A DNA stretch of 64,000 nt from Dehalococcoidia bacterium (lineage in GTDB: Bacteria > Chloroflexota > Dehalococcoidia > Bin125): the NCBI GenBank assembly GCA_022825855.1, contig JAJDWB010000019.1, forward strand, positions 310,001 through 374,000, read 5' to 3'. Positions 1-64,000 of the stretch are shown here, in pieces (positions within the stretch are counted from its first letter, which is position 1; every line of letters begins with the position of its first letter). The position numbers and the translations under genes were made by a program. The notes beneath the pieces were generated by a model. It was not told the origin of the DNA, searched no databases, and saw only the letters and a list, made by a program, of their open reading frames with translations.

Positions 1-203
1 TCAGGACCGCCGCCGTCTACTGCTGGCCCCCAAGCCCAACCGCCGTCCCCGATTCCCTGTCGCACCGCTGAAACGCTGGTCAAGATTCCCATCTCCGTGC
101 TAGCCCACTAAACAGGAAAGGAGACGAATCGAAGCAAATTCTAGGTCAAGTCTTGAACGAACACTTGTAGGGACGCTGCATGCTTCTCGCGGGAGTACGC
201 CCT
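1..203. other. Left edge, no supported gene
   Basis: No gene can be supported here. One plus-strand frame is open from base 1 to a TAA near base 111 and could be the last 36 codons of a gene that begins outside the window, but its Pro/Ser/Ala-rich translation is not recognisable. The rest up to the end of the minus-strand gene at 204 shows no clear hairpin or promoter. Confidence 0.3.
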
Positions 204-1745
204 CTACTCCTCGTCAACCTCACTTGCCATTGGCAACACGATCCACTTCTCTACCCAGTCATCAAACGCCTGTGTCCAATACGGAGCCTGCCTTAACCAC
301 ATTCTGACGCTATTGTCCGGGTCGAACTGTCTGAGGAGGTAGGCTGCGCAGATTTCGGCAGCGAGTTCCTCCGGCTGGTTCTGCACATAGGAGTGTAAGT
401 CGCGATAGTGCGGCGAAGCAGGGAGCTGCCATTCCCCGTCCTTGCTCCGCGTGTAACCAACGAGGTCCATGAATTCCTGCGCCATCTCGGTTTCATACCA
501 GAAACCACGAGCATACGTCACATGGGGTGCGCCAGGATCCGGCCATAGGGAACTCGACTTCCCATCCTTCAGGAAGTCATGATCCATATGGAACTTGAAA
601 GTCTGCCACTCCTGGTGATGGTGACACAACTCGTGCGCTTCCGCGGCAAGCACCCTGGCTTGAGTTTGATTCCTCCAGAAATCGGCCCACTGTCCCTGCC
701 TGGGCGAGATCAGCCAGACTGCGGCAGTGCTCCACTGATACATGAGATTAGAATTGGTGAATACGTAGATGGAAGACACGCTGGCTTGGAAGTAATCCTG
801 GATCCAAGTTGCATTAATCCTACATATGTCCTGCGGCAGAGGCATGACAGTGAGGATGAGCGAAGTTTCCTCCGTCCAGGCGCCTGTGGCACAGTCAGAC
901 CTGATGACTTCTAGTTCCTCCGGGAAGTGTGGAACGATGCACGTCTCAATGATGTCCCGCCACGCCTGCGAGTACTCGACGAGGTCTAGTCCATAGATGA
1001 TGTCGCAGTTGTCGACGCACTCCACATAGACACTTGTGCCTCGCTCGATGTTGCCGAAATAGGCATCTCTAAACGGCTGATTGGTGGCGTTGGTGTGTTC
1101 GAAGTTGTACTGGAGCTCACCAATGCTGAGCCGATGGGCGTTGCAGCCATCTATCGCGAGCCTACCGATTAACTGTTGGAACGAACCTCCCCCGAACTGA
1201 ACGAGTGCCGTTCCCTGCTTGTTTCGAGTGCTGTTCGTGTGGGGACTGAGGATCCAGCGGAGATGCATGGCGACGAGCTCGAACTCTGGATGCATCGGCC
1301 TCGCCCATGCATCGGTCTGGCCGTCAGTGCAGGCGACGGCGAGTTCGGTGTTGGGCGCGATTGGTGAATCTTGGCCTACGTAGGCGTCTGTAAACTGCTG
1401 ATTCACGAATTGCGGCGCAGCGGCGTGGTAGCCAATCCGGTCTTCAGGTATCCAGAGCGCTTGCAGGCGGCAGCCGTCCGCTGCCAACCGGGTGGCCAGC
1501 TGATAGAACGTCCCGCCACCCCATCGAATGAACCCGCTTTGACGTTCCGTCCCATCGATCTGCTGGGGACCGGCGAGCCAGACCACTTGGGTTTCCCCTA
1601 ACGGAGCATCCGGAGGCGATTCAGCTCGCAGCATCAGTGGGATCAGAGAGACGAGGACCGGCAAGAGCAACACAGTGAACAACTTCAGTGGGCGCTTCCA
1701 AGGACCAAGTGCTGTGGTAGCGACCATTGCTGCGGTCTTCCTCAC
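204..1745 (-). CDS. Secreted protein with zincin (HExxH) motif and duplicated N-terminal module
   Basis: A 513-residue protein of unknown function. A basic N-terminus and hydrophobic segment (about residues 20-40) look like a signal peptide or anchor. Residues about 71-142 and 180-245 are two copies of one module, each with a GGG(T/S)F...QL..RLA.DGC core and a later ..F.DAY.G... stretch ending near Cys-x-D. The C-terminal half carries HELCH (371-375), the metal-binding helix pattern of zinc metallopeptidases. A PEELAAE segment follows at 458-464 and could supply the third glutamate ligand seen in gluzincins. Function as a peptidase is inferred from these motifs only; no named family was recognised. 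It stands alone, with 296 bases separating it from birA. Confidence 0.75.
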   Translation of the reverse strand: MRKTAAMVATTALGPWKRPLKLFTVLLLPVLVSLIPLMLRAESPPDAPLGETQVVWLAGPQQIDGTERQSGFIRWGGGTFYQLATRLAADGCRLQALWIPEDRIGYHAAAPQFVNQQFTDAYVGQDSPIAPNTELAVACTDGQTDAWARPMHPEFELVAMHLRWILSPHTNSTRNKQGTALVQFGGGSFQQLIGRLAIDGCNAHRLSIGELQYNFEHTNATNQPFRDAYFGNIERGTSVYVECVDNCDIIYGLDLVEYSQAWRDIIETCIVPHFPEELEVIRSDCATGAWTEETSLILTVMPLPQDICRINATWIQDYFQASVSSIYVFTNSNLMYQWSTAAVWLISPRQGQWADFWRNQTQARVLAAEAHELCHHHQEWQTFKFHMDHDFLKDGKSSSLWPDPGAPHVTYARGFWYETEMAQEFMDLVGYTRSKDGEWQLPASPHYRDLHSYVQNQPEELAAEICAAYLLRQFDPDNSVRMWLRQAPYWTQAFDDWVEKWIVLPMASEVDEE

Positions 1746-1985
1746 ATCGACCGACTCGTTCGGCGGGAGTCTATCTCAGGGGGTCTAGGAGCCGGCGATG
1801 TCGTCCGGCGGAATTCCTCCTTGACGCGTCAACCGAGCGCCCCTTAGCCTGCGAGGTAGGAAAGGAGGTGATGCAACTTGGGACATAGTCAACGATCGCC
1901 CAGGTACCGACGACGCAGCGCAGTGGAGGTGGGCGCCTCCTAGCCGCTGACTCCAAACGTCGCCCGGTTACCTGGGCGAACCACG

Positions 1986-2015
1986 ACGACCCCGAGCCGC
2001 CCAGCTCGGGGTCGT
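1986..2015. terminator. Perfect 12-bp hairpin upstream of birA
   Basis: The arms 1986-1997 and 2004-2015 are exact inverted repeats of 12 bases around a 6-base loop. Only a short TTT follows six bases downstream, so it is a weak match to an intrinsic terminator. It could end transcription from an upstream plus-strand unit or act as an mRNA 5' structure for birA, which starts 26 bases later. The remaining intergenic bases 1746-1985 hold no gene; the match to the 16S anti-Shine-Dalgarno complement at 1861-1872 is discussed under rejected items. Confidence 0.5.
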
Positions 2016-2041
2016 ACCGTTTAACTCGCTAGCCTCGCCGC

Positions 2042-2863
2042 ATGGCCAAGCACGAACTCCTCCCGCCCGACCAACGCCTCGACATCGACCGCGTCCGCGC
2101 ACTGCTCACCACCACGGAATTCGGCCGGGACTTCCACTACTTCGTTCAGACCACGTCCACGATGGACGACGCCCGCCGGCTCGCCGATGACGGCGCGCCC
2201 CACGGCGCGGTCGTCGTCGCCGACGAGCAGACCGCCGGTCGCGGCACCAAGGGACGCATCTGGGTCTCGCCGCCCGGACAGAGCATCCACGCCACGATCA
2301 TCGTCCGGCCCGACGTCGAGCAGCTCAAGCGCCTCAGCATCGTCAGTCCGGTCGCCGCCACCGACGCCGTGCGCGCCGCGACGCCGCTCGAACCGACAAT
2401 CAAGTGGCCCAACGACATCCAGATCGAACACCGCAAGCTGGGCGGCATCCTGATCGAGGCCGAGTGGCGCGACGCTCGGCCCGGTTACGCCCTCGTCGGC
2501 ATCGGACTCAACGTCAACTTCGACCCCGCGCCCTGGGCCACCCAGATCGACCGTCCCGCAACCAGCCTGATGATCGAGCTCGAATCCCGCCAGGAGCGAG
2601 AACCGGTGCTCGCCGGCCTGCTCAACGCCTTCGAGACGCGCTATCGCCAGGCCGGCACGACCGAGCTACACGAGACCTGGGTGTCGCGATTGAATACGCT
2701 CGGCCAGGATGTCACGGTCACGCTGACTACGGGCGAGCAGATCGCAGGCACGGCCGAGGGCGTTGACGAGGCCGGCGCGCTAGTCGTCCGCACATCGGAC
2801 GGCGAACGGCGCAGCTTCATCGCCGGCGAAGTGACCCTGAGGACGGCCACGGATCTGACCTGA
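2042..2863 (+). CDS. birA: Biotin--[acetyl-CoA carboxylase] ligase
   Basis: This 273-residue enzyme activates biotin with ATP and transfers it to the lysine of biotin carboxyl carrier protein in acetyl-CoA carboxylase and related carboxylases. The biotinyl-AMP loop GRGTKGR (66-72) is followed by W.SPPG, then KWPNDI (121-126) and KLGGILIE (132-139), all hallmarks of BirA catalytic domains. The C-terminal 50 residues match the small SH3-like BirA domain. There is no N-terminal winged-helix domain, so it is a monofunctional (group I) ligase and not a repressor. Its last 47 bases overlap the 3' end of the convergent giant gene. Confidence 0.95.
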   Translation: MAKHELLPPDQRLDIDRVRALLTTTEFGRDFHYFVQTTSTMDDARRLADDGAPHGAVVVADEQTAGRGTKGRIWVSPPGQSIHATIIVRPDVEQLKRLSIVSPVAATDAVRAATPLEPTIKWPNDIQIEHRKLGGILIEAEWRDARPGYALVGIGLNVNFDPAPWATQIDRPATSLMIELESRQEREPVLAGLLNAFETRYRQAGTTELHETWVSRLNTLGQDVTVTLTTGEQIAGTAEGVDEAGALVVRTSDGERRSFIAGEVTLRTATDLT

Positions 2864-5800
2864 ACCCCGTTCCCGCCTCCCGGCTCAGGATCAGCGCCGG
2901 ACTGATCAGCACATCTCCCCGTCGCCAGAATCGCCACTCGCCGCTGACCAGATCAAGCACGCAATCTATGCCGCGCACGCCCGCGCCGACCGCGCCCGTC
3001 ACCGAGACCGCAACCCCGCGGTCGGTCGGCACGCCGTGCGGGTCGCTCTCGCCCAGCCACCACGCCATGACGGTGTCGGGATCCTCTGCGTCCCAGCACC
3101 ATGACGGCACCTGTTCGAGCTCAGCCAGCAGCGCCGATGCATCGTCCAGCCGCGACCAGCGGACGGTCAGCGGGCCGTCGTGCAACCCGGCCGCATCGAC
3201 CGACAGCAGCTCAGCCCGATAGGCGACGTTCGTCGTCCCCATACCCGGAAGGATCGTGACCCGGATACCGTCCCCCTCGGCGACGCCGCGCACCAGTTCC
3301 CGGGCGAACGTGGTACCGCCTTGCGAGCGCAGCTTCGCCTCCTCGACCAGCGCCGCCGTCGCCTTGGGCGCCTTGGTGACGTTGTCCGCCCAGAACTCCA
3401 ACTCGGCCAGCTCGTTGCCCGACAGGTCCCGCACTCGACCATCGCCGCTCGGCGCATAGGTCAGTCGCACCGCGTCGGGCGACGTCACCCGCTCCGAAAT
3501 CGTCAGCACGACTCCTTGCTTCGACCACGTCATCTCCGTCACCTCGAGTCTGCGCCGCCCCGCATAGACGACGAAGTCCGCAACAGTCGCCTCGCGCCCG
3601 TCGACCCGCTGATCGAACCGCACGTCCACCGTCCGCCGGTCAGCCTCGGCCGCTGCAATCCCGGGCGGTGTCTCGGTGTAGTTGTCCACCACGAACACGC
3701 CGTTCCCGAGGCGCGCCCCGCTCACTCCGGCGAGTCCGCCGCTCGCTTTGGCCAGATAGACGACGCCGAACAGATCCGGTTCGTCGGGCAGTTTGGACGC
3801 CAGGTGCAGGTACACGCTGGTCCCGCTGATCTCGACCCGAGAAATCTTCGGCTCCTCGTCAAACCCCGCCAGGATGAATCGCGAGGCCGGCACCGCCCGC
3901 GCGATCAGGGGCAGGTCGAAGCTGAGCGCAATCAAGTCGCCCACGCCGAAACCCGAGACGAACCTGGGAGGCTCCGTCCGGTTGCTGACCGCAATCGTGA
4001 ACGGACCGACCGGCAACCCGCCGCCCGTCAACGAGCTGCCCGAATACGTGAGATCGACCTCTTGTCCCGCATCGATCCCGGCCGATCCCAGTCGCAGCAC
4101 AAGCGTCGCCCCCTCAATCGACACCACGGCAGCCACGGCCGCGTCCCCCTCAAGCATGAACTCAGCCACAGTCGGCAGCGCCGGATCCAGCGCCTGGTCG
4201 AACCCGACCCGTAACTCCGTCCCCTGCGCCACCGCCAACACCGCGCAAGGCGCGACCCGCTCGATGGTCCGAGTCCACGACCGTTCGTCTGCCGGATCCG
4301 GCCGTGTCCAGACCAACTCCGCAACCTCGCCCAGGCAGATCGGAGCGGCAGGAATCAGGCGAACGACCCCGTCCGACGCTTCCAGGCTGAACTCGCGCGG
4401 TTCGCCCTCGACCCGCAACGTCAACTCGCTCACAAGCCCTTCAGGAATCTGTGTGCCCGCGCCAAAGGACAACGCCATCGCCTCGCCGTCCCACGCCACG
4501 CATGCCAACCCAAGCTCCAGTTCAATGAGGTTCGCAACACCAAAGCGAAACGCCTCAATCATCCGCCCATCCGAGTCCACCAACCGCCCGTCCAAGTCCA
4601 CCAGCGGAGGCTCCCCCGGCTCATACCCGACCGCGACAGACGCGCACTCCGGGACGCCAGTCGTCAGAATGATGCTCAGCTCTCTACCCGAAGCGCTGAC
4701 GTTCTGAACGCTGACCGCCGATCCGTCGACAGTGACTGAGAAGGCCGCCGGGTCAACGGTCGCAGCATCGACAAGATCGTGATCGAATTCAACACGCAGC
4801 TTGTCCGCTTCGTCGCGATTGAGCAGAGCGCCTGTCGCTCGCGCCGGCGTGACGTTGTCAATCTCTATTCCCGGATAGTCGAGGCTGGGGATAGTGAAAT
4901 CGTCAACGGGATGAGCAGGCGTTGCTTTGTCTCGCAGATTCCGGCTGTCACCGTCGTAGGACCTTCCCTGGTACTTGATCTTGACTGGGTCCCCTTTGTC
5001 AACGCGCTCGCTGAGCTTTAGCACCAACGTGACGCCTGAGACAACGACTGACTCAATCGGAATGATCTCTTCCTCGTCTCGCACCACTGTGAACCAAGTG
5101 AATTCCTCGGGCTCTTGGCAATCCACTTGCGAGTCTTCTTGCCTGAGCTTCTCGCAACTGGCAGGTGGGAAATCGTCAGATTCGTCATGAAGCAGCTGAT
5201 CGAACTCGACAGTCAAGACGTTCCCATTCACCATGACCCGCTCAACTCTCGGATCAACGTCGACGCGGTTGTCCACTACCTCGGTGAATGACAACACCCG
5301 ATTCGGTGCATCGTCGTCCCGCAGACCACCGCTGTCCGGAGCCCTGTACTCCAGAGTCACTGCGGCGCCCTCGCGAATCACCCCTGTCTCCAGCTCGATC
5401 AGCAACTGGGTATCGTCCCCTACGCCCGGATCACGGACTACCGTGCGAATCCCAAGCTCCGGCAGACCCTCTTGCACAATGTCAAACCACTCCCGCTCAA
5501 TGGTGCCTGCGGTTTCGAGCCGTTGATCGAAGCGAACGAAGACATTCGTCCCTTCCTCGTCTGTCTTGACCTCCACCACAAACGGCGCATAATCCGTCAG
5601 GTTCTCGACCGTCAGCATCTCGAACGACTCGGCCGCCCCGCCATTCATCCCCAGCAACGGGAACTCCTCCGACGCCGCATACGTCAACTCGACGGACTCG
5701 TCCTCGATCACGGACTCGGAAAGCGTCAGCGCTAGTTCCCCGTCCTGGATTCCGGCCGAGGTCACCGTCACGGTGCGCTCAGGCACATTCAACGTGAAAT

Positions 5801-8800
5801 CCGACGCCTGCGGCAGCACGCCGTCGTCCAGCGCATGATCGAACGTCACGATCAGCGTCGCCCCATCTACCGTCGCCGACTCCGCCCGAGCCGGCGTCAG
5901 GTTCTGCAACACGAAGCCGTTGATCTCCGCCCGCCGCTCGTCCGCCTCGTCCTCGCGGATCCGAATCGTCCCGCTGTCGGGGAAGTACCTCACCGACACC
6001 GCGTCGTCCGGACCGACATTCGCCGACAGCGTGATCACGATCTTGCCGACCCCGCCGGGACCGTCGTTCGACACCTGCACGAAATCGATCGTGGTGAACG
6101 CGTCTATGCCCGAAACCGTGAAGTGATCCCCCGGATATCCGTCGTCGTCGTGAAAGCGCGGGTCGTCATGGATGTCCTGGTCGAGCAAGATCACGATTTC
6201 GGCGTCCACGACCATCCCCGACACAGGCGCGGGCGCCGTGTCCGTCCGATTCTCGATCGCCTCACTGAAACTCGCGGTCCGATGTCCTGTCGGGTCGACA
6301 ATCCCGTCCCGCTCGGGTTGCGTGTATGTCAGCGAGGCCGCTTCGCCCTCGCTCAGCGCGGTCGAGAGCGTGAGCGTCAGCGCCGAGCCGGCAATCTCGA
6401 CCCCCGTCACCGTTCGCTCGGCATCGCCGCTCAGGCCGAACAAGGAGCCGTCAACAACGGCCGTCGACTCCAGCGGCTGATCGAATGTGACCGTTAGCGT
6501 CGCCTCATCGCCGACGACGCTCAGAACCGTCGGCGCGACATCCGTGATGTTCGCAACCGCCTCCGTGAACGACGCCACCGGCGAGCCGTCGGATGTCTCC
6601 AGCGCCGAGTCGTTCGGCTTGCTGTAGGTCAGCGTGTACTCGGCCCCTTCGGTCAACGAAGCGTCGAGCCTCAGCCCGACCGACATCGCGTTCACCGTCA
6701 CGCCGTCCACGGTCGGACCGTCGCCGCTCAGCGAAAACGCGGCGGCGGCCGGCGTCAATCCCGTGTTCAGCGCCTGCGAGAACGCGATCACGATCCCGTT
6801 CCCCTCGCCGATCACCGATCGCACCAACGGCTCCGGCGTCTGGTTGTCCGCCTCGAGCCCGCTGAACGCGGCGACATCCAGCGCCTGCCCGTCGCGCCTG
6901 AGTTTCGTCATCCCCGCCGCCGAGTAGGAGACCGTGACCGCCTCGCCAAACACGACCGGGCTGGCCAGCGTCAGCGTGACGCTGGCGCCGTCGATCGCGA
7001 CCATGCTCACCGCATGACCCGCGGGCGCGATGACGAAGTCGGCTGCGGGCGGTATCGAGGACCCGTCCAGCGCTCGGTCGAATCCCAGCGTGATCGTGCC
7101 GGCATTGGCAACGGCGCTGACCGCTCGGGGAACGCCGTCGGCAAGGTTGGTCACTGGCTGACCGCTCCACCCGGCCGTCTTCCAGACCCCGTCAACGCTC
7201 TGCAGCGCAGGCAGCGAGGCGTCCGTCGGAGGCTCGTAGCCGATCGTCGCCGTCTCGTTCAGGTCCGCCGCCGGGTCGAGACTCAGCAGCACCGTCGCGC
7301 CCACGATCGCAACCGACGCCACCGACGCGGAGGTCGTGCCGCCCAGCCTGAAGCTCGACGCCGCCGGCGTGCCCGCCGCGCCGCCCAGCAGCTCCTCCGA
7401 CATCACGATCGTCAGCGTGCGACCGTCGGCGTCGATCGAGGTCGACTCAAACATCGGCGTCGGATCCACGACCAGGTTCTCCACCGCCAGACCGGTGAAG
7501 CCAACGACATTGAGCTCACGGCCCGCCCGCTTGAGCGGCGACGCTCCGGGCGCGGCATAGGACAGCGTCAACGTTTCCAGGTGCGTCACCGACGCGCTCA
7601 GGGTCAGCGTCAACTCGCGACCAAGGATCGCGGCGCCGGTCACCGTCGCCGAACTGCCGCTCACGGTGAACGCCGATGCCGCGGGAATCGAGGCACCATC
7701 CACCGCCCGGTCGAATCGCACGACCAGCGCCGGGCCGTCGACCGTCGCCGCCGTCGGACGAGGCTTGCCGTCGGCCTGATTGGTCACGGCCTCCATATCG
7801 AACCCCGCGGCCGCCTGCGAGTGTGCCAGCGACCGCAACCGAGGCTGCGTCGCATCGCCCGGCGGCGCGTACGTCACCGTCACGCTCTCGCCCGCATCGG
7901 CCGGCGGATCCAGCGCCAGGGTCACCGACGTCCCATCCACCGACACCGACTCCACCGCCGCGTCCGTGCCCCCCAGGCTGAATGTCGCAGTCCCCGGCGT
8001 GCCCGCGCTGCTCGAATCAAGCGCCAGCGAGAACGTCAGCGTCAACACCGCCCCGTCCGCCGAGATCTGCGCCCCGCTCAGCACCGGCGTCGGCGCAACC
8101 GTGTTGTTGACCACCGCTCGATTGCTGAAGGAATCTGCATTTCTGTTGTTCCGGGCCTCGACTCTCGGTGGTGGATTCGGCTTCACGTAAGACACGGTGA
8201 TCGTGGAACCGGCAGTCACGGCCGGCGAGAGCGTGAGCGTCACGACCGTGCCGCTGAACGACGCAGCGGTCACGCTCACGCCATCCTGGCCGCCGATGGT
8301 GAAGGCGCTGGCAGGCGCGACATTCTTGAGCGGGTGGTCGAACTCAATCTCCAGCGTCGCGCCGTTGACCGTTGCCCCCTGGACCTCTGGGTTCGTAGTG
8401 GGCGTCGAACTGCTTACCAACTCACCAGAGAACTCCTCTGCTTGCTGTGCGCCGTCCGCCTGCTGCAGGGGCGACTCCGACGGCGGGGTGTAGGCGAGCT
8501 GGTACTCAGGAGACAGTTCGCCCTGGATCACCGCCGACATCGCCAACGTGACTGTGTTGCCCGAGATCGCCACCGACTCGACCTGCGGCGGTGAGTTCCG
8601 CCCACTGAGCATGAACGCCGACTTGTCCGGCACACTGGCAGGGTCGAGCGACTCGGAGTAGGTGAGCGTGATCACATCCCAGAGCGCAGCAACCGACACC
8701 AGCGCGGGCGGACTGTCAACCCGGTTGGTCACCGTCAGCGCCGACCAACTGTCCACCAGCTTGTTGCCCTGATCCGCGTCCTGAGGCGGATCGCCACTAA

Positions 8801-9458
8801 CGGCATCGGACCGGTTGTAGGTGACCGTGACCGTTTCACCCTCGGCAATCTCCGGGCTCCCGAACTCTATCTCGAGCCGCTCAGGGTGGCTGGAGCTGAG
8901 CACGACGTTGTCAATGAGTGCTGAATTGCTATTGATATGGACCTCGAAGGCGGCAATCGTCAGCCATCCCTGCTCTCCGGCAGCGATGGCCTCGCAGAAC
9001 GTGACGTAGATGTACTGACCAGTCACGTCCGTCTCGATCGAGACAATCTCCGGCGCGGCATCGGTGTCGTTGGCCACGGAGAGCCCCGAGAAATCGGAGA
9101 GTTGAGCGCCAGACGCCGTAATCGACGATCCCGACTTCACGTAACTGACCGCAACCGGCGAAGAGTCACAGTCAGGATCCCCAACCGCCTCCGCGAGCGT
9201 CAGACCGATCGTCGTTCCGCTGACCTCGGCAGACTCAACCGCCACCGGCGAGCCGCCCACAGACACGTTGAAGTCCGAAGCGTCGGCGACGCCGCTGACA
9301 TCCACCTCCGCCGACAGCGTGATCGTCAGCGTCTCCCCGTCGACGCTGGCCGACGTTGCCGTCAACGACGTCTGTGCATCCGTCAGGTCTGTCAGCAGCC
9401 AGAAGATCGCCAACGACGCGAACAACGCAACCGCGATCGCAGTCGTTGGGCGAAACAC
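2817..9458 (-). CDS. Giant exported SwmB-repeat protein
   Basis: A 2213-residue protein with a signal peptide (hydrophobic stretch about 9-22, ending DAQT). Most of its length is about 19 tandem units of 90-115 residues. Each unit reads roughly: alternating hydrophobic strand with 'V.G.tL.v.Fd..L', an 'F.v.g' strand, 'V..v.isG..v.L.Ls', 'g..v.v.Y..p', and ends with '.V.N.T' before the next unit. This is the pattern of SwmB-type (SWM) beta-sandwich repeats, found in large cell-surface proteins including the cyanobacterial swimming protein. The last ~180 residues are a different, Trp-rich domain. No LPxTG motif or C-terminal anchor is visible. A role in surface coating or adhesion is inference. 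The 3' end overlaps birA convergently by 47 bases. Confidence 0.85.
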   Translation of the reverse strand: MFRPTTAIAVALFASLAIFWLLTDLTDAQTSLTATSASVDGETLTITLSAEVDVSGVADASDFNVSVGGSPVAVESAEVSGTTIGLTLAEAVGDPDCDSSPVAVSYVKSGSSITASGAQLSDFSGLSVANDTDAAPEIVSIETDVTGQYIYVTFCEAIAAGEQGWLTIAAFEVHINSNSALIDNVVLSSSHPERLEIEFGSPEIAEGETVTVTYNRSDAVSGDPPQDADQGNKLVDSWSALTVTNRVDSPPALVSVAALWDVITLTYSESLDPASVPDKSAFMLSGRNSPPQVESVAISGNTVTLAMSAVIQGELSPEYQLAYTPPSESPLQQADGAQQAEEFSGELVSSSTPTTNPEVQGATVNGATLEIEFDHPLKNVAPASAFTIGGQDGVSVTAASFSGTVVTLTLSPAVTAGSTITVSYVKPNPPPRVEARNNRNADSFSNRAVVNNTVAPTPVLSGAQISADGAVLTLTFSLALDSSSAGTPGTATFSLGGTDAAVESVSVDGTSVTLALDPPADAGESVTVTYAPPGDATQPRLRSLAHSQAAAGFDMEAVTNQADGKPRPTAATVDGPALVVRFDRAVDGASIPAASAFTVSGSSATVTGAAILGRELTLTLSASVTHLETLTLSYAAPGASPLKRAGRELNVVGFTGLAVENLVVDPTPMFESTSIDADGRTLTIVMSEELLGGAAGTPAASSFRLGGTTSASVASVAIVGATVLLSLDPAADLNETATIGYEPPTDASLPALQSVDGVWKTAGWSGQPVTNLADGVPRAVSAVANAGTITLGFDRALDGSSIPPAADFVIAPAGHAVSMVAIDGASVTLTLASPVVFGEAVTVSYSAAGMTKLRRDGQALDVAAFSGLEADNQTPEPLVRSVIGEGNGIVIAFSQALNTGLTPAAAAFSLSGDGPTVDGVTVNAMSVGLRLDASLTEGAEYTLTYSKPNDSALETSDGSPVASFTEAVANITDVAPTVLSVVGDEATLTVTFDQPLESTAVVDGSLFGLSGDAERTVTGVEIAGSALTLTLSTALSEGEAASLTYTQPERDGIVDPTGHRTASFSEAIENRTDTAPAPVSGMVVDAEIVILLDQDIHDDPRFHDDDGYPGDHFTVSGIDAFTTIDFVQVSNDGPGGVGKIVITLSANVGPDDAVSVRYFPDSGTIRIREDEADERRAEINGFVLQNLTPARAESATVDGATLIVTFDHALDDGVLPQASDFTLNVPERTVTVTSAGIQDGELALTLSESVIEDESVELTYAASEEFPLLGMNGGAAESFEMLTVENLTDYAPFVVEVKTDEEGTNVFVRFDQRLETAGTIEREWFDIVQEGLPELGIRTVVRDPGVGDDTQLLIELETGVIREGAAVTLEYRAPDSGGLRDDDAPNRVLSFTEVVDNRVDVDPRVERVMVNGNVLTVEFDQLLHDESDDFPPASCEKLRQEDSQVDCQEPEEFTWFTVVRDEEEIIPIESVVVSGVTLVLKLSERVDKGDPVKIKYQGRSYDGDSRNLRDKATPAHPVDDFTIPSLDYPGIEIDNVTPARATGALLNRDEADKLRVEFDHDLVDAATVDPAAFSVTVDGSAVSVQNVSASGRELSIILTTGVPECASVAVGYEPGEPPLVDLDGRLVDSDGRMIEAFRFGVANLIELELGLACVAWDGEAMALSFGAGTQIPEGLVSELTLRVEGEPREFSLEASDGVVRLIPAAPICLGEVAELVWTRPDPADERSWTRTIERVAPCAVLAVAQGTELRVGFDQALDPALPTVAEFMLEGDAAVAAVVSIEGATLVLRLGSAGIDAGQEVDLTYSGSSLTGGGLPVGPFTIAVSNRTEPPRFVSGFGVGDLIALSFDLPLIARAVPASRFILAGFDEEPKISRVEISGTSVYLHLASKLPDEPDLFGVVYLAKASGGLAGVSGARLGNGVFVVDNYTETPPGIAAAEADRRTVDVRFDQRVDGREATVADFVVYAGRRRLEVTEMTWSKQGVVLTISERVTSPDAVRLTYAPSGDGRVRDLSGNELAELEFWADNVTKAPKATAALVEEAKLRSQGGTTFARELVRGVAEGDGIRVTILPGMGTTNVAYRAELLSVDAAGLHDGPLTVRWSRLDDASALLAELEQVPSWCWDAEDPDTVMAWWLGESDPHGVPTDRGVAVSVTGAVGAGVRGIDCVLDLVSGEWRFWRRGDVLISPALILSREAGTGFRSDPWPSSGSLRRR

Positions 9459-9538
9459 CCGACGATCTTACGATTCATACGCGCTTCGTTCAGCATCTCG
9501 TACAAATCACACGATACAGCCGCGCAAGTCGTGTGTCG

Positions 9539-10327
9539 TCAGCGTGCAGTCCAGTTCGGCGGCCGCTTCTCGACAAAGGCCCGCGGGCCCTCTTTAGCAT
9601 CCTCCGAGTTGAGCACCGTTCGGCTCACCCATTGGCCGACCCGGTACGACTCGTCGATCTGCAGTTGCCGCCACTGCTGCGCCATGAACTTCGTGCCCTC
9701 GACCGCCAGCGGCGCGTTCGCCGCGATCATCTCCGCAATCTCGATCGCCCGCGGCAGCAGCGCCTCCGGCTCCAGGATCTCGCGGATCAGCCCCATCCGC
9801 AGCGCCTCCTCCGGCGAGACCCGGTCGGCGGTCAGCATGATGTACAGCGCATCGCCGATCGGCAGCATCCGCGCCAGGTGGTGAATCGCGTAGCCCGGCA
9901 GAATCCCGCGCTGCACCTCGAACAGACCGAAGTACGCCTCCGACGACGCGATCCGGATGTCGCAGTCCAGCGCCCGCTCCAGACCGCCGGCGATACACAG
10001 TCCGTTGATCGCCGCGATGAACGGCTTGCGCGCCCGCGAGAACGGCATCGCCTCTTTGAAGTCGTAACCCATCGTGTCGCGCTGACCCTCGCGCGTCTGG
10101 TTCTGCTCGTTCATCTCCTTCAGGTCCGCCCCGGCCGAGAACGCCCGCCCCGCGCCGGTCAGGATCCCCACCCGCATCTCCGGGTCGGCCTCCATGTCCG
10201 CCACCGCCTCGCGAGTCAGCCGCCGCAGATCGCCGCCCAGCGCATTCAGCCGGTGCGGCCGGTTCATCGTCAGGATCGCGTAGTGGTCGAACTTCTCGTA
10301 GATCAGGTCCGGCCCATGTTCCGTCAT
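9539..10327 (-). CDS. Enoyl-CoA hydratase/isomerase (crotonase) family protein
   Basis: A 262-residue crotonase-fold enzyme. The first oxyanion-hole segment GAGRAFSAGADLKEM and the second NGLCIAGGLE are both present. The acid residue at the usual second glutamate position appears as 'EAYFGLFEVQ', with a Glu as in hydratase-like members. The substrate is an acyl-CoA that cannot be named. It lies 18 bases downstream of an SDR gene on the same strand, with an AAGGAA ribosome site, so the two likely form a CoA-ester or alcohol catabolic pair. Confidence 0.88.
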   Translation of the reverse strand: MTEHGPDLIYEKFDHYAILTMNRPHRLNALGGDLRRLTREAVADMEADPEMRVGILTGAGRAFSAGADLKEMNEQNQTREGQRDTMGYDFKEAMPFSRARKPFIAAINGLCIAGGLERALDCDIRIASSEAYFGLFEVQRGILPGYAIHHLARMLPIGDALYIMLTADRVSPEEALRMGLIREILEPEALLPRAIEIAEMIAANAPLAVEGTKFMAQQWRQLQIDESYRVGQWVSRTVLNSEDAKEGPRAFVEKRPPNWTAR

Positions 10328-10345
10328 CGTCCGTTCCTTACAGGC

Positions 10346-11131
10346 TTAGAGGTCAGAGAGCGTGTCGCGCATCTCGCGGTCGTCAACGATGTTGCCCGTG
10401 AACGACGCCGGCTGACTCGCAATCCAGACGCTCGCCCGAGCCATCCAGTCGGCCGACTCGAACTCGGTCTGCGGTTGGTCCGGCGTGGTCAACGCGTACC
10501 AGTGACCCGGCGTCTTGATCAGGTAACGCAGCGTCAGCACGTTGCAGGCAATCTGGTACTGCTGCAGCTCCATCGCCCAGCCCTGCGTGATCCGCTCCAG
10601 CCCCGCCTTGACCATCCCGTAGAACTGCCCGCCCTCGCGCACCTCGTCGTAGGGCCCGGGACCGGGGAAGTCGGCCGCGCCCGAGGAGATGTTGATAATG
10701 TCCCCGCCCGACTCCTTCATGTGCTCGATCGCGTACTTGGCCAGCAGCACCGGTCCGCGCAGGTCGAGCTGCCAGATCAAGTCGATGTGGCGATCCTGGA
10801 CCGACTCCAGCGTGCCCGGCACGAGCACCGCCGCGTTGTTGATCAGGATGTCCAGCCCGCCCAGCTCCGAGGCCGTGTTGTCGATCGCCCGAACGATCGA
10901 TTCCGGATCGCGCACGTCCAGTTGAATCGGCACCGCGTGCCCGCCGGCCTGGCGAATCTCCTCGGCAACCGTGCGGATCGTGCCCGGCAGACGCGGATCG
11001 GGCGAGGCCTCGTCCGACCTCGCCGCCACCGCCACTGCCGCCCCGTGCGCCGCCAGCCCGCGCGCGATGTCCGCGCCGATGCCCCGGCTCGATCCGGTCA
11101 CCAGCGCCTTGCGTCCGTCCAACAGTCCCAT
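10346..11131 (-). CDS. Short-chain dehydrogenase/reductase
   Basis: A 261-residue SDR: nucleotide-binding TGSSRGIG near the N-terminus, NNAA at the fourth strand, catalytic Ser in NISSG, and YxxxK as YGMVK. This is a complete classical SDR active site. The loop before the Tyr is long (PGPGPYDEVREGGQF), which is less usual. It is first of a two-gene unit with the crotonase and divergent from the FGE-like gene, with a 77-base shared upstream region. Substrate unknown. Confidence 0.9.
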   Translation of the reverse strand: MGLLDGRKALVTGSSRGIGADIARGLAAHGAAVAVAARSDEASPDPRLPGTIRTVAEEIRQAGGHAVPIQLDVRDPESIVRAIDNTASELGGLDILINNAAVLVPGTLESVQDRHIDLIWQLDLRGPVLLAKYAIEHMKESGGDIINISSGAADFPGPGPYDEVREGGQFYGMVKAGLERITQGWAMELQQYQIACNVLTLRYLIKTPGHWYALTTPDQPQTEFESADWMARASVWIASQPASFTGNIVDDREMRDTLSDL

Positions 11132-11208
11132 GGGTTCCCGCCTTCCTTGAGCTCCGAATCAAACGCCGTCAGTCTAATCTCCGCCAATCCCGGCGATACC
11201 ATGCGCGC

Positions 11209-11922
11209 ATGCCGACCGCTCAACCGCTCATCGCTGCGCCAATGCGCTCCCTGCCCGGCGGCACCTTCACCATGGGCGCCGACGACCGCCGCCGCGACGA
11301 GCGCCCCGCACACCGCGTCACGATCGCTCCCTTCCGCGCCGCCCTGCGCCCGGTCAGCAACGCCCAGTACGCCGCGTTCGTCGATCACACCAGCGCCCCG
11401 CCGCCGCCCTTCTGGTCGCAGCAGCAGTTCCGCATCGCCGATGCCCCGGTGGTCGGCGTCTCCTGGCACGAGGCCGTCGCCTGGTGCGAGTGGTACTCGG
11501 AACAGTCCGGCCTCCGCGTCCGCCTGCCGACCGAAGCCGAGCGCGAATACGCCGCCCGCGGCGGCCACAACGGCGCCGATTGGCCCGAGCCGAACGAAAC
11601 TTGGCCTGACGAATCGGTCCGGTCCGCCATTGCCGAAGCCGAACATCCTCACGTCCCGCTTGAGATCTGCCGCAATCGCTTCGGTCTCTACTGCATGGCC
11701 GACAACGTGCACGAGTGGTGCTCCGACTGGTACGACCGCGGCTACTACGCGGCCTCGCCCCAGGTCGCGCCGGCCGGACCCGCAACCGGCATGCGACGCG
11801 CCAGCCGTGGCGGCTCCTGGCGACACCGGATTAAGTTCACCCGCGTCGGCGCGCGCTCCAGCCTCTCGCCCAACTACCGCTACAACGACTACGGCTTCCG
11901 CATCTATGCCGACGCCGACTAG
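11209..11922 (+). CDS. FGE/SUMF1-fold protein lacking the catalytic cysteines
   Basis: A 237-residue protein with the formylglycine-generating-enzyme fold: PGGTFTMG near the N-terminus, 'PV..VSWHEAVAWCEW', 'RLPTEAEREYAARGG', 'NVHEWCSDWY' and a final 'RGGSW...GFR'. In sulfatase-activating FGE the region after GGSW contains the paired active-site cysteines. Here that region is RHRIKFTRVGARSS, with no Cys. It is therefore unlikely to make formylglycine and may belong to the ligand-binding or other oxidoreductase branches of the superfamily. Seventeen bases separate it from the MetE-like gene, suggesting one transcript. Confidence 0.85.
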   Translation: MPTAQPLIAAPMRSLPGGTFTMGADDRRRDERPAHRVTIAPFRAALRPVSNAQYAAFVDHTSAPPPPFWSQQQFRIADAPVVGVSWHEAVAWCEWYSEQSGLRVRLPTEAEREYAARGGHNGADWPEPNETWPDESVRSAIAEAEHPHVPLEICRNRFGLYCMADNVHEWCSDWYDRGYYAASPQVAPAGPATGMRRASRGGSWRHRIKFTRVGARSSLSPNYRYNDYGFRIYADAD

Positions 11923-11939
11923 GGAGCCGAGGATCGCTC

Positions 11940-12947
11940 ATGCCCATCCGCACTACCGTCGTCGGCTCCTGGCCGATCCCGTTCGGACAGCGCCTCGAGC
12001 TCAAGCGCTACTACGCCGGCGAACTCTCCGACGAAGAAGCCCACGGCGTCCTCCAGACCGCGGCCCGCATCGCGATGGACGAGCAGATCGCCTGCGGTCT
12101 CGACCAGATCATGGGCGGCGAGGTCTTCGCCCCCGACTTCCTCCATCACATCCCGCCCCGCCTCGACGGCCTGGAGACGCTCGCTCCCCGAATCACGTCC
12201 CAGGGTCAGCAGGGCGTCGGACGCTACCGCGTCGTCGGCAAGGTCACCGCGCCGCGCGGCACCGGACACGCCAAGGCCTGGCGCCGCGAACGTGAGATCG
12301 AGCCCCGCCTCGACAAGGCCTCCGTCCCCTCCCCGCTGACCATCGGCGGCGGATTCGTCGCCGACGATGACGCCATCGAATCCGGACATCTCAATGATCT
12401 GATCGAGGTCGTCCAGGACGAGATCGCCGACATGGTCGACAACGGCCTCCAGGAGATCCAGCTCGACGCGCCCGGCGAGGCGATCAATCTCGTCTCCGAG
12501 CGCCAGTCCGCCGGCTCCTTGCTCTCGCTGGTCAGGGAGCCGCTCGCGCCGGCGGCCGGCATCACCCGAACCATCCACTTCTGCCTCGGCGACATCGCCC
12601 GCAAGCCCTCGATCGAGGTACAGAACCTGCGCGCGCTAATCCCCTTCATCCAGCAACTCGAGGGCGTCGTCGACCGCGTCCACGTCGAATGCTCCTACTC
12701 GGGGCAGTGGGAAGAACATGGTCTGCTGGCCGAGCTGCCCGATAGCATGCAAATCATCGCCGGCATCGCCGACGTCAAATCAACACCCGCGCCCGTCACC
12801 GAGCTGCGCCAGAAGATCGGGCAACTCGTTGACGTGATCCCACCCGAGCGCCTGCTCGTCTCCACCAGTTGCGGCGTCGGCCGCGTCCCACACGACGAAG
12901 CCATCCGCCTGATGCGCAACCTGGTGAAGGCCGCGCAGGCGGTCTAG
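11940..12947 (+). CDS. MetE C-terminal-domain-like methyltransferase (cobalamin-independent methionine synthase family)
   Basis: A 335-residue single-domain relative of the C-terminal half of MetE. Candidate zinc ligands are in the expected order: H-x-C in IHFCLGD, Glu in HVECSY, and Cys in STSCGVGR. The N-terminal TTVVGSWP motif is typical of the group. Full methionine synthases are about 750 residues, so this short form probably transfers a methyl or related group from a different donor. It is co-directional with the FGE-like gene and with the toxin-antitoxin pair 12 bases downstream. Confidence 0.85.
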   Translation: MPIRTTVVGSWPIPFGQRLELKRYYAGELSDEEAHGVLQTAARIAMDEQIACGLDQIMGGEVFAPDFLHHIPPRLDGLETLAPRITSQGQQGVGRYRVVGKVTAPRGTGHAKAWRREREIEPRLDKASVPSPLTIGGGFVADDDAIESGHLNDLIEVVQDEIADMVDNGLQEIQLDAPGEAINLVSERQSAGSLLSLVREPLAPAAGITRTIHFCLGDIARKPSIEVQNLRALIPFIQQLEGVVDRVHVECSYSGQWEEHGLLAELPDSMQIIAGIADVKSTPAPVTELRQKIGQLVDVIPPERLLVSTSCGVGRVPHDEAIRLMRNLVKAAQAV

Positions 12948-12959
12948 GGGGCGCTCCAA

Positions 12960-13256
12960 GTGCAACTGGAGTTCCGGACTCAGCGGCTGCAGAGGGCCTT
13001 TCATGATCCGCGGCGTGCCGTGCGATTGTGGGGACCCACGGTGGGACACCGCTACATAGAACGCTTGGCCCTGGTAGCGCTGGAACCAACATGGGATGGC
13101 CTGTTCAACATCAGATCACTCAACCTGCATCCGCTGCACGGCAGACGCCATGGCGAGTTCGCGCTTCGATTGACCGGAGGATGGCGGCTGATCGTTCGCC
13201 CCGGCGCTGAACCGGGTCACATCTATATCATTGACGTGGAGGACTACCATGGCTGA
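12960..13256 (+). CDS. higB: HigB-type RelE/ParE-superfamily toxin
   Basis: A 98-residue protein with GTG start. The patterns 'RI.RL' (YIERLALV), 'LHPLHGRRHGEFALRLTGGWRLIV' and '.IYIIDVEDYH' are those of plasmid-maintenance HigB/killer proteins, ribosome-dependent mRNA interferases. The gene comes before its antitoxin, the toxin-first order of higBA. The antitoxin's ATG lies inside its last codons (8-base overlap), giving coupled translation. Assignment rests on fold pattern and partner; activity is untested. Confidence 0.82.
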   Translation: MQLEFRTQRLQRAFHDPRRAVRLWGPTVGHRYIERLALVALEPTWDGLFNIRSLNLHPLHGRRHGEFALRLTGGWRLIVRPGAEPGHIYIIDVEDYHG

Positions 13257-13557
13257 GTTCAAGCCGACTCATCTGCCTGGATTCCCGGTGCACCCGGGCC
13301 TATTCCTCAGAGAGGAAATCGAGGCACGAGAATTGAGCGTGGAACAGCTTGCTGAGTTGACGGGGCGCTCCGTGGGCGAACTGTTGGCGGTGATGCATGA
13401 GCGAGCGTTGATCGATGAGAGCCTCGCCGAAGATCTTGGCCGCGCCCTGGGTACCAGCTCGGAAGTCTGGGCGAACGGCACCGTGTTGTACTTGCTGACC
13501 CTCGAACGCGACTATCTGCGCGACGGCGCCATCGAGACGATCGCCGCGGCTGACTAG
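13249..13557 (+). CDS. higA: HigA-type antitoxin, XRE-family HTH
   Basis: A 102-residue protein starting at the ATG at 13249, chosen over an in-frame TTG at 13231 because a GGAGG lies seven bases upstream. 'HPGLFLREEIEARELSVEQLAELTGRS' and 'SLAEDLGRALGTSSEVWANG' match HigA: an HTH followed by the region that ends in W..L/W.N. It is expected to neutralise HigB and autoregulate the operon. The C-terminus is somewhat diverged from the usual 'W.NLQ..YDL'. Confidence 0.85.
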   Translation: MAEFKPTHLPGFPVHPGLFLREEIEARELSVEQLAELTGRSVGELLAVMHERALIDESLAEDLGRALGTSSEVWANGTVLYLLTLERDYLRDGAIETIAAAD

Positions 13558-13561
13558 CCGA

Positions 13562-14347
13562 CTAGTAGTAGATCCCCCGGCCCACTCCTCCGCCCGCCGC
13601 GATCGTGTCTCCCGTAATCGCGATCGACTTCGGCGAGGCCAGGAACGCCACGATGTTGGCGATGTCGTCCGAGTCGATGATCGTCCGCACCGAGTTGCCC
13701 GACGCCATTCGCGCCTCAGCCTCCTCCAGCGAGATCCCGTTCGACTCGGCAATCTGCGCGATCCGCTCTGGCGTCGCCTCGGTCCGCGTCAGACCGGGAT
13801 GCACGACCGTCACGTTGATCCCGTCAGGCCCCAGCTCGTCCGCCAGGTTCTTCGTCATCGCCGCAACCGACACATTGCGGATCGAACCCACCGTGTTCCC
13901 GCTGCCGCGAGCGGCGAGGCCCGACACGTTGACGATCCGGCCCCAGCCCTGCTCCTGCATGTACGGCGCCGCCGCGCGCGAGCAGCGCAGGTAGCCCAGC
14001 ACCTTGACCTGCAAGTCGGCCATCGCGTGCTCCGCGGTCAGATCGGCCAGCTTCATCGGACCGTGCACGCTGCCCGGAGACGCCGCATTGTTGACCAGGA
14101 TGTCCAGCCCACCCAGCGCCTCCGCCGCGTCCGACACCATCGCCTCGACCGACTCGTCGTCCGACATCTCGCAACTGAACCACGCCGTCGCCCCGACCTC
14201 CTCGGCCGCCGCCGCCAACCGCTCCGAGTCGCGTGCCGAAATCACGACATCGCAGCCCTCCTCGACCAGCACCCGCGCAATCGCCTTGCCGATCCCTCGG
14301 CTGCCGCCGGTAACCAGCGCTCGCTTGCCCTGCAGTTGCAGATCCAT
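13562..14347 (-). CDS. SDR-family protein with altered active site
   Basis: A 261-residue SDR-fold protein: TGGSRGIG dinucleotide site, LDILVNNAA, and Ser in NVSG. The YxxxK motif is missing: aligning on the following 'AA..T' puts Arg at the Tyr position and Val at the Lys position (RNVSVAAMTK). The later HPGLTRTE is typical of SDRs. Related sequences with 'RN.....LTK' at this place form a known atypical subgroup, so this is probably a conserved variation and not decay. The gene starts one base after the stop of the upstream phosphoesterase gene, so they are co-translated. Confidence 0.88.
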   Translation of the reverse strand: MDLQLQGKRALVTGGSRGIGKAIARVLVEEGCDVVISARDSERLAAAAEEVGATAWFSCEMSDDESVEAMVSDAAEALGGLDILVNNAASPGSVHGPMKLADLTAEHAMADLQVKVLGYLRCSRAAAPYMQEQGWGRIVNVSGLAARGSGNTVGSIRNVSVAAMTKNLADELGPDGINVTVVHPGLTRTEATPERIAQIAESNGISLEEAEARMASGNSVRTIIDSDDIANIVAFLASPKSIAITGDTIAAGGGVGRGIYY

Positions 14348-14348
14348 C

Positions 14349-15014
14349 TCAGGCTCCGTTCGATGTCACTTCGGGAACGACGCGCTCATGCGGCGCTTTG
14401 AGGAACTCCTCGGCCTCAATCGAGTGCCCGTCGAGCGACGCCTCCACCACATGCCCGTACTCGATCACCACGTGCTGCGGCCGCGTCGGATTGCGCTGAC
14501 CCTCGCTCGGACCGAGCGCAATGATCTCTGCCTCGAGCCGGTGCGGCGTCACCGTCAGCATCCCGATCGCCCCCAGCCGCGTCGACAGGTGATGCGGCAA
14601 CGACGGGCTGCCCGGATTGATCAGCAGTACGTCGTCGCGATACTCCAGCCGCTCCACGTGCGTGTCGCCGCCGATCAAGACGTCCACCCACTCGTCGTCG
14701 AGCGAGGCCGCCAGGATCTCCCCGATCGGCCGCGACTCGGGCCGCAACTCATGCGCCAGTCCAATCCGAAATCCCTCGACATCGAGAAATTGGTGTTCGG
14801 CAAGTCGCGGGTCGTCGAAGATGTCGTTGTTGCCCCGTACCGCCAGCACCGGCGCGAACTGCTCGCACCAGTCGAGCACGGCCGGCACCGTGATGTCGCC
14901 GCCGTGCAGGATCAAATCGACCCCGCTCAGCGCAGCTCCGGTCTCCGGTCCCAGTTCGTCCATCGAGTGCAGCAGTTGGGGCAGGTGAGTGTCGGAAATC
15001 AGACCGATGCGCAT
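14349..15014 (-). CDS. Metallophosphoesterase, YfcE/MJ0936-like
   Basis: A 221-residue calcineurin-like phosphoesterase: ISDTH at residues 6-10, HGGDIT, GNND, and the final 'INPGSPS'. The usual GHTH metal site appears as GGDTH, so one metal-ligand position is changed. The last 50 residues extend beyond the typical 160-180-residue YfcE core. It probably hydrolyses phosphodiesters with two metal ions; the substrate is unknown. It is first in a two-gene unit with the atypical SDR and divergent from the thiolase-like gene. Confidence 0.85.
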   Translation of the reverse strand: MRIGLISDTHLPQLLHSMDELGPETGAALSGVDLILHGGDITVPAVLDWCEQFAPVLAVRGNNDIFDDPRLAEHQFLDVEGFRIGLAHELRPESRPIGEILAASLDDEWVDVLIGGDTHVERLEYRDDVLLINPGSPSLPHHLSTRLGAIGMLTVTPHRLEAEIIALGPSEGQRNPTRPQHVVIEYGHVVEASLDGHSIEAEEFLKAPHERVVPEVTSNGA

Positions 15015-15093
15015 GCAGGCAGGCTACGCCTGAGCCGGGATCGGCGCTAGCCTGTCCGCACGTGCGTCCCGCAGGACGAGGAAAGGCTGTGAC

Positions 15094-16278
15094 ATGGCAC
15101 AGGAACGACTGGCGGCAATCGCCGGCATCCACGAATACCCGCTGCGAGTCGCCCCCGGCGTCTCGTCCATGCAAATCAAAGCCGAATCGATGAAGCGCGC
15201 CCTCGACGACGCCGGCCTCGACTGGGGCGATGTCGACGGTCTGTACGACGCGCTCGACGGCGAAGGCGGCGGCGGACTCGGACTCGCCGCCTACCTCGGA
15301 ATCAAGCCGCGACTGCTCGACACGACCCAGGTCGGCGGCTCGTCCTACGAGTTCCACGCCTCGCACGCCTTGCGCGACATCGCCGCCGGACGCTGCAACG
15401 TCGCCGTCACGACCTACGGCTCAACCGCCGCCTCCATGCGTGTGCCGATCGGTACCGGCGGCATGGGACGCGGCGGCGCATCCTGGCAGCAGAACATGGA
15501 AGCCCCCTACGGCGGGACCTTGATCTCGAACTACGCCATGGTCGCCCACCGGCACATGCACGAGTACGGCACCACGACCGAACAACTCGCCCAGATCTCT
15601 GTCGCCACGCGCAAGCACGCCATGCGCAATCCCGAAGCCGTCAAGGCGATGACCGACTTGCAATTCGTCAAGGTCGATGAGATCACCGTTGAGGACGTCC
15701 TTGAGTCTCGCGTGATCGCCGACCCGCTGCACCTGCTCGAATGCTGCATGATCTCCGACGGCGGCGGCGCAGCCGTCTTCGTCTCGCCCGAGATCGCCCG
15801 TGACATCAAGAAAAAGCCGGTCTGGATCATCGGCGCCGGCGAAGCGACCAAGTACCGCGAGAACGGCGGCGACATCACCACCTCGGCCGGTGCCCAGAGC
15901 GCGCCCGCCGCCTTCGGCCAGGCCGGCGTTACGCCCGACGAGATCGACATCGCCATGATCTACGACTCGTTCAGCATCACCGTCGCCGTCATGCTCGAAG
16001 ACCTCGGCTTCTGCGCCAAGGGCGAGGTCGGCCGCTTCATCGAGGACGGCCATCTCGCCTTCGACCAGCCCGGCCTCACCCTCAACACCGACGGCGGCGG
16101 ACTCTCCTCCAACCACCCCGGCATGCGCGGACTCTTCCTCCTGCTCGAATCCGTCCGCCAGCTCCGCGGCGAATCCACCAGCCAGGTCGAGGGCGCCAGC
16201 CTCGCCGTCGCCCACGGCAACGGCGGACTGCTCGGCGGCACCCACACCGGCGGCACCGTCATCCTCGCCGCCGACTAA
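15094..16278 (+). CDS. Thiolase-like (SCP2/Ltp2-type) protein without nucleophilic Cys
   Basis: A 394-residue thiolase-superfamily protein. The N-terminal position of the acyl-enzyme cysteine reads VGGSSYEFH, with Ser and no Cys. The C-terminal HGNGG and DGGGLSSNHPG segments are kept. Non-Cys thiolase homologues that pair with DUF35 proteins include the Ltp2 aldolases of steroid side-chain degradation, which perform retro-aldol cleavage and not thiolysis. The next gene is a DUF35 protein 26 bases away, so a similar two-subunit enzyme is the best guess. A good GAGGAAAGG ribosome site precedes the ATG. Confidence 0.85.
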   Translation: MAQERLAAIAGIHEYPLRVAPGVSSMQIKAESMKRALDDAGLDWGDVDGLYDALDGEGGGGLGLAAYLGIKPRLLDTTQVGGSSYEFHASHALRDIAAGRCNVAVTTYGSTAASMRVPIGTGGMGRGGASWQQNMEAPYGGTLISNYAMVAHRHMHEYGTTTEQLAQISVATRKHAMRNPEAVKAMTDLQFVKVDEITVEDVLESRVIADPLHLLECCMISDGGGAAVFVSPEIARDIKKKPVWIIGAGEATKYRENGGDITTSAGAQSAPAAFGQAGVTPDEIDIAMIYDSFSITVAVMLEDLGFCAKGEVGRFIEDGHLAFDQPGLTLNTDGGGLSSNHPGMRGLFLLLESVRQLRGESTSQVEGASLAVAHGNGGLLGGTHTGGTVILAAD

Positions 16279-16304
16279 CTCGCTCCAGCGAAAGGCACTC
16301 CATC

Positions 16305-16718
16305 ATGGCCAACCGACCGCAACCCAGCTTCCCCGAACCCGACACCCAGCACTTCTGGGACGGCTGCAAGGCCGGCGAACTCCGCTACCAGACCGACCCC
16401 GACGGCAACGTCGTCTTCTACCCGCGCGGTCACTCGACCGTCACCGGCGGCCGCGAACTCTCGTGGAACGTCTCCTCCGGACTCGGAACCGTCTATACCT
16501 ACTCCGTCGTCCGCCAGAACCGCATGCCCGGATTTCAGGAACTCGGCGCCTACGCCGTCGCCTACATCGACCTCGATGAGGGCTTCCGCATGATGAGCAC
16601 CATCGTCGGCGTCGACGACCCCACTCAGGACATCCACATCGGCCAGCGAGTCCAGGTCGAGTTTGAGGAGCAACAGGGCGACGACGCCTACCCCATCCCC
16701 GTCTTCCGCCCCGTCTGA
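16305..16718 (+). CDS. DUF35 OB-fold protein with degenerate zinc ribbon
   Basis: A 137-residue member of the DUF35/OB-fold group that pairs with thiolase-like proteins. The start 'FWDGCKAGELRYQ' matches the family's 'FWeg...GeL..q'. The rubredoxin-like ribbon, normally two CxxC pairs, has no cysteines left (TDPDGNVVFYPRGHSTVTGG). The OB-fold part (GTVYTYSVV, AYIDLDEGFRMMS, IGQRVQVEFE) is intact. It likely supports the upstream thiolase-like subunit in acyl-CoA binding. Loss of metal binding and loss of the partner's Cys occur together here. Confidence 0.85.
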   Translation: MANRPQPSFPEPDTQHFWDGCKAGELRYQTDPDGNVVFYPRGHSTVTGGRELSWNVSSGLGTVYTYSVVRQNRMPGFQELGAYAVAYIDLDEGFRMMSTIVGVDDPTQDIHIGQRVQVEFEEQQGDDAYPIPVFRPV

Positions 16719-16733
16719 CGCCCAATCAACGTC

Positions 16734-16777
16734 ATACCCGCGCTTGCCGCGGGTATCTCGCGGAGTCCTGCACTCCG
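16734..16777. repeat. Two adjacent intergenic hairpins
   Basis: Arms 16734-16742 and 16748-16756 form a perfect 9-bp stem with a 5-base loop. Arms 16761-16766 and 16772-16777 form a 6-bp stem with a 5-base loop. They sit in the 127-base gap between the DUF35 gene and the ABC transporter. There is no T-run, so a REP-like or mRNA-stabilising element is as likely as a terminator. Confidence 0.5.
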
Positions 16778-16845
16778 GTCGCGCGCACGTAAACGACTTA
16801 TCCCTCCGCGCCAAATCTCTCGGCGAAGTCGATACGCTCCCAAAG

Positions 16846-17925
16846 ATGTCCAATCACTCGCCCAACCACGGCCCCACGGTCGCCGAGCGGCTCTGGCAGG
16901 AGTTGGCCGCGCCCGCGCCCCAGCACGTCCGCGACGCCGAACTCGCCATTGAGGCCTACGGCCTGGTCAAGCACTTCGGCGACATCCACGCCGTCAACGG
17001 CATTGACCTCCGCGTCCCCCCCGGACAGATCTTCGGCTTCCTCGGACAGAACGGCAGCGGCAAGACCACCACCGTCCGCATGCTCACCACCCTCCTGCGC
17101 CCGACCGAGGGCGCCGCCCGCGTCGCCGGATTCAACGTCCTCACCCAGGACCGGCAGGTCCGCCGAGCCATCGGCGTCGCCCTGCAGGAGGCCGGACTCG
17201 ACATCCTCCAGACCGGACGCGAACTGCTCCGCCTCCAGTCCCGCCTCTACAACGTCCCCCGCGGCGAAATCGAATCCCGCATCGCCCACCTGCTCGATGT
17301 CGTCGACCTGACCGAAGACGCCGACCGCCGCATCGACGGCTACTCCGGCGGCATGCAGCGCCGGCTCGACCTCGCCTCAGCCCTCGTCCACTCGCCCTCG
17401 ATCATCTTCCTCGACGAACCCACCACCGGCCTCGATCCCGTCTCCCGCCAGAACCTCTGGGAGTACATCCTGCGGCTCAACCGCGAGGACGGCGTCACCT
17501 TCTTCCTCACCACCCAGTACCTCGAAGAGGCCGACCAACTCTGCGACGAGATCGCCATCCTCGACGCCGGCGAAATCGTCCAGCAGGGCACCCCCGACCA
17601 GCTCAAGGCCACCGTCTCCGCCGACGTCATCTACGTCCAGGTCGAAGGCGACGAACAGGCCCAGATCCGCGCCGTCTCCGCCCTGCTGCCCCTGCCCAAC
17701 GTCGAGGACGCCACCTGGGACTTCAACGAAGGCGTCGCCGTCTACAGCAAGAGCGGCCACGACACCCTCCCCCGCGTGGTCCGCACGTTGGACGACGAGA
17801 ACCTGCCCTTCAGCAATCTGCGCCTCGCCCGGGCCACGCTCGACGACGTCTTCTTCAAGGCCACCGGACACCGGATCGAACCCGGCGACGCGGCTGCCCA
17901 ACCGACCCAGGCCGGACCCGCATGA
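16846..17925 (+). CDS. ABC transporter ATP-binding protein, DrrA-like
   Basis: A 359-residue ABC ATPase of the type that partners ABC-2 permeases in drug or lipid export. Walker A is GQNGSGKTTT, signature YSGGMQRRLD, Walker B IIFLDEPTTGLD, and the H-loop region is FFLTTQYLEEAD, with Gln where His usually stands. The start at 16846 is chosen because an in-frame upstream ATG at 16663 lies inside the previous gene. The permease follows with a 4-base ATGA overlap. Confidence 0.92.
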   Translation: MSNHSPNHGPTVAERLWQELAAPAPQHVRDAELAIEAYGLVKHFGDIHAVNGIDLRVPPGQIFGFLGQNGSGKTTTVRMLTTLLRPTEGAARVAGFNVLTQDRQVRRAIGVALQEAGLDILQTGRELLRLQSRLYNVPRGEIESRIAHLLDVVDLTEDADRRIDGYSGGMQRRLDLASALVHSPSIIFLDEPTTGLDPVSRQNLWEYILRLNREDGVTFFLTTQYLEEADQLCDEIAILDAGEIVQQGTPDQLKATVSADVIYVQVEGDEQAQIRAVSALLPLPNVEDATWDFNEGVAVYSKSGHDTLPRVVRTLDDENLPFSNLRLARATLDDVFFKATGHRIEPGDAAAQPTQAGPA

Positions 17926-18812
17926 CCACACTCGACGCACCGCCCGCAACGGAATCCACGTCCGCGCGCGAGTCCGGGCCGCTGCGCATCCTCACCGACG
18001 CCCGCTACCTCGCCGGACGCGCGATCCGCGAATCGCTGCGCCAGCCCGGCGTCGAGATCACCAACATCTTCATACCCCTCTTCTTCCTCGCCGTCTCCAC
18101 CGGCGCCATCGCCAACTTCTCCGAGCGCGGATTCGGCGTCGACAACTACCTCGCCTTCCAGCTCCCCGTCGCCGTGCTCCAGGCCGTCGCCGGATCGTCC
18201 TCCGCCTCCGGCATCGCCATCGTGCTCGACATGGAGCGCGGCTACTTCGACAAGCTGCTGCTCACCCCTGCCTCGCGCTGGTCGCTGATCATCGGCCGCG
18301 TCTGGGCCGACGCCGTTCGCGCCGTCTTCTTCGCCACGATCATGCTCGTCGCCGCCCTCGTCGCCGGATCCGGCATGGCCTCCGGCGTCCCCGGTGCGAT
18401 CCTCATCCTCGTCATCGCCGGACTCTTCGGCGGCGCCTACAGCGGCATCGGCATTTTCATCGCAATGCGCACCGGCAACGCCCAGGCCGCCCAGGCCGGA
18501 TTCCTGCTCTTCTTCCCCCTGCTCTTCATGGCCCCCGCCTTCGCCCCGCTCGCCGTCTTCGACGACTGGCTCCGCATCATCGCAACGATCAACCCCGTCA
18601 CCTACATCATGGAAGGCATGCGCGGCCTCGTCATGGAGGGCTACGCTTGGCCGATCACCGAGGGCGGTCAGATCGTCTTCGGTGCCGACGGACTCCCGCA
18701 GACCAAGGATCCGCCCGCCCTGCACTGGGCGTTCGTCTCGCTGGCCGGTTTCAGCGCGTTCACGCTGACCATCGCCGCCCTCGCCCTCCGCGCCCGCACC
18801 CGCGCCGACTAA
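17922..18812 (+). CDS. ABC-2 type permease, DrrB-like
   Basis: A 296-residue membrane protein with about six hydrophobic segments (for example IFIPLFFLAVSTG, FATIMLVAALVAG, AILILVIAGLFGG, GFLLFFPLLFMAPAF). It has the ABC-2 signature 'NP.TY..E..RGL' (INPVTYIMEGMRGLV). It overlaps the ATPase stop codon, so the pair makes one exporter. The DrrAB group exports lipophilic compounds; the substrate here is not visible from the sequence. Confidence 0.92.
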   Translation: MTTLDAPPATESTSARESGPLRILTDARYLAGRAIRESLRQPGVEITNIFIPLFFLAVSTGAIANFSERGFGVDNYLAFQLPVAVLQAVAGSSSASGIAIVLDMERGYFDKLLLTPASRWSLIIGRVWADAVRAVFFATIMLVAALVAGSGMASGVPGAILILVIAGLFGGAYSGIGIFIAMRTGNAQAAQAGFLLFFPLLFMAPAFAPLAVFDDWLRIIATINPVTYIMEGMRGLVMEGYAWPITEGGQIVFGADGLPQTKDPPALHWAFVSLAGFSAFTLTIAALALRARTRAD

Positions 18813-18815
18813 CGT

Positions 18816-18859
18816 CCCCTCTCCCCCGCGCAGCGGGGGAGATGCCGCAGGCAGAGGGG
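18816..18859. repeat. Nested intergenic palindrome
   Basis: An inner perfect 8-bp stem (18822-18829 with 18833-18840) lies within outer 7-bp arms (18816-18822 with 18853-18859). It lies just after the permease stop codon and before the Cu/Zn SOD gene. The structure is that of short palindromic elements often seen in GC-rich genomes; it could also serve as terminator for the exporter operon although no T-run follows. Confidence 0.5.
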
Positions 18860-18938
18860 GTCCCCGGAATGCCCAACCAGAGCGGCAAGACTCGATACCC
18901 TGCCCAACGTTGTCTCCACGGTCAGAAGAGAGGATCCC

Positions 18939-19715
18939 ATGCACCGAATCCGAATCTCAACCCTGCTCCCCCTCGCCCTCCTGGCAGTGGCCGCGATCGT
19001 CGTCACCGCCGTCGTCACCGCCGGTGAATCCGGCCCCGACGCCCGCGACATCCGCATCCTCGCCCGCCAGACCGACACCGGCGCCGCCGAGGTCGCGCTC
19101 CAGGTCCGCGGCGACGATCACGCCTGGGGCGAACGCATCCTGCCCCGCGAGCGCTTCCTCGCCGCCGACTCCGAGCCCGGCCGCTGGCGCTCCAGCACCG
19201 CGATCCGGCTCGAATCCGACGAAGGCGTCGACCCCGCAGCCGTCGGCCGCACCGCGACCGCCCGGATGCACGGCCCCGACGGCGAATCCATGGGCACCGT
19301 CACCATCATCCAGGGACCGCGCGGACTCCTCGTCCAGGCCCGCCTGACCGGCGTGCCCCAGGGCTGGCACGGATTCCACATCCACGAGACCGGGGCCTGC
19401 GACCCCGACTTCGCCGCCGCCGGCGGACACTACAACCCCGACGGCGTCGGCCACGGCGTCCTGCATCCTGACGGGCATCACCCCGGAGACACCGTCAACG
19501 TCTACGCCCACGCCGACGGCACCGCCAACGCCGACCAGTACACGGTCGACGCGACGCTGGGCGACGCGAGCGTGGGCGGCGGGCCGGCGACGCTCTTCGA
19601 CGCCGACGGCTCCTCCATCATCGTCCACGAAGGTCCAGACAGCTACGGCGAAGCCCCCGGCGCCGGCGCCCGCATCGCTTGCGGCGTCATCACCCTCGAT
19701 CAGCCCGACAGCTAG
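18939..19715 (+). CDS. sodC: Exported Cu/Zn superoxide dismutase with extra N-terminal domain
   Basis: A 258-residue protein that converts superoxide to oxygen and hydrogen peroxide outside the cytoplasm. A signal/anchor segment (9-28) is followed by a ~55-residue domain (37-92) and then the SodC fold. Copper-type histidines are H147, H149, H164 and H230; further histidines at 171-181 can bind zinc; C154 and C248 can form the conserved disulfide. The N-terminal domain (R-I-L-A-R...LPRERFL...GRWRSS) also appears twice in the large protease at 58324. NiSOD follows 43 bases downstream. Confidence 0.93.
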   Translation: MHRIRISTLLPLALLAVAAIVVTAVVTAGESGPDARDIRILARQTDTGAAEVALQVRGDDHAWGERILPRERFLAADSEPGRWRSSTAIRLESDEGVDPAAVGRTATARMHGPDGESMGTVTIIQGPRGLLVQARLTGVPQGWHGFHIHETGACDPDFAAAGGHYNPDGVGHGVLHPDGHHPGDTVNVYAHADGTANADQYTVDATLGDASVGGGPATLFDADGSSIIVHEGPDSYGEAPGAGARIACGVITLDQPDS

Positions 19716-19758
19716 TACACTCTCTGCGGAACCAATCGCACCATTGAAGGAGCACCGC

Positions 19759-20163
19759 ATGTCCTTGTTCGAAACCGCCTCCGCACACTGCGACCTGCCC
19801 TGCGGCGTCTACGACCCCGCCCAGGCCAAGATCGAAGCCATGTCCGTCCTCAAGTCGATGGAGAAGTACAACGACTCCGACGACCACGACTTCAAGGCCC
19901 GCTGCCTCGTCGTCAAGGAACAGCGCGCCGAGGAAGTCAAGCACCACCTCTGGGTCCTCTGGACCGACTTCTTCAAGCCGCACCACCTCGAGGCCGACGC
20001 CTCCATCCACGAGCTCATGTGGAACGCCACCAAGGTCGCCGGCGAAGCCAAGAAGACCAACGACGTCGCCAAGGGCCAGGAACTCATCGACCTGATCGAC
20101 CAGATCAGCGACAAGTTCTGGGCCACCGCCGAAGGCCCCGGCGCCGGCGTCTACGCCCAGTAG
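19759..20163 (+). CDS. sodN: Nickel superoxide dismutase
   Basis: A 134-residue NiSOD. After a 9-residue propeptide (MSLFETASA) comes the nickel hook HCDLPCGVYDP, where mature His1, Cys2 and Cys6 bind nickel. The rest is the four-helix bundle, with the typical acidic/basic pattern. The start at 19759 is chosen for an AAGGAG six bases upstream; an in-frame codon at 19744 lacks one. Activity needs cleavage before the His, usually by the SodX peptidase, and no sodX is present within this window. Cytoplasmic location is expected, complementing the exported Cu/Zn SOD next door. Confidence 0.96.
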   Translation: MSLFETASAHCDLPCGVYDPAQAKIEAMSVLKSMEKYNDSDDHDFKARCLVVKEQRAEEVKHHLWVLWTDFFKPHHLEADASIHELMWNATKVAGEAKKTNDVAKGQELIDLIDQISDKFWATAEGPGAGVYAQ

Positions 20164-20209
20164 CCGGCAAGCTGCTCAGGACGCCACCCGGACTGTCATT
20201 CCCGCGCAG

Positions 20210-20244
20210 GCGGTGATCCACCGCGGCCCGTCTCGGACGGGCCG
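20210..20244. terminator. Tandem hairpins between convergent genes
   Basis: The stem 20210-20215/20219-20224 (6 bp, 3-base loop) is followed by 20224-20232/20236-20244 (9 bp, 3-base loop), then TTT. They sit between sodN and the convergent DUF262 gene, where a bidirectional terminator is expected. Confidence 0.55.
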
Positions 20245-20256
20245 TTTGGTGACCCG

Positions 20257-22068
20257 TCACCATTGCTCAATGTCGTCCTCGTACTCCTCGATCTCGCCAT
20301 CGGGCTTGAATGCCTCCGGATCACGCGCGATCTCCTTGCCCATCGCTGCTTGGATCAACCGCAGCAACTCTTCTGCTCTCTTGTCGAAGAACATCCAGAA
20401 ATCGTCGCTTCTCAGTTCCTCGACCGGGATCTTGTGCGATTCGAGCACGTTGTCCAGGGTGTTTCGGTCAATGTCCTCTTCGAGCCGGAAGAGGTACTTC
20501 GAGGGTGCACGTCCGCCAATCTTGATGTTGGTGTGAGTCGAAATCGCAGTCTTGTTGACAATGCTGTCGTATCGCTGGCGCGGGATCGCAGGACGGCGGC
20601 GCTCGCACCAATCGCGTGGGAAGACGTGATGGATGTCAATCGACTCTTCCTCAAAGACCAGCTTTTGCAGGTGTCTCCCGGTACGGAAGTCTCTGGAACC
20701 CTCCCGCATGAGTAGCGCGTGAATGCCCTTGTAGGCAGCACTGTTGCGAGTGCGCAGAGTCAGAAGGCGATTGGCCTGGAACGCGGCGTCTCGAATCGTC
20801 GATGGTTCGGGCCCATCGTCGCGAACCCACGCCACCACCTCCTGAAGGTCTCGAGCGAACGTCGTTTCCACCGCGCTGCCGTACATCTCGCCTAGCACGC
20901 CGCACCAGAACCACTTGGCCAGGCGTTCCTGACTCCTTTGTGTTTCACCGTCGCGCTTCAGGAGCGCCAGGATCGAGGCCAATGGCACGAGTTGCGTCCG
21001 GTAGGGAACATCGCGGGCCGCGAAGACGTACTGGTCGTGCAGAAACTTGGAAGCCCGTATGAATCCGTCTTCCGCATCGTCGCGCCATCGCTGGTATTCC
21101 TCAAGCGTGAGGCCCAGGATCTCTCGACGGCGGCAAGCAACGGCTGGCGGACGCTCCAAACTTGGGTCGGTCTCAAGTGCTTGCTGACGTCGATCGTAGG
21201 TGGCCAGGAGCGTCGCCACTTGCAGAAACTGATCCGGCTCGAGGTCTCCAAGGACCGGGTAGCCTCGTTCAAGTCGTTCTTCGCGAGCGTGCCAGTCCTC
21301 CCGAAGCTGAAAGCCCTCAGCAGCGAACGAAGCAGTGACCAACTCGAACACATTGAGCGTTACCCCGCCCGTGTTGACCTTCTCGAACACCAGACAGACC
21401 GCTTCTTTCGACGTGTCTTTGCCAAGGGCGATTACGGGAAGAGAGTATGTCGCGAAGGATCTAATGACGGCACTGTTGAACTCTTTCAGTTGCTCCCCGA
21501 TCGGAGAACCGGAAGCGGCGACAATCCAATCGACGGGATCGAGGATTTGATTGAGGGGGAAGAGACCTTGTTCGATTTCCATTTCCCTTGTGCGAAGGTC
21601 TAGCCTGACCTCTTGAAGCTGCCTGACTACCTTGTCGGCTGGAACACTCAAAATCCAGTCGTCGCGCTCTCCGTCCTGATCGAGCGATCGCTGGATATCG
21701 ATGTAGTAGTGCCGGTCAATGATCTTGCCGCGAACGTCCCTCGTGTGAACGGGAGTGTCTGTCAGTAGAGACTGATACAGGGTTGTCATTCTCTGTTGAC
21801 CATCCAGAAGGAGGGTGTCTGGAAGCTTCCCGTTCGGCTGAGCACCCTCGATTGGGCGGGTGCGGAAGCTCGCCTCACCGCCTGTTGCCAGGGTCAATAT
21901 CGCACCAATCGGAAACGACACGGAGATGCTCGCGAGCAGACTGCGAATACGCGCATCGTCCCAGACCCAACTGCGCTGAAAATCCGGTAGTTGCATCGTC
22001 CCGGAGTCGACCTGCCCGAGCAAATCGCTGAGCAAGACTTTGTCGGTGCTAAAGCTGGCATTGAGCAT
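20257..22068 (-). CDS. DUF262/HNH (GmrSD-like) defence-type protein
   Basis: A 603-residue protein. The N-terminal DUF262 part includes 'LPDFQRSWVWDD' and the nucleotide-site motif 'LLLDGQQRMTTL'. The C-terminal DUF1524 HNH-type nuclease part has IDIHHVFP (HH at about 480-481) and later 'NKTAIS...NIKIGGRAPSKYL'. This two-domain layout is that of GmrSD, a type IV restriction enzyme acting on modified phage DNA, and of related phage-defence proteins. It is a single gene, with no visible partner methylase or ATPase. The neighbours are a truncated antitoxin gene and an HTH/SEC-C gene. Confidence 0.9.
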   Translation of the reverse strand: MLNASFSTDKVLLSDLLGQVDSGTMQLPDFQRSWVWDDARIRSLLASISVSFPIGAILTLATGGEASFRTRPIEGAQPNGKLPDTLLLDGQQRMTTLYQSLLTDTPVHTRDVRGKIIDRHYYIDIQRSLDQDGERDDWILSVPADKVVRQLQEVRLDLRTREMEIEQGLFPLNQILDPVDWIVAASGSPIGEQLKEFNSAVIRSFATYSLPVIALGKDTSKEAVCLVFEKVNTGGVTLNVFELVTASFAAEGFQLREDWHAREERLERGYPVLGDLEPDQFLQVATLLATYDRRQQALETDPSLERPPAVACRRREILGLTLEEYQRWRDDAEDGFIRASKFLHDQYVFAARDVPYRTQLVPLASILALLKRDGETQRSQERLAKWFWCGVLGEMYGSAVETTFARDLQEVVAWVRDDGPEPSTIRDAAFQANRLLTLRTRNSAAYKGIHALLMREGSRDFRTGRHLQKLVFEEESIDIHHVFPRDWCERRRPAIPRQRYDSIVNKTAISTHTNIKIGGRAPSKYLFRLEEDIDRNTLDNVLESHKIPVEELRSDDFWMFFDKRAEELLRLIQAAMGKEIARDPEAFKPDGEIEEYEDDIEQW

Positions 22069-22135
22069 GCGCGTCTCCGATGTGCTTCATCTAATCCCCA
22101 GCAGGACTTGAGCTTCCAGCCTACGTGCCAAGGAT

Positions 22136-22312
22136 CTATTGCTCAGCTAGAGCGATCGTCGCGTCAAGGTAGTCGCGAAGCACGATCCACCCCGCCTCCA
22201 CCTCCCCACCCACCAGGCACTCAACCCCCTCCCGCAGCAACGCCCGACGAAACGCCGGATCGCTCTGCGCCCGCGCCAGCACCGTCTCCCTGAAGTCCCG
22301 CGTCAGTGCCAT
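22136..22312 (-). pseudogene. Truncated HTH-type addiction-module antitoxin
   Basis: A 58-residue reading frame starting at the ATG at 22310-22312, with a purine-rich site upstream. 'MALTRDFRETVLARAQSDPAFRRALLREGVE' followed by 'GEVEAGWIVLRDYLDATI' matches the N-terminal half of HigA-like antidote proteins of about 100 residues. The part that should follow, carrying the HTH, is missing: the frame ends 'ALAEQ' and stops. No toxin gene lies beside it. It is probably a remnant, although a short functional form cannot be excluded. Confidence 0.6.
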
Positions 22313-22427
22313 CGTTCGCCTCTCCCGCCCAACGCTATCCACCCACCAACACCCCTCTCCGCAAACCCCGACACACCCCATCCAACCCAAATCGCGCTAA
22401 CGTTCTACACAGAACAGGAGTGCGCAC

Positions 22428-23255
22428 ATGAACATCTCTCCCCGCCGACGCCGACGTATGCAGCGCGAGCACCAGCTCCGACAGAACGGCAACACCCTCG
22501 AATACATCGCCGACAAGCTCAACGTCTCCGTCGCCACCGTCCACGACGACCTGCGCCTGCTCGAGACCAACTGGGACGACTTCGCCCGGGCCACCCGCCA
22601 CGACCTGCTCCTCCAACAGATCACCCGCCTCAACCGCCGCATCAGCCAGCTGCTCAACTGGAAACCCCCTGGCCCGGAATCCAGAATCACCGTTGACGAG
22701 TTCATTCGCATCCAGGCCCTCAACGCCCAGAGCCTCAACGCCGCCAATCGCGAACTCCGCCTGCTCCTCCGCGAACTCCCGCCCGACGCCCGCCCCGGCA
22801 GCGGCGAGGTCATCGAGATCGAACTCGCCGACTACCCCAACGATGAACTCGCCGACCCCGTGGAGACCCGAAAAAACCTGAAAAAACCTGAAAGTCCCCA
22901 GGCCGCGATCCCCAGTAAAACACGGGAAATCGAGCCCCGGCCGGCCGCGAAAAAAAATTCGCCCGAAAACCTGAAAGTCGACGAAGACCTGCCCCGCAAC
23001 ACCGGCCGCAACAAGCCCTGTCCCTGCGGCAGCGGACGCAAACGCAAGCACTGCCACCCGCAGAACACCGACCCGCGCCCGTTTCCGCCCCCGCCCCGGC
23101 CTGATCGGGAGCTCGTGCCCGTCTCCGACCTCCCGCCCCATCTCGAGGCCGAGGCCGTCCGCCTCACACAGGAGTACCAGGTCGCCGAACGCAACAACGA
23201 CGGGCTCGCCAAGCTCAGAACTCTGGAGAAACTGGCCGGTCTCTACGGCAAGTGA
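22428..23255 (+). CDS. HTH and SEC-C motif protein
   Basis: A 275-residue protein of unknown role. Residues about 20-45 (NTLEYIADKLNVSVATVHDDL) form a helix-turn-helix like those of small terminase subunits and sigma-like regulators. A helical segment follows. A flexible Lys/Pro/Glu-rich linker leads to the zinc-binding SEC-C motif NKPCPCGSGRKRKHCH at about 208-223. The C-terminal tail is helical. The linker DNA contains A6, A6 and A8 runs, unlike the surrounding GC-rich sequence, and a repeated 10-base unit. DNA or RNA binding is likely; no specific function can be given. Confidence 0.8.
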   Translation: MNISPRRRRRMQREHQLRQNGNTLEYIADKLNVSVATVHDDLRLLETNWDDFARATRHDLLLQQITRLNRRISQLLNWKPPGPESRITVDEFIRIQALNAQSLNAANRELRLLLRELPPDARPGSGEVIEIELADYPNDELADPVETRKNLKKPESPQAAIPSKTREIEPRPAAKKNSPENLKVDEDLPRNTGRNKPCPCGSGRKRKHCHPQNTDPRPFPPPPRPDRELVPVSDLPPHLEAEAVRLTQEYQVAERNNDGLAKLRTLEKLAGLYGK

Positions 23256-23265
23256 ACGCCGACGC

Positions 23266-23342
23266 TGGTCCCCCCGGGAGGACTCGAACCTCCAGCCTAC
23301 GGATTAGAAGTCCGTCGCTCTGTCCGGTTGAGCTACGGGGGG
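23266..23342 (-). tRNA. tRNA-Arg (TCT anticodon)
   Basis: Read on the minus strand it folds as a complete tRNA: a 7-bp acceptor of six G:C pairs plus one more G:C pair, a D arm with GCTC...GAGC, an anticodon arm ACGGA-CTTCTAA-TCCGT with anticodon TCT, and a T arm GGAGG-TTCGAGT-CCTCC. A discriminator A follows and CCA is encoded (23266-23268). It ends one base before the stop codon of the transglycosylase gene. Confidence 0.96.
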
Positions 23343-24707
23343 TCAACTCTGCGGACGCCCTGCCTCGTAGAAGGCCGCGCCCCGCTTGTCCAATGATATG
23401 GCGATGCTCAGCCGCTCAGGCTCGCCGTCGGGGTAGTGCAACTCCAGCACGATCTCGCCACGGTGCGAGCCCTCCGGCACCCCGCCGGCCGCCGCCGAGA
23501 TCGGGATCACCGAGTCCTGCCGCCCGGGCGCGAAGTCGTACCCGCTGCCCAGCGCCACCCCAGCCTGCACCCCCACCTCCAGCCAGCTCGGCGCGTCGAT
23601 CACCCGCCAGGCCAGCAGCCCGCTGCCCACATTTCGGATCGTCAGCCTCGCCCCCCGCTGCGTCAGCTCGTCCGAGCTCAGTTCCAGCTCCCGCGCCACC
23701 TCGCCCGCCTCCGGCGACCCCAGCAGTGCCGCCCGATCCGGGTTTGAGCCGCCCTCCGAGAACGCGGCCGGCAGAGCCTGCAACGGCAGCGGCAGGCTCA
23801 TCCGCTCCCGCACCTGGTCCAACCGCCGCCAGAACAGGTCCGGATCGAGCGCCCCGCCCGGAACCGTCAGGCTCGGTATGTCGGGCAACACCACCGGATG
23901 CGGCTCCCACAGCCGCTGCCCGTTCACGAACGGCGGATTCAGCACACAACCCAGAACCTTCTCCTGGTACGGATACTCAAACCAATCGCTTTGGTCGGGA
24001 TCGCAGTCGTACGGCCGCCGCCCGGGGTCGTAGATCTGGTTGCCGGGATGATTGATCCAGGCCCAGCCGTTGTAGGCCCACAGCGCGAAGTACCACGACT
24101 CAATGAAGTCCGGGTCGCTCTCGCCCACCACCGGGAAGTAGTCCTCGTTCCACTTCTCCGCCAGGATTCCCGCCCCCGCCGCGATGTTGTAGGCAAAGTG
24201 CGAACCCACCAGCGCCTCATATCGCGACGGCAATCCGCCGTCGTTGTCGATCGTGCTGGTCACCTGCATGATCCCGTACCCGCAGTCGAAGGTAATCAGC
24301 GCAGGGCCGATCTTGCCATATGGCACGTCTTTGTGAGCTTGTGTGTTGCTGCTCTCGATCCAACCAATCGCGTGCAGCAACTGCGTCGGCAACGTCGCGT
24401 TCGACGACTCCCGCCGCTCGCTGCCGACCTTCAGCGCTGGCAGGGCGAACTCCTCATCCGTTGGGAACAACCGGTTCGTTGCCGCCAACACCTGGGTCTG
24501 CAGGTGCAGCTCACGCTCCAGGTCGCCTTCGAACGAGTCGATTCTGAACGCCTGTCCGCCGCCGCTGTAAAGGCAACTGCTCGGCGTCCCCGACACCGGC
24601 TCAACCGACCACAACGCCGCCGCCGCGCCGGCCACTACGGCCAGCGCCGCCAGCAACAACATGCGCCATCGGAGCGCCCGGAGCCGGTACCCATCCACTC
24701 GCTGCAT
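23343..24707 (-). CDS. Membrane-anchored lytic transglycosylase-like protein
   Basis: A protein of 454 residues from the ATG at 24707; a TTG at 24815 would add 36 residues but falls in the promoter region of the divergent gene. One membrane segment (MLLLAALAVVAGAAAALW) is followed by a ~200-residue domain with IGWIESSN (catalytic-type Glu) and CGYGIMQVTS, the SLT signature of soluble lytic transglycosylases that cleave peptidoglycan glycan strands. The C-terminal 130 residues resemble a beta-sandwich (APSWLEV...GEIVLELHY). Location is outer face of the cytoplasmic membrane. Confidence 0.82.
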   Translation of the reverse strand: MQRVDGYRLRALRWRMLLLAALAVVAGAAAALWSVEPVSGTPSSCLYSGGGQAFRIDSFEGDLERELHLQTQVLAATNRLFPTDEEFALPALKVGSERRESSNATLPTQLLHAIGWIESSNTQAHKDVPYGKIGPALITFDCGYGIMQVTSTIDNDGGLPSRYEALVGSHFAYNIAAGAGILAEKWNEDYFPVVGESDPDFIESWYFALWAYNGWAWINHPGNQIYDPGRRPYDCDPDQSDWFEYPYQEKVLGCVLNPPFVNGQRLWEPHPVVLPDIPSLTVPGGALDPDLFWRRLDQVRERMSLPLPLQALPAAFSEGGSNPDRAALLGSPEAGEVARELELSSDELTQRGARLTIRNVGSGLLAWRVIDAPSWLEVGVQAGVALGSGYDFAPGRQDSVIPISAAAGGVPEGSHRGEIVLELHYPDGEPERLSIAISLDKRGAAFYEAGRPQS

Positions 24708-24796
24708 CAACCCGTCGGCCCCGCCAGAGCCGCGTGTCGCCACGCGTTCCGACTCTACCACGTACGCCCGGCGACCAGCGCTGCGATACTGTGTCC

Positions 24797-24824
24797 GACA
24801 AGCTGTGAGCGACAAGCTGTGAGC
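24797..24824. repeat. 14-bp direct tandem repeat upstream of tyrA
   Basis: GACAAGCTGTGAGC occurs twice without a gap (24797-24810 and 24811-24824), 20 bases before the tyrA GTG. The position fits an operator or mRNA leader element of the aromatic amino-acid genes. A GATACT -10-like sequence lies just before it. Confidence 0.5.
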
Positions 24825-24843
24825 GCGACGAGAGGAGGCGGGC

Positions 24844-25872
24844 GTGGCTCGGATTGCAATCTGCGGATTGGGCTACATCGGCGGCTCAATCGGCATGGGC
24901 CTGCGGGCCGCAAAACTCAGAGACACCGAGATCGTCGGCTTCGACGATTGGCGACCGGCTCGCAACGCCGCCGGCAAGCAGGACGCCGTCGACACCGTCG
25001 TCGGCAACCCCAGGGAGGCGGTCGACGGCGCCGGCCTGGTCGTCCTCGCCACCCCGCCCGCCGCGACCTCCGAGCTGATGGAGGAAATCGCGCCCTACCT
25101 CGGACGCGGCGCGGTCGTCACCGACACCGCCGCCTCCAAGGTCCAGATCGGCGCCTGGGCCCAGCAGCACCTGCCCAACGGCGTCTCCTTCGTCGGCGGT
25201 CACCCCATGGCCGGCGACGCCTCCGCCTTCGGCATCGACAACGCCAGCCCCGACCTCTTCCGCGGCAAGCGCTGGTTCCTCAGCCCCTCCTCGACCTCGT
25301 CCGAATCCGCCGTCAAGTCCGTTCTCGGCATGGTCCGCGAACTCGGCGCCGTCCCCCACTTCCTCGACGCCGAGGAACACGACTACGTCATGGCCGGCGT
25401 CTCGCATTTGCCGCTAATCGTTTCCTCGACCCTGTTCACGATGCTGCGCGGCTCCGACGGCTGGCCCGATTTCGGCCGCGCCGCCGGCGACACCTTCCGC
25501 GCCATGACCGCCTACAACTCCGGCGACCCCAGCATGACCACCGAAATCGCCGTCACCAACCGCGACCAGGTCAAGCACTGGATCGACCGCCTCGTGCTCG
25601 AGCTGGACCGCGTCCGCAATCTGCTCGACGAAACCGAGGAAGACGTCTTCCGCGAGTTCTCGACCGCCCAGATCAATCACGCCCGCTTCCTCGGCGGCGA
25701 CGACATGGATCCCGACGCCGGCTCGACCCCCGAGATCCCCGACGCCACCTCGCAGATGGCCGCACTGCTCGTCAGCCCGCGCCTCTACGACCGAGTCCGC
25801 CAGATGACCAAGCGTAGCGAACAGCGCGAGAAGGAACACGAAGCGCGCCGCGGGCGCTGGAGGCGCGGCTGA
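24844..25872 (+). CDS. tyrA: Prephenate dehydrogenase
   Basis: A 342-residue enzyme converting prephenate to 4-hydroxyphenylpyruvate with NAD(P)+, in tyrosine synthesis. The Rossmann motif GLGYIGGSIG, the GGHPMAGD segment and 'VSHLPLIVSSTL' are typical of TyrA. The GTG start has GAGGAGG nine bases upstream. There is no obvious C-terminal ACT domain: the tail is a charged helical extension. It is followed by aroA after three bases, then gmk, forming the first part of the aromatic supraoperon. Confidence 0.94.
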   Translation: MARIAICGLGYIGGSIGMGLRAAKLRDTEIVGFDDWRPARNAAGKQDAVDTVVGNPREAVDGAGLVVLATPPAATSELMEEIAPYLGRGAVVTDTAASKVQIGAWAQQHLPNGVSFVGGHPMAGDASAFGIDNASPDLFRGKRWFLSPSSTSSESAVKSVLGMVRELGAVPHFLDAEEHDYVMAGVSHLPLIVSSTLFTMLRGSDGWPDFGRAAGDTFRAMTAYNSGDPSMTTEIAVTNRDQVKHWIDRLVLELDRVRNLLDETEEDVFREFSTAQINHARFLGGDDMDPDAGSTPEIPDATSQMAALLVSPRLYDRVRQMTKRSEQREKEHEARRGRWRRG

Positions 25873-25875
25873 CCG

Positions 25876-27177
25876 ATGCCCGAGCAAGTCGTCGTCCGGC
25901 CCGGAGGTCCGCTTCGCGGCACACTGCGCGTGCCCGGCGACAAGTCGATTTCTCATCGCGCCCTGATCTGCAACGCGCTCGCCCCCGGCGAGGCCGAAAT
26001 CCGCGGCCTGCTCGACAGCGCCGACTGCCGCTCGACCATCGCCTGCCTGCGCCAATGGGGCGTCCAGTTCGAAGAGTCCGCCGACCGCATCCTCGTCCGC
26101 AGCCCCGGACAGGACGGATTCCGCCCGGCCGCGCAGGTGCTCGACTGCGGCAACAGCGGCACCTCCATCCGCCTGCTCAGCGGCGTCGCGGCGGGACTCC
26201 CCTTCCGCAGCCGCTTCGACGGCGACGAATCCCTGCGCCGCCGGCCCATGCGCCGCGTGCTCGATCCGCTCACGCAGATGGGCGCCGCCGTCGACCTAGC
26301 CGACACCGCTCCCTTCTGGATCGACGGCGCGCCCGGTCTGACTCGCGGATTCGACAGAGAGATCGCGGTCGCCAGCGCCCAGGTCAAGAGCTGCATCGTC
26401 TTCGCCGCCCTGCGCGCCGAGCGGCCCAGCCGCATCGTCGAGCCCGGACCCTCGCGCGACCACACCGAGCGCATGCTGATCGCAATGGGCGCCGGCCTCG
26501 ATGTGCGCGGCGCAGCAATCCACGTCGAGCCCGGCGCGGAACTGACCCCGCAGGACCTCGAAGTGCCCGGCGACATCAGCGCCGCCGCGTACTGGATCAT
26601 CGCCGCCGCCATGACCCCAGGCTCCGAGGTCCTGCTGCCCAACATCGGCGTCAATCCGCGCCGCACCGGCGTCATCGACGTCCTCCGCGACATGGGCGTC
26701 CGCGTCGAACTCGTCAACCGGCGAGACGTCTCAGGCGAACCGGTCGCCGACATCGTGGCCCGCGGCGGCCGGCTCCATCCGACCCTGATCGACGGCGACA
26801 CGGTCGTGCGCGCGGTTGACGAAATCCCCACCCTGGCCGTCGCCGCGGCATTGGCCGACGGCGTCACCGAGATCCGCGACGCCGCAGAGCTGCGCGTCAA
26901 GGAGTCCGACCGCATCGCCACCACCGCCTCACTGCTGCGCGCGATGGGCGTCGAGGTCGAGGAGCGGCCCGACGGCATGCGCATCGTCGGCGGCCGACTG
27001 CGCGGCGGCGAGCTGGACTCCCACGGCGACCACCGCATCGCAATGACGGCCGCCGTCGCAGCCCTGGCCGCCGACCGCGAATCGGGTCCGACCACGATCC
27101 GCGGCGCCGCCGCCGTCGAGATCTCCTATCCCTCCTTCTGGCGCGATCTCGATCAACTGCGTCATGTCGCCGTCTGA
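25876..27177 (+). CDS. aroA: 3-phosphoshikimate 1-carboxyvinyltransferase (EPSP synthase)
   Basis: A 433-residue enzyme that joins phosphoenolpyruvate to shikimate-3-phosphate. It shows VPGDKSISHRA near the N-terminus, LDCGNSGTSIRLL, GDESLRRRPM, and near the end VKESDRI and DHRIAMTAA. All are core EPSP synthase motifs. It is located between tyrA and gmk; the gmk start lies 14 bases inside its 3' end. Confidence 0.97.
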   Translation: MPEQVVVRPGGPLRGTLRVPGDKSISHRALICNALAPGEAEIRGLLDSADCRSTIACLRQWGVQFEESADRILVRSPGQDGFRPAAQVLDCGNSGTSIRLLSGVAAGLPFRSRFDGDESLRRRPMRRVLDPLTQMGAAVDLADTAPFWIDGAPGLTRGFDREIAVASAQVKSCIVFAALRAERPSRIVEPGPSRDHTERMLIAMGAGLDVRGAAIHVEPGAELTPQDLEVPGDISAAAYWIIAAAMTPGSEVLLPNIGVNPRRTGVIDVLRDMGVRVELVNRRDVSGEPVADIVARGGRLHPTLIDGDTVVRAVDEIPTLAVAAALADGVTEIRDAAELRVKESDRIATTASLLRAMGVEVEERPDGMRIVGGRLRGGELDSHGDHRIAMTAAVAALAADRESGPTTIRGAAAVEISYPSFWRDLDQLRHVAV

Positions 27178-27775
27178 TCCCGTCCCCCTGGTCGTGGTCA
27201 TTTCGGGACCGTCCGGCGCCGGCAAGGACACCGTGATCAACGAGGCCATGGCCATCGACAGCTCGCTGGCCAAGGTCGCCACGGCCAAGACCCGCGCCCC
27301 GCGTCCCGGCGAGATCGACGGCGAGCATCACGTCTTCCTCACCGATGCCGAGTTCGAGCGCTGGGTCGCCGAGGACAGGTTCCTCGAACACGTCACCTCC
27401 TACGGCCACCGCAGCGGAGTCCCCCGCGCCGCCGTCGACGACCTGCTCGCCCGGGGCCACACCGTGATCCTGCGCACCGACGTCGAAGGCGCCCGCACGC
27501 TCAAGGCGCAACTGGACAGTCCGCTGCTCGTCTTCATCAAAGCTCCCGATACCAAGTCGCTCGAACGCCGCCTGCGATCCCGCGACGCCGAGACCGACGA
27601 GGAAATGGCCGCCCGCCTGGCCGAAGCCGAAGCCGAAATGGCCGAGGCCGATTGGTTCGACCTCGTCATCGTCAACGACGACGACGGCCACCACCACGCC
27701 GCGCGTCAACTCGTCGAAGCCATCAGCCGCCGAAGGGCCCACTCCGCCGATCCTTCTGTCGCCTCCGACCTTTGA
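27164..27775 (+). CDS. gmk: Guanylate kinase-family protein
   Basis: A 203-residue P-loop kinase that phosphorylates GMP to GDP. The P-loop is SGPSGAGKDT; GMP-site residues fit TRAPRPGEIDGEHHVF and 'YGHRSGVPRAAVDDLL', and the lid region is 'LRSRDAETDEEMAARL'. The usual 'DY.F' tyrosine is replaced by His-Val, so specificity may be shifted. The start overlaps aroA by 14 bases. The stop codon is within the trp promoter. Confidence 0.88.
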   Translation: MSPSDPVPLVVVISGPSGAGKDTVINEAMAIDSSLAKVATAKTRAPRPGEIDGEHHVFLTDAEFERWVAEDRFLEHVTSYGHRSGVPRAAVDDLLARGHTVILRTDVEGARTLKAQLDSPLLVFIKAPDTKSLERRLRSRDAETDEEMAARLAEAEAEMAEADWFDLVIVNDDDGHHHAARQLVEAISRRRAHSADPSVASDL

Positions 27776-27799
27776 CATCGCCCGCAACTCCCGTAGCAT
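27772..27799 (+). promoter_or_regulatory. Sigma70-like promoter for the trp operon
   Basis: A perfect TTGACA (27772-27777), a 16-base spacer and TAGCAT (27794-27799, four of six consensus bases) lie across the gmk stop codon. Initiation about seven bases further would place a ribosome site (AGGAG, 27812-27816) and the leader ATG (27823) very near the RNA 5' end. Confidence 0.6.
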
Positions 27800-27822
27800 T
27801 CCTGCAGGAACAGGAGTTCACG

Positions 27823-27924
27823 ATGTCCGCGAAGTGGTTCAGTGTGGAAATCGGAGCGCACATGCGCCCCTCCGCCCACTGCCACACGTCGGGCGGCCAG
27901 GGGGTCTGGCGAGGCGCGCGCTAA
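27823..27924 (+). CDS. Candidate trp leader peptide
   Basis: A 33-codon frame with ATG six bases after AGGAG. The peptide begins MSAKWFSVEIGAHMRP and has Trp at codon 5 and at codon 29, the latter near the stop. It lies between a good promoter and trpE, 66 bases before the trpE ATG, which is where a transcription or translation attenuator would be. Two Trp codons in 33 is enriched but they are not adjacent. Downstream bases can form alternative stems (a 7-bp GGGCGGC/GCCGCCC pairing, and a competing 6-bp GGCGCG/CGCGCC pairing) that are mutually exclusive; no T-run terminator is seen. Confidence 0.5.
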   Translation: MSAKWFSVEIGAHMRPSAHCHTSGGQGVWRGAR

Positions 27925-27990
27925 GTCGTCACGCCGACGCGCCGCCCTGCCCACGCCGCAGGCCGCGTCTCACCCCAGGAGCCTGTTCCC

Positions 27991-29499
27991 ATGCCGCAAT
28001 CCGGCGGACTCAACCCCAGCCTGGACGAATTCAAACAGATCGCCGCCGACGCCCAGACCTCGGGCCGCGGCAACTACGCCGCCATCTACCGCGAAGTGCT
28101 CGCCGACCTGGAAACCCCGGTCTCGGCCTTCCTCAAGGTCAAGCGCGGCGCATACTCGTTCCTGCTCGAGTCGGTCGAAGGCGGCGAGCGCCCCAGCCGC
28201 TACTCCTTCATCGGCACCGAACCGTACCGCGTCTACCGTGCGCCTTCCGGCGGCGACGTCGATCCGCTCAATGAGGTCGAGTCCGAACTGGGCCGCTTCG
28301 ACCTCGTGCCCAATCCCGATCTGCCGCCCTTCCACGGCGGCGCGGTCGGCTACCTGGGCTACGAGGCCATCCGCCACTTCGAGCCGCGCGTCCGGCCCGC
28401 CGAACACGACCCGCACGGTCTGCCCGAAGCGCTCTTCCAGTTCGTCGACTCGATCCTCGTCTTCGACCATCTCAAGCACGTGATCAAGGTCGTCACCCAC
28501 GCCCGGCTCGACGGCGACATCGAGGCCGCCTACCGCGCCGCCGAGTTCCGCATCAACGTGCTGGTCGAGCGCCTGCAGTCCGGACCGCCCGTCCCGCCGC
28601 TCGACGCCCTCGAACCCTCCGGACACTCGGCCGCGATCCGCTCCAACATGGAGCGCGAGGCCTACTTCTCCGATGTCAAGCAGGTGATCGACTACGTCAT
28701 CGCCGGCGACATCATTCAGTGCGTCTACTCGCAGCGATTCTCGCGCGAGACCTTCGTGCATCCCTTCAACGTCTACCGCACCCTGCGCACCGTCAATCCC
28801 TCCCCCTACACCTACTACCTCGAGATGGAGGATCACCAGATCGTCGGCACTTCGCCCGAACTGCTCGTGATCGTCGAGGACGGCAAGGTCTCCACCCACC
28901 CGATCGCCGGCACCCGGCGGCGCGGCTTCGACGACGAAGAAGACCGCGCGCTGGAGGCCGAGCTGCGGGCGGACGAGAAGGAAGTCGCAGAACACGTGAT
29001 GCTGCTCGACCTCGGCCGCAACGACATCGGACGCGTGGCCAAACCGGGCACCGTACGCGTCACGCAGGAGCTCGATGTCGAGCGCTACAGCCACGTGATG
29101 CACCTCGTCTCACACGTCGAGGCAGATCTGGCAGAAGGCGCCACCGCCTACGACGCCGTCCGCGCCACCTTCCCGGCCGGCACCGTCTCCGGCGCGCCCA
29201 AGGTGCGGGCCATGGAGATCATCTCCGAGCTCGAAGAGGACCAGCGCGGACCCTACGCTGGCGCGCTCGGCTACTTCGGCTTCGGCGGCAACATGGAGAC
29301 CGCCATCACGATCCGCACCATCGTCATGCAGGACGGCGTCGCCTCGGTCCAGGCCGGCGGCGGCATCGTCTTCGACTCCAGGCCGACCGCCGAGTTCGAG
29401 GAGACCGTGAACAAGGCAATGGGCATGTTCACCGCGCTCGACCTCGCCGAAGAGCGCTCCCGCGCGACCAACAGCGGCGCCGGATCGCGAGGCTACTGA
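27991..29499 (+). CDS. trpE: Anthranilate synthase component I
   Basis: A 502-residue enzyme making anthranilate from chorismate with ammonia supplied by TrpG. It shows the tryptophan feedback site LLES (58-61), GTSPELLV, 'PIAGTRRRG', LLDLGRND and 'FPAGTVSGAPK'. This is a standard full-length TrpE. The next gene starts within its stop codon (TGATG). Unusually, trpG is not next: two CMD-family genes come between. Confidence 0.97.
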   Translation: MPQSGGLNPSLDEFKQIAADAQTSGRGNYAAIYREVLADLETPVSAFLKVKRGAYSFLLESVEGGERPSRYSFIGTEPYRVYRAPSGGDVDPLNEVESELGRFDLVPNPDLPPFHGGAVGYLGYEAIRHFEPRVRPAEHDPHGLPEALFQFVDSILVFDHLKHVIKVVTHARLDGDIEAAYRAAEFRINVLVERLQSGPPVPPLDALEPSGHSAAIRSNMEREAYFSDVKQVIDYVIAGDIIQCVYSQRFSRETFVHPFNVYRTLRTVNPSPYTYYLEMEDHQIVGTSPELLVIVEDGKVSTHPIAGTRRRGFDDEEDRALEAELRADEKEVAEHVMLLDLGRNDIGRVAKPGTVRVTQELDVERYSHVMHLVSHVEADLAEGATAYDAVRATFPAGTVSGAPKVRAMEIISELEEDQRGPYAGALGYFGFGGNMETAITIRTIVMQDGVASVQAGGGIVFDSRPTAEFEETVNKAMGMFTALDLAEERSRATNSGAGSRGY

Positions 29500-30182
29500 T
29501 GCCGCAGTCGCTGATCCTCGGCTACGGCGTCGTCTTCGACGAGGCTGGCCGCGTCCTCCTCTTGCGCCGCCGCCCGGGCGAGGCGCTCTGGCCGGGAGCC
29601 TGGTGGCTCCCCGGCGACGTGACGCCGCTGTCGGAGGAACCCGACGACACCGTCCCCCGTATCTTCGCCCATCTGCTCAGGCAACGCGTCGCCGCCGCCT
29701 ACGCCCACACGGTCTACGGCCCAGAGCCGTCAACCGACCGTCACACGATTCACAACGCCTACCTGGTGACGGTCGAGTCCTCGCTCGACGGCGCGCCCGA
29801 CGACGAGTCCAACCCCTTCGACGCGATGGAGTGGTGGGACCTCCCCGCCGCCGTCGCCGAACTGCCCGAACCGCAGGCCGAGCTGCTCGGCACGATCGCG
29901 GAGCGCCTGGAACAGGGCTGGACCTTCGAAGACGACGCCGGCCTGGACGATCTGTTCGAGCGTCTGGAGACTCCGGAACTCGCCGCACAGCCCGACGCCG
30001 CAGCGCAGCTCGCCCCCAGGCTGGAGGCGCTCGTCAGCCTGGCGCTCTGCGCCGCCCTCAATCAGGACGCAGCGCTCGAACGCCGCCTCCAGTCGGCGCG
30101 CGATCTGGGATGGTCTCAGGCAGAGCTGCAGCGCGCCATCGACCTCGGTCGGCAGGCGAGCCATGGTCGTCAGCCTGCCTAG
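29499..30182 (+). CDS. Degenerate Nudix domain fused to CMD-like domain
   Basis: A 227-residue protein. Residues about 1-135 have a Nudix fold pattern (VLLLRRRPGEALWPGAWWLPG, then 'MEWWDLPAAVAEL'), but the Nudix box is lost: the place of REuxEExGu reads 'RIFAHLLRQRV'. The last ~75 residues (ALVSLALCAALNQD...LQSARDLGWSQAELQRAI) follow the helical pattern of carboxymuconolactone decarboxylase (CMD/AhpD) proteins, without a CxxC. Catalysis by the Nudix part is unlikely. It overlaps trpE by one base, so it is co-translated. Its role in or beside tryptophan synthesis is unknown. Confidence 0.75.
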   Translation: MPQSLILGYGVVFDEAGRVLLLRRRPGEALWPGAWWLPGDVTPLSEEPDDTVPRIFAHLLRQRVAAAYAHTVYGPEPSTDRHTIHNAYLVTVESSLDGAPDDESNPFDAMEWWDLPAAVAELPEPQAELLGTIAERLEQGWTFEDDAGLDDLFERLETPELAAQPDAAAQLAPRLEALVSLALCAALNQDAALERRLQSARDLGWSQAELQRAIDLGRQASHGRQPA

Positions 30183-30221
30183 AATGCGCGCCAACGACCG
30201 CTACAGAATCGAGGAACCGAC

Positions 30222-31017
30222 ATGACGACACACGCAGAACGGCGCAGAGCCGGCACGGAACTGCTGGCCGAGATGACCGGATCCGGTCCCGGATTCGCGT
30301 CCGGCGCCGAGCAGCGCACCGGCGCATTCGGCAGCTACGTCGTCGACTACATCTTCGGTCAGGTCTGGCAAGGCGACGAACTCTCCCGTCGCGACCGCAA
30401 CATCGTCGCATTGGCCATGCTGGGCGCGCTCGAGCGGCTCCAGGCGGTCCGCTTCCACGCCAGCTTCGCACCCGCCAACGGCCTGTCGCGCGAAGAAATG
30501 ACCGAGATCGCCCTGCAAATCGCCGGCTACTCCGGATTCCCCGCCGGCAACGAGATGATCAACGTCCTCGTCGACATGTGGAGCGAGGCCGACGGCAAGC
30601 CCTACCGCATCCCGCCGGCCGATTACAAGGACGACGAGCAGCGCCACCGCGACGCCGTCGACGTCATGCGCACGCTCAACGGACGCGACGAGGCGCAGGA
30701 CCCGGCCGAGGCTCTGGCCGGGATGGAGCGAATCGGCCCGGTCGGCAAGCTCGCCTTCGAGTTTGCCTTCGGTGACCTCTGGTCCCGCTCGCAACTCACC
30801 CGCCGCGACCGGTCGCTCGTCGTCGTCTCAATCCTGGTCGCCCTGAGCAAGCCCGACGAGCTCCAGTTCCACATTCCCGGCGCGCTCAACCACGGCGTCA
30901 CCGAAACGGAACTCGAGGGCGTCATGGCGACGGCCGCGCCCTACTGCGGGTTCCCCCGGGCGGTCGAGGGCTTCCGCACCCTGCGACGCATCCTGCGCGA
31001 ACGAGAGGCGGCCGGCG

Positions 31018-31028
<11 letters not shown>
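30222..31028 (+). CDS. Tandem carboxymuconolactone decarboxylase-like protein
   Basis: A 268-residue protein with two CMD units. Unit 1 (about 45-115) has [14 protein letters not shown] and '[31 protein letters not shown]'. Unit 2 (about 180-255) has [14 protein letters not shown] and '[20 protein letters not shown]', ending in 'YCGFP'. No CxxC peroxidase pair is seen, so it belongs with decarboxylase/lactone-type or unknown CMD proteins. Its stop is inside trpG (11-base overlap), tying it tightly to the trp operon. Confidence 0.85.
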
Positions 31029-31618
<590 letters not shown>

Positions 31619-31626
<8 letters not shown>

Positions 31627-32683
31627 CGCCAATCTCGGACCCGCGCTCACCGCCGTCATCGACGAGCGCCGCCACCTGACCGACTCCGAAGCGTCGGCCG
31701 CCATGGACGCCCTGATGTCGGGCGAAGCAGACGAAATCCAGTCCTCCGCCCTGCTCACCGGCCTGCGCATGAACGGCGAGTCGGTCGACGAGATCGTCGG
31801 ACTCGCCCGCGCCATGCGAGAACACGCGCTTCGAGTCGACCTCTCCGACTTGCCGCGCCTCGCCGACACCGCCGGCACCGGCGGATCAGGCACGCACGCG
31901 TTCAACTCCTCGACCGCCGCCGCCTTCGTCATGGCCGGCTGCGGCGTCCCCGTTGCCAAGCACGGCAACCGCGCCATGTCCTCCAGCGTCGGCAGCGCCG
32001 ACGTGCTCGAGGCGCTCGGCGGACAGATCAGCGTCGACCCGAATCAGGCCGCCCGGCTGATCCGCGAGGTCGGCTTCGGATTCCTCTTCGCCCAGGCCTT
32101 CCACCCGGCCATGCGCCACGTCGCCCCGATCCGACGCCGCATCGGCGTCCGCACCGTCTTCAACATCCTCGGCCCGCTGACCAATCCCGCCCGAGCCACG
32201 CACCAACTGATCGGCGTCCCTCGGCCGGAGTTGGGTCCCGTGATCGCCTCAGCCCTCGGTCGGCTCGGAGTCAGACGCGGACTCGTCGTGCACGGTCACG
32301 AAGGACTGGATGAGGTCTCGCCGCAAGGCGCAACGGCCTGCTGGCAGGTCGAGAGCGGCGGGATCACGGAGTTCACAATCGAACCCGGCGACTTCCAGAT
32401 TCGTCCCGTAGACCTCTCGGCCGTGCGCGGCGGCGTGTCAGCGGACGAGTCAGCCGCAATGATGCGCGACGTTCTCGGCGGCAAGACCTCGGCCCTGACC
32501 GGATTCGTCACGCTCAACGCCGCCGCCGGCCTTTTGGCGGCCGAGGAGGTGCCTACCTTCGCCGAAGGCGTCAGCCGCGCCGCCGAGTGCATCGACGACC
32601 AGCGCGCCCTGCGTAAGCTGGAACTGTTCGTCGAGCGTTCGCAAGCGATCGCAGCAGAAACCGAAGCGTCAGAGACGACATAA
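31619..32683 (+). CDS. trpD: Anthranilate phosphoribosyltransferase
   Basis: A 354-residue enzyme that attaches anthranilate to PRPP. PRPP-binding [14 protein letters not shown] and [18 protein letters not shown], and [13 protein letters not shown], are the standard TrpD motifs. The GTG start at 31619 lies inside the trpG 3' end. Its stop overlaps the trpC start (TAATG). Confidence 0.96.
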
Positions 32684-33468
32684 TGCCATCCATGCTCGAT
32701 CGCATCGTCGCCGAAACCCGCGTCTCGGTCGAAGCGCGCAAGGCCGCCCGGCCGCTCGCCGAGCTCTGCGAGCGAGCGCGCGGTCGGACACACCGCGCCG
32801 ACTTCGTCAACGCGCTGACCCAACCCGGTGTCGGACTCATCGCCGAAATCAAGCGCGGCTCACCATCCAGGGGACTCTTCGCGCCCGACATCGTGCCCGC
32901 CGAGCTCGCCTGTACCTACCGCGACATGGGCGCGGTCGCCGTCTCGGTGCTCACGGCGCCCGCCTTCTTCGCCACCGATTGCGATCTCTGCGAGGCCGCC
33001 GACGCCCTGGCCGGCAGCGGCCTGCCGCTGCTGCGCAAGGAGTTCCACGTCGACCCGTACCAGGTAGCCGAAGCGGCCGCGCTCGGCGCAGACGCTTTCC
33101 TGCTGATCGCCAAGACCCTCGATCCCGCAGAGCTGAAATCGCTCTCCGCCGTCGGCGCGGAGTTCGGCCTGACCGCCTTCGTCGAAGTCACCGACGAGCG
33201 CGAGACCGAAGTGGCGCTCGAGTCCGGCGCCGCCGCCATCGGGATCAACAACCGCAACCTGCATACGTTCGAAGAGGACCTGGGCACGACCGAGCGTCTT
33301 CGAGGAAGCATCCCCCTAGACGTCCCGGTCGTCGCCGCCAGCGGCGTGCGCAGCCGCGAGGACATGATCCGCATGGAAGCCTGCGGAGTGAACGCCGTAC
33401 TGATCGGCGAGGCGCTCTCGTCGGCCGCCCACCCGCAGGCGAAGGCACGAGAGTTGCTGGGACGATGA
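32683..33468 (+). CDS. trpC: Indole-3-glycerol phosphate synthase
   Basis: A 261-residue TIM barrel closing the indole ring. Key segments are IAEIKRGSPSRG (catalytic Lys), LLRKEFHVD, 'FVEVTDE', GINNRNL and 'ASGVRS'. A single-function TrpC: trpF is a separate gene overlapping its stop by an ATGA. Confidence 0.96.
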   Translation: MPSMLDRIVAETRVSVEARKAARPLAELCERARGRTHRADFVNALTQPGVGLIAEIKRGSPSRGLFAPDIVPAELACTYRDMGAVAVSVLTAPAFFATDCDLCEAADALAGSGLPLLRKEFHVDPYQVAEAAALGADAFLLIAKTLDPAELKSLSAVGAEFGLTAFVEVTDERETEVALESGAAAIGINNRNLHTFEEDLGTTERLRGSIPLDVPVVAASGVRSREDMIRMEACGVNAVLIGEALSSAAHPQAKARELLGR

Positions 33469-34144
33469 CGTTCGTCAAGATCTGCTCCGTGCGTGCCGTT
33501 GAGCATGTCGTCTGGGCCCGGGAAGCCGGCGCGGACGAAATTGGCATGATCTTCGCCGACGCCCCGCGCCGAATCGATCTGAAGGTCGCCAGGGCCGTCC
33601 GCCGCGAACTCGGACCACGCGTGGAAATCCTCGAATCTCGGACAGACACCTTCGAGCGCGAGCGCCGGGCGGCCGATCAGCCGCTATTGGTCGGCGTCTT
33701 CGCGCGGCAATCCGTGGACGAGATCGAGCGCGTGCTCGACCAGGTCGACCTCGATGTCGTCCAACTGAGCGGCGGCGAGCACCCGGCGTTGGCCGGCCGC
33801 ATCCGGCGGGCGGTCGTGCGCGTCGTCCACATGGCCGACGGCATGGACGCCGGCTCGGTCGTGCGCGAAATCGATCGCGCCCCCGACGCCGTCGCGATGC
33901 TCGACGCCAGCTCCAGACAGGGCGGCGGTACCGGCGAGCGGGTCGACTGGTCGTTGGCCGCCCAGGTCGCCGCCCAGCGCCCGGTGGTCCTGGCCGGCGG
34001 ACTCAACCCCGACAACGTCGGCGAGGCCGTGCGCACCGTGCGCCCCTGGGCCGTTGACGTGTCGTCCGGGGTCGAGACCGAAGGCGCCAAGGATCGAGAG
34101 AAAATCCGCGCGTTCATCGCCGCGGCGAAAGCGGAGGCTGTGTC

Positions 34145-34148
<4 letters not shown>
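33465..34148 (+). CDS. trpF: Phosphoribosylanthranilate isomerase
   Basis: A 227-residue TIM barrel for the Amadori step of tryptophan synthesis. The start is [11 protein letters not shown], where the more usual form is 'KICG', with the catalytic Cys kept. '[12 protein letters not shown]' (usual: G.vf...SpR.i), VQLSGGEH, catalytic-type Asp in AMLDASS and '[10 protein letters not shown]', 'VDVSSGVE' follow. A ~20-residue insertion is visible after the first third. The start at 33465 is set by the 4-base overlap with trpC. Confidence 0.93.
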
Positions 34149-35326
<1,178 letters not shown>

Positions 35327-35363
35327 TGACGACCCAGGATCGTGGGGATCGGCGCGAAGCGGC

Positions 35364-36122
35364 ATGACCCGGCTGGGCGACCTAGGGGAAGAGCAGGATC
35401 AGCTCACCGGAGAGAGCCAGCCCGACCGCGGGATGGAGGGCCTCAAGCTGGTCGGCTGGGGTCTGATCTGCACGCTCGCCTGGCTGTTAATCGTCGTGGC
35501 GACCGCGGCCATCGTCTCCGAGATCGACGATCCGGAGGTGCCCAGCGAGACGGGACTGCTCGTCTTCGTCGTCGGACAGGGTCTGGCCGGGCTGGTCGGT
35601 TGGCTGGTCCTGCCGCTCCTGATCATGCGGCGTCGCGGACAATCCGATGTCGTCTATTGGCGTCGGCCCAGAGACGTGGACGCGCTCTGGGCAGCCGGCG
35701 GACTGCTGACCATCTACGCGGTGCTGTTCGCCTACACCAGCATCGTCGCGGCCCTCGGTGCTGACTCCCTCGAGCCGCAATCCACGATCGATGACGATCG
35801 TCTCTTCGTGCACACCTCCGTGATGATCGCGCTCGGCGTCCTCGTCGTGTTCTGCGCACCGATCTACGAGGAAGCATTCGCTCGCGGCTTTGTCCTCGGC
35901 GGCCTGCGCCCGCACTGGGGAATGATCCCGGCCTTCATGATCTCGGCAGCGGTGTTCTCGGCCCTGCACGCAGATCTGGGTAGTCTGATTCCCTTTGCCA
36001 TCGCCGGAGTCATCCTGGGCGTCGTCTATCTGCGCACTGGCTCACTGACGGCGGCGTCAATGGCCCATTTCGGCTTCAACGTAATCGGATTCTCGGCGAC
36101 GCTGGTACAGCAACTCGCCTGA
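35364..36122 (+). CDS. CPBP-family intramembrane protease (CAAX protease-like)
   Basis: A 252-residue membrane protein with about seven hydrophobic segments. The CPBP motifs are present: EE(xxx)R-type 'IYEEAFARG', then 'SALHADLG' (His after FxxxH) and 'AHFGFN'. These bind metal in type II CAAX proteases such as Rce1. In bacteria they serve various roles (bacteriocin self-immunity, regulated proteolysis). It is placed between trpB (37 bases) and trpA (9 bases), so it is expressed with the trp genes; no functional link is evident. Confidence 0.88.
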   Translation: MTRLGDLGEEQDQLTGESQPDRGMEGLKLVGWGLICTLAWLLIVVATAAIVSEIDDPEVPSETGLLVFVVGQGLAGLVGWLVLPLLIMRRRGQSDVVYWRRPRDVDALWAAGGLLTIYAVLFAYTSIVAALGADSLEPQSTIDDDRLFVHTSVMIALGVLVVFCAPIYEEAFARGFVLGGLRPHWGMIPAFMISAAVFSALHADLGSLIPFAIAGVILGVVYLRTGSLTAASMAHFGFNVIGFSATLVQQLA

Positions 36123-36131
36123 GGAAGCGGT

Positions 36132-37016
36132 ATGAGCACACCCACTGAGCCCGGCCTCCGCTACCGCGCGGCATTCGCGACCGCAGAGTCCCGCAGCGAC
36201 GGTCCATTGCTGTTTCCGTTTCTGACGGCAGGATTTCCCACGCCCGAAGAAACGCCGGCGTTGATCGAAGCAGCCCTGAGAGGCGGCGCGGCCGGACTCG
36301 AGATCGGCGTGCCCTTCTCCGATCCGTTGGCCGACGGGCCGACGCATCAGAGCGCGTACACCGTCGCTCTGAGTGCCGGCGCGTCGGTGCAGACAGCGCT
36401 GGATGCTGCGCGAACGGCACGAGCCTATGCGCCGGACTCGGCGCTCACGCTGATGGGCTATCTCAATCCCTTCCTCGCCTGGGGCGCCGAGCCGGATCCG
36501 GACTCGAGTGAGCCCGGCGAGGCCGTCGGCCGGCCCATGGAGGCGCTGGCGAAGAGCGCCGCCGAAGCCGGTGTCGACGGAGTGATCGTCGTCGACTTGC
36601 CCGTCGATGAATCGGACGCGACCCGTGAAGTGCTCGCCCAACACGGCATCTCGCTGATCTACCTGCTCGCGCCCACCTCGACCGAGGCGCGGATCGATGC
36701 GGTCGTCCAGCGCGCCTCGGGCTTCATCTACCTCGTCTCACTGACCGGCGTGACCGGTGAACGTGATCGGGTGGCGGCCGACTTTGAGCAATTCGTGGCG
36801 CGAGTCCGGGCCAAGACTGACACGCCGTTGGCAGTCGGATTCGGCATAAGCAAGCGCGCGCACGTGGTCGAAGTCGGAAAACTGGTTCCGGCTGCTATCA
36901 TCGGCTCAGCGCTGACCACGACGATCGCGTCGGCGCCGCCGCATGGCCGCGCCGCGGCCGTTGAGCGATACATCGAGGTGGTCACCGGCCGCCGGAGCGA
37001 TGAGACAAGCGAATGA
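36132..37016 (+). CDS. trpA: Tryptophan synthase alpha chain
   Basis: A 294-residue TIM barrel releasing indole from indole-3-glycerol phosphate. Catalytic Glu in LEIGVPFSDPLADGP and Asp in VVDLPVDE are present, as is YLVSLTGVTG. A ~20-residue Asp/Glu/Pro-rich insertion follows 'GYLNPFLAWG' and makes it longer than the usual ~265. A GAGGAAG ribosome site precedes the ATG. 176 bases without a gene follow before aroH. Confidence 0.95.
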   Translation: MSTPTEPGLRYRAAFATAESRSDGPLLFPFLTAGFPTPEETPALIEAALRGGAAGLEIGVPFSDPLADGPTHQSAYTVALSAGASVQTALDAARTARAYAPDSALTLMGYLNPFLAWGAEPDPDSSEPGEAVGRPMEALAKSAAEAGVDGVIVVDLPVDESDATREVLAQHGISLIYLLAPTSTEARIDAVVQRASGFIYLVSLTGVTGERDRVAADFEQFVARVRAKTDTPLAVGFGISKRAHVVEVGKLVPAAIIGSALTTTIASAPPHGRAAAVERYIEVVTGRRSDETSE

Positions 37017-37192
37017 ACCACTGTTCGGCTCTGCAACAGCGTTCGTTCTTCGACTGCGTCTATATCTCCGCGGCCGGCGTCTTTGCCGCTGGTCGCTAGA
37101 TCGCGTGCCGACGCCTGGCGTCGAATCGCTGATCGCACCGCTTCACCAACCCCTCCGTTTTTCACGCACAACAACGCACCGAGCACTTGACG

Positions 37193-37657
37193 ATGCCGAG
37201 CACTGATCCCGAAGCTGTCTGGCGCCTGCGAGGCATTCGCGGCGCGACGACGGTCGACGGCAACACGCGCGAAGAGATCATCGAAGCAACTGAAGAGTTG
37301 CTAGGCGAGATGATCGTGCGCAACGACATCGAATCGAGCGAAGTGGCCTCTGCCTGGTTCACCACCACACCGGACCTGAACGCCGAGTTCCCGGCAGTCG
37401 CGGCGAGACTCACCTACAAGTGGAGCCACGCCGCGCTCATGTGCGGTCACGAAATGCAGGTGCCTGGGTCATTGCCGTCCTGCCTGCGGATCCTGTTGCA
37501 CGTCAACACCCCGCTGCGCCAGAACCAGATCCAGCACGTGTACCTGCGCGGCGCGCGAGTGCTGAGAACGGACTTAACGGTTAACACAGAATCTTCAAGT
37601 TCGGTCCGCGATTTCCTGCGAAGCTTCAAGGGAGATCCGGAGCCGTACAGCGAGTGA
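37193..37657 (+). CDS. aroH: Chorismate mutase, AroH type
   Basis: A 154-residue monofunctional chorismate mutase of the Bacillus AroH fold, converting chorismate to prephenate. [13 protein letters not shown] at the start, '[13 protein letters not shown]', '[18 protein letters not shown]' and '[11 protein letters not shown]' fit the family's active-site residues. The ATG at 37193 is preferred to a TTG two codons upstream. With tyrA and the DAHP synthase it supplies the prephenate branch. Confidence 0.93.
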
Positions 37658-37673
37658 GCGAGAAGGTGACGAC

Positions 37674-38723
<1,050 letters not shown>

Positions 38724-38769
38724 GGCGGCGGAGGCGCCGACTCCGGGGAACTTCGGGCCGACTCGCCGG

Positions 38770-39360
38770 CTACAACTCGCTCGTGAGCGCCCGTCGCGCG
38801 GCTTCGTCCCGCTCGCCGAGCAGTTGTGACTGCTCGCTCTGCTCCACCTTGTACTCGAGTTGCTCGACGGCTCCGGTGACCGAGGATTGCATCGTGCGCA
38901 GCTGGTCGTTCAGCCGGCGCAGCATCTCCAACGAGTAGCGATCAGCCTCAAGCGCCTGGGAGACGGCCTCGGTGGTCGCCTGTCCGCGCACGGCTGCCGC
39001 TTCCTGGTTGGCTCGCGTAACCGTCTCGGTCGCGGTCGCGTGAGCCTGGTCAACGATGCTCTGAGCACGCGACTCTGCGGCCTGCACCAGTTCGTGCACG
39101 GAGACCTGTTGTTCCGCGTCGCGCCGCGCCTGCGCCGAAAGCACAGCCGCCTCTTCCTGAGTCTGCTGGATCAATCGCTCCCGTTCTTCAAGCAGCCGTT
39201 GCGCCTGATCAGCCGACGCCGGCGCCGCCATGCGCAGGCGGTCGATCAGGTCCAGTAGCTGTTCGCGGTCAACGGTCCAACCCGATCCAAACCGGCTGCG
39301 ACGGCCGGCCAGGATCGCTTGCTCGATCTGGTCGATGAGTTCGAGGAGATCGATGATCAG
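38770..39360 (-). CDS. Coiled-coil protein of the DivIVA/AtpF-like type found after coaD
   Basis: A long helical, Glu/Gln/Ala-rich protein. The first ATG (39231) gives 153 residues, but the frame stays open upstream to a TAG at 39391-39393. The 43 codons before that ATG encode a conserved-looking start (LELIDQIEQAILAGRR, then VDREQLLDLIDRLR) typical of this family in coaD neighbourhoods. No ATG, GTG or TTG exists in that stretch. A GGCAGGAG followed by CTG-ATC-ATC at 39352-39360 is the only plausible initiation site, so the start is non-canonical and the true end is uncertain by a few codons. Function unknown; a cell-division or envelope scaffold is possible. Confidence 0.65.
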   Translation of the reverse strand: MIIDLLELIDQIEQAILAGRRSRFGSGWTVDREQLLDLIDRLRMAAPASADQAQRLLEERERLIQQTQEEAAVLSAQARRDAEQQVSVHELVQAAESRAQSIVDQAHATATETVTRANQEAAAVRGQATTEAVSQALEADRYSLEMLRRLNDQLRTMQSSVTGAVEQLEYKVEQSEQSQLLGERDEAARRALTSEL

Positions 39361-39418
39361 CTCCTGCCCAGAGCCCCGCCTGTTTCGACTCTAGCGCAGG
39401 ATGTCCGCAAGCAAACGC

Positions 39419-39910
39419 TCAGACCTCACGCCGAATCGGCGGACCGTACTTGTGAATCAGCGCCTCGGCGACGTTGGGCGGCACGAGGTCGTCGACCGGA
39501 TGCTTGAGCGTGGCCAGCTCGCGAATGCGGCTGGCGGAAATGAAGAGATGCTCGTGTCCGGCCATCAGGAACACGGACTCGATATGCGGCGCCATCTTCT
39601 TGTTCATCAGCGCCATGTCGAACTCGGCCTCGAAGCCGGTGACCGCGCGGATGCCGCGGACCAGCACCTTGGCGCCGACCTCATCGGCGAAGTTGACCAC
39701 AAGGCCAGTGAACTTGGCGGCTCGGACATTGGGGCAATGCTGAGTAGCGCCTTCGATCATCGCCAACCGCTCGTCGACGTCGAACGTCTCGCTCGATCGG
39801 GGATAGATCGCCATGACGACCTCGTCGAACATCGATGCGGCGCGCTGCACGATGTCGAGGTGACCGTTGGTGATCGGGTCGAAGCCGCCGGGGTAGAGCG
39901 CGATCGTCAT
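39419..39910 (-). CDS. coaD: Phosphopantetheine adenylyltransferase
   Basis: A 163-residue enzyme of coenzyme A synthesis, joining 4'-phosphopantetheine and ATP. YPGGFDPITNGHLDIV carries the T-x-G-H nucleotidyl site, VRGIRAVTGFEAEFDMA and 'FISASRIRELA' are characteristic. It overlaps rsmD by 4 bases, a pairing seen in many bacteria. Confidence 0.97.
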   Translation of the reverse strand: MTIALYPGGFDPITNGHLDIVQRAASMFDEVVMAIYPRSSETFDVDERLAMIEGATQHCPNVRAAKFTGLVVNFADEVGAKVLVRGIRAVTGFEAEFDMALMNKKMAPHIESVFLMAGHEHLFISASRIRELATLKHPVDDLVPPNVAEALIHKYGPPIRREV

Positions 39911-40491
39911 GTCAGTGCCTCCGCACGATACGTATCGATAGCGCCGTCACCATAGCGCCGTTGATCAATCCGCACTAGCGCACCGATGCGCGCTGGAGGC
40001 GGCGGCACGCCGCCCGAACCCGTGATCAGCCGCCGCCACACCGCGAGCGCGCCCTGATGCAGCGTCGCCCGTTCCATGAACGCCTCGATCACCGGCGTCG
40101 CATCGACGCGATAGGGCGGATCGATAAAGATCAAGTCGGGATCGAGTGGAATCCTGGAGAAACACCGCTCAACGGGTAATCGGTGGACGCGGGCGCGATC
40201 CTTGAGGCCGAGTTCGTCCAGGTTGCGGCGAATCACCGCGCAGGCGGGTCCGTTCCGTTCGACAAAGTCGACCGCAGCCGCTCCCCGACTGAGTGCTTCG
40301 AGACCGAGATATCCCGCGCCGGCGTAGAGGTCGAGTACGCTCGCGCCCTCGACCATGCCGCCGATCTCCGGTCGGTCGAAAATCGCCGAGCGGATGATTG
40401 CCGTCGCCGGCCGCGTGCCGTTGGCCGGAGAGCGAAGTCGTCTGCCGGAGAGTTGGCCGCCGGCGATGCGCGGTTGCGCCCGGGACATCAC
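39907..40491 (-). CDS. rsmD: 16S rRNA (guanine(966)-N(2))-methyltransferase
   Basis: A 194-residue methyltransferase. 'RIAGGQLSGRRL' and 'TRPATAIIRSAIFD' open the protein; SAM-binding VLDLYAGAGYLGLEALSRGA and catalytic DPPY are present. It modifies a single guanine of 16S rRNA. Both ends overlap neighbouring genes by 4 bases (GH18-like upstream, coaD downstream). Confidence 0.95.
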   Translation of the reverse strand: MMSRAQPRIAGGQLSGRRLRSPANGTRPATAIIRSAIFDRPEIGGMVEGASVLDLYAGAGYLGLEALSRGAAAVDFVERNGPACAVIRRNLDELGLKDRARVHRLPVERCFSRIPLDPDLIFIDPPYRVDATPVIEAFMERATLHQGALAVWRRLITGSGGVPPPPARIGALVRIDQRRYGDGAIDTYRAEALT

Positions 40492-42344
40492 TCTGCTCCC
40501 TCGGCTCGGACCGGCACGGTAATCACGTGCCCCACGCGGACGTCGCCGTCGGACAGGACGAGCTGCGCGCGATAGTCGCCGGCGACCGGTGGCAGATCCC
40601 AGAACTGCCAGCCGCTGCCGCCGGCGCCTGAAAGCTCTCCCGCTTCAACGCTGAAGATCGGATCGAACAGGATCGCGTTGGGCAGCCGTAGGTCCGGAAG
40701 TCCTGACTCAAAGAACGCTGCCACGGCCGGCCAGAGATTGGCATTGCCCGGATCGGCCGAGGCATTGCTGATGTACACGCCGCCCAGCTCGTAGTCGGAG
40801 ACCACCTGGAGCTGGAAGGCCGCGCTGAAGCGGTTGTGAATCCAAACCGTCACGGCCGAGCCCGTCTGGTCCGGGTACGTGAAGGTCACGATCCGATTGA
40901 CGCTGTCCCAACGCAGTCCTCCAGCCAGGTTGTCCAGCAGAATAGAGTTGCCCTGCAGCGTCACTCGCATGCCGGGACGGTACGGTCCCGGCTCGCGGAT
41001 ACTGATCAGAGAGGCGATATCGAGCGCGTCGCGTTGCGTAATCTCGCGGAAGCCCGTCGCCTCGCGCACCACCGCATTGGATCGTAGGGCGAGCAGCACC
41101 TTGCTCGATTCGATCCGCTCGAGGATGGTCGGCAGCGAGGCAGCAATCGCAGCGTCGAACATCGTCGGATCGAGGGGCGGCTCAAGCACAATGAAGTCGG
41201 CCGAGGCGCCGAGCTGGGCGAGGTCGTAGCCGGCCTCGCCGACTCCGCCCGACGCGGTAATCGGCACATGCACTGAGATCCCGCGATCCTCTCGATGCAG
41301 CCTGCCTGCAAGTTCGCTGATGAACGACGTGAACTGCGGCTGCAGAGCCGGCGATACATCGAGATAGTGAATGTCCACGCCGTCGTGCAGGCCGCTCTTG
41401 ATCGCGTGCTGAATGTTCGCGATGTGTTGCCGCCGCAGATTGTCGGAAGCGAGAATGTCGTTGACCAGGTCTGCTTGGTCGTCCGTCGCGAACACCGTCG
41501 GCCAGCGATTCTGCGGGATCGACGCATTGACCTGGTCCACGCCGCCGAGCAGCGAGCCGTCGGCAGCGGGCTGCCAGCCGTCGGGATGAACCAGGGTCAG
41601 CGAGCCCGCGAGGATTGGCTGCGGTTCTTCCCCGCGTGGCACACGTCCGGCGATCACATCGCGAAACTGCAGCCGGCGCAGGATGACCAGGATGGCCGGT
41701 GATTCGGCCAACTCAATCCGGGCGGTCGAGCCGTCGCTGCTCAGCGCGGCGTCTCCCAGCCGTACCCACTCGTCGCCGTTCCAGGTATAGGCGCCCAGGT
41801 TGCGCGGATCCTGGGTGGGATTGGTTAGCTCCGGCTCAAACAGGAACGGTCCCAGCCGGCCCTCCGGCGCCCGGAACTCGTAGATTGGCGAAACGGCGCC
41901 CAGAATCTCGGGAATCGCCGGCGGCCGCTCGGCCAATCTCGCCTCGAACAGTGTGGTCCGGACGCCATCGATGTCGGTCGACGGGGCCGGCTCGGCGTCG
42001 TCAGTGTTGAAGTTGGTCTCAATCAATCCCGGTTCGAAGAACAGCACAATCACGACGCCGACCAGGAGCGCGGCGATAATCAGTACAACCAGCACACCAA
42101 TCCCGCGTCCTCCCGGCGGCGGTGACGGTCGGCTGGGCGTTCCCCGTCGCGTGCCGGGCCGAGAGATTGAGGGCGCGTCGGGCGGAGGCGGGAGGACGGG
42201 CGCCGGCTCCGCCGGCGGCGGATCGAACGGCGCCGGATCGGGAGGGCGCCGGGCGTGGCTGCCGCGCTGCCGCTCGGACTGCGGCTCTTCGCCGATTCGC
42301 CGCACTGGTCGCGGCTGCCAACCGCCGCCCTCGCGCGTGCTCAC
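40488..42344 (-). CDS. Membrane-anchored protein with GH18-like barrel
   Basis: A 618-residue protein. Residues 1-80 are a Pro/Arg-rich cytoplasmic region, followed by one membrane segment (GVLVVLIIAALLVGVVIVLFF) and a large outer part. A central region resembles the TIM barrel of family 18 glycosidases as found in spore-coat/LysM hydrolases: 'SGLHDGVDIHYLDV', 'FTSFISELAGRLH' and 'SADFIVLEPP'. The GH18 catalytic DxxDxDxE reads D-G-V-D-I-H-Y-L, so the acid Glu is missing and glycosidase activity is doubtful; carbohydrate binding is possible. It is co-translated with htrA and rsmD through 4-base overlaps. Confidence 0.7.
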   Translation of the reverse strand: MSTREGGGWQPRPVRRIGEEPQSERQRGSHARRPPDPAPFDPPPAEPAPVLPPPPDAPSISRPGTRRGTPSRPSPPPGGRGIGVLVVLIIAALLVGVVIVLFFEPGLIETNFNTDDAEPAPSTDIDGVRTTLFEARLAERPPAIPEILGAVSPIYEFRAPEGRLGPFLFEPELTNPTQDPRNLGAYTWNGDEWVRLGDAALSSDGSTARIELAESPAILVILRRLQFRDVIAGRVPRGEEPQPILAGSLTLVHPDGWQPAADGSLLGGVDQVNASIPQNRWPTVFATDDQADLVNDILASDNLRRQHIANIQHAIKSGLHDGVDIHYLDVSPALQPQFTSFISELAGRLHREDRGISVHVPITASGGVGEAGYDLAQLGASADFIVLEPPLDPTMFDAAIAASLPTILERIESSKVLLALRSNAVVREATGFREITQRDALDIASLISIREPGPYRPGMRVTLQGNSILLDNLAGGLRWDSVNRIVTFTYPDQTGSAVTVWIHNRFSAAFQLQVVSDYELGGVYISNASADPGNANLWPAVAAFFESGLPDLRLPNAILFDPIFSVEAGELSGAGGSGWQFWDLPPVAGDYRAQLVLSDGDVRVGHVITVPVRAEGAE

Positions 42345-43522
42345 GGCGCTCGCAAGTCAGGCGCGATGCTGAGTCGGTACTCCTCACCGCCGCGATGGAT
42401 GTGGACCAGCACCGGCACGTTCGGTTGCAACTGCGCCAGGGCGTTGAGATACGGCGTCTCAGCGTTGATCGGCACGCCGTTCATGTTGAGCAACACGTCG
42501 CCGGGGCGAATGCCGGCGCGGGCAAACGCGCCGCGCCGCTCGAGCTCGATCAGGAATGCGCCCTCGCTGACATCGAGGTCGAGTTGCACGGCGGCCGTCG
42601 GAGTGAGCAGACGTTCCTGCACCACTCCGAATGTCGGACGGGGGAAGAAGCCGTCGGCGGCGATGCCGCGCGCAACTTCGAGCACGGCGTCGATCTGCAC
42701 GGCGAAGCCGACACCATCGACAAAACCGCCATCCACCGTCTCGCGCGCGATCACGGCCGTCATACCCACAATGCTGCCGTCCAGGTCGACAAGAATGCCT
42801 CCGGAGTTCCCGTGATTCAGCGCGGCGTCGGTCTGGATCAGATGTTCCTGCTCATATCGCTCACGAAAGAACGTCGTATCCGGGTTGCTGACGACCCCTA
42901 CCGTCAGGGCGATCTCCCGTCCCAAGAGCGTATTGCCAATCGCCACCACGGTCTCTCCCGCCTCTACCGATTCGGTTCGGCCAAAGACCGGCACGACCGG
43001 CTCGAACTCGGCCTGGTCCGTCTCAATTCGCAGCACCGCGACATCGGAGAACGGTCGGTCGTCACCGACGCGCAAGGCCGGAAAACGGCGTTCGTCGTTG
43101 AAGATCACGGTGAAGCTGGTCATGCCTTCCAGCACATGCGCCGCGGTCACGATGTGTCCCCGGCCGTCAAGCACGAAACCGGTGGCCAGCGCCGCCGGGA
43201 CCACCGTGACCCCTTCGTCGTTGACGCGTTCCGGACCTTCGGCGTCGATCACCACGACGGAGCGAACGACGTCCTCGAAGACCTCACCGATCCGCCGCGC
43301 CCGGCCGTCCAGCGACGCCTCGATCCGCGCGTCGGTCTCGGCGCTCGACTGGTCCCTGGCCTGTTCCACGGCCTGGCTGACGGACTCCTCAACGGCAGCC
43401 TGGATCGTGCGGTCCAACTCCGCTTGCGAAGGACCGTCGTCAACCAGGAATCCCGCGATCACCGCGCCGCAGGCCGCACCGATCAAGGCTGAGAGGATCG
43501 AGATTGTGAAAGTGTGACGCAC
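42341..43522 (-). CDS. HtrA/DegP-like trypsin-type serine protease with PDZ domain
   Basis: A 393-residue envelope protease. An N-terminal hydrophobic anchor (8-26) is followed by a helical linker and the trypsin fold with catalytic His129 (TAAHV), Asp160 (FSDVAVL) and Ser240 (GNSGG). A PDZ domain (about 300-390) contains 'GIRPGDVLLNMNG'. It degrades or processes misfolded envelope proteins. The start is GTG at 43522, within a CRP-like palindrome. It heads a five-gene operon with the GH18-like gene, rsmD, coaD and the coiled-coil gene. Confidence 0.92.
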   Translation of the reverse strand: MRHTFTISILSALIGAACGAVIAGFLVDDGPSQAELDRTIQAAVEESVSQAVEQARDQSSAETDARIEASLDGRARRIGEVFEDVVRSVVVIDAEGPERVNDEGVTVVPAALATGFVLDGRGHIVTAAHVLEGMTSFTVIFNDERRFPALRVGDDRPFSDVAVLRIETDQAEFEPVVPVFGRTESVEAGETVVAIGNTLLGREIALTVGVVSNPDTTFFRERYEQEHLIQTDAALNHGNSGGILVDLDGSIVGMTAVIARETVDGGFVDGVGFAVQIDAVLEVARGIAADGFFPRPTFGVVQERLLTPTAAVQLDLDVSEGAFLIELERRGAFARAGIRPGDVLLNMNGVPINAETPYLNALAQLQPNVPVLVHIHRGGEEYRLSIAPDLRAP

Positions 43523-43528
43523 GTTACA
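43513..43528. promoter_or_regulatory. CRP/FNR-like operator candidate
   Basis: TGTGA-CGCACG-TTACA matches the TGTGA-N6-TCACA consensus of Crp/Fnr-family regulators at 9 of 10 positions, within an imperfect 18-bp palindrome (43512-43529). It overlaps the htrA GTG and lies 105 bases before the likely greA start. Its role is inferred; in other lineages the same motif may be bound by unrelated regulators. Confidence 0.4.
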
Positions 43529-43632
43529 CGAATGCCCGGACCCATCGGGACTCTGCCTTCGCCTTGCCTGCTATCGTAGCCTGCCATAAAGTAGTTCGGC
43601 TTCTCGAACAGTTGATCAGTCAGGCAGCATAC

Positions 43633-44112
43633 GTGGTACTGCGACGCTCGGTTCCCATCACAGCGGATGGTCTTCAGCGTCTGCGAGACGAGTTGCTCAC
43701 ACTCAAGGAACGACGCCGCCAGGCGGCCGAGTTGATCCAGCAGGTGCGTGAAGACTCGCCCGGCGCTCGCGATGAAGGTGACGGAGGCGAGACCAAGAAC
43801 GAGCAAGCGTTCATTGAGGGTCGCATCCGCGAGATCGAGGCGGTCATCTCCTCGGCATCGATCATCGATGAACAGGAAGTGCGCGGCTCGGAAGTGGTCC
43901 GCCTCGGTTCAACCGTGACCGTGCGCCCCGTGCCCAAGCGCACCGATGTCGACTACCGCATCGTCGGCCCGGCTGAGGTCGATCCCAAGAACGGTCTGCT
44001 CTCCGATGAATCGCCGGTGGGCAAGGCGCTGCTGGGCGCGAAGGTGGGCGACACCGTCGAAGTCGCGACGCCGACCGGTGTGCGCAAGTTCAAAGTCAAG
44101 GCCATTTCCTAG
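43633..44112 (+). CDS. greA: Transcript cleavage factor GreA
   Basis: A 159-residue elongation factor that helps RNA polymerase restart by stimulating cleavage of backtracked RNA. The N-terminal coiled coil includes 'LRDELLTLKERRRQ' and the tip motif 'DEGDGGETKNEQAF', which carries the acidic catalytic residues. The C-terminal FKBP-like part ends 'VGDTVEVATPTG'. The GTG at 43633 is chosen because it gives the family length; an in-frame TTG at 43564 would add 23 residues. Next to lysS, a common pairing. Confidence 0.92.
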   Translation: MVLRRSVPITADGLQRLRDELLTLKERRRQAAELIQQVREDSPGARDEGDGGETKNEQAFIEGRIREIEAVISSASIIDEQEVRGSEVVRLGSTVTVRPVPKRTDVDYRIVGPAEVDPKNGLLSDESPVGKALLGAKVGDTVEVATPTGVRKFKVKAIS

Positions 44113-44168
44113 TCAAGTTCGGTCTCCGGCTACGCGGCAGGGGGCCGCAGCCTGAGAGACGAACTGAG

Positions 44169-45683
44169 ATGACTCAATCCCCAACCACTGGCTCAGAGAC
44201 GCTCTACCTGCGAGAGATCATCGCCGAACGTCAGGCGAAGGCCGAGGCGTTGCGCGCCAATGGGATCAATCCGTATCCGCCGCGAACTGCTCGAACGAAC
44301 GACATCGCCGCTGCGCGACGTCCATTCGATCAGGCTCAGGAGCAGGACCTGCCGGATCCGGAAGGCGGAACCGTCACGCTCGCGGGGCGTATCACGTCGA
44401 TTCGCAACATGGGCCGGATCGCGTTCATTGACATTCAGGACGACACCGGACAGATTCAGGTTCTGGCCAGCCAGCGGGCATTGGGCGATGCCTGGAGCCT
44501 GCTGGACGCGCTTGATCTCGGCGATTTCATTGAAGCTGCGGGACAGATGATCCGCTCGCGGCGAGGCGAAGTCTCGGTCCAGGCCGAGAGTGTCACGATG
44601 CTGACCAAGTCGCTGCGGCCGCCGCCGGAGAAGTTTCACGGACTGCAGGACATCGAGACCCGCTATCGCCAGCGGTATCTCGACCTGATAGCCAATCGCG
44701 AGGCCAAGGAGGTCTTGCGAACCCGCTCCCGGGTGATCTCGGCCATGCGTCGGTTCATGGACGGCCGGGGCTTCCTCGAGGTTGAGACACCGGTCCTGCA
44801 GTCGGAAGCGGGCGGAGCGGCGGCGCGGCCTTTTCTAACCCACTTCAACGCCCTTGACGAGCCGAGGCAACTGCGGATCGCCCTGGAACTCCACCTGAAG
44901 CGCCTGATCGTCGGCGGTTTCGACAAGGTCTATGAGATCGGCAGGCTCTTCCGGAACGAGGGCATCGGCAACCGCTGGAATCCCGAGTTCACGATGATGG
45001 AGAGCTACGAGGCCTACACCGACTATCACGGCGTTGCCGAAATGGTCGAATCGAGCCTTGCCTACATCAGTGAAGAAGTCACCGGATCGACACGAGTGCC
45101 ATGGCAGGACGGCGAGATCGACTTCACGCCGCCGTTCCGTCGCGTCACGATGGTCGACGCGGCCAAGGAGCACGTCGGCGTCGACTTCCGCGACTATCCG
45201 ACCGTCGAAGCCATGGAAGACTTGCTGCGCGAGCAGGGCATAGGCATTCCGCCCAATGCGGGTTGGGGAAAGCTGTTCGACGAACTGGTATCGCAGAGGG
45301 TGGAGCCGCAGCTTCAGCAGCCGACGTTCCTGCTCGACTATCCCCTCGCCATCTCGCCCCTGGCCAAGCGGACCGAGTACGACGACACGCTGGTTGAGAG
45401 GTTCGAGCTCTTCGTCGCCGGTTGGGAACTGGCCAACGCCTACACCGAACTCAACGATCCGGTCGATCAGCGCCGACGGTTCGAGGAGCAGATCAGGCTC
45501 AAGGCCGAGGGCGACGAGGAGGCCGAGCAAATGGACGAGGACTTCCTCGTCGCGCTGGAACACGGCATGCCGCCCACCGGCGGTCTGGGCATGGGCATGG
45601 ATCGGTTGGCCATGCTGTTAACAGACTCGCAGTCCATCCGCGACGTCATCCTCTTCCCGCAGATGCGCAAGCTGTCCGACTAA
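44169..45683 (+). CDS. lysS: Lysyl-tRNA synthetase, class II
   Basis: A 504-residue enzyme. An N-terminal OB-fold anticodon-binding domain (TLAGRITSIRNMGRIAFIDIQD) is followed by class II motifs: motif 1 near 'FLEVETPVLQ', motif 2 'FRNEGIGNRWNPEFTMMESYEAY', motif 3 'GLGMGMDRLAMLL'. The LysRS-specific 'ELANAYTELNDP' and final 'VILFPQMR' are present. It lies 56 bases after greA. Confidence 0.97.
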   Translation: MTQSPTTGSETLYLREIIAERQAKAEALRANGINPYPPRTARTNDIAAARRPFDQAQEQDLPDPEGGTVTLAGRITSIRNMGRIAFIDIQDDTGQIQVLASQRALGDAWSLLDALDLGDFIEAAGQMIRSRRGEVSVQAESVTMLTKSLRPPPEKFHGLQDIETRYRQRYLDLIANREAKEVLRTRSRVISAMRRFMDGRGFLEVETPVLQSEAGGAAARPFLTHFNALDEPRQLRIALELHLKRLIVGGFDKVYEIGRLFRNEGIGNRWNPEFTMMESYEAYTDYHGVAEMVESSLAYISEEVTGSTRVPWQDGEIDFTPPFRRVTMVDAAKEHVGVDFRDYPTVEAMEDLLREQGIGIPPNAGWGKLFDELVSQRVEPQLQQPTFLLDYPLAISPLAKRTEYDDTLVERFELFVAGWELANAYTELNDPVDQRRRFEEQIRLKAEGDEEAEQMDEDFLVALEHGMPPTGGLGMGMDRLAMLLTDSQSIRDVILFPQMRKLSD

Positions 45684-45704
45684 GTCACACAGAGGGCGAC
45701 TACG

Positions 45705-47006
45705 TCACTCCGAGCCCGACCCGGCCTCGCGCGTTGCGCCGGACTCTACGAAGCCGTCCACCTGGGCCGCATCGAATCCCAACTCGGCAAGAATCTCCCG
45801 CGTCTCGCTGGCGAAGGGCCGGGTCGCCGCGGGCTTGCGGAATCCCGACCGGTCGAGAGCCACCGGCGGCGCCAGGAGCCGGATCTTGCCCACCTCCGGA
45901 TGGTCGAGGTCGTAGAGCATTTCGTTCGCTTCAGCCTGGGGATCGTCCAGGATCTCGATCGGCAGTAGCACGCGAGATCCCGGCACGCCGGCCCCGGCCA
46001 GCGTGGTCTCCCATTCCGCGGTCGTGCGCTCGGTCATGCGCTGCTCCGCCGACTGCTGCAGACGGGGGTAGTAGTCGGCGTCCTCGACATCGTCTCCGGC
46101 GTACGGGTCGTCGAGACCGATGGCCTCGATGAACGCCCGTCTCAACTTGCGGCTGCCACAGGCGACGGCCAGCCATCCGTCGGCAGTCGAGTAGGTCCGG
46201 AAATAGATGTCCGCCATTGTCCTGGCCCGCGCGGAGACTTGAGCCTCGCGCTGTTCCTCGTAACTCGCACCGCGTGCGCGCATCTCTGCCAGGTCCTGCA
46301 GCGAGCGCTCGTGTATTGGACCGTCAATCGACTCGACTCGCATCATCTGGTTATTGTTCAACGTCATCGCGGCCTGCATCAGCGAGGCGTGGACCTCGCC
46401 GCCGGTGCCGGTCGCGGTGCGTCGCAGCAGAGCCGAGGCAACGCCGAAAGCCAGCGACATCGCCGCCATGTAATCGGCGCTGACCGGGTCTCCGCTCAAC
46501 GGACGACCCTCACCTGCCCGGCCGTTGGCGACCATCAGGCCGCTGCGGGCCTGGACGACGATGTCCATGCCGGCCAGGTCCGAATCAGGTCCGTAGCGTC
46601 CGAACGGCGTCACCGTCGCGATCACCAGGCGGGGGTATCGCTTGCTCAGCGCGTCCGCGTCGAGACCGAGCTGTTCGGCGAGTCCTGGACGGAAGTTCAT
46701 CAGCGCCACATCGGCCCGGCTGAGCAGCGCCTCGATGATCGGAGCGGCGTCGGCATGCCGCAGATTCAGCGGCAACGATCGCTTGCCGCGGTTGCGCGAG
46801 AGAAACGTGCGCGACTCCATCGGCGCAATCTGCGCAAGCCGGCGGGTAGGGTCGCCTTCCAACGACTCGATCTTGATTACCTCGGCGCCGCCTTCAGCCA
46901 ACAGCTGTGCGGCAAAGGGCACGGCGACGAACTGGCCGAACTCCACGACCCGAATACCATCAAACGGTTGTGATTCGGCGGCCTCACCGCCCCGATCGCT
47001 AGACAT
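45705..47006 (-). CDS. CaiB/BaiF (class III) CoA-transferase
   Basis: A protein of 433 residues from the ATG at 47006; an alternative start at 47066 adds 20 residues with no recognisable content. It shows 'IRVVEFGQFVAVPFAAQLLAEGGAEVIKIE', 'NRGKRSLPLNL', the catalytic-type Asp in LAGMDIVVQARSG, and 'TGTGGEVHASLMQAA'. Class III enzymes move CoA between carboxylates through an aspartyl-CoA intermediate. Substrate unknown. Convergent with lysS and divergent from priA. Confidence 0.9.
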   Translation of the reverse strand: MSSDRGGEAAESQPFDGIRVVEFGQFVAVPFAAQLLAEGGAEVIKIESLEGDPTRRLAQIAPMESRTFLSRNRGKRSLPLNLRHADAAPIIEALLSRADVALMNFRPGLAEQLGLDADALSKRYPRLVIATVTPFGRYGPDSDLAGMDIVVQARSGLMVANGRAGEGRPLSGDPVSADYMAAMSLAFGVASALLRRTATGTGGEVHASLMQAAMTLNNNQMMRVESIDGPIHERSLQDLAEMRARGASYEEQREAQVSARARTMADIYFRTYSTADGWLAVACGSRKLRRAFIEAIGLDDPYAGDDVEDADYYPRLQQSAEQRMTERTTAEWETTLAGAGVPGSRVLLPIEILDDPQAEANEMLYDLDHPEVGKIRLLAPPVALDRSGFRKPAATRPFASETREILAELGFDAAQVDGFVESGATREAGSGSE

Positions 47007-47090
47007 CTGACACGTCCATTCATCAACATCTACGTGACACACCTGGTCTGAGTGCGACGCTAACACTAGCCCGGAGGCTGGACTCCGAGA

Positions 47091-49535
47091 ATGAGTGAAC
47101 GATACGCCGACATTGCCATGCTGGTGGGCAGTCCCCAGGACAGCGTGTTCACATACGCCGTGCCCGAGGAGATGGACGTGCGGCGCGGCATGGCGGTCGT
47201 CGCGCCCTGGCGAACACAGTGGGCGCTGGGCGTTGTCATTGCGGTCACTGCCGAGACTGATCTGCCGAAGACTCGGGAGATCGAGCGAATCCTGGACCCC
47301 GAACCGCTGATGACGGCTCAGCAGCTCGAGCTAGCCGCATGGATCGCCGAGCGATATCTCGCCTCGCTTGCTTCCTGCATCCAACTCTTCCTGCCCCCGG
47401 GAACGCCTTCCCGCCCGCGCCGCTCGCCAGACTCGTTCTCCCTGTTGGTGCCCGGCCAGCCCGCGATTCCGAAGCTTCTCGTACTTGCCATAACAGCGAC
47501 TGAGCTTCGGGAAACGATCGATGCCTGGCCGCACAGCAAGCGCTCACGACCTGCGAGGTTGCTGGACGAACTCGCGAACGGCGAGCTAACCGAGCACGAG
47601 GCGACAAGGATCATGGGCAGCCGGCGCGCATTGGACGACTGGCTGCAGACCACGTCGCTGGCGTCCCGACTGGATCACGTAATCCGGCTGTCGGTCGACT
47701 CGCCGGACGCCAGAACAGTTGCCGACTCGCTGCGCCGGACGGCCGCAGAGCGCCGGCAGCTTGAGCTGCTTCGGCTCCTGACGGAGGGTGAGCTTGAAGA
47801 GTCGGAAGCCAAGCGACGCAGCGACGCGACGCGCGCGGACATCGACCGCCTCGTCGCGGCCGGTGTCCTCAACCGGGTCGAGACGATGACGCCGGAGTCG
47901 GAAACGCAATCGGTGCCGGCGCCCCAGCTCACGGCCGAACAACTGGCTGCGGTTGGCGAAGTCGTGCGCTCGCTGGATGAAGACAATGGCGAGGTGTACC
48001 TGCTGCATGGCGTGACCGGCAGCGGTAAGACCGAGGTCTACCTGGCCGCGGCCGACCACGCGCTCGCCCGCGGCGGCAGTGTCATCGTGCTGGTTCCGGA
48101 GATCGCGTTGGCGCCTCAGACGATCGCCCGATTCGAAGCTCGGTTTCCAGAACAGGTGGCCGTCCGCCACTCCGGGCTGTCGCGATCGGAGTCCCGCGAA
48201 CAGTGGCGTCAGGTGTACGAGGGCAAGAAGCGCATCCTGATCGGCGCTCGTTCGGCCTTGTTCGGGCCGATGCCCAATCTCTCGCTCGTGGTCGTTGACG
48301 AGGAGCATGAGTGGACCTACAAGCAGACCGATCCGCAGCCGCGTTACCACGCAGGAACGGTTGCGCGCGAGATGGCACGCTCCTGGGGAGCCGTCGCCGT
48401 CCTCGGCTCGGCGACGCCGGACGTAGTCTCGATGGCCGATGCCCGCTCCAGTCGCAGCCGACTGCTCACGCTCACTCATCGGGTGCAATCGGGAGGCGAC
48501 GGCGCGTCCATCATTCCTCAGCCGGCCGTCGATATCGTCGATCTTCGCGAGGAACTGGCGGCCGGAGTCCGTTCGGTCTTCGGGCGGCAGCTCGACGCGG
48601 CGATATCGGAAGCGCTCATTCGCGACGAACAGGTGCTGCTCTTCCTGAACCGCCGGGGGATGTCCTCTCTGGTTTGCCGCGCTTGCGGCCAGGCCGTGGA
48701 ATGCCGCCAATGCTCGATCGCGATGACGCTGCATCAGCCTGGTCCCTATCTGCGCTGTCACGAGTGCGGCGAGCGGCAGCCCAGTCCGCTGCGCTGCCCC
48801 AGTTGCAACGACGAGCGGATAGGCGCCATGAGTTTCGGCACGGCCCAGCTCGAGGCCGAGCTCCGACGCCGTTGGGGGGACGTGCCGATCACGCGCTGGG
48901 ATCGCGACACCTCAACTGCGCCCGGTTCGCACGCGGCGCTGCTTGAGGAGTTTGCCGAAGGGCGCTCGCGAGTGCTGATTGGCACGCAGATGATCGCCAA
49001 GGGTCTCGACCTGCCGCGAGTCACCGTGGCCGGCGTGATCAATGCCGATCTCTCGCTGCGCGAGTCCGATTACCTGGCGTCGGAGCGGACGTTTCAGGTG
49101 CTCTCCCAGGTGGCCGGACGCGCCGGCCGCGGCGCATGGGGCGGACGCGTGATCATTCAGACTTACTCCCCCGATCACTTCGCGGTGGTCGCCGCCGCCG
49201 CGCACGACTACGAGGCCTTCTACCAGGAGGAGATGCGGTTCCGTTCCGCTACGGACCATCCGCCGTACGGCCGCCTGGCGCGGCTCACCGTCACGCGCGC
49301 CACATTGAACGACGCGGAAGCGGAAGCGCGGATGATGGTCGACTCGCTGATCGCGCTCAGAGCCCGGACGCCGGGCCCGGTGGCGCAGATCTTCGGTCCG
49401 TCGCAGCCGTATCCGGCCCGGCGGCAGAATCGTTGGCGACAGCAGATCCTGCTCAAGGGAGACGATCCGCGTTCCCTGCTCAGGCAGGTTGAGCTCGGCC
49501 GGGGCTGGTCCGTGGACGTGGACCCAGTTGCCTAG
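47091..49535 (+). CDS. priA: Primosomal protein N' (replication restart helicase)
   Basis: An 814-residue DEAH-type helicase reloading the replisome at stalled forks. An N-terminal DNA-binding domain is followed by Walker A GVTGSGKT (307-314), DEEH (about 403), eight zinc-binding cysteines in two clusters (CRACG..CRQC and CHECG..CPSC, about 529-575), and 'GTQMIAKGLDLPRVTV'. It is longer than many (about 730), with an insertion between the 3'-binding domain and the helicase core. Its last 4 bases overlap the convergent TauE-like gene. Confidence 0.96.
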   Translation: MSERYADIAMLVGSPQDSVFTYAVPEEMDVRRGMAVVAPWRTQWALGVVIAVTAETDLPKTREIERILDPEPLMTAQQLELAAWIAERYLASLASCIQLFLPPGTPSRPRRSPDSFSLLVPGQPAIPKLLVLAITATELRETIDAWPHSKRSRPARLLDELANGELTEHEATRIMGSRRALDDWLQTTSLASRLDHVIRLSVDSPDARTVADSLRRTAAERRQLELLRLLTEGELEESEAKRRSDATRADIDRLVAAGVLNRVETMTPESETQSVPAPQLTAEQLAAVGEVVRSLDEDNGEVYLLHGVTGSGKTEVYLAAADHALARGGSVIVLVPEIALAPQTIARFEARFPEQVAVRHSGLSRSESREQWRQVYEGKKRILIGARSALFGPMPNLSLVVVDEEHEWTYKQTDPQPRYHAGTVAREMARSWGAVAVLGSATPDVVSMADARSSRSRLLTLTHRVQSGGDGASIIPQPAVDIVDLREELAAGVRSVFGRQLDAAISEALIRDEQVLLFLNRRGMSSLVCRACGQAVECRQCSIAMTLHQPGPYLRCHECGERQPSPLRCPSCNDERIGAMSFGTAQLEAELRRRWGDVPITRWDRDTSTAPGSHAALLEEFAEGRSRVLIGTQMIAKGLDLPRVTVAGVINADLSLRESDYLASERTFQVLSQVAGRAGRGAWGGRVIIQTYSPDHFAVVAAAAHDYEAFYQEEMRFRSATDHPPYGRLARLTVTRATLNDAEAEARMMVDSLIALRARTPGPVAQIFGPSQPYPARRQNRWRQQILLKGDDPRSLLRQVELGRGWSVDVDPVA

Positions 49536-50344
49536 AAGGCCTCGAACGCGACCCGGACCGCGACTACGAGCATGCCCAGCGCCAGCAGCCGAGAGAGCAG
49601 GGACTCGCGGACTCGGGCAGCGACTCGCAGGCCGATCGGATTGGCGATCAGGGTGCCGATCAGAAGCGGCGGGACGTCGTTTAGCGGGTCGCCAAAGTGC
49701 TGCATCGCGGTGTGAAAGACGACCACCGCGATGGCAATGCAGGTCACGATGCTGTGCGACGCGGGTACGCCCAGCCAGGCCGGCATACGCATCACCCGGA
49801 TGGTGATGGTGGCGAAGAAGAGTCCGCCGCCGATGCCCGCGAGTGATGTCAAGATCGATGTTACGCCGATCACGGCGAGGGAGCGCCGGACCGGGATCCA
49901 GTAGAGGTAGAGTTCGCCCCGGCCATCGCGGAGCATACGGCGCCAACCGCGCTGACCGACCTGGCCGGCGTTGCCGGTCGGCCGCCAGATCAGATACGCG
50001 CCGATCGTGGCGAGCAGGGCGGCGAATCCTCCGGCGAAGACCTCGCGGGGCAGTTGGGCCGTACCCGTCGCGCCGATCACGCCGGCTGGTACCGCGATGG
50101 CTGCTGCCATGCCGACGACGCGGTAGTCGATCCGCTTCTCGCGAGCCAGTCGGGCCGCGGCCAGACCCGACGTCGCGAGGACCAGGCACATCGAGGCCAT
50201 TGCCACCTCGGCCGGACTCGACTCGGCGTGGCGGGTGAGCAGGACGGGCGCGAAGAGGAAGCCTCCTCCTGCGCCGACCGCCGTGGCGTAGACTCCGACG
50301 GCGAAGCCGACTCCGATCAGGGCGGCGAACTCAAGCCAATCCAT
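49532..50344 (-). CDS. TauE/SafE-family permease
   Basis: A 270-residue membrane protein with about eight hydrophobic segments and the family's glycine-rich 'AVGAGGGFLFAPVLL' near the N-terminus and a second 'LAGIGGGLFFATI' in the middle, reflecting an internal duplication. Members export sulfite, sulfoacetate or related organic anions. The substrate here is unknown, and no sulfur gene is adjacent. Confidence 0.88.
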   Translation of the reverse strand: MDWLEFAALIGVGFAVGVYATAVGAGGGFLFAPVLLTRHAESSPAEVAMASMCLVLATSGLAAARLAREKRIDYRVVGMAAAIAVPAGVIGATGTAQLPREVFAGGFAALLATIGAYLIWRPTGNAGQVGQRGWRRMLRDGRGELYLYWIPVRRSLAVIGVTSILTSLAGIGGGLFFATITIRVMRMPAWLGVPASHSIVTCIAIAVVVFHTAMQHFGDPLNDVPPLLIGTLIANPIGLRVAARVRESLLSRLLALGMLVVAVRVAFEAF

Positions 50345-50383
50345 GCCCGCAGGCTACGACTGGGACAGCGGATTCCCGCCCGG

Positions 50384-51058
50384 CTAGGACCGCTGCTTGG
50401 GAATCTGCGGCAGCAACCAGTTCAACAGCGCGTCCTGGCTGCGAGTCTGCATGTAGAAGCGGCCGGGACCCGTGAGCTTGCAGACCAGTCCCTCGCCCGA
50501 GAGCAGCGTGGTCTTCCAGCCGCCGGAGCGTCCGACGTTGTAGGTGACCGAGTCGTCGAAGGCGACCATGTGGCCGGTGTCGACGGTGTACTCCTCGCCG
50601 ACGTTGAGTTCCTTGAGGTGAATCGCGCCGTAGCTGGACAGGAACAAGAGACCGTGTCCGCTGCAGCGCAGCAAGATCAAGCCCTCTCCGGAGAAGAAGC
50701 TATTGGCGCCGCCCCATGAGGTGTCGACTTCGATCTCGGTTGTCGCGGCCAGAAACGAACCGGACTGGACGAGGACCGAACCGCCGTCCATTTCGATCAC
50801 CTGGATGTCGCCCGGGAGCCCGGGCGCGATCGTGACTTCGCCCGACTGCTCGGCGGTGAAGGTGTTGATGAAGAAGCTCTCGCCGCCGAGGACCGAACGC
50901 TTGAGGCCTCCCAACAGGCCGCCCCGCATGCCGGTCTCGATGGAGATGCTGGCCGACATCGAGACCATTGCCCCGGACTCGGCCTGGAGTTGTTCTCCGG
51001 AGGCGAGTTGGATCTGGGCGAGGGCGTAGGAAGGTCGGTGGAGGATCTCGTACTGCAT
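50384..51058 (-). CDS. AIM24/TIGR00266-family protein
   Basis: A 224-residue beta-rich protein starting at ATG 51058 behind an AAGGGAG site. It includes 'AESGAMVSMSASISIETGMRGGLLGGLKRSVLGGESFF', 'PGLPGDIQVIEMDG' and 'VFDDSVTYNV'-type strands, as in the AIM24 (mitochondrial inheritance) superfamily. Bacterial members are soluble trimers of unclear role. The frame could extend upstream but crosses the palindrome repeat, so the short form is chosen. Confidence 0.87.
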   Translation of the reverse strand: MQYEILHRPSYALAQIQLASGEQLQAESGAMVSMSASISIETGMRGGLLGGLKRSVLGGESFFINTFTAEQSGEVTIAPGLPGDIQVIEMDGGSVLVQSGSFLAATTEIEVDTSWGGANSFFSGEGLILLRCSGHGLLFLSSYGAIHLKELNVGEEYTVDTGHMVAFDDSVTYNVGRSGGWKTTLLSGEGLVCKLTGPGRFYMQTRSQDALLNWLLPQIPKQRS

Positions 51059-51137
51059 GGGGTGGCTCCCTTGGGTTGAGTGATGCCGTTTCACTCTATG
51101 GGGAAGTGCGGACTGTGGGCGTGTGGGGAGGGGTGGG

Positions 51138-51251
51138 TGCTGAGGCGGGCGGTGTTGCCGTGGCGGAGATGGTTGCTCTGGGCCCCGCGTCGGGGCGCGG
51201 GGCATCGGAGGGGGAGGGAGCGGGCCCCCGAATGAATCGGGGGCTGGGAGG
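51138..51251. repeat. Palindrome-rich intergenic repeat, copy A
   Basis: About 114 bases that align over their whole length with 54358-54472; by eye roughly five in six bases match. The unit has a conserved left part (TGCTGAGGCGG..GGTGTTGCCGTGGCGG), then one hairpin (51182-51189 with 51196-51203, 8 bp) and a second (51224-51231 with 51237-51244, 8 bp). It lies between the AIM24 and alpha/beta hydrolase genes, the same orientation as copy B. Confidence 0.75.
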
Positions 51252-51267
51252 GCTGAGGGTGAGCGGG

Positions 51268-52131
51268 TCATTGGGCGTGGTCGCGGAGGAACTGGCGAAT
51301 GGCGTCCAGGGTGGCGGGCAGCTTCTCGGGAGAGCGCGCGTCGACATCGAGGCAACGGGCGTTGGGGGCTTCGTTGCAGATGCGGTGTCCGATGCCGGTC
51401 GGATGGAAGGGGTCGGCGCCGGGGATGACCAGCATCGGCGAGTAGGTGCGCTGGACGGCGACCTCGTTGACCGCAAAGTAGGGCTCGACCGGCGGCCACA
51501 TGCCGTCGCGGAACTCCACGACGAGGGCGATGTAGGTTTCGCGGCGGAGGGTTCGCAGGGCGTCGGCGAAGAGGGGTTCGTCGTGGATGCGCTGGGCGAA
51601 GGGTCCGGCCTCGTTGTTCTGCATAAAGATCGGATCGCGCTGGGCGGCCTCGATCACGGCTTCGAGGCCCTCGGCGCGGCAGAGGCGGATGGTGGGGTTG
51701 AACATGTCGTAGAAGGTCTCGGGCGAGTTGGTCTCGTCGAGTCCGACGGGGTCCTGCATGACGATGCCGGCGATGCGGGCGGGGGCCTGGTCGGCGACGC
51801 GGAGGGCGTAGGCGCAGCCGATGCAGCCGCCCATGACGTGCGCGCGGGGGATGTCGAGGTCGTTGAGCACGGCGAGCTGGTCGAGCATGGCCTTGCCGTA
51901 GCTGAAGGGCTCGAGCGCGGTCTTGCTCTGTCCGCAGTGGCGCTGGTCCATGCCGATCACGGTGAACTCGTCGGAGAAGGCGTCGATGGGGTTGATGATC
52001 GAGCGCCGCCAGAAGCCGATCTGAGAGTTGACGCCGCCGGGGGCGAAGAGCAGGAGCGGGGTGCCGCCGTTGTTCTCGCCGAACACCTCGTAGTGGATGG
52101 TGGTCCCGTCGGGTCGCATGACTTCGGCCAT
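51268..52131 (-). CDS. Alpha/beta hydrolase with Cys at nucleophile position
   Basis: A 287-residue alpha/beta-hydrolase-fold protein. The oxyanion region is LLLFAPGGVNS, then 'VIGMDQRHCGQS'. The nucleophile elbow reads GGCIG, with Cys in place of the usual Ser, as in dienelactone hydrolases. A candidate acid lies in PGADPFHP and a His near 'TGIGHRI'. Substrate unknown. Downstream of the heptamer tandem repeat and the TerL gene on the same strand. Confidence 0.85.
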   Translation of the reverse strand: MAEVMRPDGTTIHYEVFGENNGGTPLLLFAPGGVNSQIGFWRRSIINPIDAFSDEFTVIGMDQRHCGQSKTALEPFSYGKAMLDQLAVLNDLDIPRAHVMGGCIGCAYALRVADQAPARIAGIVMQDPVGLDETNSPETFYDMFNPTIRLCRAEGLEAVIEAAQRDPIFMQNNEAGPFAQRIHDEPLFADALRTLRRETYIALVVEFRDGMWPPVEPYFAVNEVAVQRTYSPMLVIPGADPFHPTGIGHRICNEAPNARCLDVDARSPEKLPATLDAIRQFLRDHAQ

Positions 52132-52150
52132 AGCGGCGTTCCTCTCTGCT

Positions 52151-52206
52151 CTCAGCTCTCAGCTCTCAGGTCTCAGCTCTCAGGTCTCAGCTCTCAGCTC
52201 ACGGCT
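52151..52206. repeat. 7-bp tandem repeat (CTCAGCT/CTCAGGT)
   Basis: Seven contiguous heptamers (52151-52199), five reading CTCAGCT and two CTCAGGT, followed by a degenerate eighth (CACGGCT). A degenerate copy also precedes them. The array fills the 86-base gap between the TerL gene and the alpha/beta hydrolase gene on the minus strand. Confidence 0.85.
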
Positions 52207-52217
52207 CAACTCGACGC

Positions 52218-53948
52218 TTAACGGGGGTCAGTGTAGTCGTCGTCCGGATAGATGATCTCGTACGCGTCGCGACCGTGCATGCGGATGATCCAGGGCCTGT
52301 CGCGGCTGGGGGCGACGGGAATGCCCCTGAAGGTTGGAGGACCGGCGCGGGTCGTATAGCTGGGCGGCACTGAGGGGCGGCCCAGAAGAGGCACGCCGCC
52401 GCTGCGCGGCCGGCGCGAGCGGCGGGCCCGGCCGCCCCGTCCGCGTCGAGGGGAGAGGTTGGCGAGTTCGTGCAGGTAGCGGTCGGCGTCGAGGAGGTCG
52501 TCGTTCTTGCGGTGGGGCTCAGGGTTGTGATCGTGGCGTTGGCTCCAGCGATAGTCGCGCATGCGCAGTGGGAACTGGGTGAGTGAGGGGATGTAGAAGG
52601 AGCGCGGGTTTTGGGGATCGAGTAGTTGCTGAACGAGGGCGATGCCGACGTGGACGGAGCCGGGTCCGCCCTGGCTGGGGCGGATTGGCATTCCACTGCG
52701 GGCGAGGTGGGAGATCCAGGCGGACTGGGAGCGGTCGGCGCACCAGGTGATGGGTCCGAACTGGCGGCGGCAGCGCTGCATCCACTGTTCGAGCCGGCGG
52801 GTGACGCCGGTGCCGCGCTGCTCGAACTCGGCGAGGCGGATGAGGGTGGGTTGATGCGAGTCGTGCGGATCGTCCGGGTCGTGCGGGTCATGGTTCGAGG
52901 GGTCGAGGTGGGCCGGACCGGGTCCGCTGAGGTCGATCTCGCCGGTCAGCGGGTCGGGGCGCATGACGCCGTCGGGATCGAGGCGGGAGCCGACGGGGGC
53001 GGCGCGGCGGGGGTCGCCGTCGGGGAAGTGGAGTCCGGCGACGATGCCGGCGGTGAAGTGTCCGGTCTCGGACTCTGCGCCGAAGTCGAGACCGCCGATG
53101 TAGCGGCTGAAGCGTGGCAGAGGACCGTCCCAGCAGTGGATGTTGGGGTCGAAGGCGGGATAGATCTGTCCGAGGAAGGCGTCGAAGCGGCCCTCGACGA
53201 AGCGGTCGACCCAGTCGCCGGGAAGGACGGCGCGCTGGGTGTCGGCGTAGTTGGCCGGGAGGTGGGGGTTGTCCTCGATCCGGGCCTGGATGAACTTGAG
53301 GCGGACGTCGGCTCGCTCGAGGGCGTGCTCGGGAAGTTCGCGCTTGACGAACCAACGCTCGAACCAGCCGGGGTAGGGGTTGGAGGCGGCGATGAACCAG
53401 GGCTGGGGCTGGGCGGGATGACGCAGGCGGGTGACGAGCATCTGGGCGGCTTCGGCCTCGACCTGTCCCGCTTCGTCGATGAGGACGGCGCCGTACTGCT
53501 GGGAGCCGAGTCCGGTCCAGTCGGAGAGGTGCCGGAAGTGGATGGTGGAGGATCGGGACTGATCGGGGGCGGCGATCTCGACGGAGTGAGTGGGGGATTG
53601 GCGTCGCTTGCCGATCAGACCGGGCGGGCAGTAGCGGAAGAAGTCGGCCATGGTGGTGGTGGCGAGGTCGGTGAAGTTGTGCCGGGCGACGAGGATGTTG
53701 TTGCCGGGGAAGAGGAGAGCGGCGTCGATGGCGAGTTCGACGAGGGCTCGGGTCTTGCCGCCGCCCATGGCACCGCCGTAGCCCACGAGCGAGAGACCCG
53801 AGGCCTGTGGGGCATCGGGCAGAGGGGCCGGGTCAACCAAGGCGCGATAGAGTTCGCGCTGGCGATCGGTCGGGAAAAAACGTCGGTGGCGGTGGGCGCG
53901 CCAGAGGCGCCCGCCGAGCCGGAGTGGCCGGGTATTAGGGGTAGTCAT
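52218..53948 (-). CDS. Phage-type terminase large subunit (TerL), orphan
   Basis: A 576-residue DNA-packaging-type ATPase/nuclease. The ATPase has Walker A GAMGGGKT (59-66), Walker B VLIDEA (155-160) with following Glu-rich helix, and ASNPYPGWF (coupling-like region). The RNase-H-like nuclease domain has an Asp in GGLDFG (D288), 'ADRSQSAW' and a C-terminal NDDLLDADRYL. An Asp/His/Pro-rich insertion lies near 350-370 and an Arg-rich tail near 495-515. It looks intact, yet no portal, capsid or tail gene is in the window. Only a small acidic protein (14-base overlap) accompanies it. Confidence 0.88.
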   Translation of the reverse strand: MTTPNTRPLRLGGRLWRAHRHRRFFPTDRQRELYRALVDPAPLPDAPQASGLSLVGYGGAMGGGKTRALVELAIDAALLFPGNNILVARHNFTDLATTTMADFFRYCPPGLIGKRRQSPTHSVEIAAPDQSRSSTIHFRHLSDWTGLGSQQYGAVLIDEAGQVEAEAAQMLVTRLRHPAQPQPWFIAASNPYPGWFERWFVKRELPEHALERADVRLKFIQARIEDNPHLPANYADTQRAVLPGDWVDRFVEGRFDAFLGQIYPAFDPNIHCWDGPLPRFSRYIGGLDFGAESETGHFTAGIVAGLHFPDGDPRRAAPVGSRLDPDGVMRPDPLTGEIDLSGPGPAHLDPSNHDPHDPDDPHDSHQPTLIRLAEFEQRGTGVTRRLEQWMQRCRRQFGPITWCADRSQSAWISHLARSGMPIRPSQGGPGSVHVGIALVQQLLDPQNPRSFYIPSLTQFPLRMRDYRWSQRHDHNPEPHRKNDDLLDADRYLHELANLSPRRGRGGRARRSRRPRSGGVPLLGRPSVPPSYTTRAGPPTFRGIPVAPSRDRPWIIRMHGRDAYEIIYPDDDYTDPR

Positions 53949-54234
53949 CGTCCTCCTCGCTGGATTCGTCTACGGGGTAGAGCCCGCTGTGCTGCTCGGG
54001 CTGCTGTTCGGGTTCCTGTTGGTTGTCACGGGAGAGTCCGAGTTCGCGGAGGGCGTCGCTGGTCTTGTCGAAGAGTCCGACGATGCGGGCGAGGGAGCGG
54101 GTGGCCTGGAACTGGATGTAGGCGGGTCCGTTGGTAGCGAAGTGCTGGAGCCGGCCGACGATGGCATTGGCCTTGAGCTGGAGGGGCGGGTTGTGTCGTG
54201 GGGCGACGACGGCGCCCATGGTTGCTGCAGACAT
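53935..54234 (-). CDS. Small acidic-tailed protein upstream of TerL
   Basis: A 99-residue protein starting at ATG 54234 behind GGAAGGAG. The middle is helical (LKANAIVGRLQHFATNGPAYIQFQ, then 'LARIVGLFDKTSDALRELGL'), and the C-terminus is strongly acidic (DESSEEDDD). The TerL start lies in its last codons, so the two are co-translated. A small-terminase-like partner is the contextual guess; there is no recognisable HTH. Confidence 0.7.
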   Translation of the reverse strand: MSAATMGAVVAPRHNPPLQLKANAIVGRLQHFATNGPAYIQFQATRSLARIVGLFDKTSDALRELGLSRDNQQEPEQQPEQHSGLYPVDESSEEDDDYP

Positions 54235-54317
54235 TGGTGGGTCTCCTTCCGTTGGTGTCCGATGGGGTTGATGGTATGTGAACTGGTGTGCTGAAAGTGT
54301 GGCGGGGTTGTCGGAGT

Positions 54318-54472
54318 GGGTCCCCAAACAAATCGGGGACTGGGAGGGTGAAGTTGTTGCTGAGGCGGAGGGTGTTGCCGTGGCGGGGTTTGGGTGGTCT
54401 GGGCCCCGCGTCAAGCGCGGGGGATCGGAGGGGGGAGGGAGTGGGTCCCCGGATGAATCGGGGACTGGGATG
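54318..54472. repeat. Palindrome-rich intergenic repeat, copy B with extra hairpin
   Basis: Bases 54358-54472 are the counterpart of 51138-51251, in the same orientation, ending in the hairpin GTCCCCG...CGGGGAC. An additional member of the second hairpin (GTCCCC at 54320-54325, GGGGAC at 54335-54340) sits just before it. The region fills most of the 283-base gap between the TerL partner and the first P450 gene; no gene is seen there. Confidence 0.75.
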
Positions 54473-54517
54473 GGTTGATTGGGTTAGCATCGTGGTGAGT
54501 TGGAGTGGAGGACTGTC

Positions 54518-55846
54518 ATGGTTATCGCTGACCTGCCCGGACTGAGTCTTGACTCGGTGGACATCACGGATTCGGATCGGTACCGCGATCATGGATATCC
54601 GTGGGCGGAGTGGGATCTGCTGCGGCGGGAGGCTCCGGTCTACTGGTATCAGCGGCCCGGCTTTGAGCCGTTCTGGGCGATCACGAAGCATGCGGACATC
54701 CGCTTCATCTCGTCGCATCCGGAGTTGTTCTCGAACAGGCAGATGCTGCGCTTGAACCAGGCGTCGAAGCTGGCGACGGCTCAGCGGCAGCGTGAGGCCG
54801 GCGTCAACCGGACCGGCGGGCACGCGGACGACCCGCCGGACTTCATTTACATGGATCCGCCGGAGCATCGGCAGCATCGGAGCCTGGTGGCTCGGCACTT
54901 CACGCCGCGGATGATGAAGATGCTGGAGGATCACTTCGCCGAGATGGCGGAGAACTACGTGTCGGACTTCGCCGACAAGGTGGTGGCCGAGTTCGCCGAG
55001 CGGGGATCGAGATCGGCGGTGGACGTGGTGCATGAGCTGTCGGCGAAGCTGCCGGTGGCGGCGATCTGCGCGATGGGCGGGGTGCCGGAGGAGGACTGGG
55101 AGCAGATCTTCGAGTGGACGGAGGTACTGGTCGGCGCGGATGATCCCGAGTTCCGCCTGCCTGGCGAGTCGCCCAGCCAGGCGACTGATCGGATCGGCGT
55201 CGAATGGTTCCGCTACAACAACGAATTGATCGAGCAGCGCCGGCGCGAGGGTCTGGGCGACGACTTACTGAGTGATCTGCTGCGGGCCGAGGTCGACGGA
55301 CGCCAGCTGACTCCGGCCGAGATACACGGCTATTTCGTGCTGCTGCTGGCGGCGGGCAACGAGACGACGCGCAACTCGATCTCGGGCGGGGTCAAGGCGT
55401 TGATCGACCATCCCGAGCAGATGCAGATGCTGGTCGACCATGCGTCGCTGGTGCCTTCGGCGGTGGAAGAGATCCTGCGCTGGACGTCGATCGTGATCCA
55501 GTTCCAACGCACGGCTGTCGAGGATGTCGAGCTGCGGGGCCAGACGATTCGCAAGGGCGAGTCGGTGGTCTTGTGGTATCCGTCGGCGAACCGCGACGAG
55601 GATGTGTTCGAGGATCCGTACAAGTTCGACATCTTGCGCGATCCCAACGATCACTTCGCCTTCGGCGGCTACGGCGAGCACTTCTGCCTGGGCGCGAACC
55701 TGGCGCGCTGGGAGATGCGCGCCATCTTCCACGCGTTGCGACCGATCCTGCCCAACCTGGAACTCGTCGCACCGCCCGAGAACGTGATCGCGTTCCTCCA
55801 CGTCGGCGGGATCAAGCGCCAGATGGTCCGTCACCGGCCTGCGTGA
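54518..55846 (+). CDS. Cytochrome P450 (copy 1)
   Basis: A 442-residue soluble P450 monooxygenase. The I-helix is AAGNETTRNS (O2 activation), the K-helix EEILRW, and the heme ligand is Cys390 in FGGYGEHFCLG. It starts at ATG 54518 with GGAGG six bases upstream. It needs electrons from a ferredoxin; a 3Fe-4S ferredoxin is encoded at 63044. It is a close paralogue of the P450 at 56977 (shared 'VYWYQRP.FEPFWAITKHADIR', 'PNDHFAFGGYGEHFCLGANL'), with a toxin-antitoxin pair inserted between. Substrate unknown; steroid- or terpenoid-like compounds are common for this type. Confidence 0.93.
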   Translation: MVIADLPGLSLDSVDITDSDRYRDHGYPWAEWDLLRREAPVYWYQRPGFEPFWAITKHADIRFISSHPELFSNRQMLRLNQASKLATAQRQREAGVNRTGGHADDPPDFIYMDPPEHRQHRSLVARHFTPRMMKMLEDHFAEMAENYVSDFADKVVAEFAERGSRSAVDVVHELSAKLPVAAICAMGGVPEEDWEQIFEWTEVLVGADDPEFRLPGESPSQATDRIGVEWFRYNNELIEQRRREGLGDDLLSDLLRAEVDGRQLTPAEIHGYFVLLLAAGNETTRNSISGGVKALIDHPEQMQMLVDHASLVPSAVEEILRWTSIVIQFQRTAVEDVELRGQTIRKGESVVLWYPSANRDEDVFEDPYKFDILRDPNDHFAFGGYGEHFCLGANLARWEMRAIFHALRPILPNLELVAPPENVIAFLHVGGIKRQMVRHRPA

Positions 55847-55911
55847 CGGGTGTGGAGATAAAGTGAACCGCAAGGTCATCACTCCTGGCCCTCAAGGATG
55901 GGAGGCATCCT

Positions 55912-56493
55912 ATGTCGCGGAAACCGAGGCTCCGCCAATTCGACTTTGATGCCGAGAAGTTCAAGGAGCTCATCGTTTACGTGGCGGAACGCTGCGCTGA
56001 CGACCCGTCGTTTGGCGCGGTGAAGCTCAACAAAATCCTCTACTACGCCGACTTCGACGCGTATCGGCTGCTTCATCAGCCAATCAGTGGAGCGACCTAC
56101 CGGAAGCTCTCCGAAGGTCCTGCCCCAAAGGAGTTGGTCAGTTCGAGAGACGAGTTGATTGAGCAAGGCCGGATCGAGCTAGAAGAGCGTCCCTACTTCA
56201 ATCGAACCCAAAAGCGTCTCGTCCTCACCCAGGGAGAGGCGGCAAATCCCGAGATCTTCTCGGTCGATGAGCGACAGGTAGTCGATCAGGTAATCCAGTT
56301 CTTCTGGGGCAAGTCCGCGCGTGAAGTCTCCGACTACTCGCATCGGGAGCCGGGTTGGCTTGCCGCGGGTGATCGCGAGCAGATCCCCTACGAGACCGCG
56401 GGCTTGAGTCCAGAACCTATCGATCAGGAGGCAGAGGAGTACGCGCTGAGGCTCGCGCAGGAGTACATCGCCAAGAAGAGGCATGCGCGATAG
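55912..56493 (+). CDS. Panacea-domain antitoxin (SocA/DUF4065-like)
   Basis: A 193-residue protein with the Panacea pattern: 'FGAVKLNKILYYADF', 'PISGATYRKLSEGPAPKEL' and then 'F...S.Y.H....W' (VSDYSHREPGW). Panacea domains are antitoxins that neutralise many unrelated toxins. The ATG follows GGGAGGC. The 90-residue gene two bases downstream is the matching toxin candidate. Confidence 0.88.
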   Translation: MSRKPRLRQFDFDAEKFKELIVYVAERCADDPSFGAVKLNKILYYADFDAYRLLHQPISGATYRKLSEGPAPKELVSSRDELIEQGRIELEERPYFNRTQKRLVLTQGEAANPEIFSVDERQVVDQVIQFFWGKSAREVSDYSHREPGWLAAGDREQIPYETAGLSPEPIDQEAEEYALRLAQEYIAKKRHAR

Positions 56494-56495
56494 CG

Positions 56496-56768
56496 ATGGC
56501 ATATGGGCAAGGGTGGGGAGTAGAGATATCCAATGGGTTCCAGCAACAGTTGGACGCCTTGGCGGAGAATGAACCGCACTTGGAGGAACTGGTAGAAGGG
56601 CTGATCTTCACTGCGTTTGCCGGGCCTGATGCGATCTGGCCTCAGTTACACATGGTCGGAAATCTCTGGTGTACCAGGGTCCTCGCCCCACTGCCGTACC
56701 TGATCTTCTTTGAAGTGAACGAGACCGAACGATTCATCGAGCTGGTGATCATCACAGAGACGCCATAG
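56496..56768 (+). CDS. RelE/ParE-like toxin of the Panacea pair
   Basis: A 90-residue protein. 'LEELVEGLIFTAFAGPDAIWPQLHMVGNLWCTRVL.PLPYLIFFEVNETERFIELVII' gives the alpha-helices then antiparallel strands of the RelE/ParE fold, ending in a hydrophobic strand. The pairing with a Panacea antitoxin, two bases upstream, supports a toxin role. The target, ribosome or gyrase, cannot be told. No obvious catalytic residues typical of strong RelE enzymes were identified. Confidence 0.72.
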   Translation: MAYGQGWGVEISNGFQQQLDALAENEPHLEELVEGLIFTAFAGPDAIWPQLHMVGNLWCTRVLAPLPYLIFFEVNETERFIELVIITETP

Positions 56769-56976
56769 CCGTGCGTCAGCGCACTTGGCCCTGTCGCTAC
56801 ACCGCGTAGCTGCGACACTGCGAAGCCCGCGTTCGCATGGAGAGCAGTACGGACTCGGAGAGCGCTCCGTTCTAACCGTCGTTCTAGTGATCTTCCTCGC
56901 CTGAGTTTTGTTCGGCTTGCCGAAGCATGTATCTTTGCGATGATCCACCGTCTGAGACTGCCTCTGGAGGCTTGCA

Positions 56977-58305
56977 ATGGTGACCGCTGAACGACCCGCA
57001 CTGACGCTTGACAACCTGAACATCACCGACACCTCGCTGTATGTCGATTACGGTTACCCGTGGGAAGCTTGGGACATTCTGCGCCGCGAGGCGCCGGTGT
57101 ACTGGTATCAGCGGCCCAACTTCGAGCCCTTCTGGGCTATCACCAAGCACGCGGACATCCGCTACATCTCCTCCCACCCGGAGCTGTTCTCGAACACGCA
57201 GCTCCTGCGGATGAACGATCACGACTCGATCGGGATCACCGAGCGCGGGCGGGAGGTCAACGCGAACCGCTACGGCGGACATCCTTCCGAGCCGCCCGAC
57301 TTCATCTTCATGGACCCGCCCGAGCACCGGGAACATCGGCGGCTGGTGGCGCATCACTTCACACCGCGGATGATGAAACGGCTTGAGGACCACTTCGCCG
57401 AGATGTCGGAGAACTACATCTCAACGTTTGCGGACCGAATCGTGGCGGACTTCGCCGAACGCGGCGCGACCAGCGCGCTGGACGTGGTGCACGAGGTGTC
57501 GGCGCTGCTGCCGGTGGCGGCGATCTGCGACATGGCCGGCGTGCCGGAAGACGACTGGTCGCAGATCTTCCACTGGACCGAGACCAGCGCGGGCGCGGCC
57601 GACCCGGAGTTCAGGCTGCCCGGGGAGGATCGCGAGCAGACGATCCGCCGAGTCAACCTGGAGTTCAACGTCTACAACGAGGGGCTTGTGCGGGAGCGGG
57701 AGTCGAACGGACTCGGGGACGACTTGCTGAGCGATCTGATGAGGGCTGAGGTCAATGGCGAGCATCTGACGCCGCGCGAGATATCCTCCTACTTCCGCCT
57801 GCTGATCGGCGCGGGCAACGAGACCACGCGCAACTCGATCACGGGGGGGATCAAGGCTCTCCTGGATCACCGCGATCAACTCGACGATCTGGTTGCCAAC
57901 CCTGAGTTGATCCCCTCGGCGGTGGAGGAGATTCTGCGCTGGACCTCGATTGTGATTCAGTTCCAGCGGACGGTGATGGAAGACCTCGAGCTGCGCGGCA
58001 AGATGCTGCGCAAGGGCGACTCGATCGTGATGTGGTATCCGTCGGCCAACCGCGATGAAGAGGTCTTTCCCGACCCTTACAGGTTCGACATCCGCCGCGA
58101 CCCGAACGACCACTTCGCCTTCGGCGGCTATGGCGAGCACTTCTGCCTCGGCGCCAACCTAGCCCGCTGGGAGATGCGCTCGATCTTCCATGCGCTGTTG
58201 CCGATTCTGCCCAACCTGGAGCTGGCCGGGGAGCCGGAGATGGTGCCGCAGTCGCTGCATGTGGGCGGAATCAAGCGGCAGATGGTTCGCTACCGGGCGC
58301 AATAG
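56977..58305 (+). CDS. Cytochrome P450 (copy 2)
   Basis: A 442-residue P450 paralogous to the one at 54518 and of equal length. The I-helix is GAGNETTRNS, K-helix EEILRW, heme ligand Cys390 in FGGYGEHFCLG. It starts at an ATG behind GGAGG. The main differences are in the B-C region (residues about 75-100) and in the F-G segment, which usually line the substrate pocket, so the two copies may take different substrates. Confidence 0.94.
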   Translation: MVTAERPALTLDNLNITDTSLYVDYGYPWEAWDILRREAPVYWYQRPNFEPFWAITKHADIRYISSHPELFSNTQLLRMNDHDSIGITERGREVNANRYGGHPSEPPDFIFMDPPEHREHRRLVAHHFTPRMMKRLEDHFAEMSENYISTFADRIVADFAERGATSALDVVHEVSALLPVAAICDMAGVPEDDWSQIFHWTETSAGAADPEFRLPGEDREQTIRRVNLEFNVYNEGLVRERESNGLGDDLLSDLMRAEVNGEHLTPREISSYFRLLIGAGNETTRNSITGGIKALLDHRDQLDDLVANPELIPSAVEEILRWTSIVIQFQRTVMEDLELRGKMLRKGDSIVMWYPSANRDEEVFPDPYRFDIRRDPNDHFAFGGYGEHFCLGANLARWEMRSIFHALLPILPNLELAGEPEMVPQSLHVGGIKRQMVRYRAQ

Positions 58306-58323
58306 TCTCGTACGCTAGCGGGG

Positions 58324-61281
58324 ATGAGTTTCCTTCGCCGGCGCGCCTGGTTCGTCGTTGTCGCCGTCCTGGCTCTGAGTGGAGTCGGCTATCTGGTCGT
58401 CGGTGTCGGTCTGGCGCAGGATCCTGGTTCGCCGGAGCCTCGCTACGAAGTTGGCGCGCAGATCCTGACCAGGGTCGCCGAGGGCGGTGGGATCGAATTC
58501 TGTTTGCGCTCCCACGACGGCCAGGTGGTGTGCCCGTCCGCGCGATTCCTCAATCCCGAGGGAGCGCCTCGCGATACGTGGATTCCCAGCAGCGATGCCG
58601 CGTGGTCGGCGCGGATCGATCCGGAGCGGATCGAGTATGTCGCTGACGCTGCGCCCGGCGCGGCGCCGGACGATTCCTGCGCGCTCGACTTCGATCGAAT
58701 GCTTGCGGCGACCTGGAAGGTGGAGACATCGGCCACGTTTGGCACGGCGTTTCATGTCGGTGACGGGCGGTTCATCACGGCGTTTCATGTGATCGAGAAT
58801 CGGCCGCCGTTCGTCTCGCTGATCCATGGCGAGCGGACGATCGGCGCGGCGGTGCTCGGGGTCGATCGCGACTTCGATCTGGCGCTGCTGCAGGTCGAGT
58901 CGCCGGGTCTGGTGCAGGATGTGCCTGCGCTGCGGATGCGCTCGCCGACGCCGGAGGACGTGAGCGAACCGGTGTACGTGATCGGCTATCCGGGCGGCGA
59001 GGCGTTGACGATCTCCGGCGGCGGCGTGGTGATCCAGGTGTGGGACGACAACATTCAGACCTCGGCAGTGGTCAGGGGCGGCAATAGCGGCGGTCCCATG
59101 TTCGACGTCTGCGGTGACGTGATCGGCGTGCTCTGGGCCGGCGGATCGTCCCGGTCGTACACCTACTCGGGCAGTGCGCTGAAGCGGTCGTTGCAGCGGA
59201 TCGACGGGGCCTGGCCGCGTTGGCCGTTGATGCCGACCTCGGTGCCGCCGACCCTGCAAGCTCCGGGCCGGTTGATCTGGCACTACGGCTCGGAGCCGCC
59301 GCAAGATGTCGATTGCTCGGAGCTGGATGCCGAGTGGTGGATTGCCGTGTCGGCTGTCTCTGACGAGGCGGAGGTGCGGGCCGACCTGGAGCGAGCGGGC
59401 TGGCGGCAGACCGGCGTCTGCGGTGCGATGGGTCCGGAGGATTTCGACAACGGATTCACGTATGTCGCGGCGCTGGAAGCGATCGCGGTCGAATTGCCGG
59501 CGGCGGCGGATTGCTCCGACGTTGGTGAAGCCGAAGTGCTGCATGAGTCGGATCAGACTTTTGGTTCGCTCAACGTCACAGTCCGACGGTCTGCGCCCGA
59601 GTGCCCGGGGCGGAGCGAGTATTCGCTGCGGCTCGACTTCGCGACCCCGCAGGCGCCGGGTCCGGGCCTGGGCGCGACGCTGATTGGCAGAGACGGAGCG
59701 CAGTTGCCGGGCGGGTGGACGGGCAGGTCGTTTGCCGGCATCGGCGACGCGGCGGACTCGCCGGTCGCCACGTTCTGGCAGGACTGGTCGGTGGACGGCG
59801 AGTTCGAGCCGGCCGCGGTGCGGATCTCTGCCGGGTCGGAGCGCTGGCTGGTTCCGCTGGAGGATTTGCCGACGCCTGAAGCGGAGACCGGTGCAGCCTC
59901 GGTTGAGGTGTCAGTTGAAGTCGTGGCCTGGATCGATTCTGAGACGGACCTGATCCACGCCTGCCTGCGCAGTGACGGCGAGATTCACTGCGGCCCGGAC
60001 GGCGGCGTGATTGCGTATCGCGGGGCGAGCGGTCGCTGGCGGGAGACGGCGCCGATCTCGTGGACGACGATGCTGCCCGAGGAGTTGACGCCAATTGCCG
60101 CGCACGAAGTCCGAGCAGCGCTGTCTTGCGAATACGGCGACCCGCATGAGCTGTTCGCCTGGCAGTTCAACTCGCTGGCCGGGACGAGTACGGCTGTGCA
60201 CGTGGGCGAACGACAGTTCCTGGTCAACGGGGCGCGCACGCCGGACGGCGCGCCATGGGGCGTGGTCTCGCGCGGCGACGTGAGCCTGCCGGTGATCCGC
60301 GTGGCGACCGACCCGCGCAACGACCTGGCGCTGGTCGAGCTGTTCGATCCGGAGCAGGAGGCGTTGCTCGGGGCATCGGCGGTCTTTGGCTCGACCAGCG
60401 GGGGGCTGATCGGCAGGAACGTGCATCTGCTGACGTTTCCCACCGGCGACGCGGGGCGTTACCTGATTACCGTGCTGGAGGTGACCGAACTGAGCGAGCG
60501 GGTGCTGCGGGTCGAGCCGACGGGCAACGGGCGGCACGGATCGCCGCTGGTCGACCTCTGCGACCAGTCGCTGCTGGGCATCTCGCTGGGCGGCGACGAC
60601 CTGTTGCGGGCCGAGACGGTGGAGGCGTCATGGACGGCGATGCGGGCGCGGGCCGAGCGTCCCGCGTACTCGCAGAACGGACCGGCGGCGCACGGCTCGG
60701 CGGCGGCCTATCCGCAGCCTTTGTACGACGGGCCGATTCAGCCTCGGTTCTCGGGCAGGATCTGCGACGTGCATCCGTCGGAGCGCTACCACGGCCGCTA
60801 CGCCGTGTATGTCTCGAGCGTCGACAACCCGGACGTCTGGCGGGTCTACGAGCGCGACGGGGCGCGGCCCGATACCTGCGACTTCGGCGACAAGATCTTC
60901 ATCGTCGAGTACCGCGAGGACCAGGCGCCGGAGGCGATTTGCATCGAGCCGCGGCGGCCGCTGTCGCCGGAGTCGACGCTGGAGTGGGAACTGGATGCGC
61001 CGGACGGCGTCGAGCTGCTGCAGGCGATCGAGTTCCTGCGCGACGATTGCCCCGGACTCTCGTCGCTTGAGCAGTCGCGCTGGTTCTCGACCCACTACTT
61101 CAAGCTGAGGAACACGGGCGAGCACGACTTCGAGGACTTCAGCGTGCGCGTCGTGACCGATGAGGACAAGCGCCTGGTGCCGCGCCGAGACGTGTACAGC
61201 TTCGCCGACTCGGACGTCTGGGCGTGGCGGGTGAACGTCAAGGAGGGCGAGCCGGTCAAGGTGGTCGTGACGGTGCGATAG
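58324..61281 (+). CDS. Exported protein with active and degenerate trypsin-like domains
   Basis: A 985-residue protein. A signal/anchor segment (8-31) is followed by a small domain (about 41-95), then a trypsin-like domain with His155 (FITAFHV), Asp185 (DFDLALL) and Ser255 (GGNSGGP). A middle region follows (about 300-540). Then a second copy of the small domain (about 545-600) and a second trypsin-like domain, in which the His position is lost (FLVNGAR for TA.H), NDLAL is kept, and GNSGG reads GRHGS, so it is likely inactive. The protein ends in ~200 residues with paired cysteines. Activity and target are inferred; probably cell surface or secreted. Confidence 0.85.
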   Translation: MSFLRRRAWFVVVAVLALSGVGYLVVGVGLAQDPGSPEPRYEVGAQILTRVAEGGGIEFCLRSHDGQVVCPSARFLNPEGAPRDTWIPSSDAAWSARIDPERIEYVADAAPGAAPDDSCALDFDRMLAATWKVETSATFGTAFHVGDGRFITAFHVIENRPPFVSLIHGERTIGAAVLGVDRDFDLALLQVESPGLVQDVPALRMRSPTPEDVSEPVYVIGYPGGEALTISGGGVVIQVWDDNIQTSAVVRGGNSGGPMFDVCGDVIGVLWAGGSSRSYTYSGSALKRSLQRIDGAWPRWPLMPTSVPPTLQAPGRLIWHYGSEPPQDVDCSELDAEWWIAVSAVSDEAEVRADLERAGWRQTGVCGAMGPEDFDNGFTYVAALEAIAVELPAAADCSDVGEAEVLHESDQTFGSLNVTVRRSAPECPGRSEYSLRLDFATPQAPGPGLGATLIGRDGAQLPGGWTGRSFAGIGDAADSPVATFWQDWSVDGEFEPAAVRISAGSERWLVPLEDLPTPEAETGAASVEVSVEVVAWIDSETDLIHACLRSDGEIHCGPDGGVIAYRGASGRWRETAPISWTTMLPEELTPIAAHEVRAALSCEYGDPHELFAWQFNSLAGTSTAVHVGERQFLVNGARTPDGAPWGVVSRGDVSLPVIRVATDPRNDLALVELFDPEQEALLGASAVFGSTSGGLIGRNVHLLTFPTGDAGRYLITVLEVTELSERVLRVEPTGNGRHGSPLVDLCDQSLLGISLGGDDLLRAETVEASWTAMRARAERPAYSQNGPAAHGSAAAYPQPLYDGPIQPRFSGRICDVHPSERYHGRYAVYVSSVDNPDVWRVYERDGARPDTCDFGDKIFIVEYREDQAPEAICIEPRRPLSPESTLEWELDAPDGVELLQAIEFLRDDCPGLSSLEQSRWFSTHYFKLRNTGEHDFEDFSVRVVTDEDKRLVPRRDVYSFADSDVWAWRVNVKEGEPVKVVVTVR

Positions 61282-61305
61282 CGGGCGGAGTGGGACATCC
61301 CGGCT

Positions 61306-61358
61306 AGGACCTGTTCACGGAGATTCTTCAGGGATTTGCGTCCATGTGAACAGGCCCT
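61306..61358. repeat. 53-bp interrupted palindrome
   Basis: Arms of 13 bases, 61306-61318 (AGGACCTGTTCAC) and 61346-61358 (GTGAACAGGCCCT), pair at 12 of 13 positions around a 27-base loop. It spans most of the gap between the protease stop and the end of the convergent restriction gene, and its right arm overlaps the last codons of that gene. A bidirectional terminator or a MITE-like element are both possible; no T-run follows. Confidence 0.6.
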
Positions 61359-61969
61359 AGGGCTCGACCCCAATCAGGACGAGGGGGACGGCGGGGACTC
61401 CTCGGCCCTGGCGGACTACGTTCATCAGGTCGCGTTCGTAGTAGGCGACGCCGGAGGACATCTCTGATTCGAGCGATTTCATCGGTAGGATCTCGATGCC
61501 GACGTCGATGATGTCCGACACATAGAAACTCAGGTGCTTGACGAACAGATCGTGGGCAACGAACGCGTACTTGCCGAACTGGACCTCGACGGCGACCCGG
61601 TCCTTGACGAAGTCCGTCTGGTTGTATGAGCCGATTGCCCTGCGGCCTTGGGCCTCGATAGCTGCCTTCTGTTGGTCGGCAGACATGCCGAGGATGCCTC
61701 GCAGGATCTGCTCGTCGTCAGTCACCCAGAACTGATTTCGCCGCTCTTTCCAGCCACAGGACTCAAGTCCGCTCTTGAATGCAGCGTTCATGTCCTTCGG
61801 AGCGAAGAGTCGACGCCCCCGGGTTCTCCGTTCCCCGGGAGACTTTCGTCCGGCACGATTCAGCGTCGACCTCGGCAATGACGCCCTCGACCTCACGGAG
61901 TAACTGTGGATGGTGGACCAGCAGATACTCCTCGCCGTTGAGGTGTGAGTATCTGGCGCCGATACGCAT
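61357..61969 (-). pseudogene. BglII/BstYI-type restriction endonuclease, frameshifted
   Basis: Two overlapping frames together cover a full BglII-family enzyme. The first (ATG 61969) encodes the N-terminus 'MRIGARYSHLNGEEYLLVHHP...DAESCRTK'. The second, one base offset, continues 'NAAFKSGLESCGWKERRNQFWVT' to the end 'GRGVPAVPLVLIG'. Switching frames just after CRTK near 61850 keeps the family spacing to the next conserved segment. The active site D-x8-E-x-Q (DFVKDRVAVEVQ) is intact in the second frame. The methylase upstream overlaps by a TAATG. The single-base shift (near a CCCGGGG run) may be real inactivation or a sequencing/assembly error. Expected target is an (R)GATC(Y)-type site. Confidence 0.85.
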
Positions 61970-62925
61970 TAGTGGCCGCCGCGCGGCAGGCTGGGATCAT
62001 AGATGGGCTTCCCCATGGGGCGGGTCCGTAGGGTGCCTGCTTCCAGTTCAGCGACACGCTGCGTTGCAATCTCAACGTACTCTTCGACGATGTCGCATCC
62101 TGCGGCGTCTCGTCCGTGCTTGAGTGCGGCGATGAGGGCGGAACCGACGCCCATGTAAGGGTCGAAGACGGCGTCGCCTTCGTTGGTCATCGACAAAACC
62201 AAGCGTTCGACGAGTTCGACCGGGAACTGGCAAGGGTGGATGGTCTTCTCGACGTGGTTACTCTTCACGTTCGGGAACTCCCACACATCGCTCGGGTTCT
62301 TTCCCATCGGGTTGCCGGAGAGCTTGCCGATGTTGGGGCCCTTGAAGTGGCGCTTGTTGGGGTACTTCGAGGGTACGCGGATTGGGTCCAGGTTCCAGGT
62401 GTAGTCGTCCCCAGCGGTCCACCAGTTGATGGTCTCGTAGCGTCCCGAGAGGCGGTTGGTGCAGTGCAGCCCGTGGCCGAAGTGCCAGACGATTCGGTTG
62501 CGCAACCTGAGTCCACGCCCTCGGAAGAGGGGATAGAGGAGGGTGTCGAGGGGCACGATCTCGCCGTTGTCGACGAAGTTGCCGACTTGCCAGCAGATGG
62601 AGCCTTTGGGGTGCAACAACCGTATGCACTCCTCGATCACCTGGTCCTGTTGTTCGAGATAGGCGTCGAGCTCGGCCTTGCGTTCGTACGGCTTGCCGAG
62701 GTTGTAGGGCGGCGAGGTGACGATCAGCTTGAAGCTGCCGTCGGGAATGCTGCGCATGAACTCGAGATTGTCCTGGCATGCCAAGTCGGCTCGCGCCGGG
62801 CGAACGGAGAATGGCTCTTCCTGATTCGGCGGTTCGCCCCGCTGCAGTGGTTGTTCGGCCTCGTCCGGCAACAAGGACAGTTGCTGTCGCGAGACTCTGG
62901 TGGTGTCGTGCGTCACCAGGACCAC
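61969..62925 (-). CDS. DNA methyltransferase (beta class, probably N4-cytosine) of the R-M pair
   Basis: A 318-residue SAM-dependent methylase. Motif IV TSPPY (70-74) comes before motif I FDPYMGVGSA (254-263), the order of beta-class enzymes. The Ser-Pro-Pro-Tyr form favours N4-cytosine methylation, as in BglII and BstYI systems, whose nuclease type is next door. The GTG start at 62925 is uncertain; a GTG at 62913 is also possible. It protects host DNA, and its frame is intact whereas the nuclease is frameshifted. Confidence 0.88.
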   Translation of the reverse strand: MVLVTHDTTRVSRQQLSLLPDEAEQPLQRGEPPNQEEPFSVRPARADLACQDNLEFMRSIPDGSFKLIVTSPPYNLGKPYERKAELDAYLEQQDQVIEECIRLLHPKGSICWQVGNFVDNGEIVPLDTLLYPLFRGRGLRLRNRIVWHFGHGLHCTNRLSGRYETINWWTAGDDYTWNLDPIRVPSKYPNKRHFKGPNIGKLSGNPMGKNPSDVWEFPNVKSNHVEKTIHPCQFPVELVERLVLSMTNEGDAVFDPYMGVGSALIAALKHGRDAAGCDIVEEYVEIATQRVAELEAGTLRTRPMGKPIYDPSLPRGGH

Positions 62926-63043
62926 CCTCTCCTGCGACTCTGCGCATGCCGACTAGCGCATCCGTTCAGAGAATAGACGAGTACGCGGTGTATGTCGAGT
63001 GCTGGCGAGGGGAGGGCATGTCCTTGGATTGCCTCCGAGGGGG

Positions 63044-63235
63044 CTAGTCCTCCACTGAGATGGCGGCGCGGGGGCAGGTTCGGACGGCTCGGGTGACGTT
63101 GGCTTCCTCTTCGGGGGGGACGGTGTCGACGAGGACGTGGGAGAGGTCGTCGTCGCGGACTTCGAAGACGACTTCGGTGGCTTCCATGCACTTGGCGTGG
63201 CCCTCGCACAGGCTGGTGTCGATCTTCACCTTCAT
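63044..63235 (-). CDS. [3Fe-4S] ferredoxin, P450-type
   Basis: A 63-residue ferredoxin. Cys10 and Cys16 in LCEGHAKC and the later CP in TCPRAAI provide three ligands; the fourth is absent, giving a 3Fe-4S cluster. The sequence 'VKIDTSLCEGHAKCMEATEVVFEV' is typical of ferredoxins that deliver electrons to P450s. It is the plausible donor for the two P450s 5-9 kb away, on the opposite strand, and is near an LLM oxidoreductase. Confidence 0.93.
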   Translation of the reverse strand: MKVKIDTSLCEGHAKCMEATEVVFEVRDDDLSHVLVDTVPPEEEANVTRAVRTCPRAAISVED

Positions 63236-63315
63236 CTCGGCCTCCCCATCATGCGCTCTGGATTGCTGCTCTGGATTGTTGGGTCCAGTCTATCGAACCA
63301 CGCCTACCGCCACGT

Positions 63316-64000
63316 TTAGCGGAACTGCGGTATGACTTCGCGGGCGAAGAGCTCGATGCTGCGGCGGGCGAGGTCGCGCGAGGCGCCGGGCGGGACGGGC
63401 GAGGTGATGATGTGGTCGGCGGGAATCCAGTCGAGGGTGCGCTCGATAGCGGCGGCGACGTCGTCGGGGGTGCCGGCAACGAAGCGGGCGCGCAGGTCCT
63501 CGTCGGTCTGGTGCAGGAACTGTCCGAGCGGGTCCTGTTCGCCCAGGTCGGAGGCGTCGCTGTACCACTTGCCGTACGTGTCGCGCAGGTAGCGCTGGTG
63601 CGGCTTGAGTTCTTCCCAGAGCGCGTCGGGATCGTCGGAGACGTAGCCGCCGGCGGAGAGCAGGACCTCGAAGTCAGCGGGGTCGTCGCCCTGTTCTCGG
63701 AGCGCATTAGCCCAGGCGTCGTAGACGGGACGGTCGGCGACGATCATCAGGTTGGCGCGGAATCGGGCGGCGCGGCGGGCGGCGGCCTCGGAGCGGGCGC
63801 CGACCCAGAGCGGGAAGGGCTGCTGGATCGGCGGCGGCATGATCTGGACGTCCTTGACCTGGTAGTGACGTCCGTCGAGCGTGACCGACTCGCCGGCCAG
63901 GGTGCGCGTGATGATCTCGAGCGATTCGTCCATGATTGATGCGCGGTGGCGTCGGTTGACGCCGAAGCCCTCGAACTCCTCGACCTTGTAGCCGAGGCCG
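63316..64000 (-). CDS. LLM-class flavin-dependent oxidoreductase (partial)
   Basis: The 3' part of a luciferase-like monooxygenase gene that continues beyond base 64000. An ATG at 63933 is internal: the frame is open upstream with 'GLGYKVEEFEGFGVNRRHRASI', the family's conserved ...EFeaFGv...R segment. Visible parts are 'LEIITRTLAGESVTLDGRHYQVKDVQIMP', 'PFPLWVGARSEAAARRAARF' and the C-terminal helices. It uses reduced F420 or FMN on an unknown substrate. Confidence 0.88.
   Translation of the reverse strand, partial: GLGYKVEEFEGFGVNRRHRASIMDESLEIITRTLAGESVTLDGRHYQVKDVQIMPPPIQQPFPLWVGARSEAAARRAARFRANLMIVADRPVYDAWANALREQGDDPADFEVLLSAGGYVSDDPDALWEELKPHQRYLRDTYGKWYSDASDLGEQDPLGQFLHQTDEDLRARFVAGTPDDVAAAIERTLDWIPADHIITSPVPPGASRDLARRSIELFAREVIPQFR

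Follow-up and report, generated by a model that had tools for sequence, protein, structure and literature searches.

Dispersed terminase cassettes and a capsid-lysis operon with a common LexA-type operator: a possible GTA-like packaging system in a Chloroflexota genus

The window analysed here is a stretch of 64,000 nucleotides from a Dehalococcoidia bacterium (contig JAJDWB010000019.1, positions 310,001 to 374,000 of the forward strand). Between an alpha/beta hydrolase and a P450 gene it carries a cassette of two genes, a terminase large subunit (TerL) and a small acidic TerS-like partner, whose ORF overlaps the TerL start by ~11 bp. Palindromic repeats and a predicted LexA-type operator accompany the cassette (Table 1). 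The partner and the hydrolase were found as described in a first-pass annotation of this DNA. As also stated there, no portal, capsid or tail genes were seen near the cassette; nor did the terminase have integrase, replication or structural genes as neighbours, and the TerL loci examined were flanked by host genes on both sides. An ordinary prophage around the window cassette, which the annotation had named as the case against its own reading, was looked for and rejected, as the flanks hold host genes.

Table 1 Features of the terminase cassette and its surroundings (positions in the window).
Feature	Position	Strand	Remark
Dispersed palindromic repeat, first bracketing copy	51138..51251	+	Same gap holds a TerS gene and a TerL stub in G002
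Alpha/beta hydrolase	51268..52131	-	Resident neighbour, outside the cassette
14-bp tandem repeat	52142..52214		Between TerL and hydrolase
Terminase large subunit (TerL)	52218..53948	-	ATPase and nuclease motifs intact
Small acidic partner, putative HTH-less TerS-like protein, 99 aa	53935..54234	-	Overlaps TerL start
Predicted LexA/SOS-type operator GCACACCAGTTC	54280..54291	-	Differs from GAACNNNNGTTC at one position; upstream of TerS
Dispersed palindromic repeat, partial copy	54313..54348	+	
Dispersed palindromic repeat, second bracketing copy	54358..54472	+	Upstream of TerS
P450 gene	54500..55846	+	Resident neighbour, flanks the occupied gap opposite the hydrolase

The TerL of the window matched PHROG terminase profiles (phrog_2, E=4e-26) and both Pfam Terminase_3 and Terminase_6N; a match to TIGR01547 scored below the curated cut-off of that model. 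The Walker A (GGAMGGGKT), Walker B (LIDEAG) and SNP motifs, and the nuclease acidic residues D288, D405 and D483-D489, were invariant or nearly so in 29–30 of the 30 TerL homologues. Motifs and profile matches agree with the earlier description of TerL as apparently complete. Across the 30 copies 199 columns hardly varied, and all motor and nuclease motifs fall among them. The gene is neither decayed nor absent from all relatives, the other case that had been named against the annotation's reading: homologues were found in 14 of the 15 genomes of the genus, with 1–9 matches per genome when fragments are counted. Among five further genomes of the family one had TerL, and beyond the family, 41 other genomes of the class gave one weak match (G036). 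A TerL pattern scan over 84,980 species, with one genome per species, gave matches only in Chloroflexota and Dehalococcoidia MAGs, whose hosts, as read from the isolate names, are probably sponges. The relatives identified by name are MAGs, and their genes were called with a simple custom script.

The TerL copies fall into about eight conserved chromosomal sites, and some are N-terminal stubs. Both TerL and the capsid gene described below are under purifying selection (dN/dS mostly 0.03–0.3 and 0.04–0.29, respectively). Two TerL proteins of this genome, on contigs C13 and C14 (L030:32-1555 and L031:32-1567), were 99% identical. Their genes differed at 98 bases, 85 of them at third codon positions, with a dN/dS of 0.03, much lower than between other copies, and the homology ended at the stop codon; as both lie at contig ends, assembly effects are possible. 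Several TerL copies (L036:9778-11268 and L038:4546-6015, also L034, L035 and L042) had in-frame insertions in one nuclease-domain loop, resembling translated palindromic repeats. The nearest viral TerL genes shared 32–40% identity and were found in viral contigs with ordinary phage gene order. Scanning the IMG/VR contigs with the window TerL alone gave no match.

We regard the small partner as a putative TerS-like protein without an HTH, based on a short motif (A..LARi.GLyd, together with an acidic tail), the gene position and the overlap with TerL. At the sequence level it had no HTH or TerS family match in PHROG, Pfam and the family libraries, and there is no room for an HTH before the conserved motif. 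In the sister genus the partner also overlaps its TerL, and it matched the profile of the partner family at 91.7% probability. A viral TerS recognised by PHROG (E=3e-30) aligned weakly at the same motif (6.5%). Against PDB sequences, neither TerS nor the capsid protein had a convincing relative. A TerS profile search recovered 1–16 copies per genome in 14 of the 15 genomes and none in one draft; the weakest matches could be aided by the acidic tails, and those inspected show the motif. Nearly all copies are open frames (one has a stop), often without TerL. One further copy in this genome (C16:189575) was located through its operator.

The first-pass annotation had delimited the block by two same-orientation repeats of ~115 bp and counted the hydrolase as part of it. 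The repeats are indeed direct copies, with 86% identity, and the genome search proposed in the annotation found copies at 9–11 places. With ≤2 mismatches the repeat motif occurred nine times in the genome and not once in a reversed control, and the palindrome GGKYCCCCGNATGAATCGGGGRC was present three times in the window versus 0.01 expected. Because the copies are dispersed and the hydrolase is resident, we rejected the bracketing repeats as boundaries of a unit that could be excised. That the repeat forms the constant left end of a mobile unit was only partly supported, since it precedes only 20 of the 89 TerS genes.

By DNA search, the AIM24-hydrolase-P450 neighbourhood is conserved among the 15 genomes of the genus. 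In nearly all relatives the hydrolase adjoins the same P450 gene without a cassette, the gap being ~100–140 bp in G011, G004, G013, G009, G007, G003, G008 and others. Only this genome and G014 have TerS-TerL in this gap. That of G006 holds a different TerS-like gene in the opposite orientation, and in G002 a TerS gene and a TerL stub lie in the neighbouring AIM24-hydrolase gap, at the position of the window's first repeat copy, which is possibly a relic and not an end of the window cassette. The intergenic DNA of the hydrolase-P450 gap is too diverged to define an empty-site junction at base level. The annotation had asked whether the pair is conserved at the same place without phage genes: it recurs without adjacent phage genes, but the hydrolase-P450 site is occupied by it in two genomes only, the other conserved sites lying elsewhere. 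Downstream, a possible toxin-antitoxin pair, made up of a gene with a SocA/Panacea domain and one of 90 aa, is found between two P450 genes (55912-56768, forward strand); in G014 (L033) the two P450 genes are adjacent.

In Gram-positive bacteria, the palindrome GAAC-N4-GTTC serves as the operator of LexA (PMC3323433, PMC4234289), and our consensus was taken from these bacteria. With ≤1 mismatch and ≤160 bp upstream, the palindrome was found at 80 of the 89 TerS genes, versus 43 of 678 control genes, although the 80 boxes are not independent events because the TerS genes are related to each other. Exact palindromes preceded 21 of 89 TerS genes and 2 of 678 controls. An operator model trained without the tested genome still recovered 65 of the 89. 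In 15 of 15 genomes, sites of the same matrix were present shortly before the scaffold gene, at positions of about -584 to -670 relative to the capsid start, and the TerS of the sister genus is also preceded by the palindrome. The operator is carried by TerS subtypes sharing almost no sequence and by the unrelated capsid operon. In this genome it also precedes an imuB-dnaE2-type operon (Y-family polymerase and DNA polymerase III alpha subunit), which is a classic type of SOS operon. Motifs of recA, lexA and uvr were not found in 864 kb of this genome's DNA. The shared operator predicts LexA control of TerS, TerL and the capsid operon. A LexA-type box was also seen 13 bp upstream of a gene for an HTH protein of 229–244 aa (G000:C10:20139-20873, L236:139-873), which has weak similarity to the phage small terminase PF10668.

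Every genome of the genus has one conserved head and lysis operon. It lies near one TerL site, which was recognised by its neighbouring genes in 12 genomes. The gene order of the operon is conserved: a scaffold-like gene is followed by the major capsid gene, two small genes of unknown function, genes for holin-like membrane proteins and one for an endolysin-type amidase. The 293-aa product is the predicted major capsid protein. The capsid profile singled out the annotated capsids among the structural and packaging proteins of the phages HTVC026P (91.6%) and MEP301 (82.9%), and weak family matches also support the assignment. The gene upstream of it holds the scaffold position, and in HTVC026P, too, the scaffold gene is directly before the capsid gene. 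The capsid gene has a single copy in each of the 15 genomes of the genus and was absent from the 85 other genomes of the class; a viral-contig scan with the capsid alignment gave no confirmed match. At one site the operon lies 7–11 kb from TerL, with several CoA-transferase genes between. At least three genes of the CaiB/BaiF type were found between TerL and the operon in many genomes (L032, L036, L038, L055, L058 and other capsid-operon loci).

A portal of the system was not found by the A3, SPP1_portal, Phage_portal, P22_portal and Head-tail_con profiles, of which A3 and Head-tail_con had no positive control, and no tail genes were seen near the capsid operon. The lack of a portal is the chief weakness of the packaging reading, which supposes a portal so divergent that it escaped these profiles; otherwise the system does something else. 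An HK97-type portal was present in one genome of the genus only (L154, G003:C209), where it probably belongs to an ordinary prophage or to contamination.

Our best reading, held with moderate confidence, is a dispersed, DNA-damage-controlled, GTA-like packaging system, built from domesticated, phage-derived genes, in a probably sponge-associated Chloroflexota genus. It keeps the earlier suggestion of a GTA-like remnant or a domesticated packaging motor. Most likely, DNA damage would derepress the TerS/TerL cassettes and the capsid operon together through LexA, as the parts share the GAAC-N4-GTTC operator. The single-copy operon would supply scaffold-like protein, major capsid, holin-like proteins and amidase to the scattered TerS(-TerL) cassettes. 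TerL and TerS would fill the capsids with host DNA, with no fixed pac site because TerS is HTH-less, and the particles would leave the cell through the action of the lysis genes, as in gene transfer agents. We favour packaging of host DNA that is induced by damage and independent of sequence because the translocation, shell and release parts are conserved, one damage-type operator is common to them and TerS lacks an HTH; particle formation and DNA transfer would follow. Besides the portal and tail results, three points count against this reading: an operator of the damage type would fit plain prophages as well, TerL and the capsid operon are separated by CoA-transferase genes, and TerS is named by no family library.

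The comparison with known GTAs (RcGTA, BaGTA, Dd1, VSH-1, VTA) shows several common traits. Phage-derived terminase, capsid and release genes occur without adjacent phage replication or integration genes, are retained vertically in the lineage under purifying selection and lie at several loci, and TerS appears to have no sequence-specific DNA-binding domain. An HTH-less TerS was reported for all known GTAs (PMC11841831), and GTA genes can be spread over several loci (PMC6854486). To these is added a trait of LexA/SOS regulons, the operator at the promoters. Unlike in GTAs, both TerS and TerL occur in several copies at many scattered sites, nearly every TerS copy has a LexA-type operator, and the phage lineage and phylum are unrelated. 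We favour a system that works like a GTA and do not claim that it is one, because five profiles found no portal, no tail gene was seen near the operon, and particles and DNA transfer are predictions. A search of open-access papers found no GTA-like system described from sponge-associated Chloroflexota. A regulon of single-gene TerS cassettes and one capsid operon would widen the definition of GTAs, would show that searches for compact clusters can miss such systems, and would be a possible mechanism for gene exchange among uncultured symbionts.

The TerS genes evolve faster than TerL, with a dN/dS of 0.2–0.4 in many pairs and of 0.82 when the window copy is compared with the corresponding copy of G014. 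For 49 of 80 copies the nearest relative was in the same genome, versus 9 expected and a maximum of 24 in 2000 shuffles. Duplicated units of ~440–800 bp had sharp edges, and unrelated TerS subtypes can occur at the same site in different species, the site grouping being automatic and its largest group (16 members) merging several places. The best reading is that TerS cassettes spread or are homogenised within genomes, which may reflect selfish spread or gene conversion among copies. Together with solo TerS copies outnumbering TerL, and with occupied versus empty sites at the hydrolase-P450 locus, these features would suit selfish packaging parasites, which steer the resident capsids toward their own neighbourhood and so spread between cells. 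The host would then retain the capsid operon for some purpose of its own. We consider such parasites unlikely. Self-targeting by a TerS without an HTH would need another signal, many TerS cassettes keep conserved sites across species, and ordinary gene conversion could explain the homogenisation within genomes.

Domestication for a use other than DNA transfer, as a shell, self-lysis or nuclease response that is induced by damage and makes no DNA-filled particles, would agree with the portal result and with a capsid operon that has lysis genes and a damage-type operator. However, nearly all TerL copies keep the translocating ATPase and nuclease motifs, which are of little use without a portal, and we judge this reading quite improbable. 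In a further reading, the dispersed TerS genes could themselves be the packaging start points, as pac lies inside the TerS gene in some phages. Each cassette would then move its own neighbourhood and be copied from site to site. This is a doubtful proposal; if true, packaging would be induced by damage and seeded at many loci, and capsid transfer would have multiple origins.

The small TerS variants, with their many copies, rapidly changing tails and damage-type operator, could also serve as damage-induced packaging or assembly decoys that interfere with infecting phages, which is very unlikely for a capsid operon that is single-copy, strongly conserved and has a complete lysis set. Scattered remnants of ordinary prophages that happen to persist, as the viral TerL relatives with phage neighbours and the TerL stubs could suggest, are hardly credible given intact TerL with low dN/dS, the conserved single-copy capsid locus, the absence of phage replication and integration genes beside the cassettes, an operator common to divergent parts and no close viral relative in IMG/VR.

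Distant TerL or capsid homologues of the system were found in Pelagibacter phage HTVC026P, Methylophilales phage MEP301, Paenibacillus phage API480 and IMG/VR contigs. These podovirus-like and other tailed phages differ in having complete genomes with a portal beside TerL, and the TerS recognised in the IMG/VR contigs has an HTH-type profile match. PICI/SaPI satellites redirect packaging with their own TerS and, like the system described here, consist of small cassettes with an own terminase subunit and a capsid supplier in the same cell. They differ from our cassettes, which have no integrase, replication or regulatory genes and would draw their capsids from a conserved operon of the host instead of from a helper phage. 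The repeats recall REP elements with RAYT transposases, where dispersed intergenic palindromes are also found, some beside a coding cassette; here the coding part is TerS/TerL and not a Y1 transposase, and most TerS genes are not preceded by the palindrome. In the nearest relative, the palindromic repeat forms a tandem array at a contig end, where it recurs about every 133 bp (L096, G014:C31:1-730).
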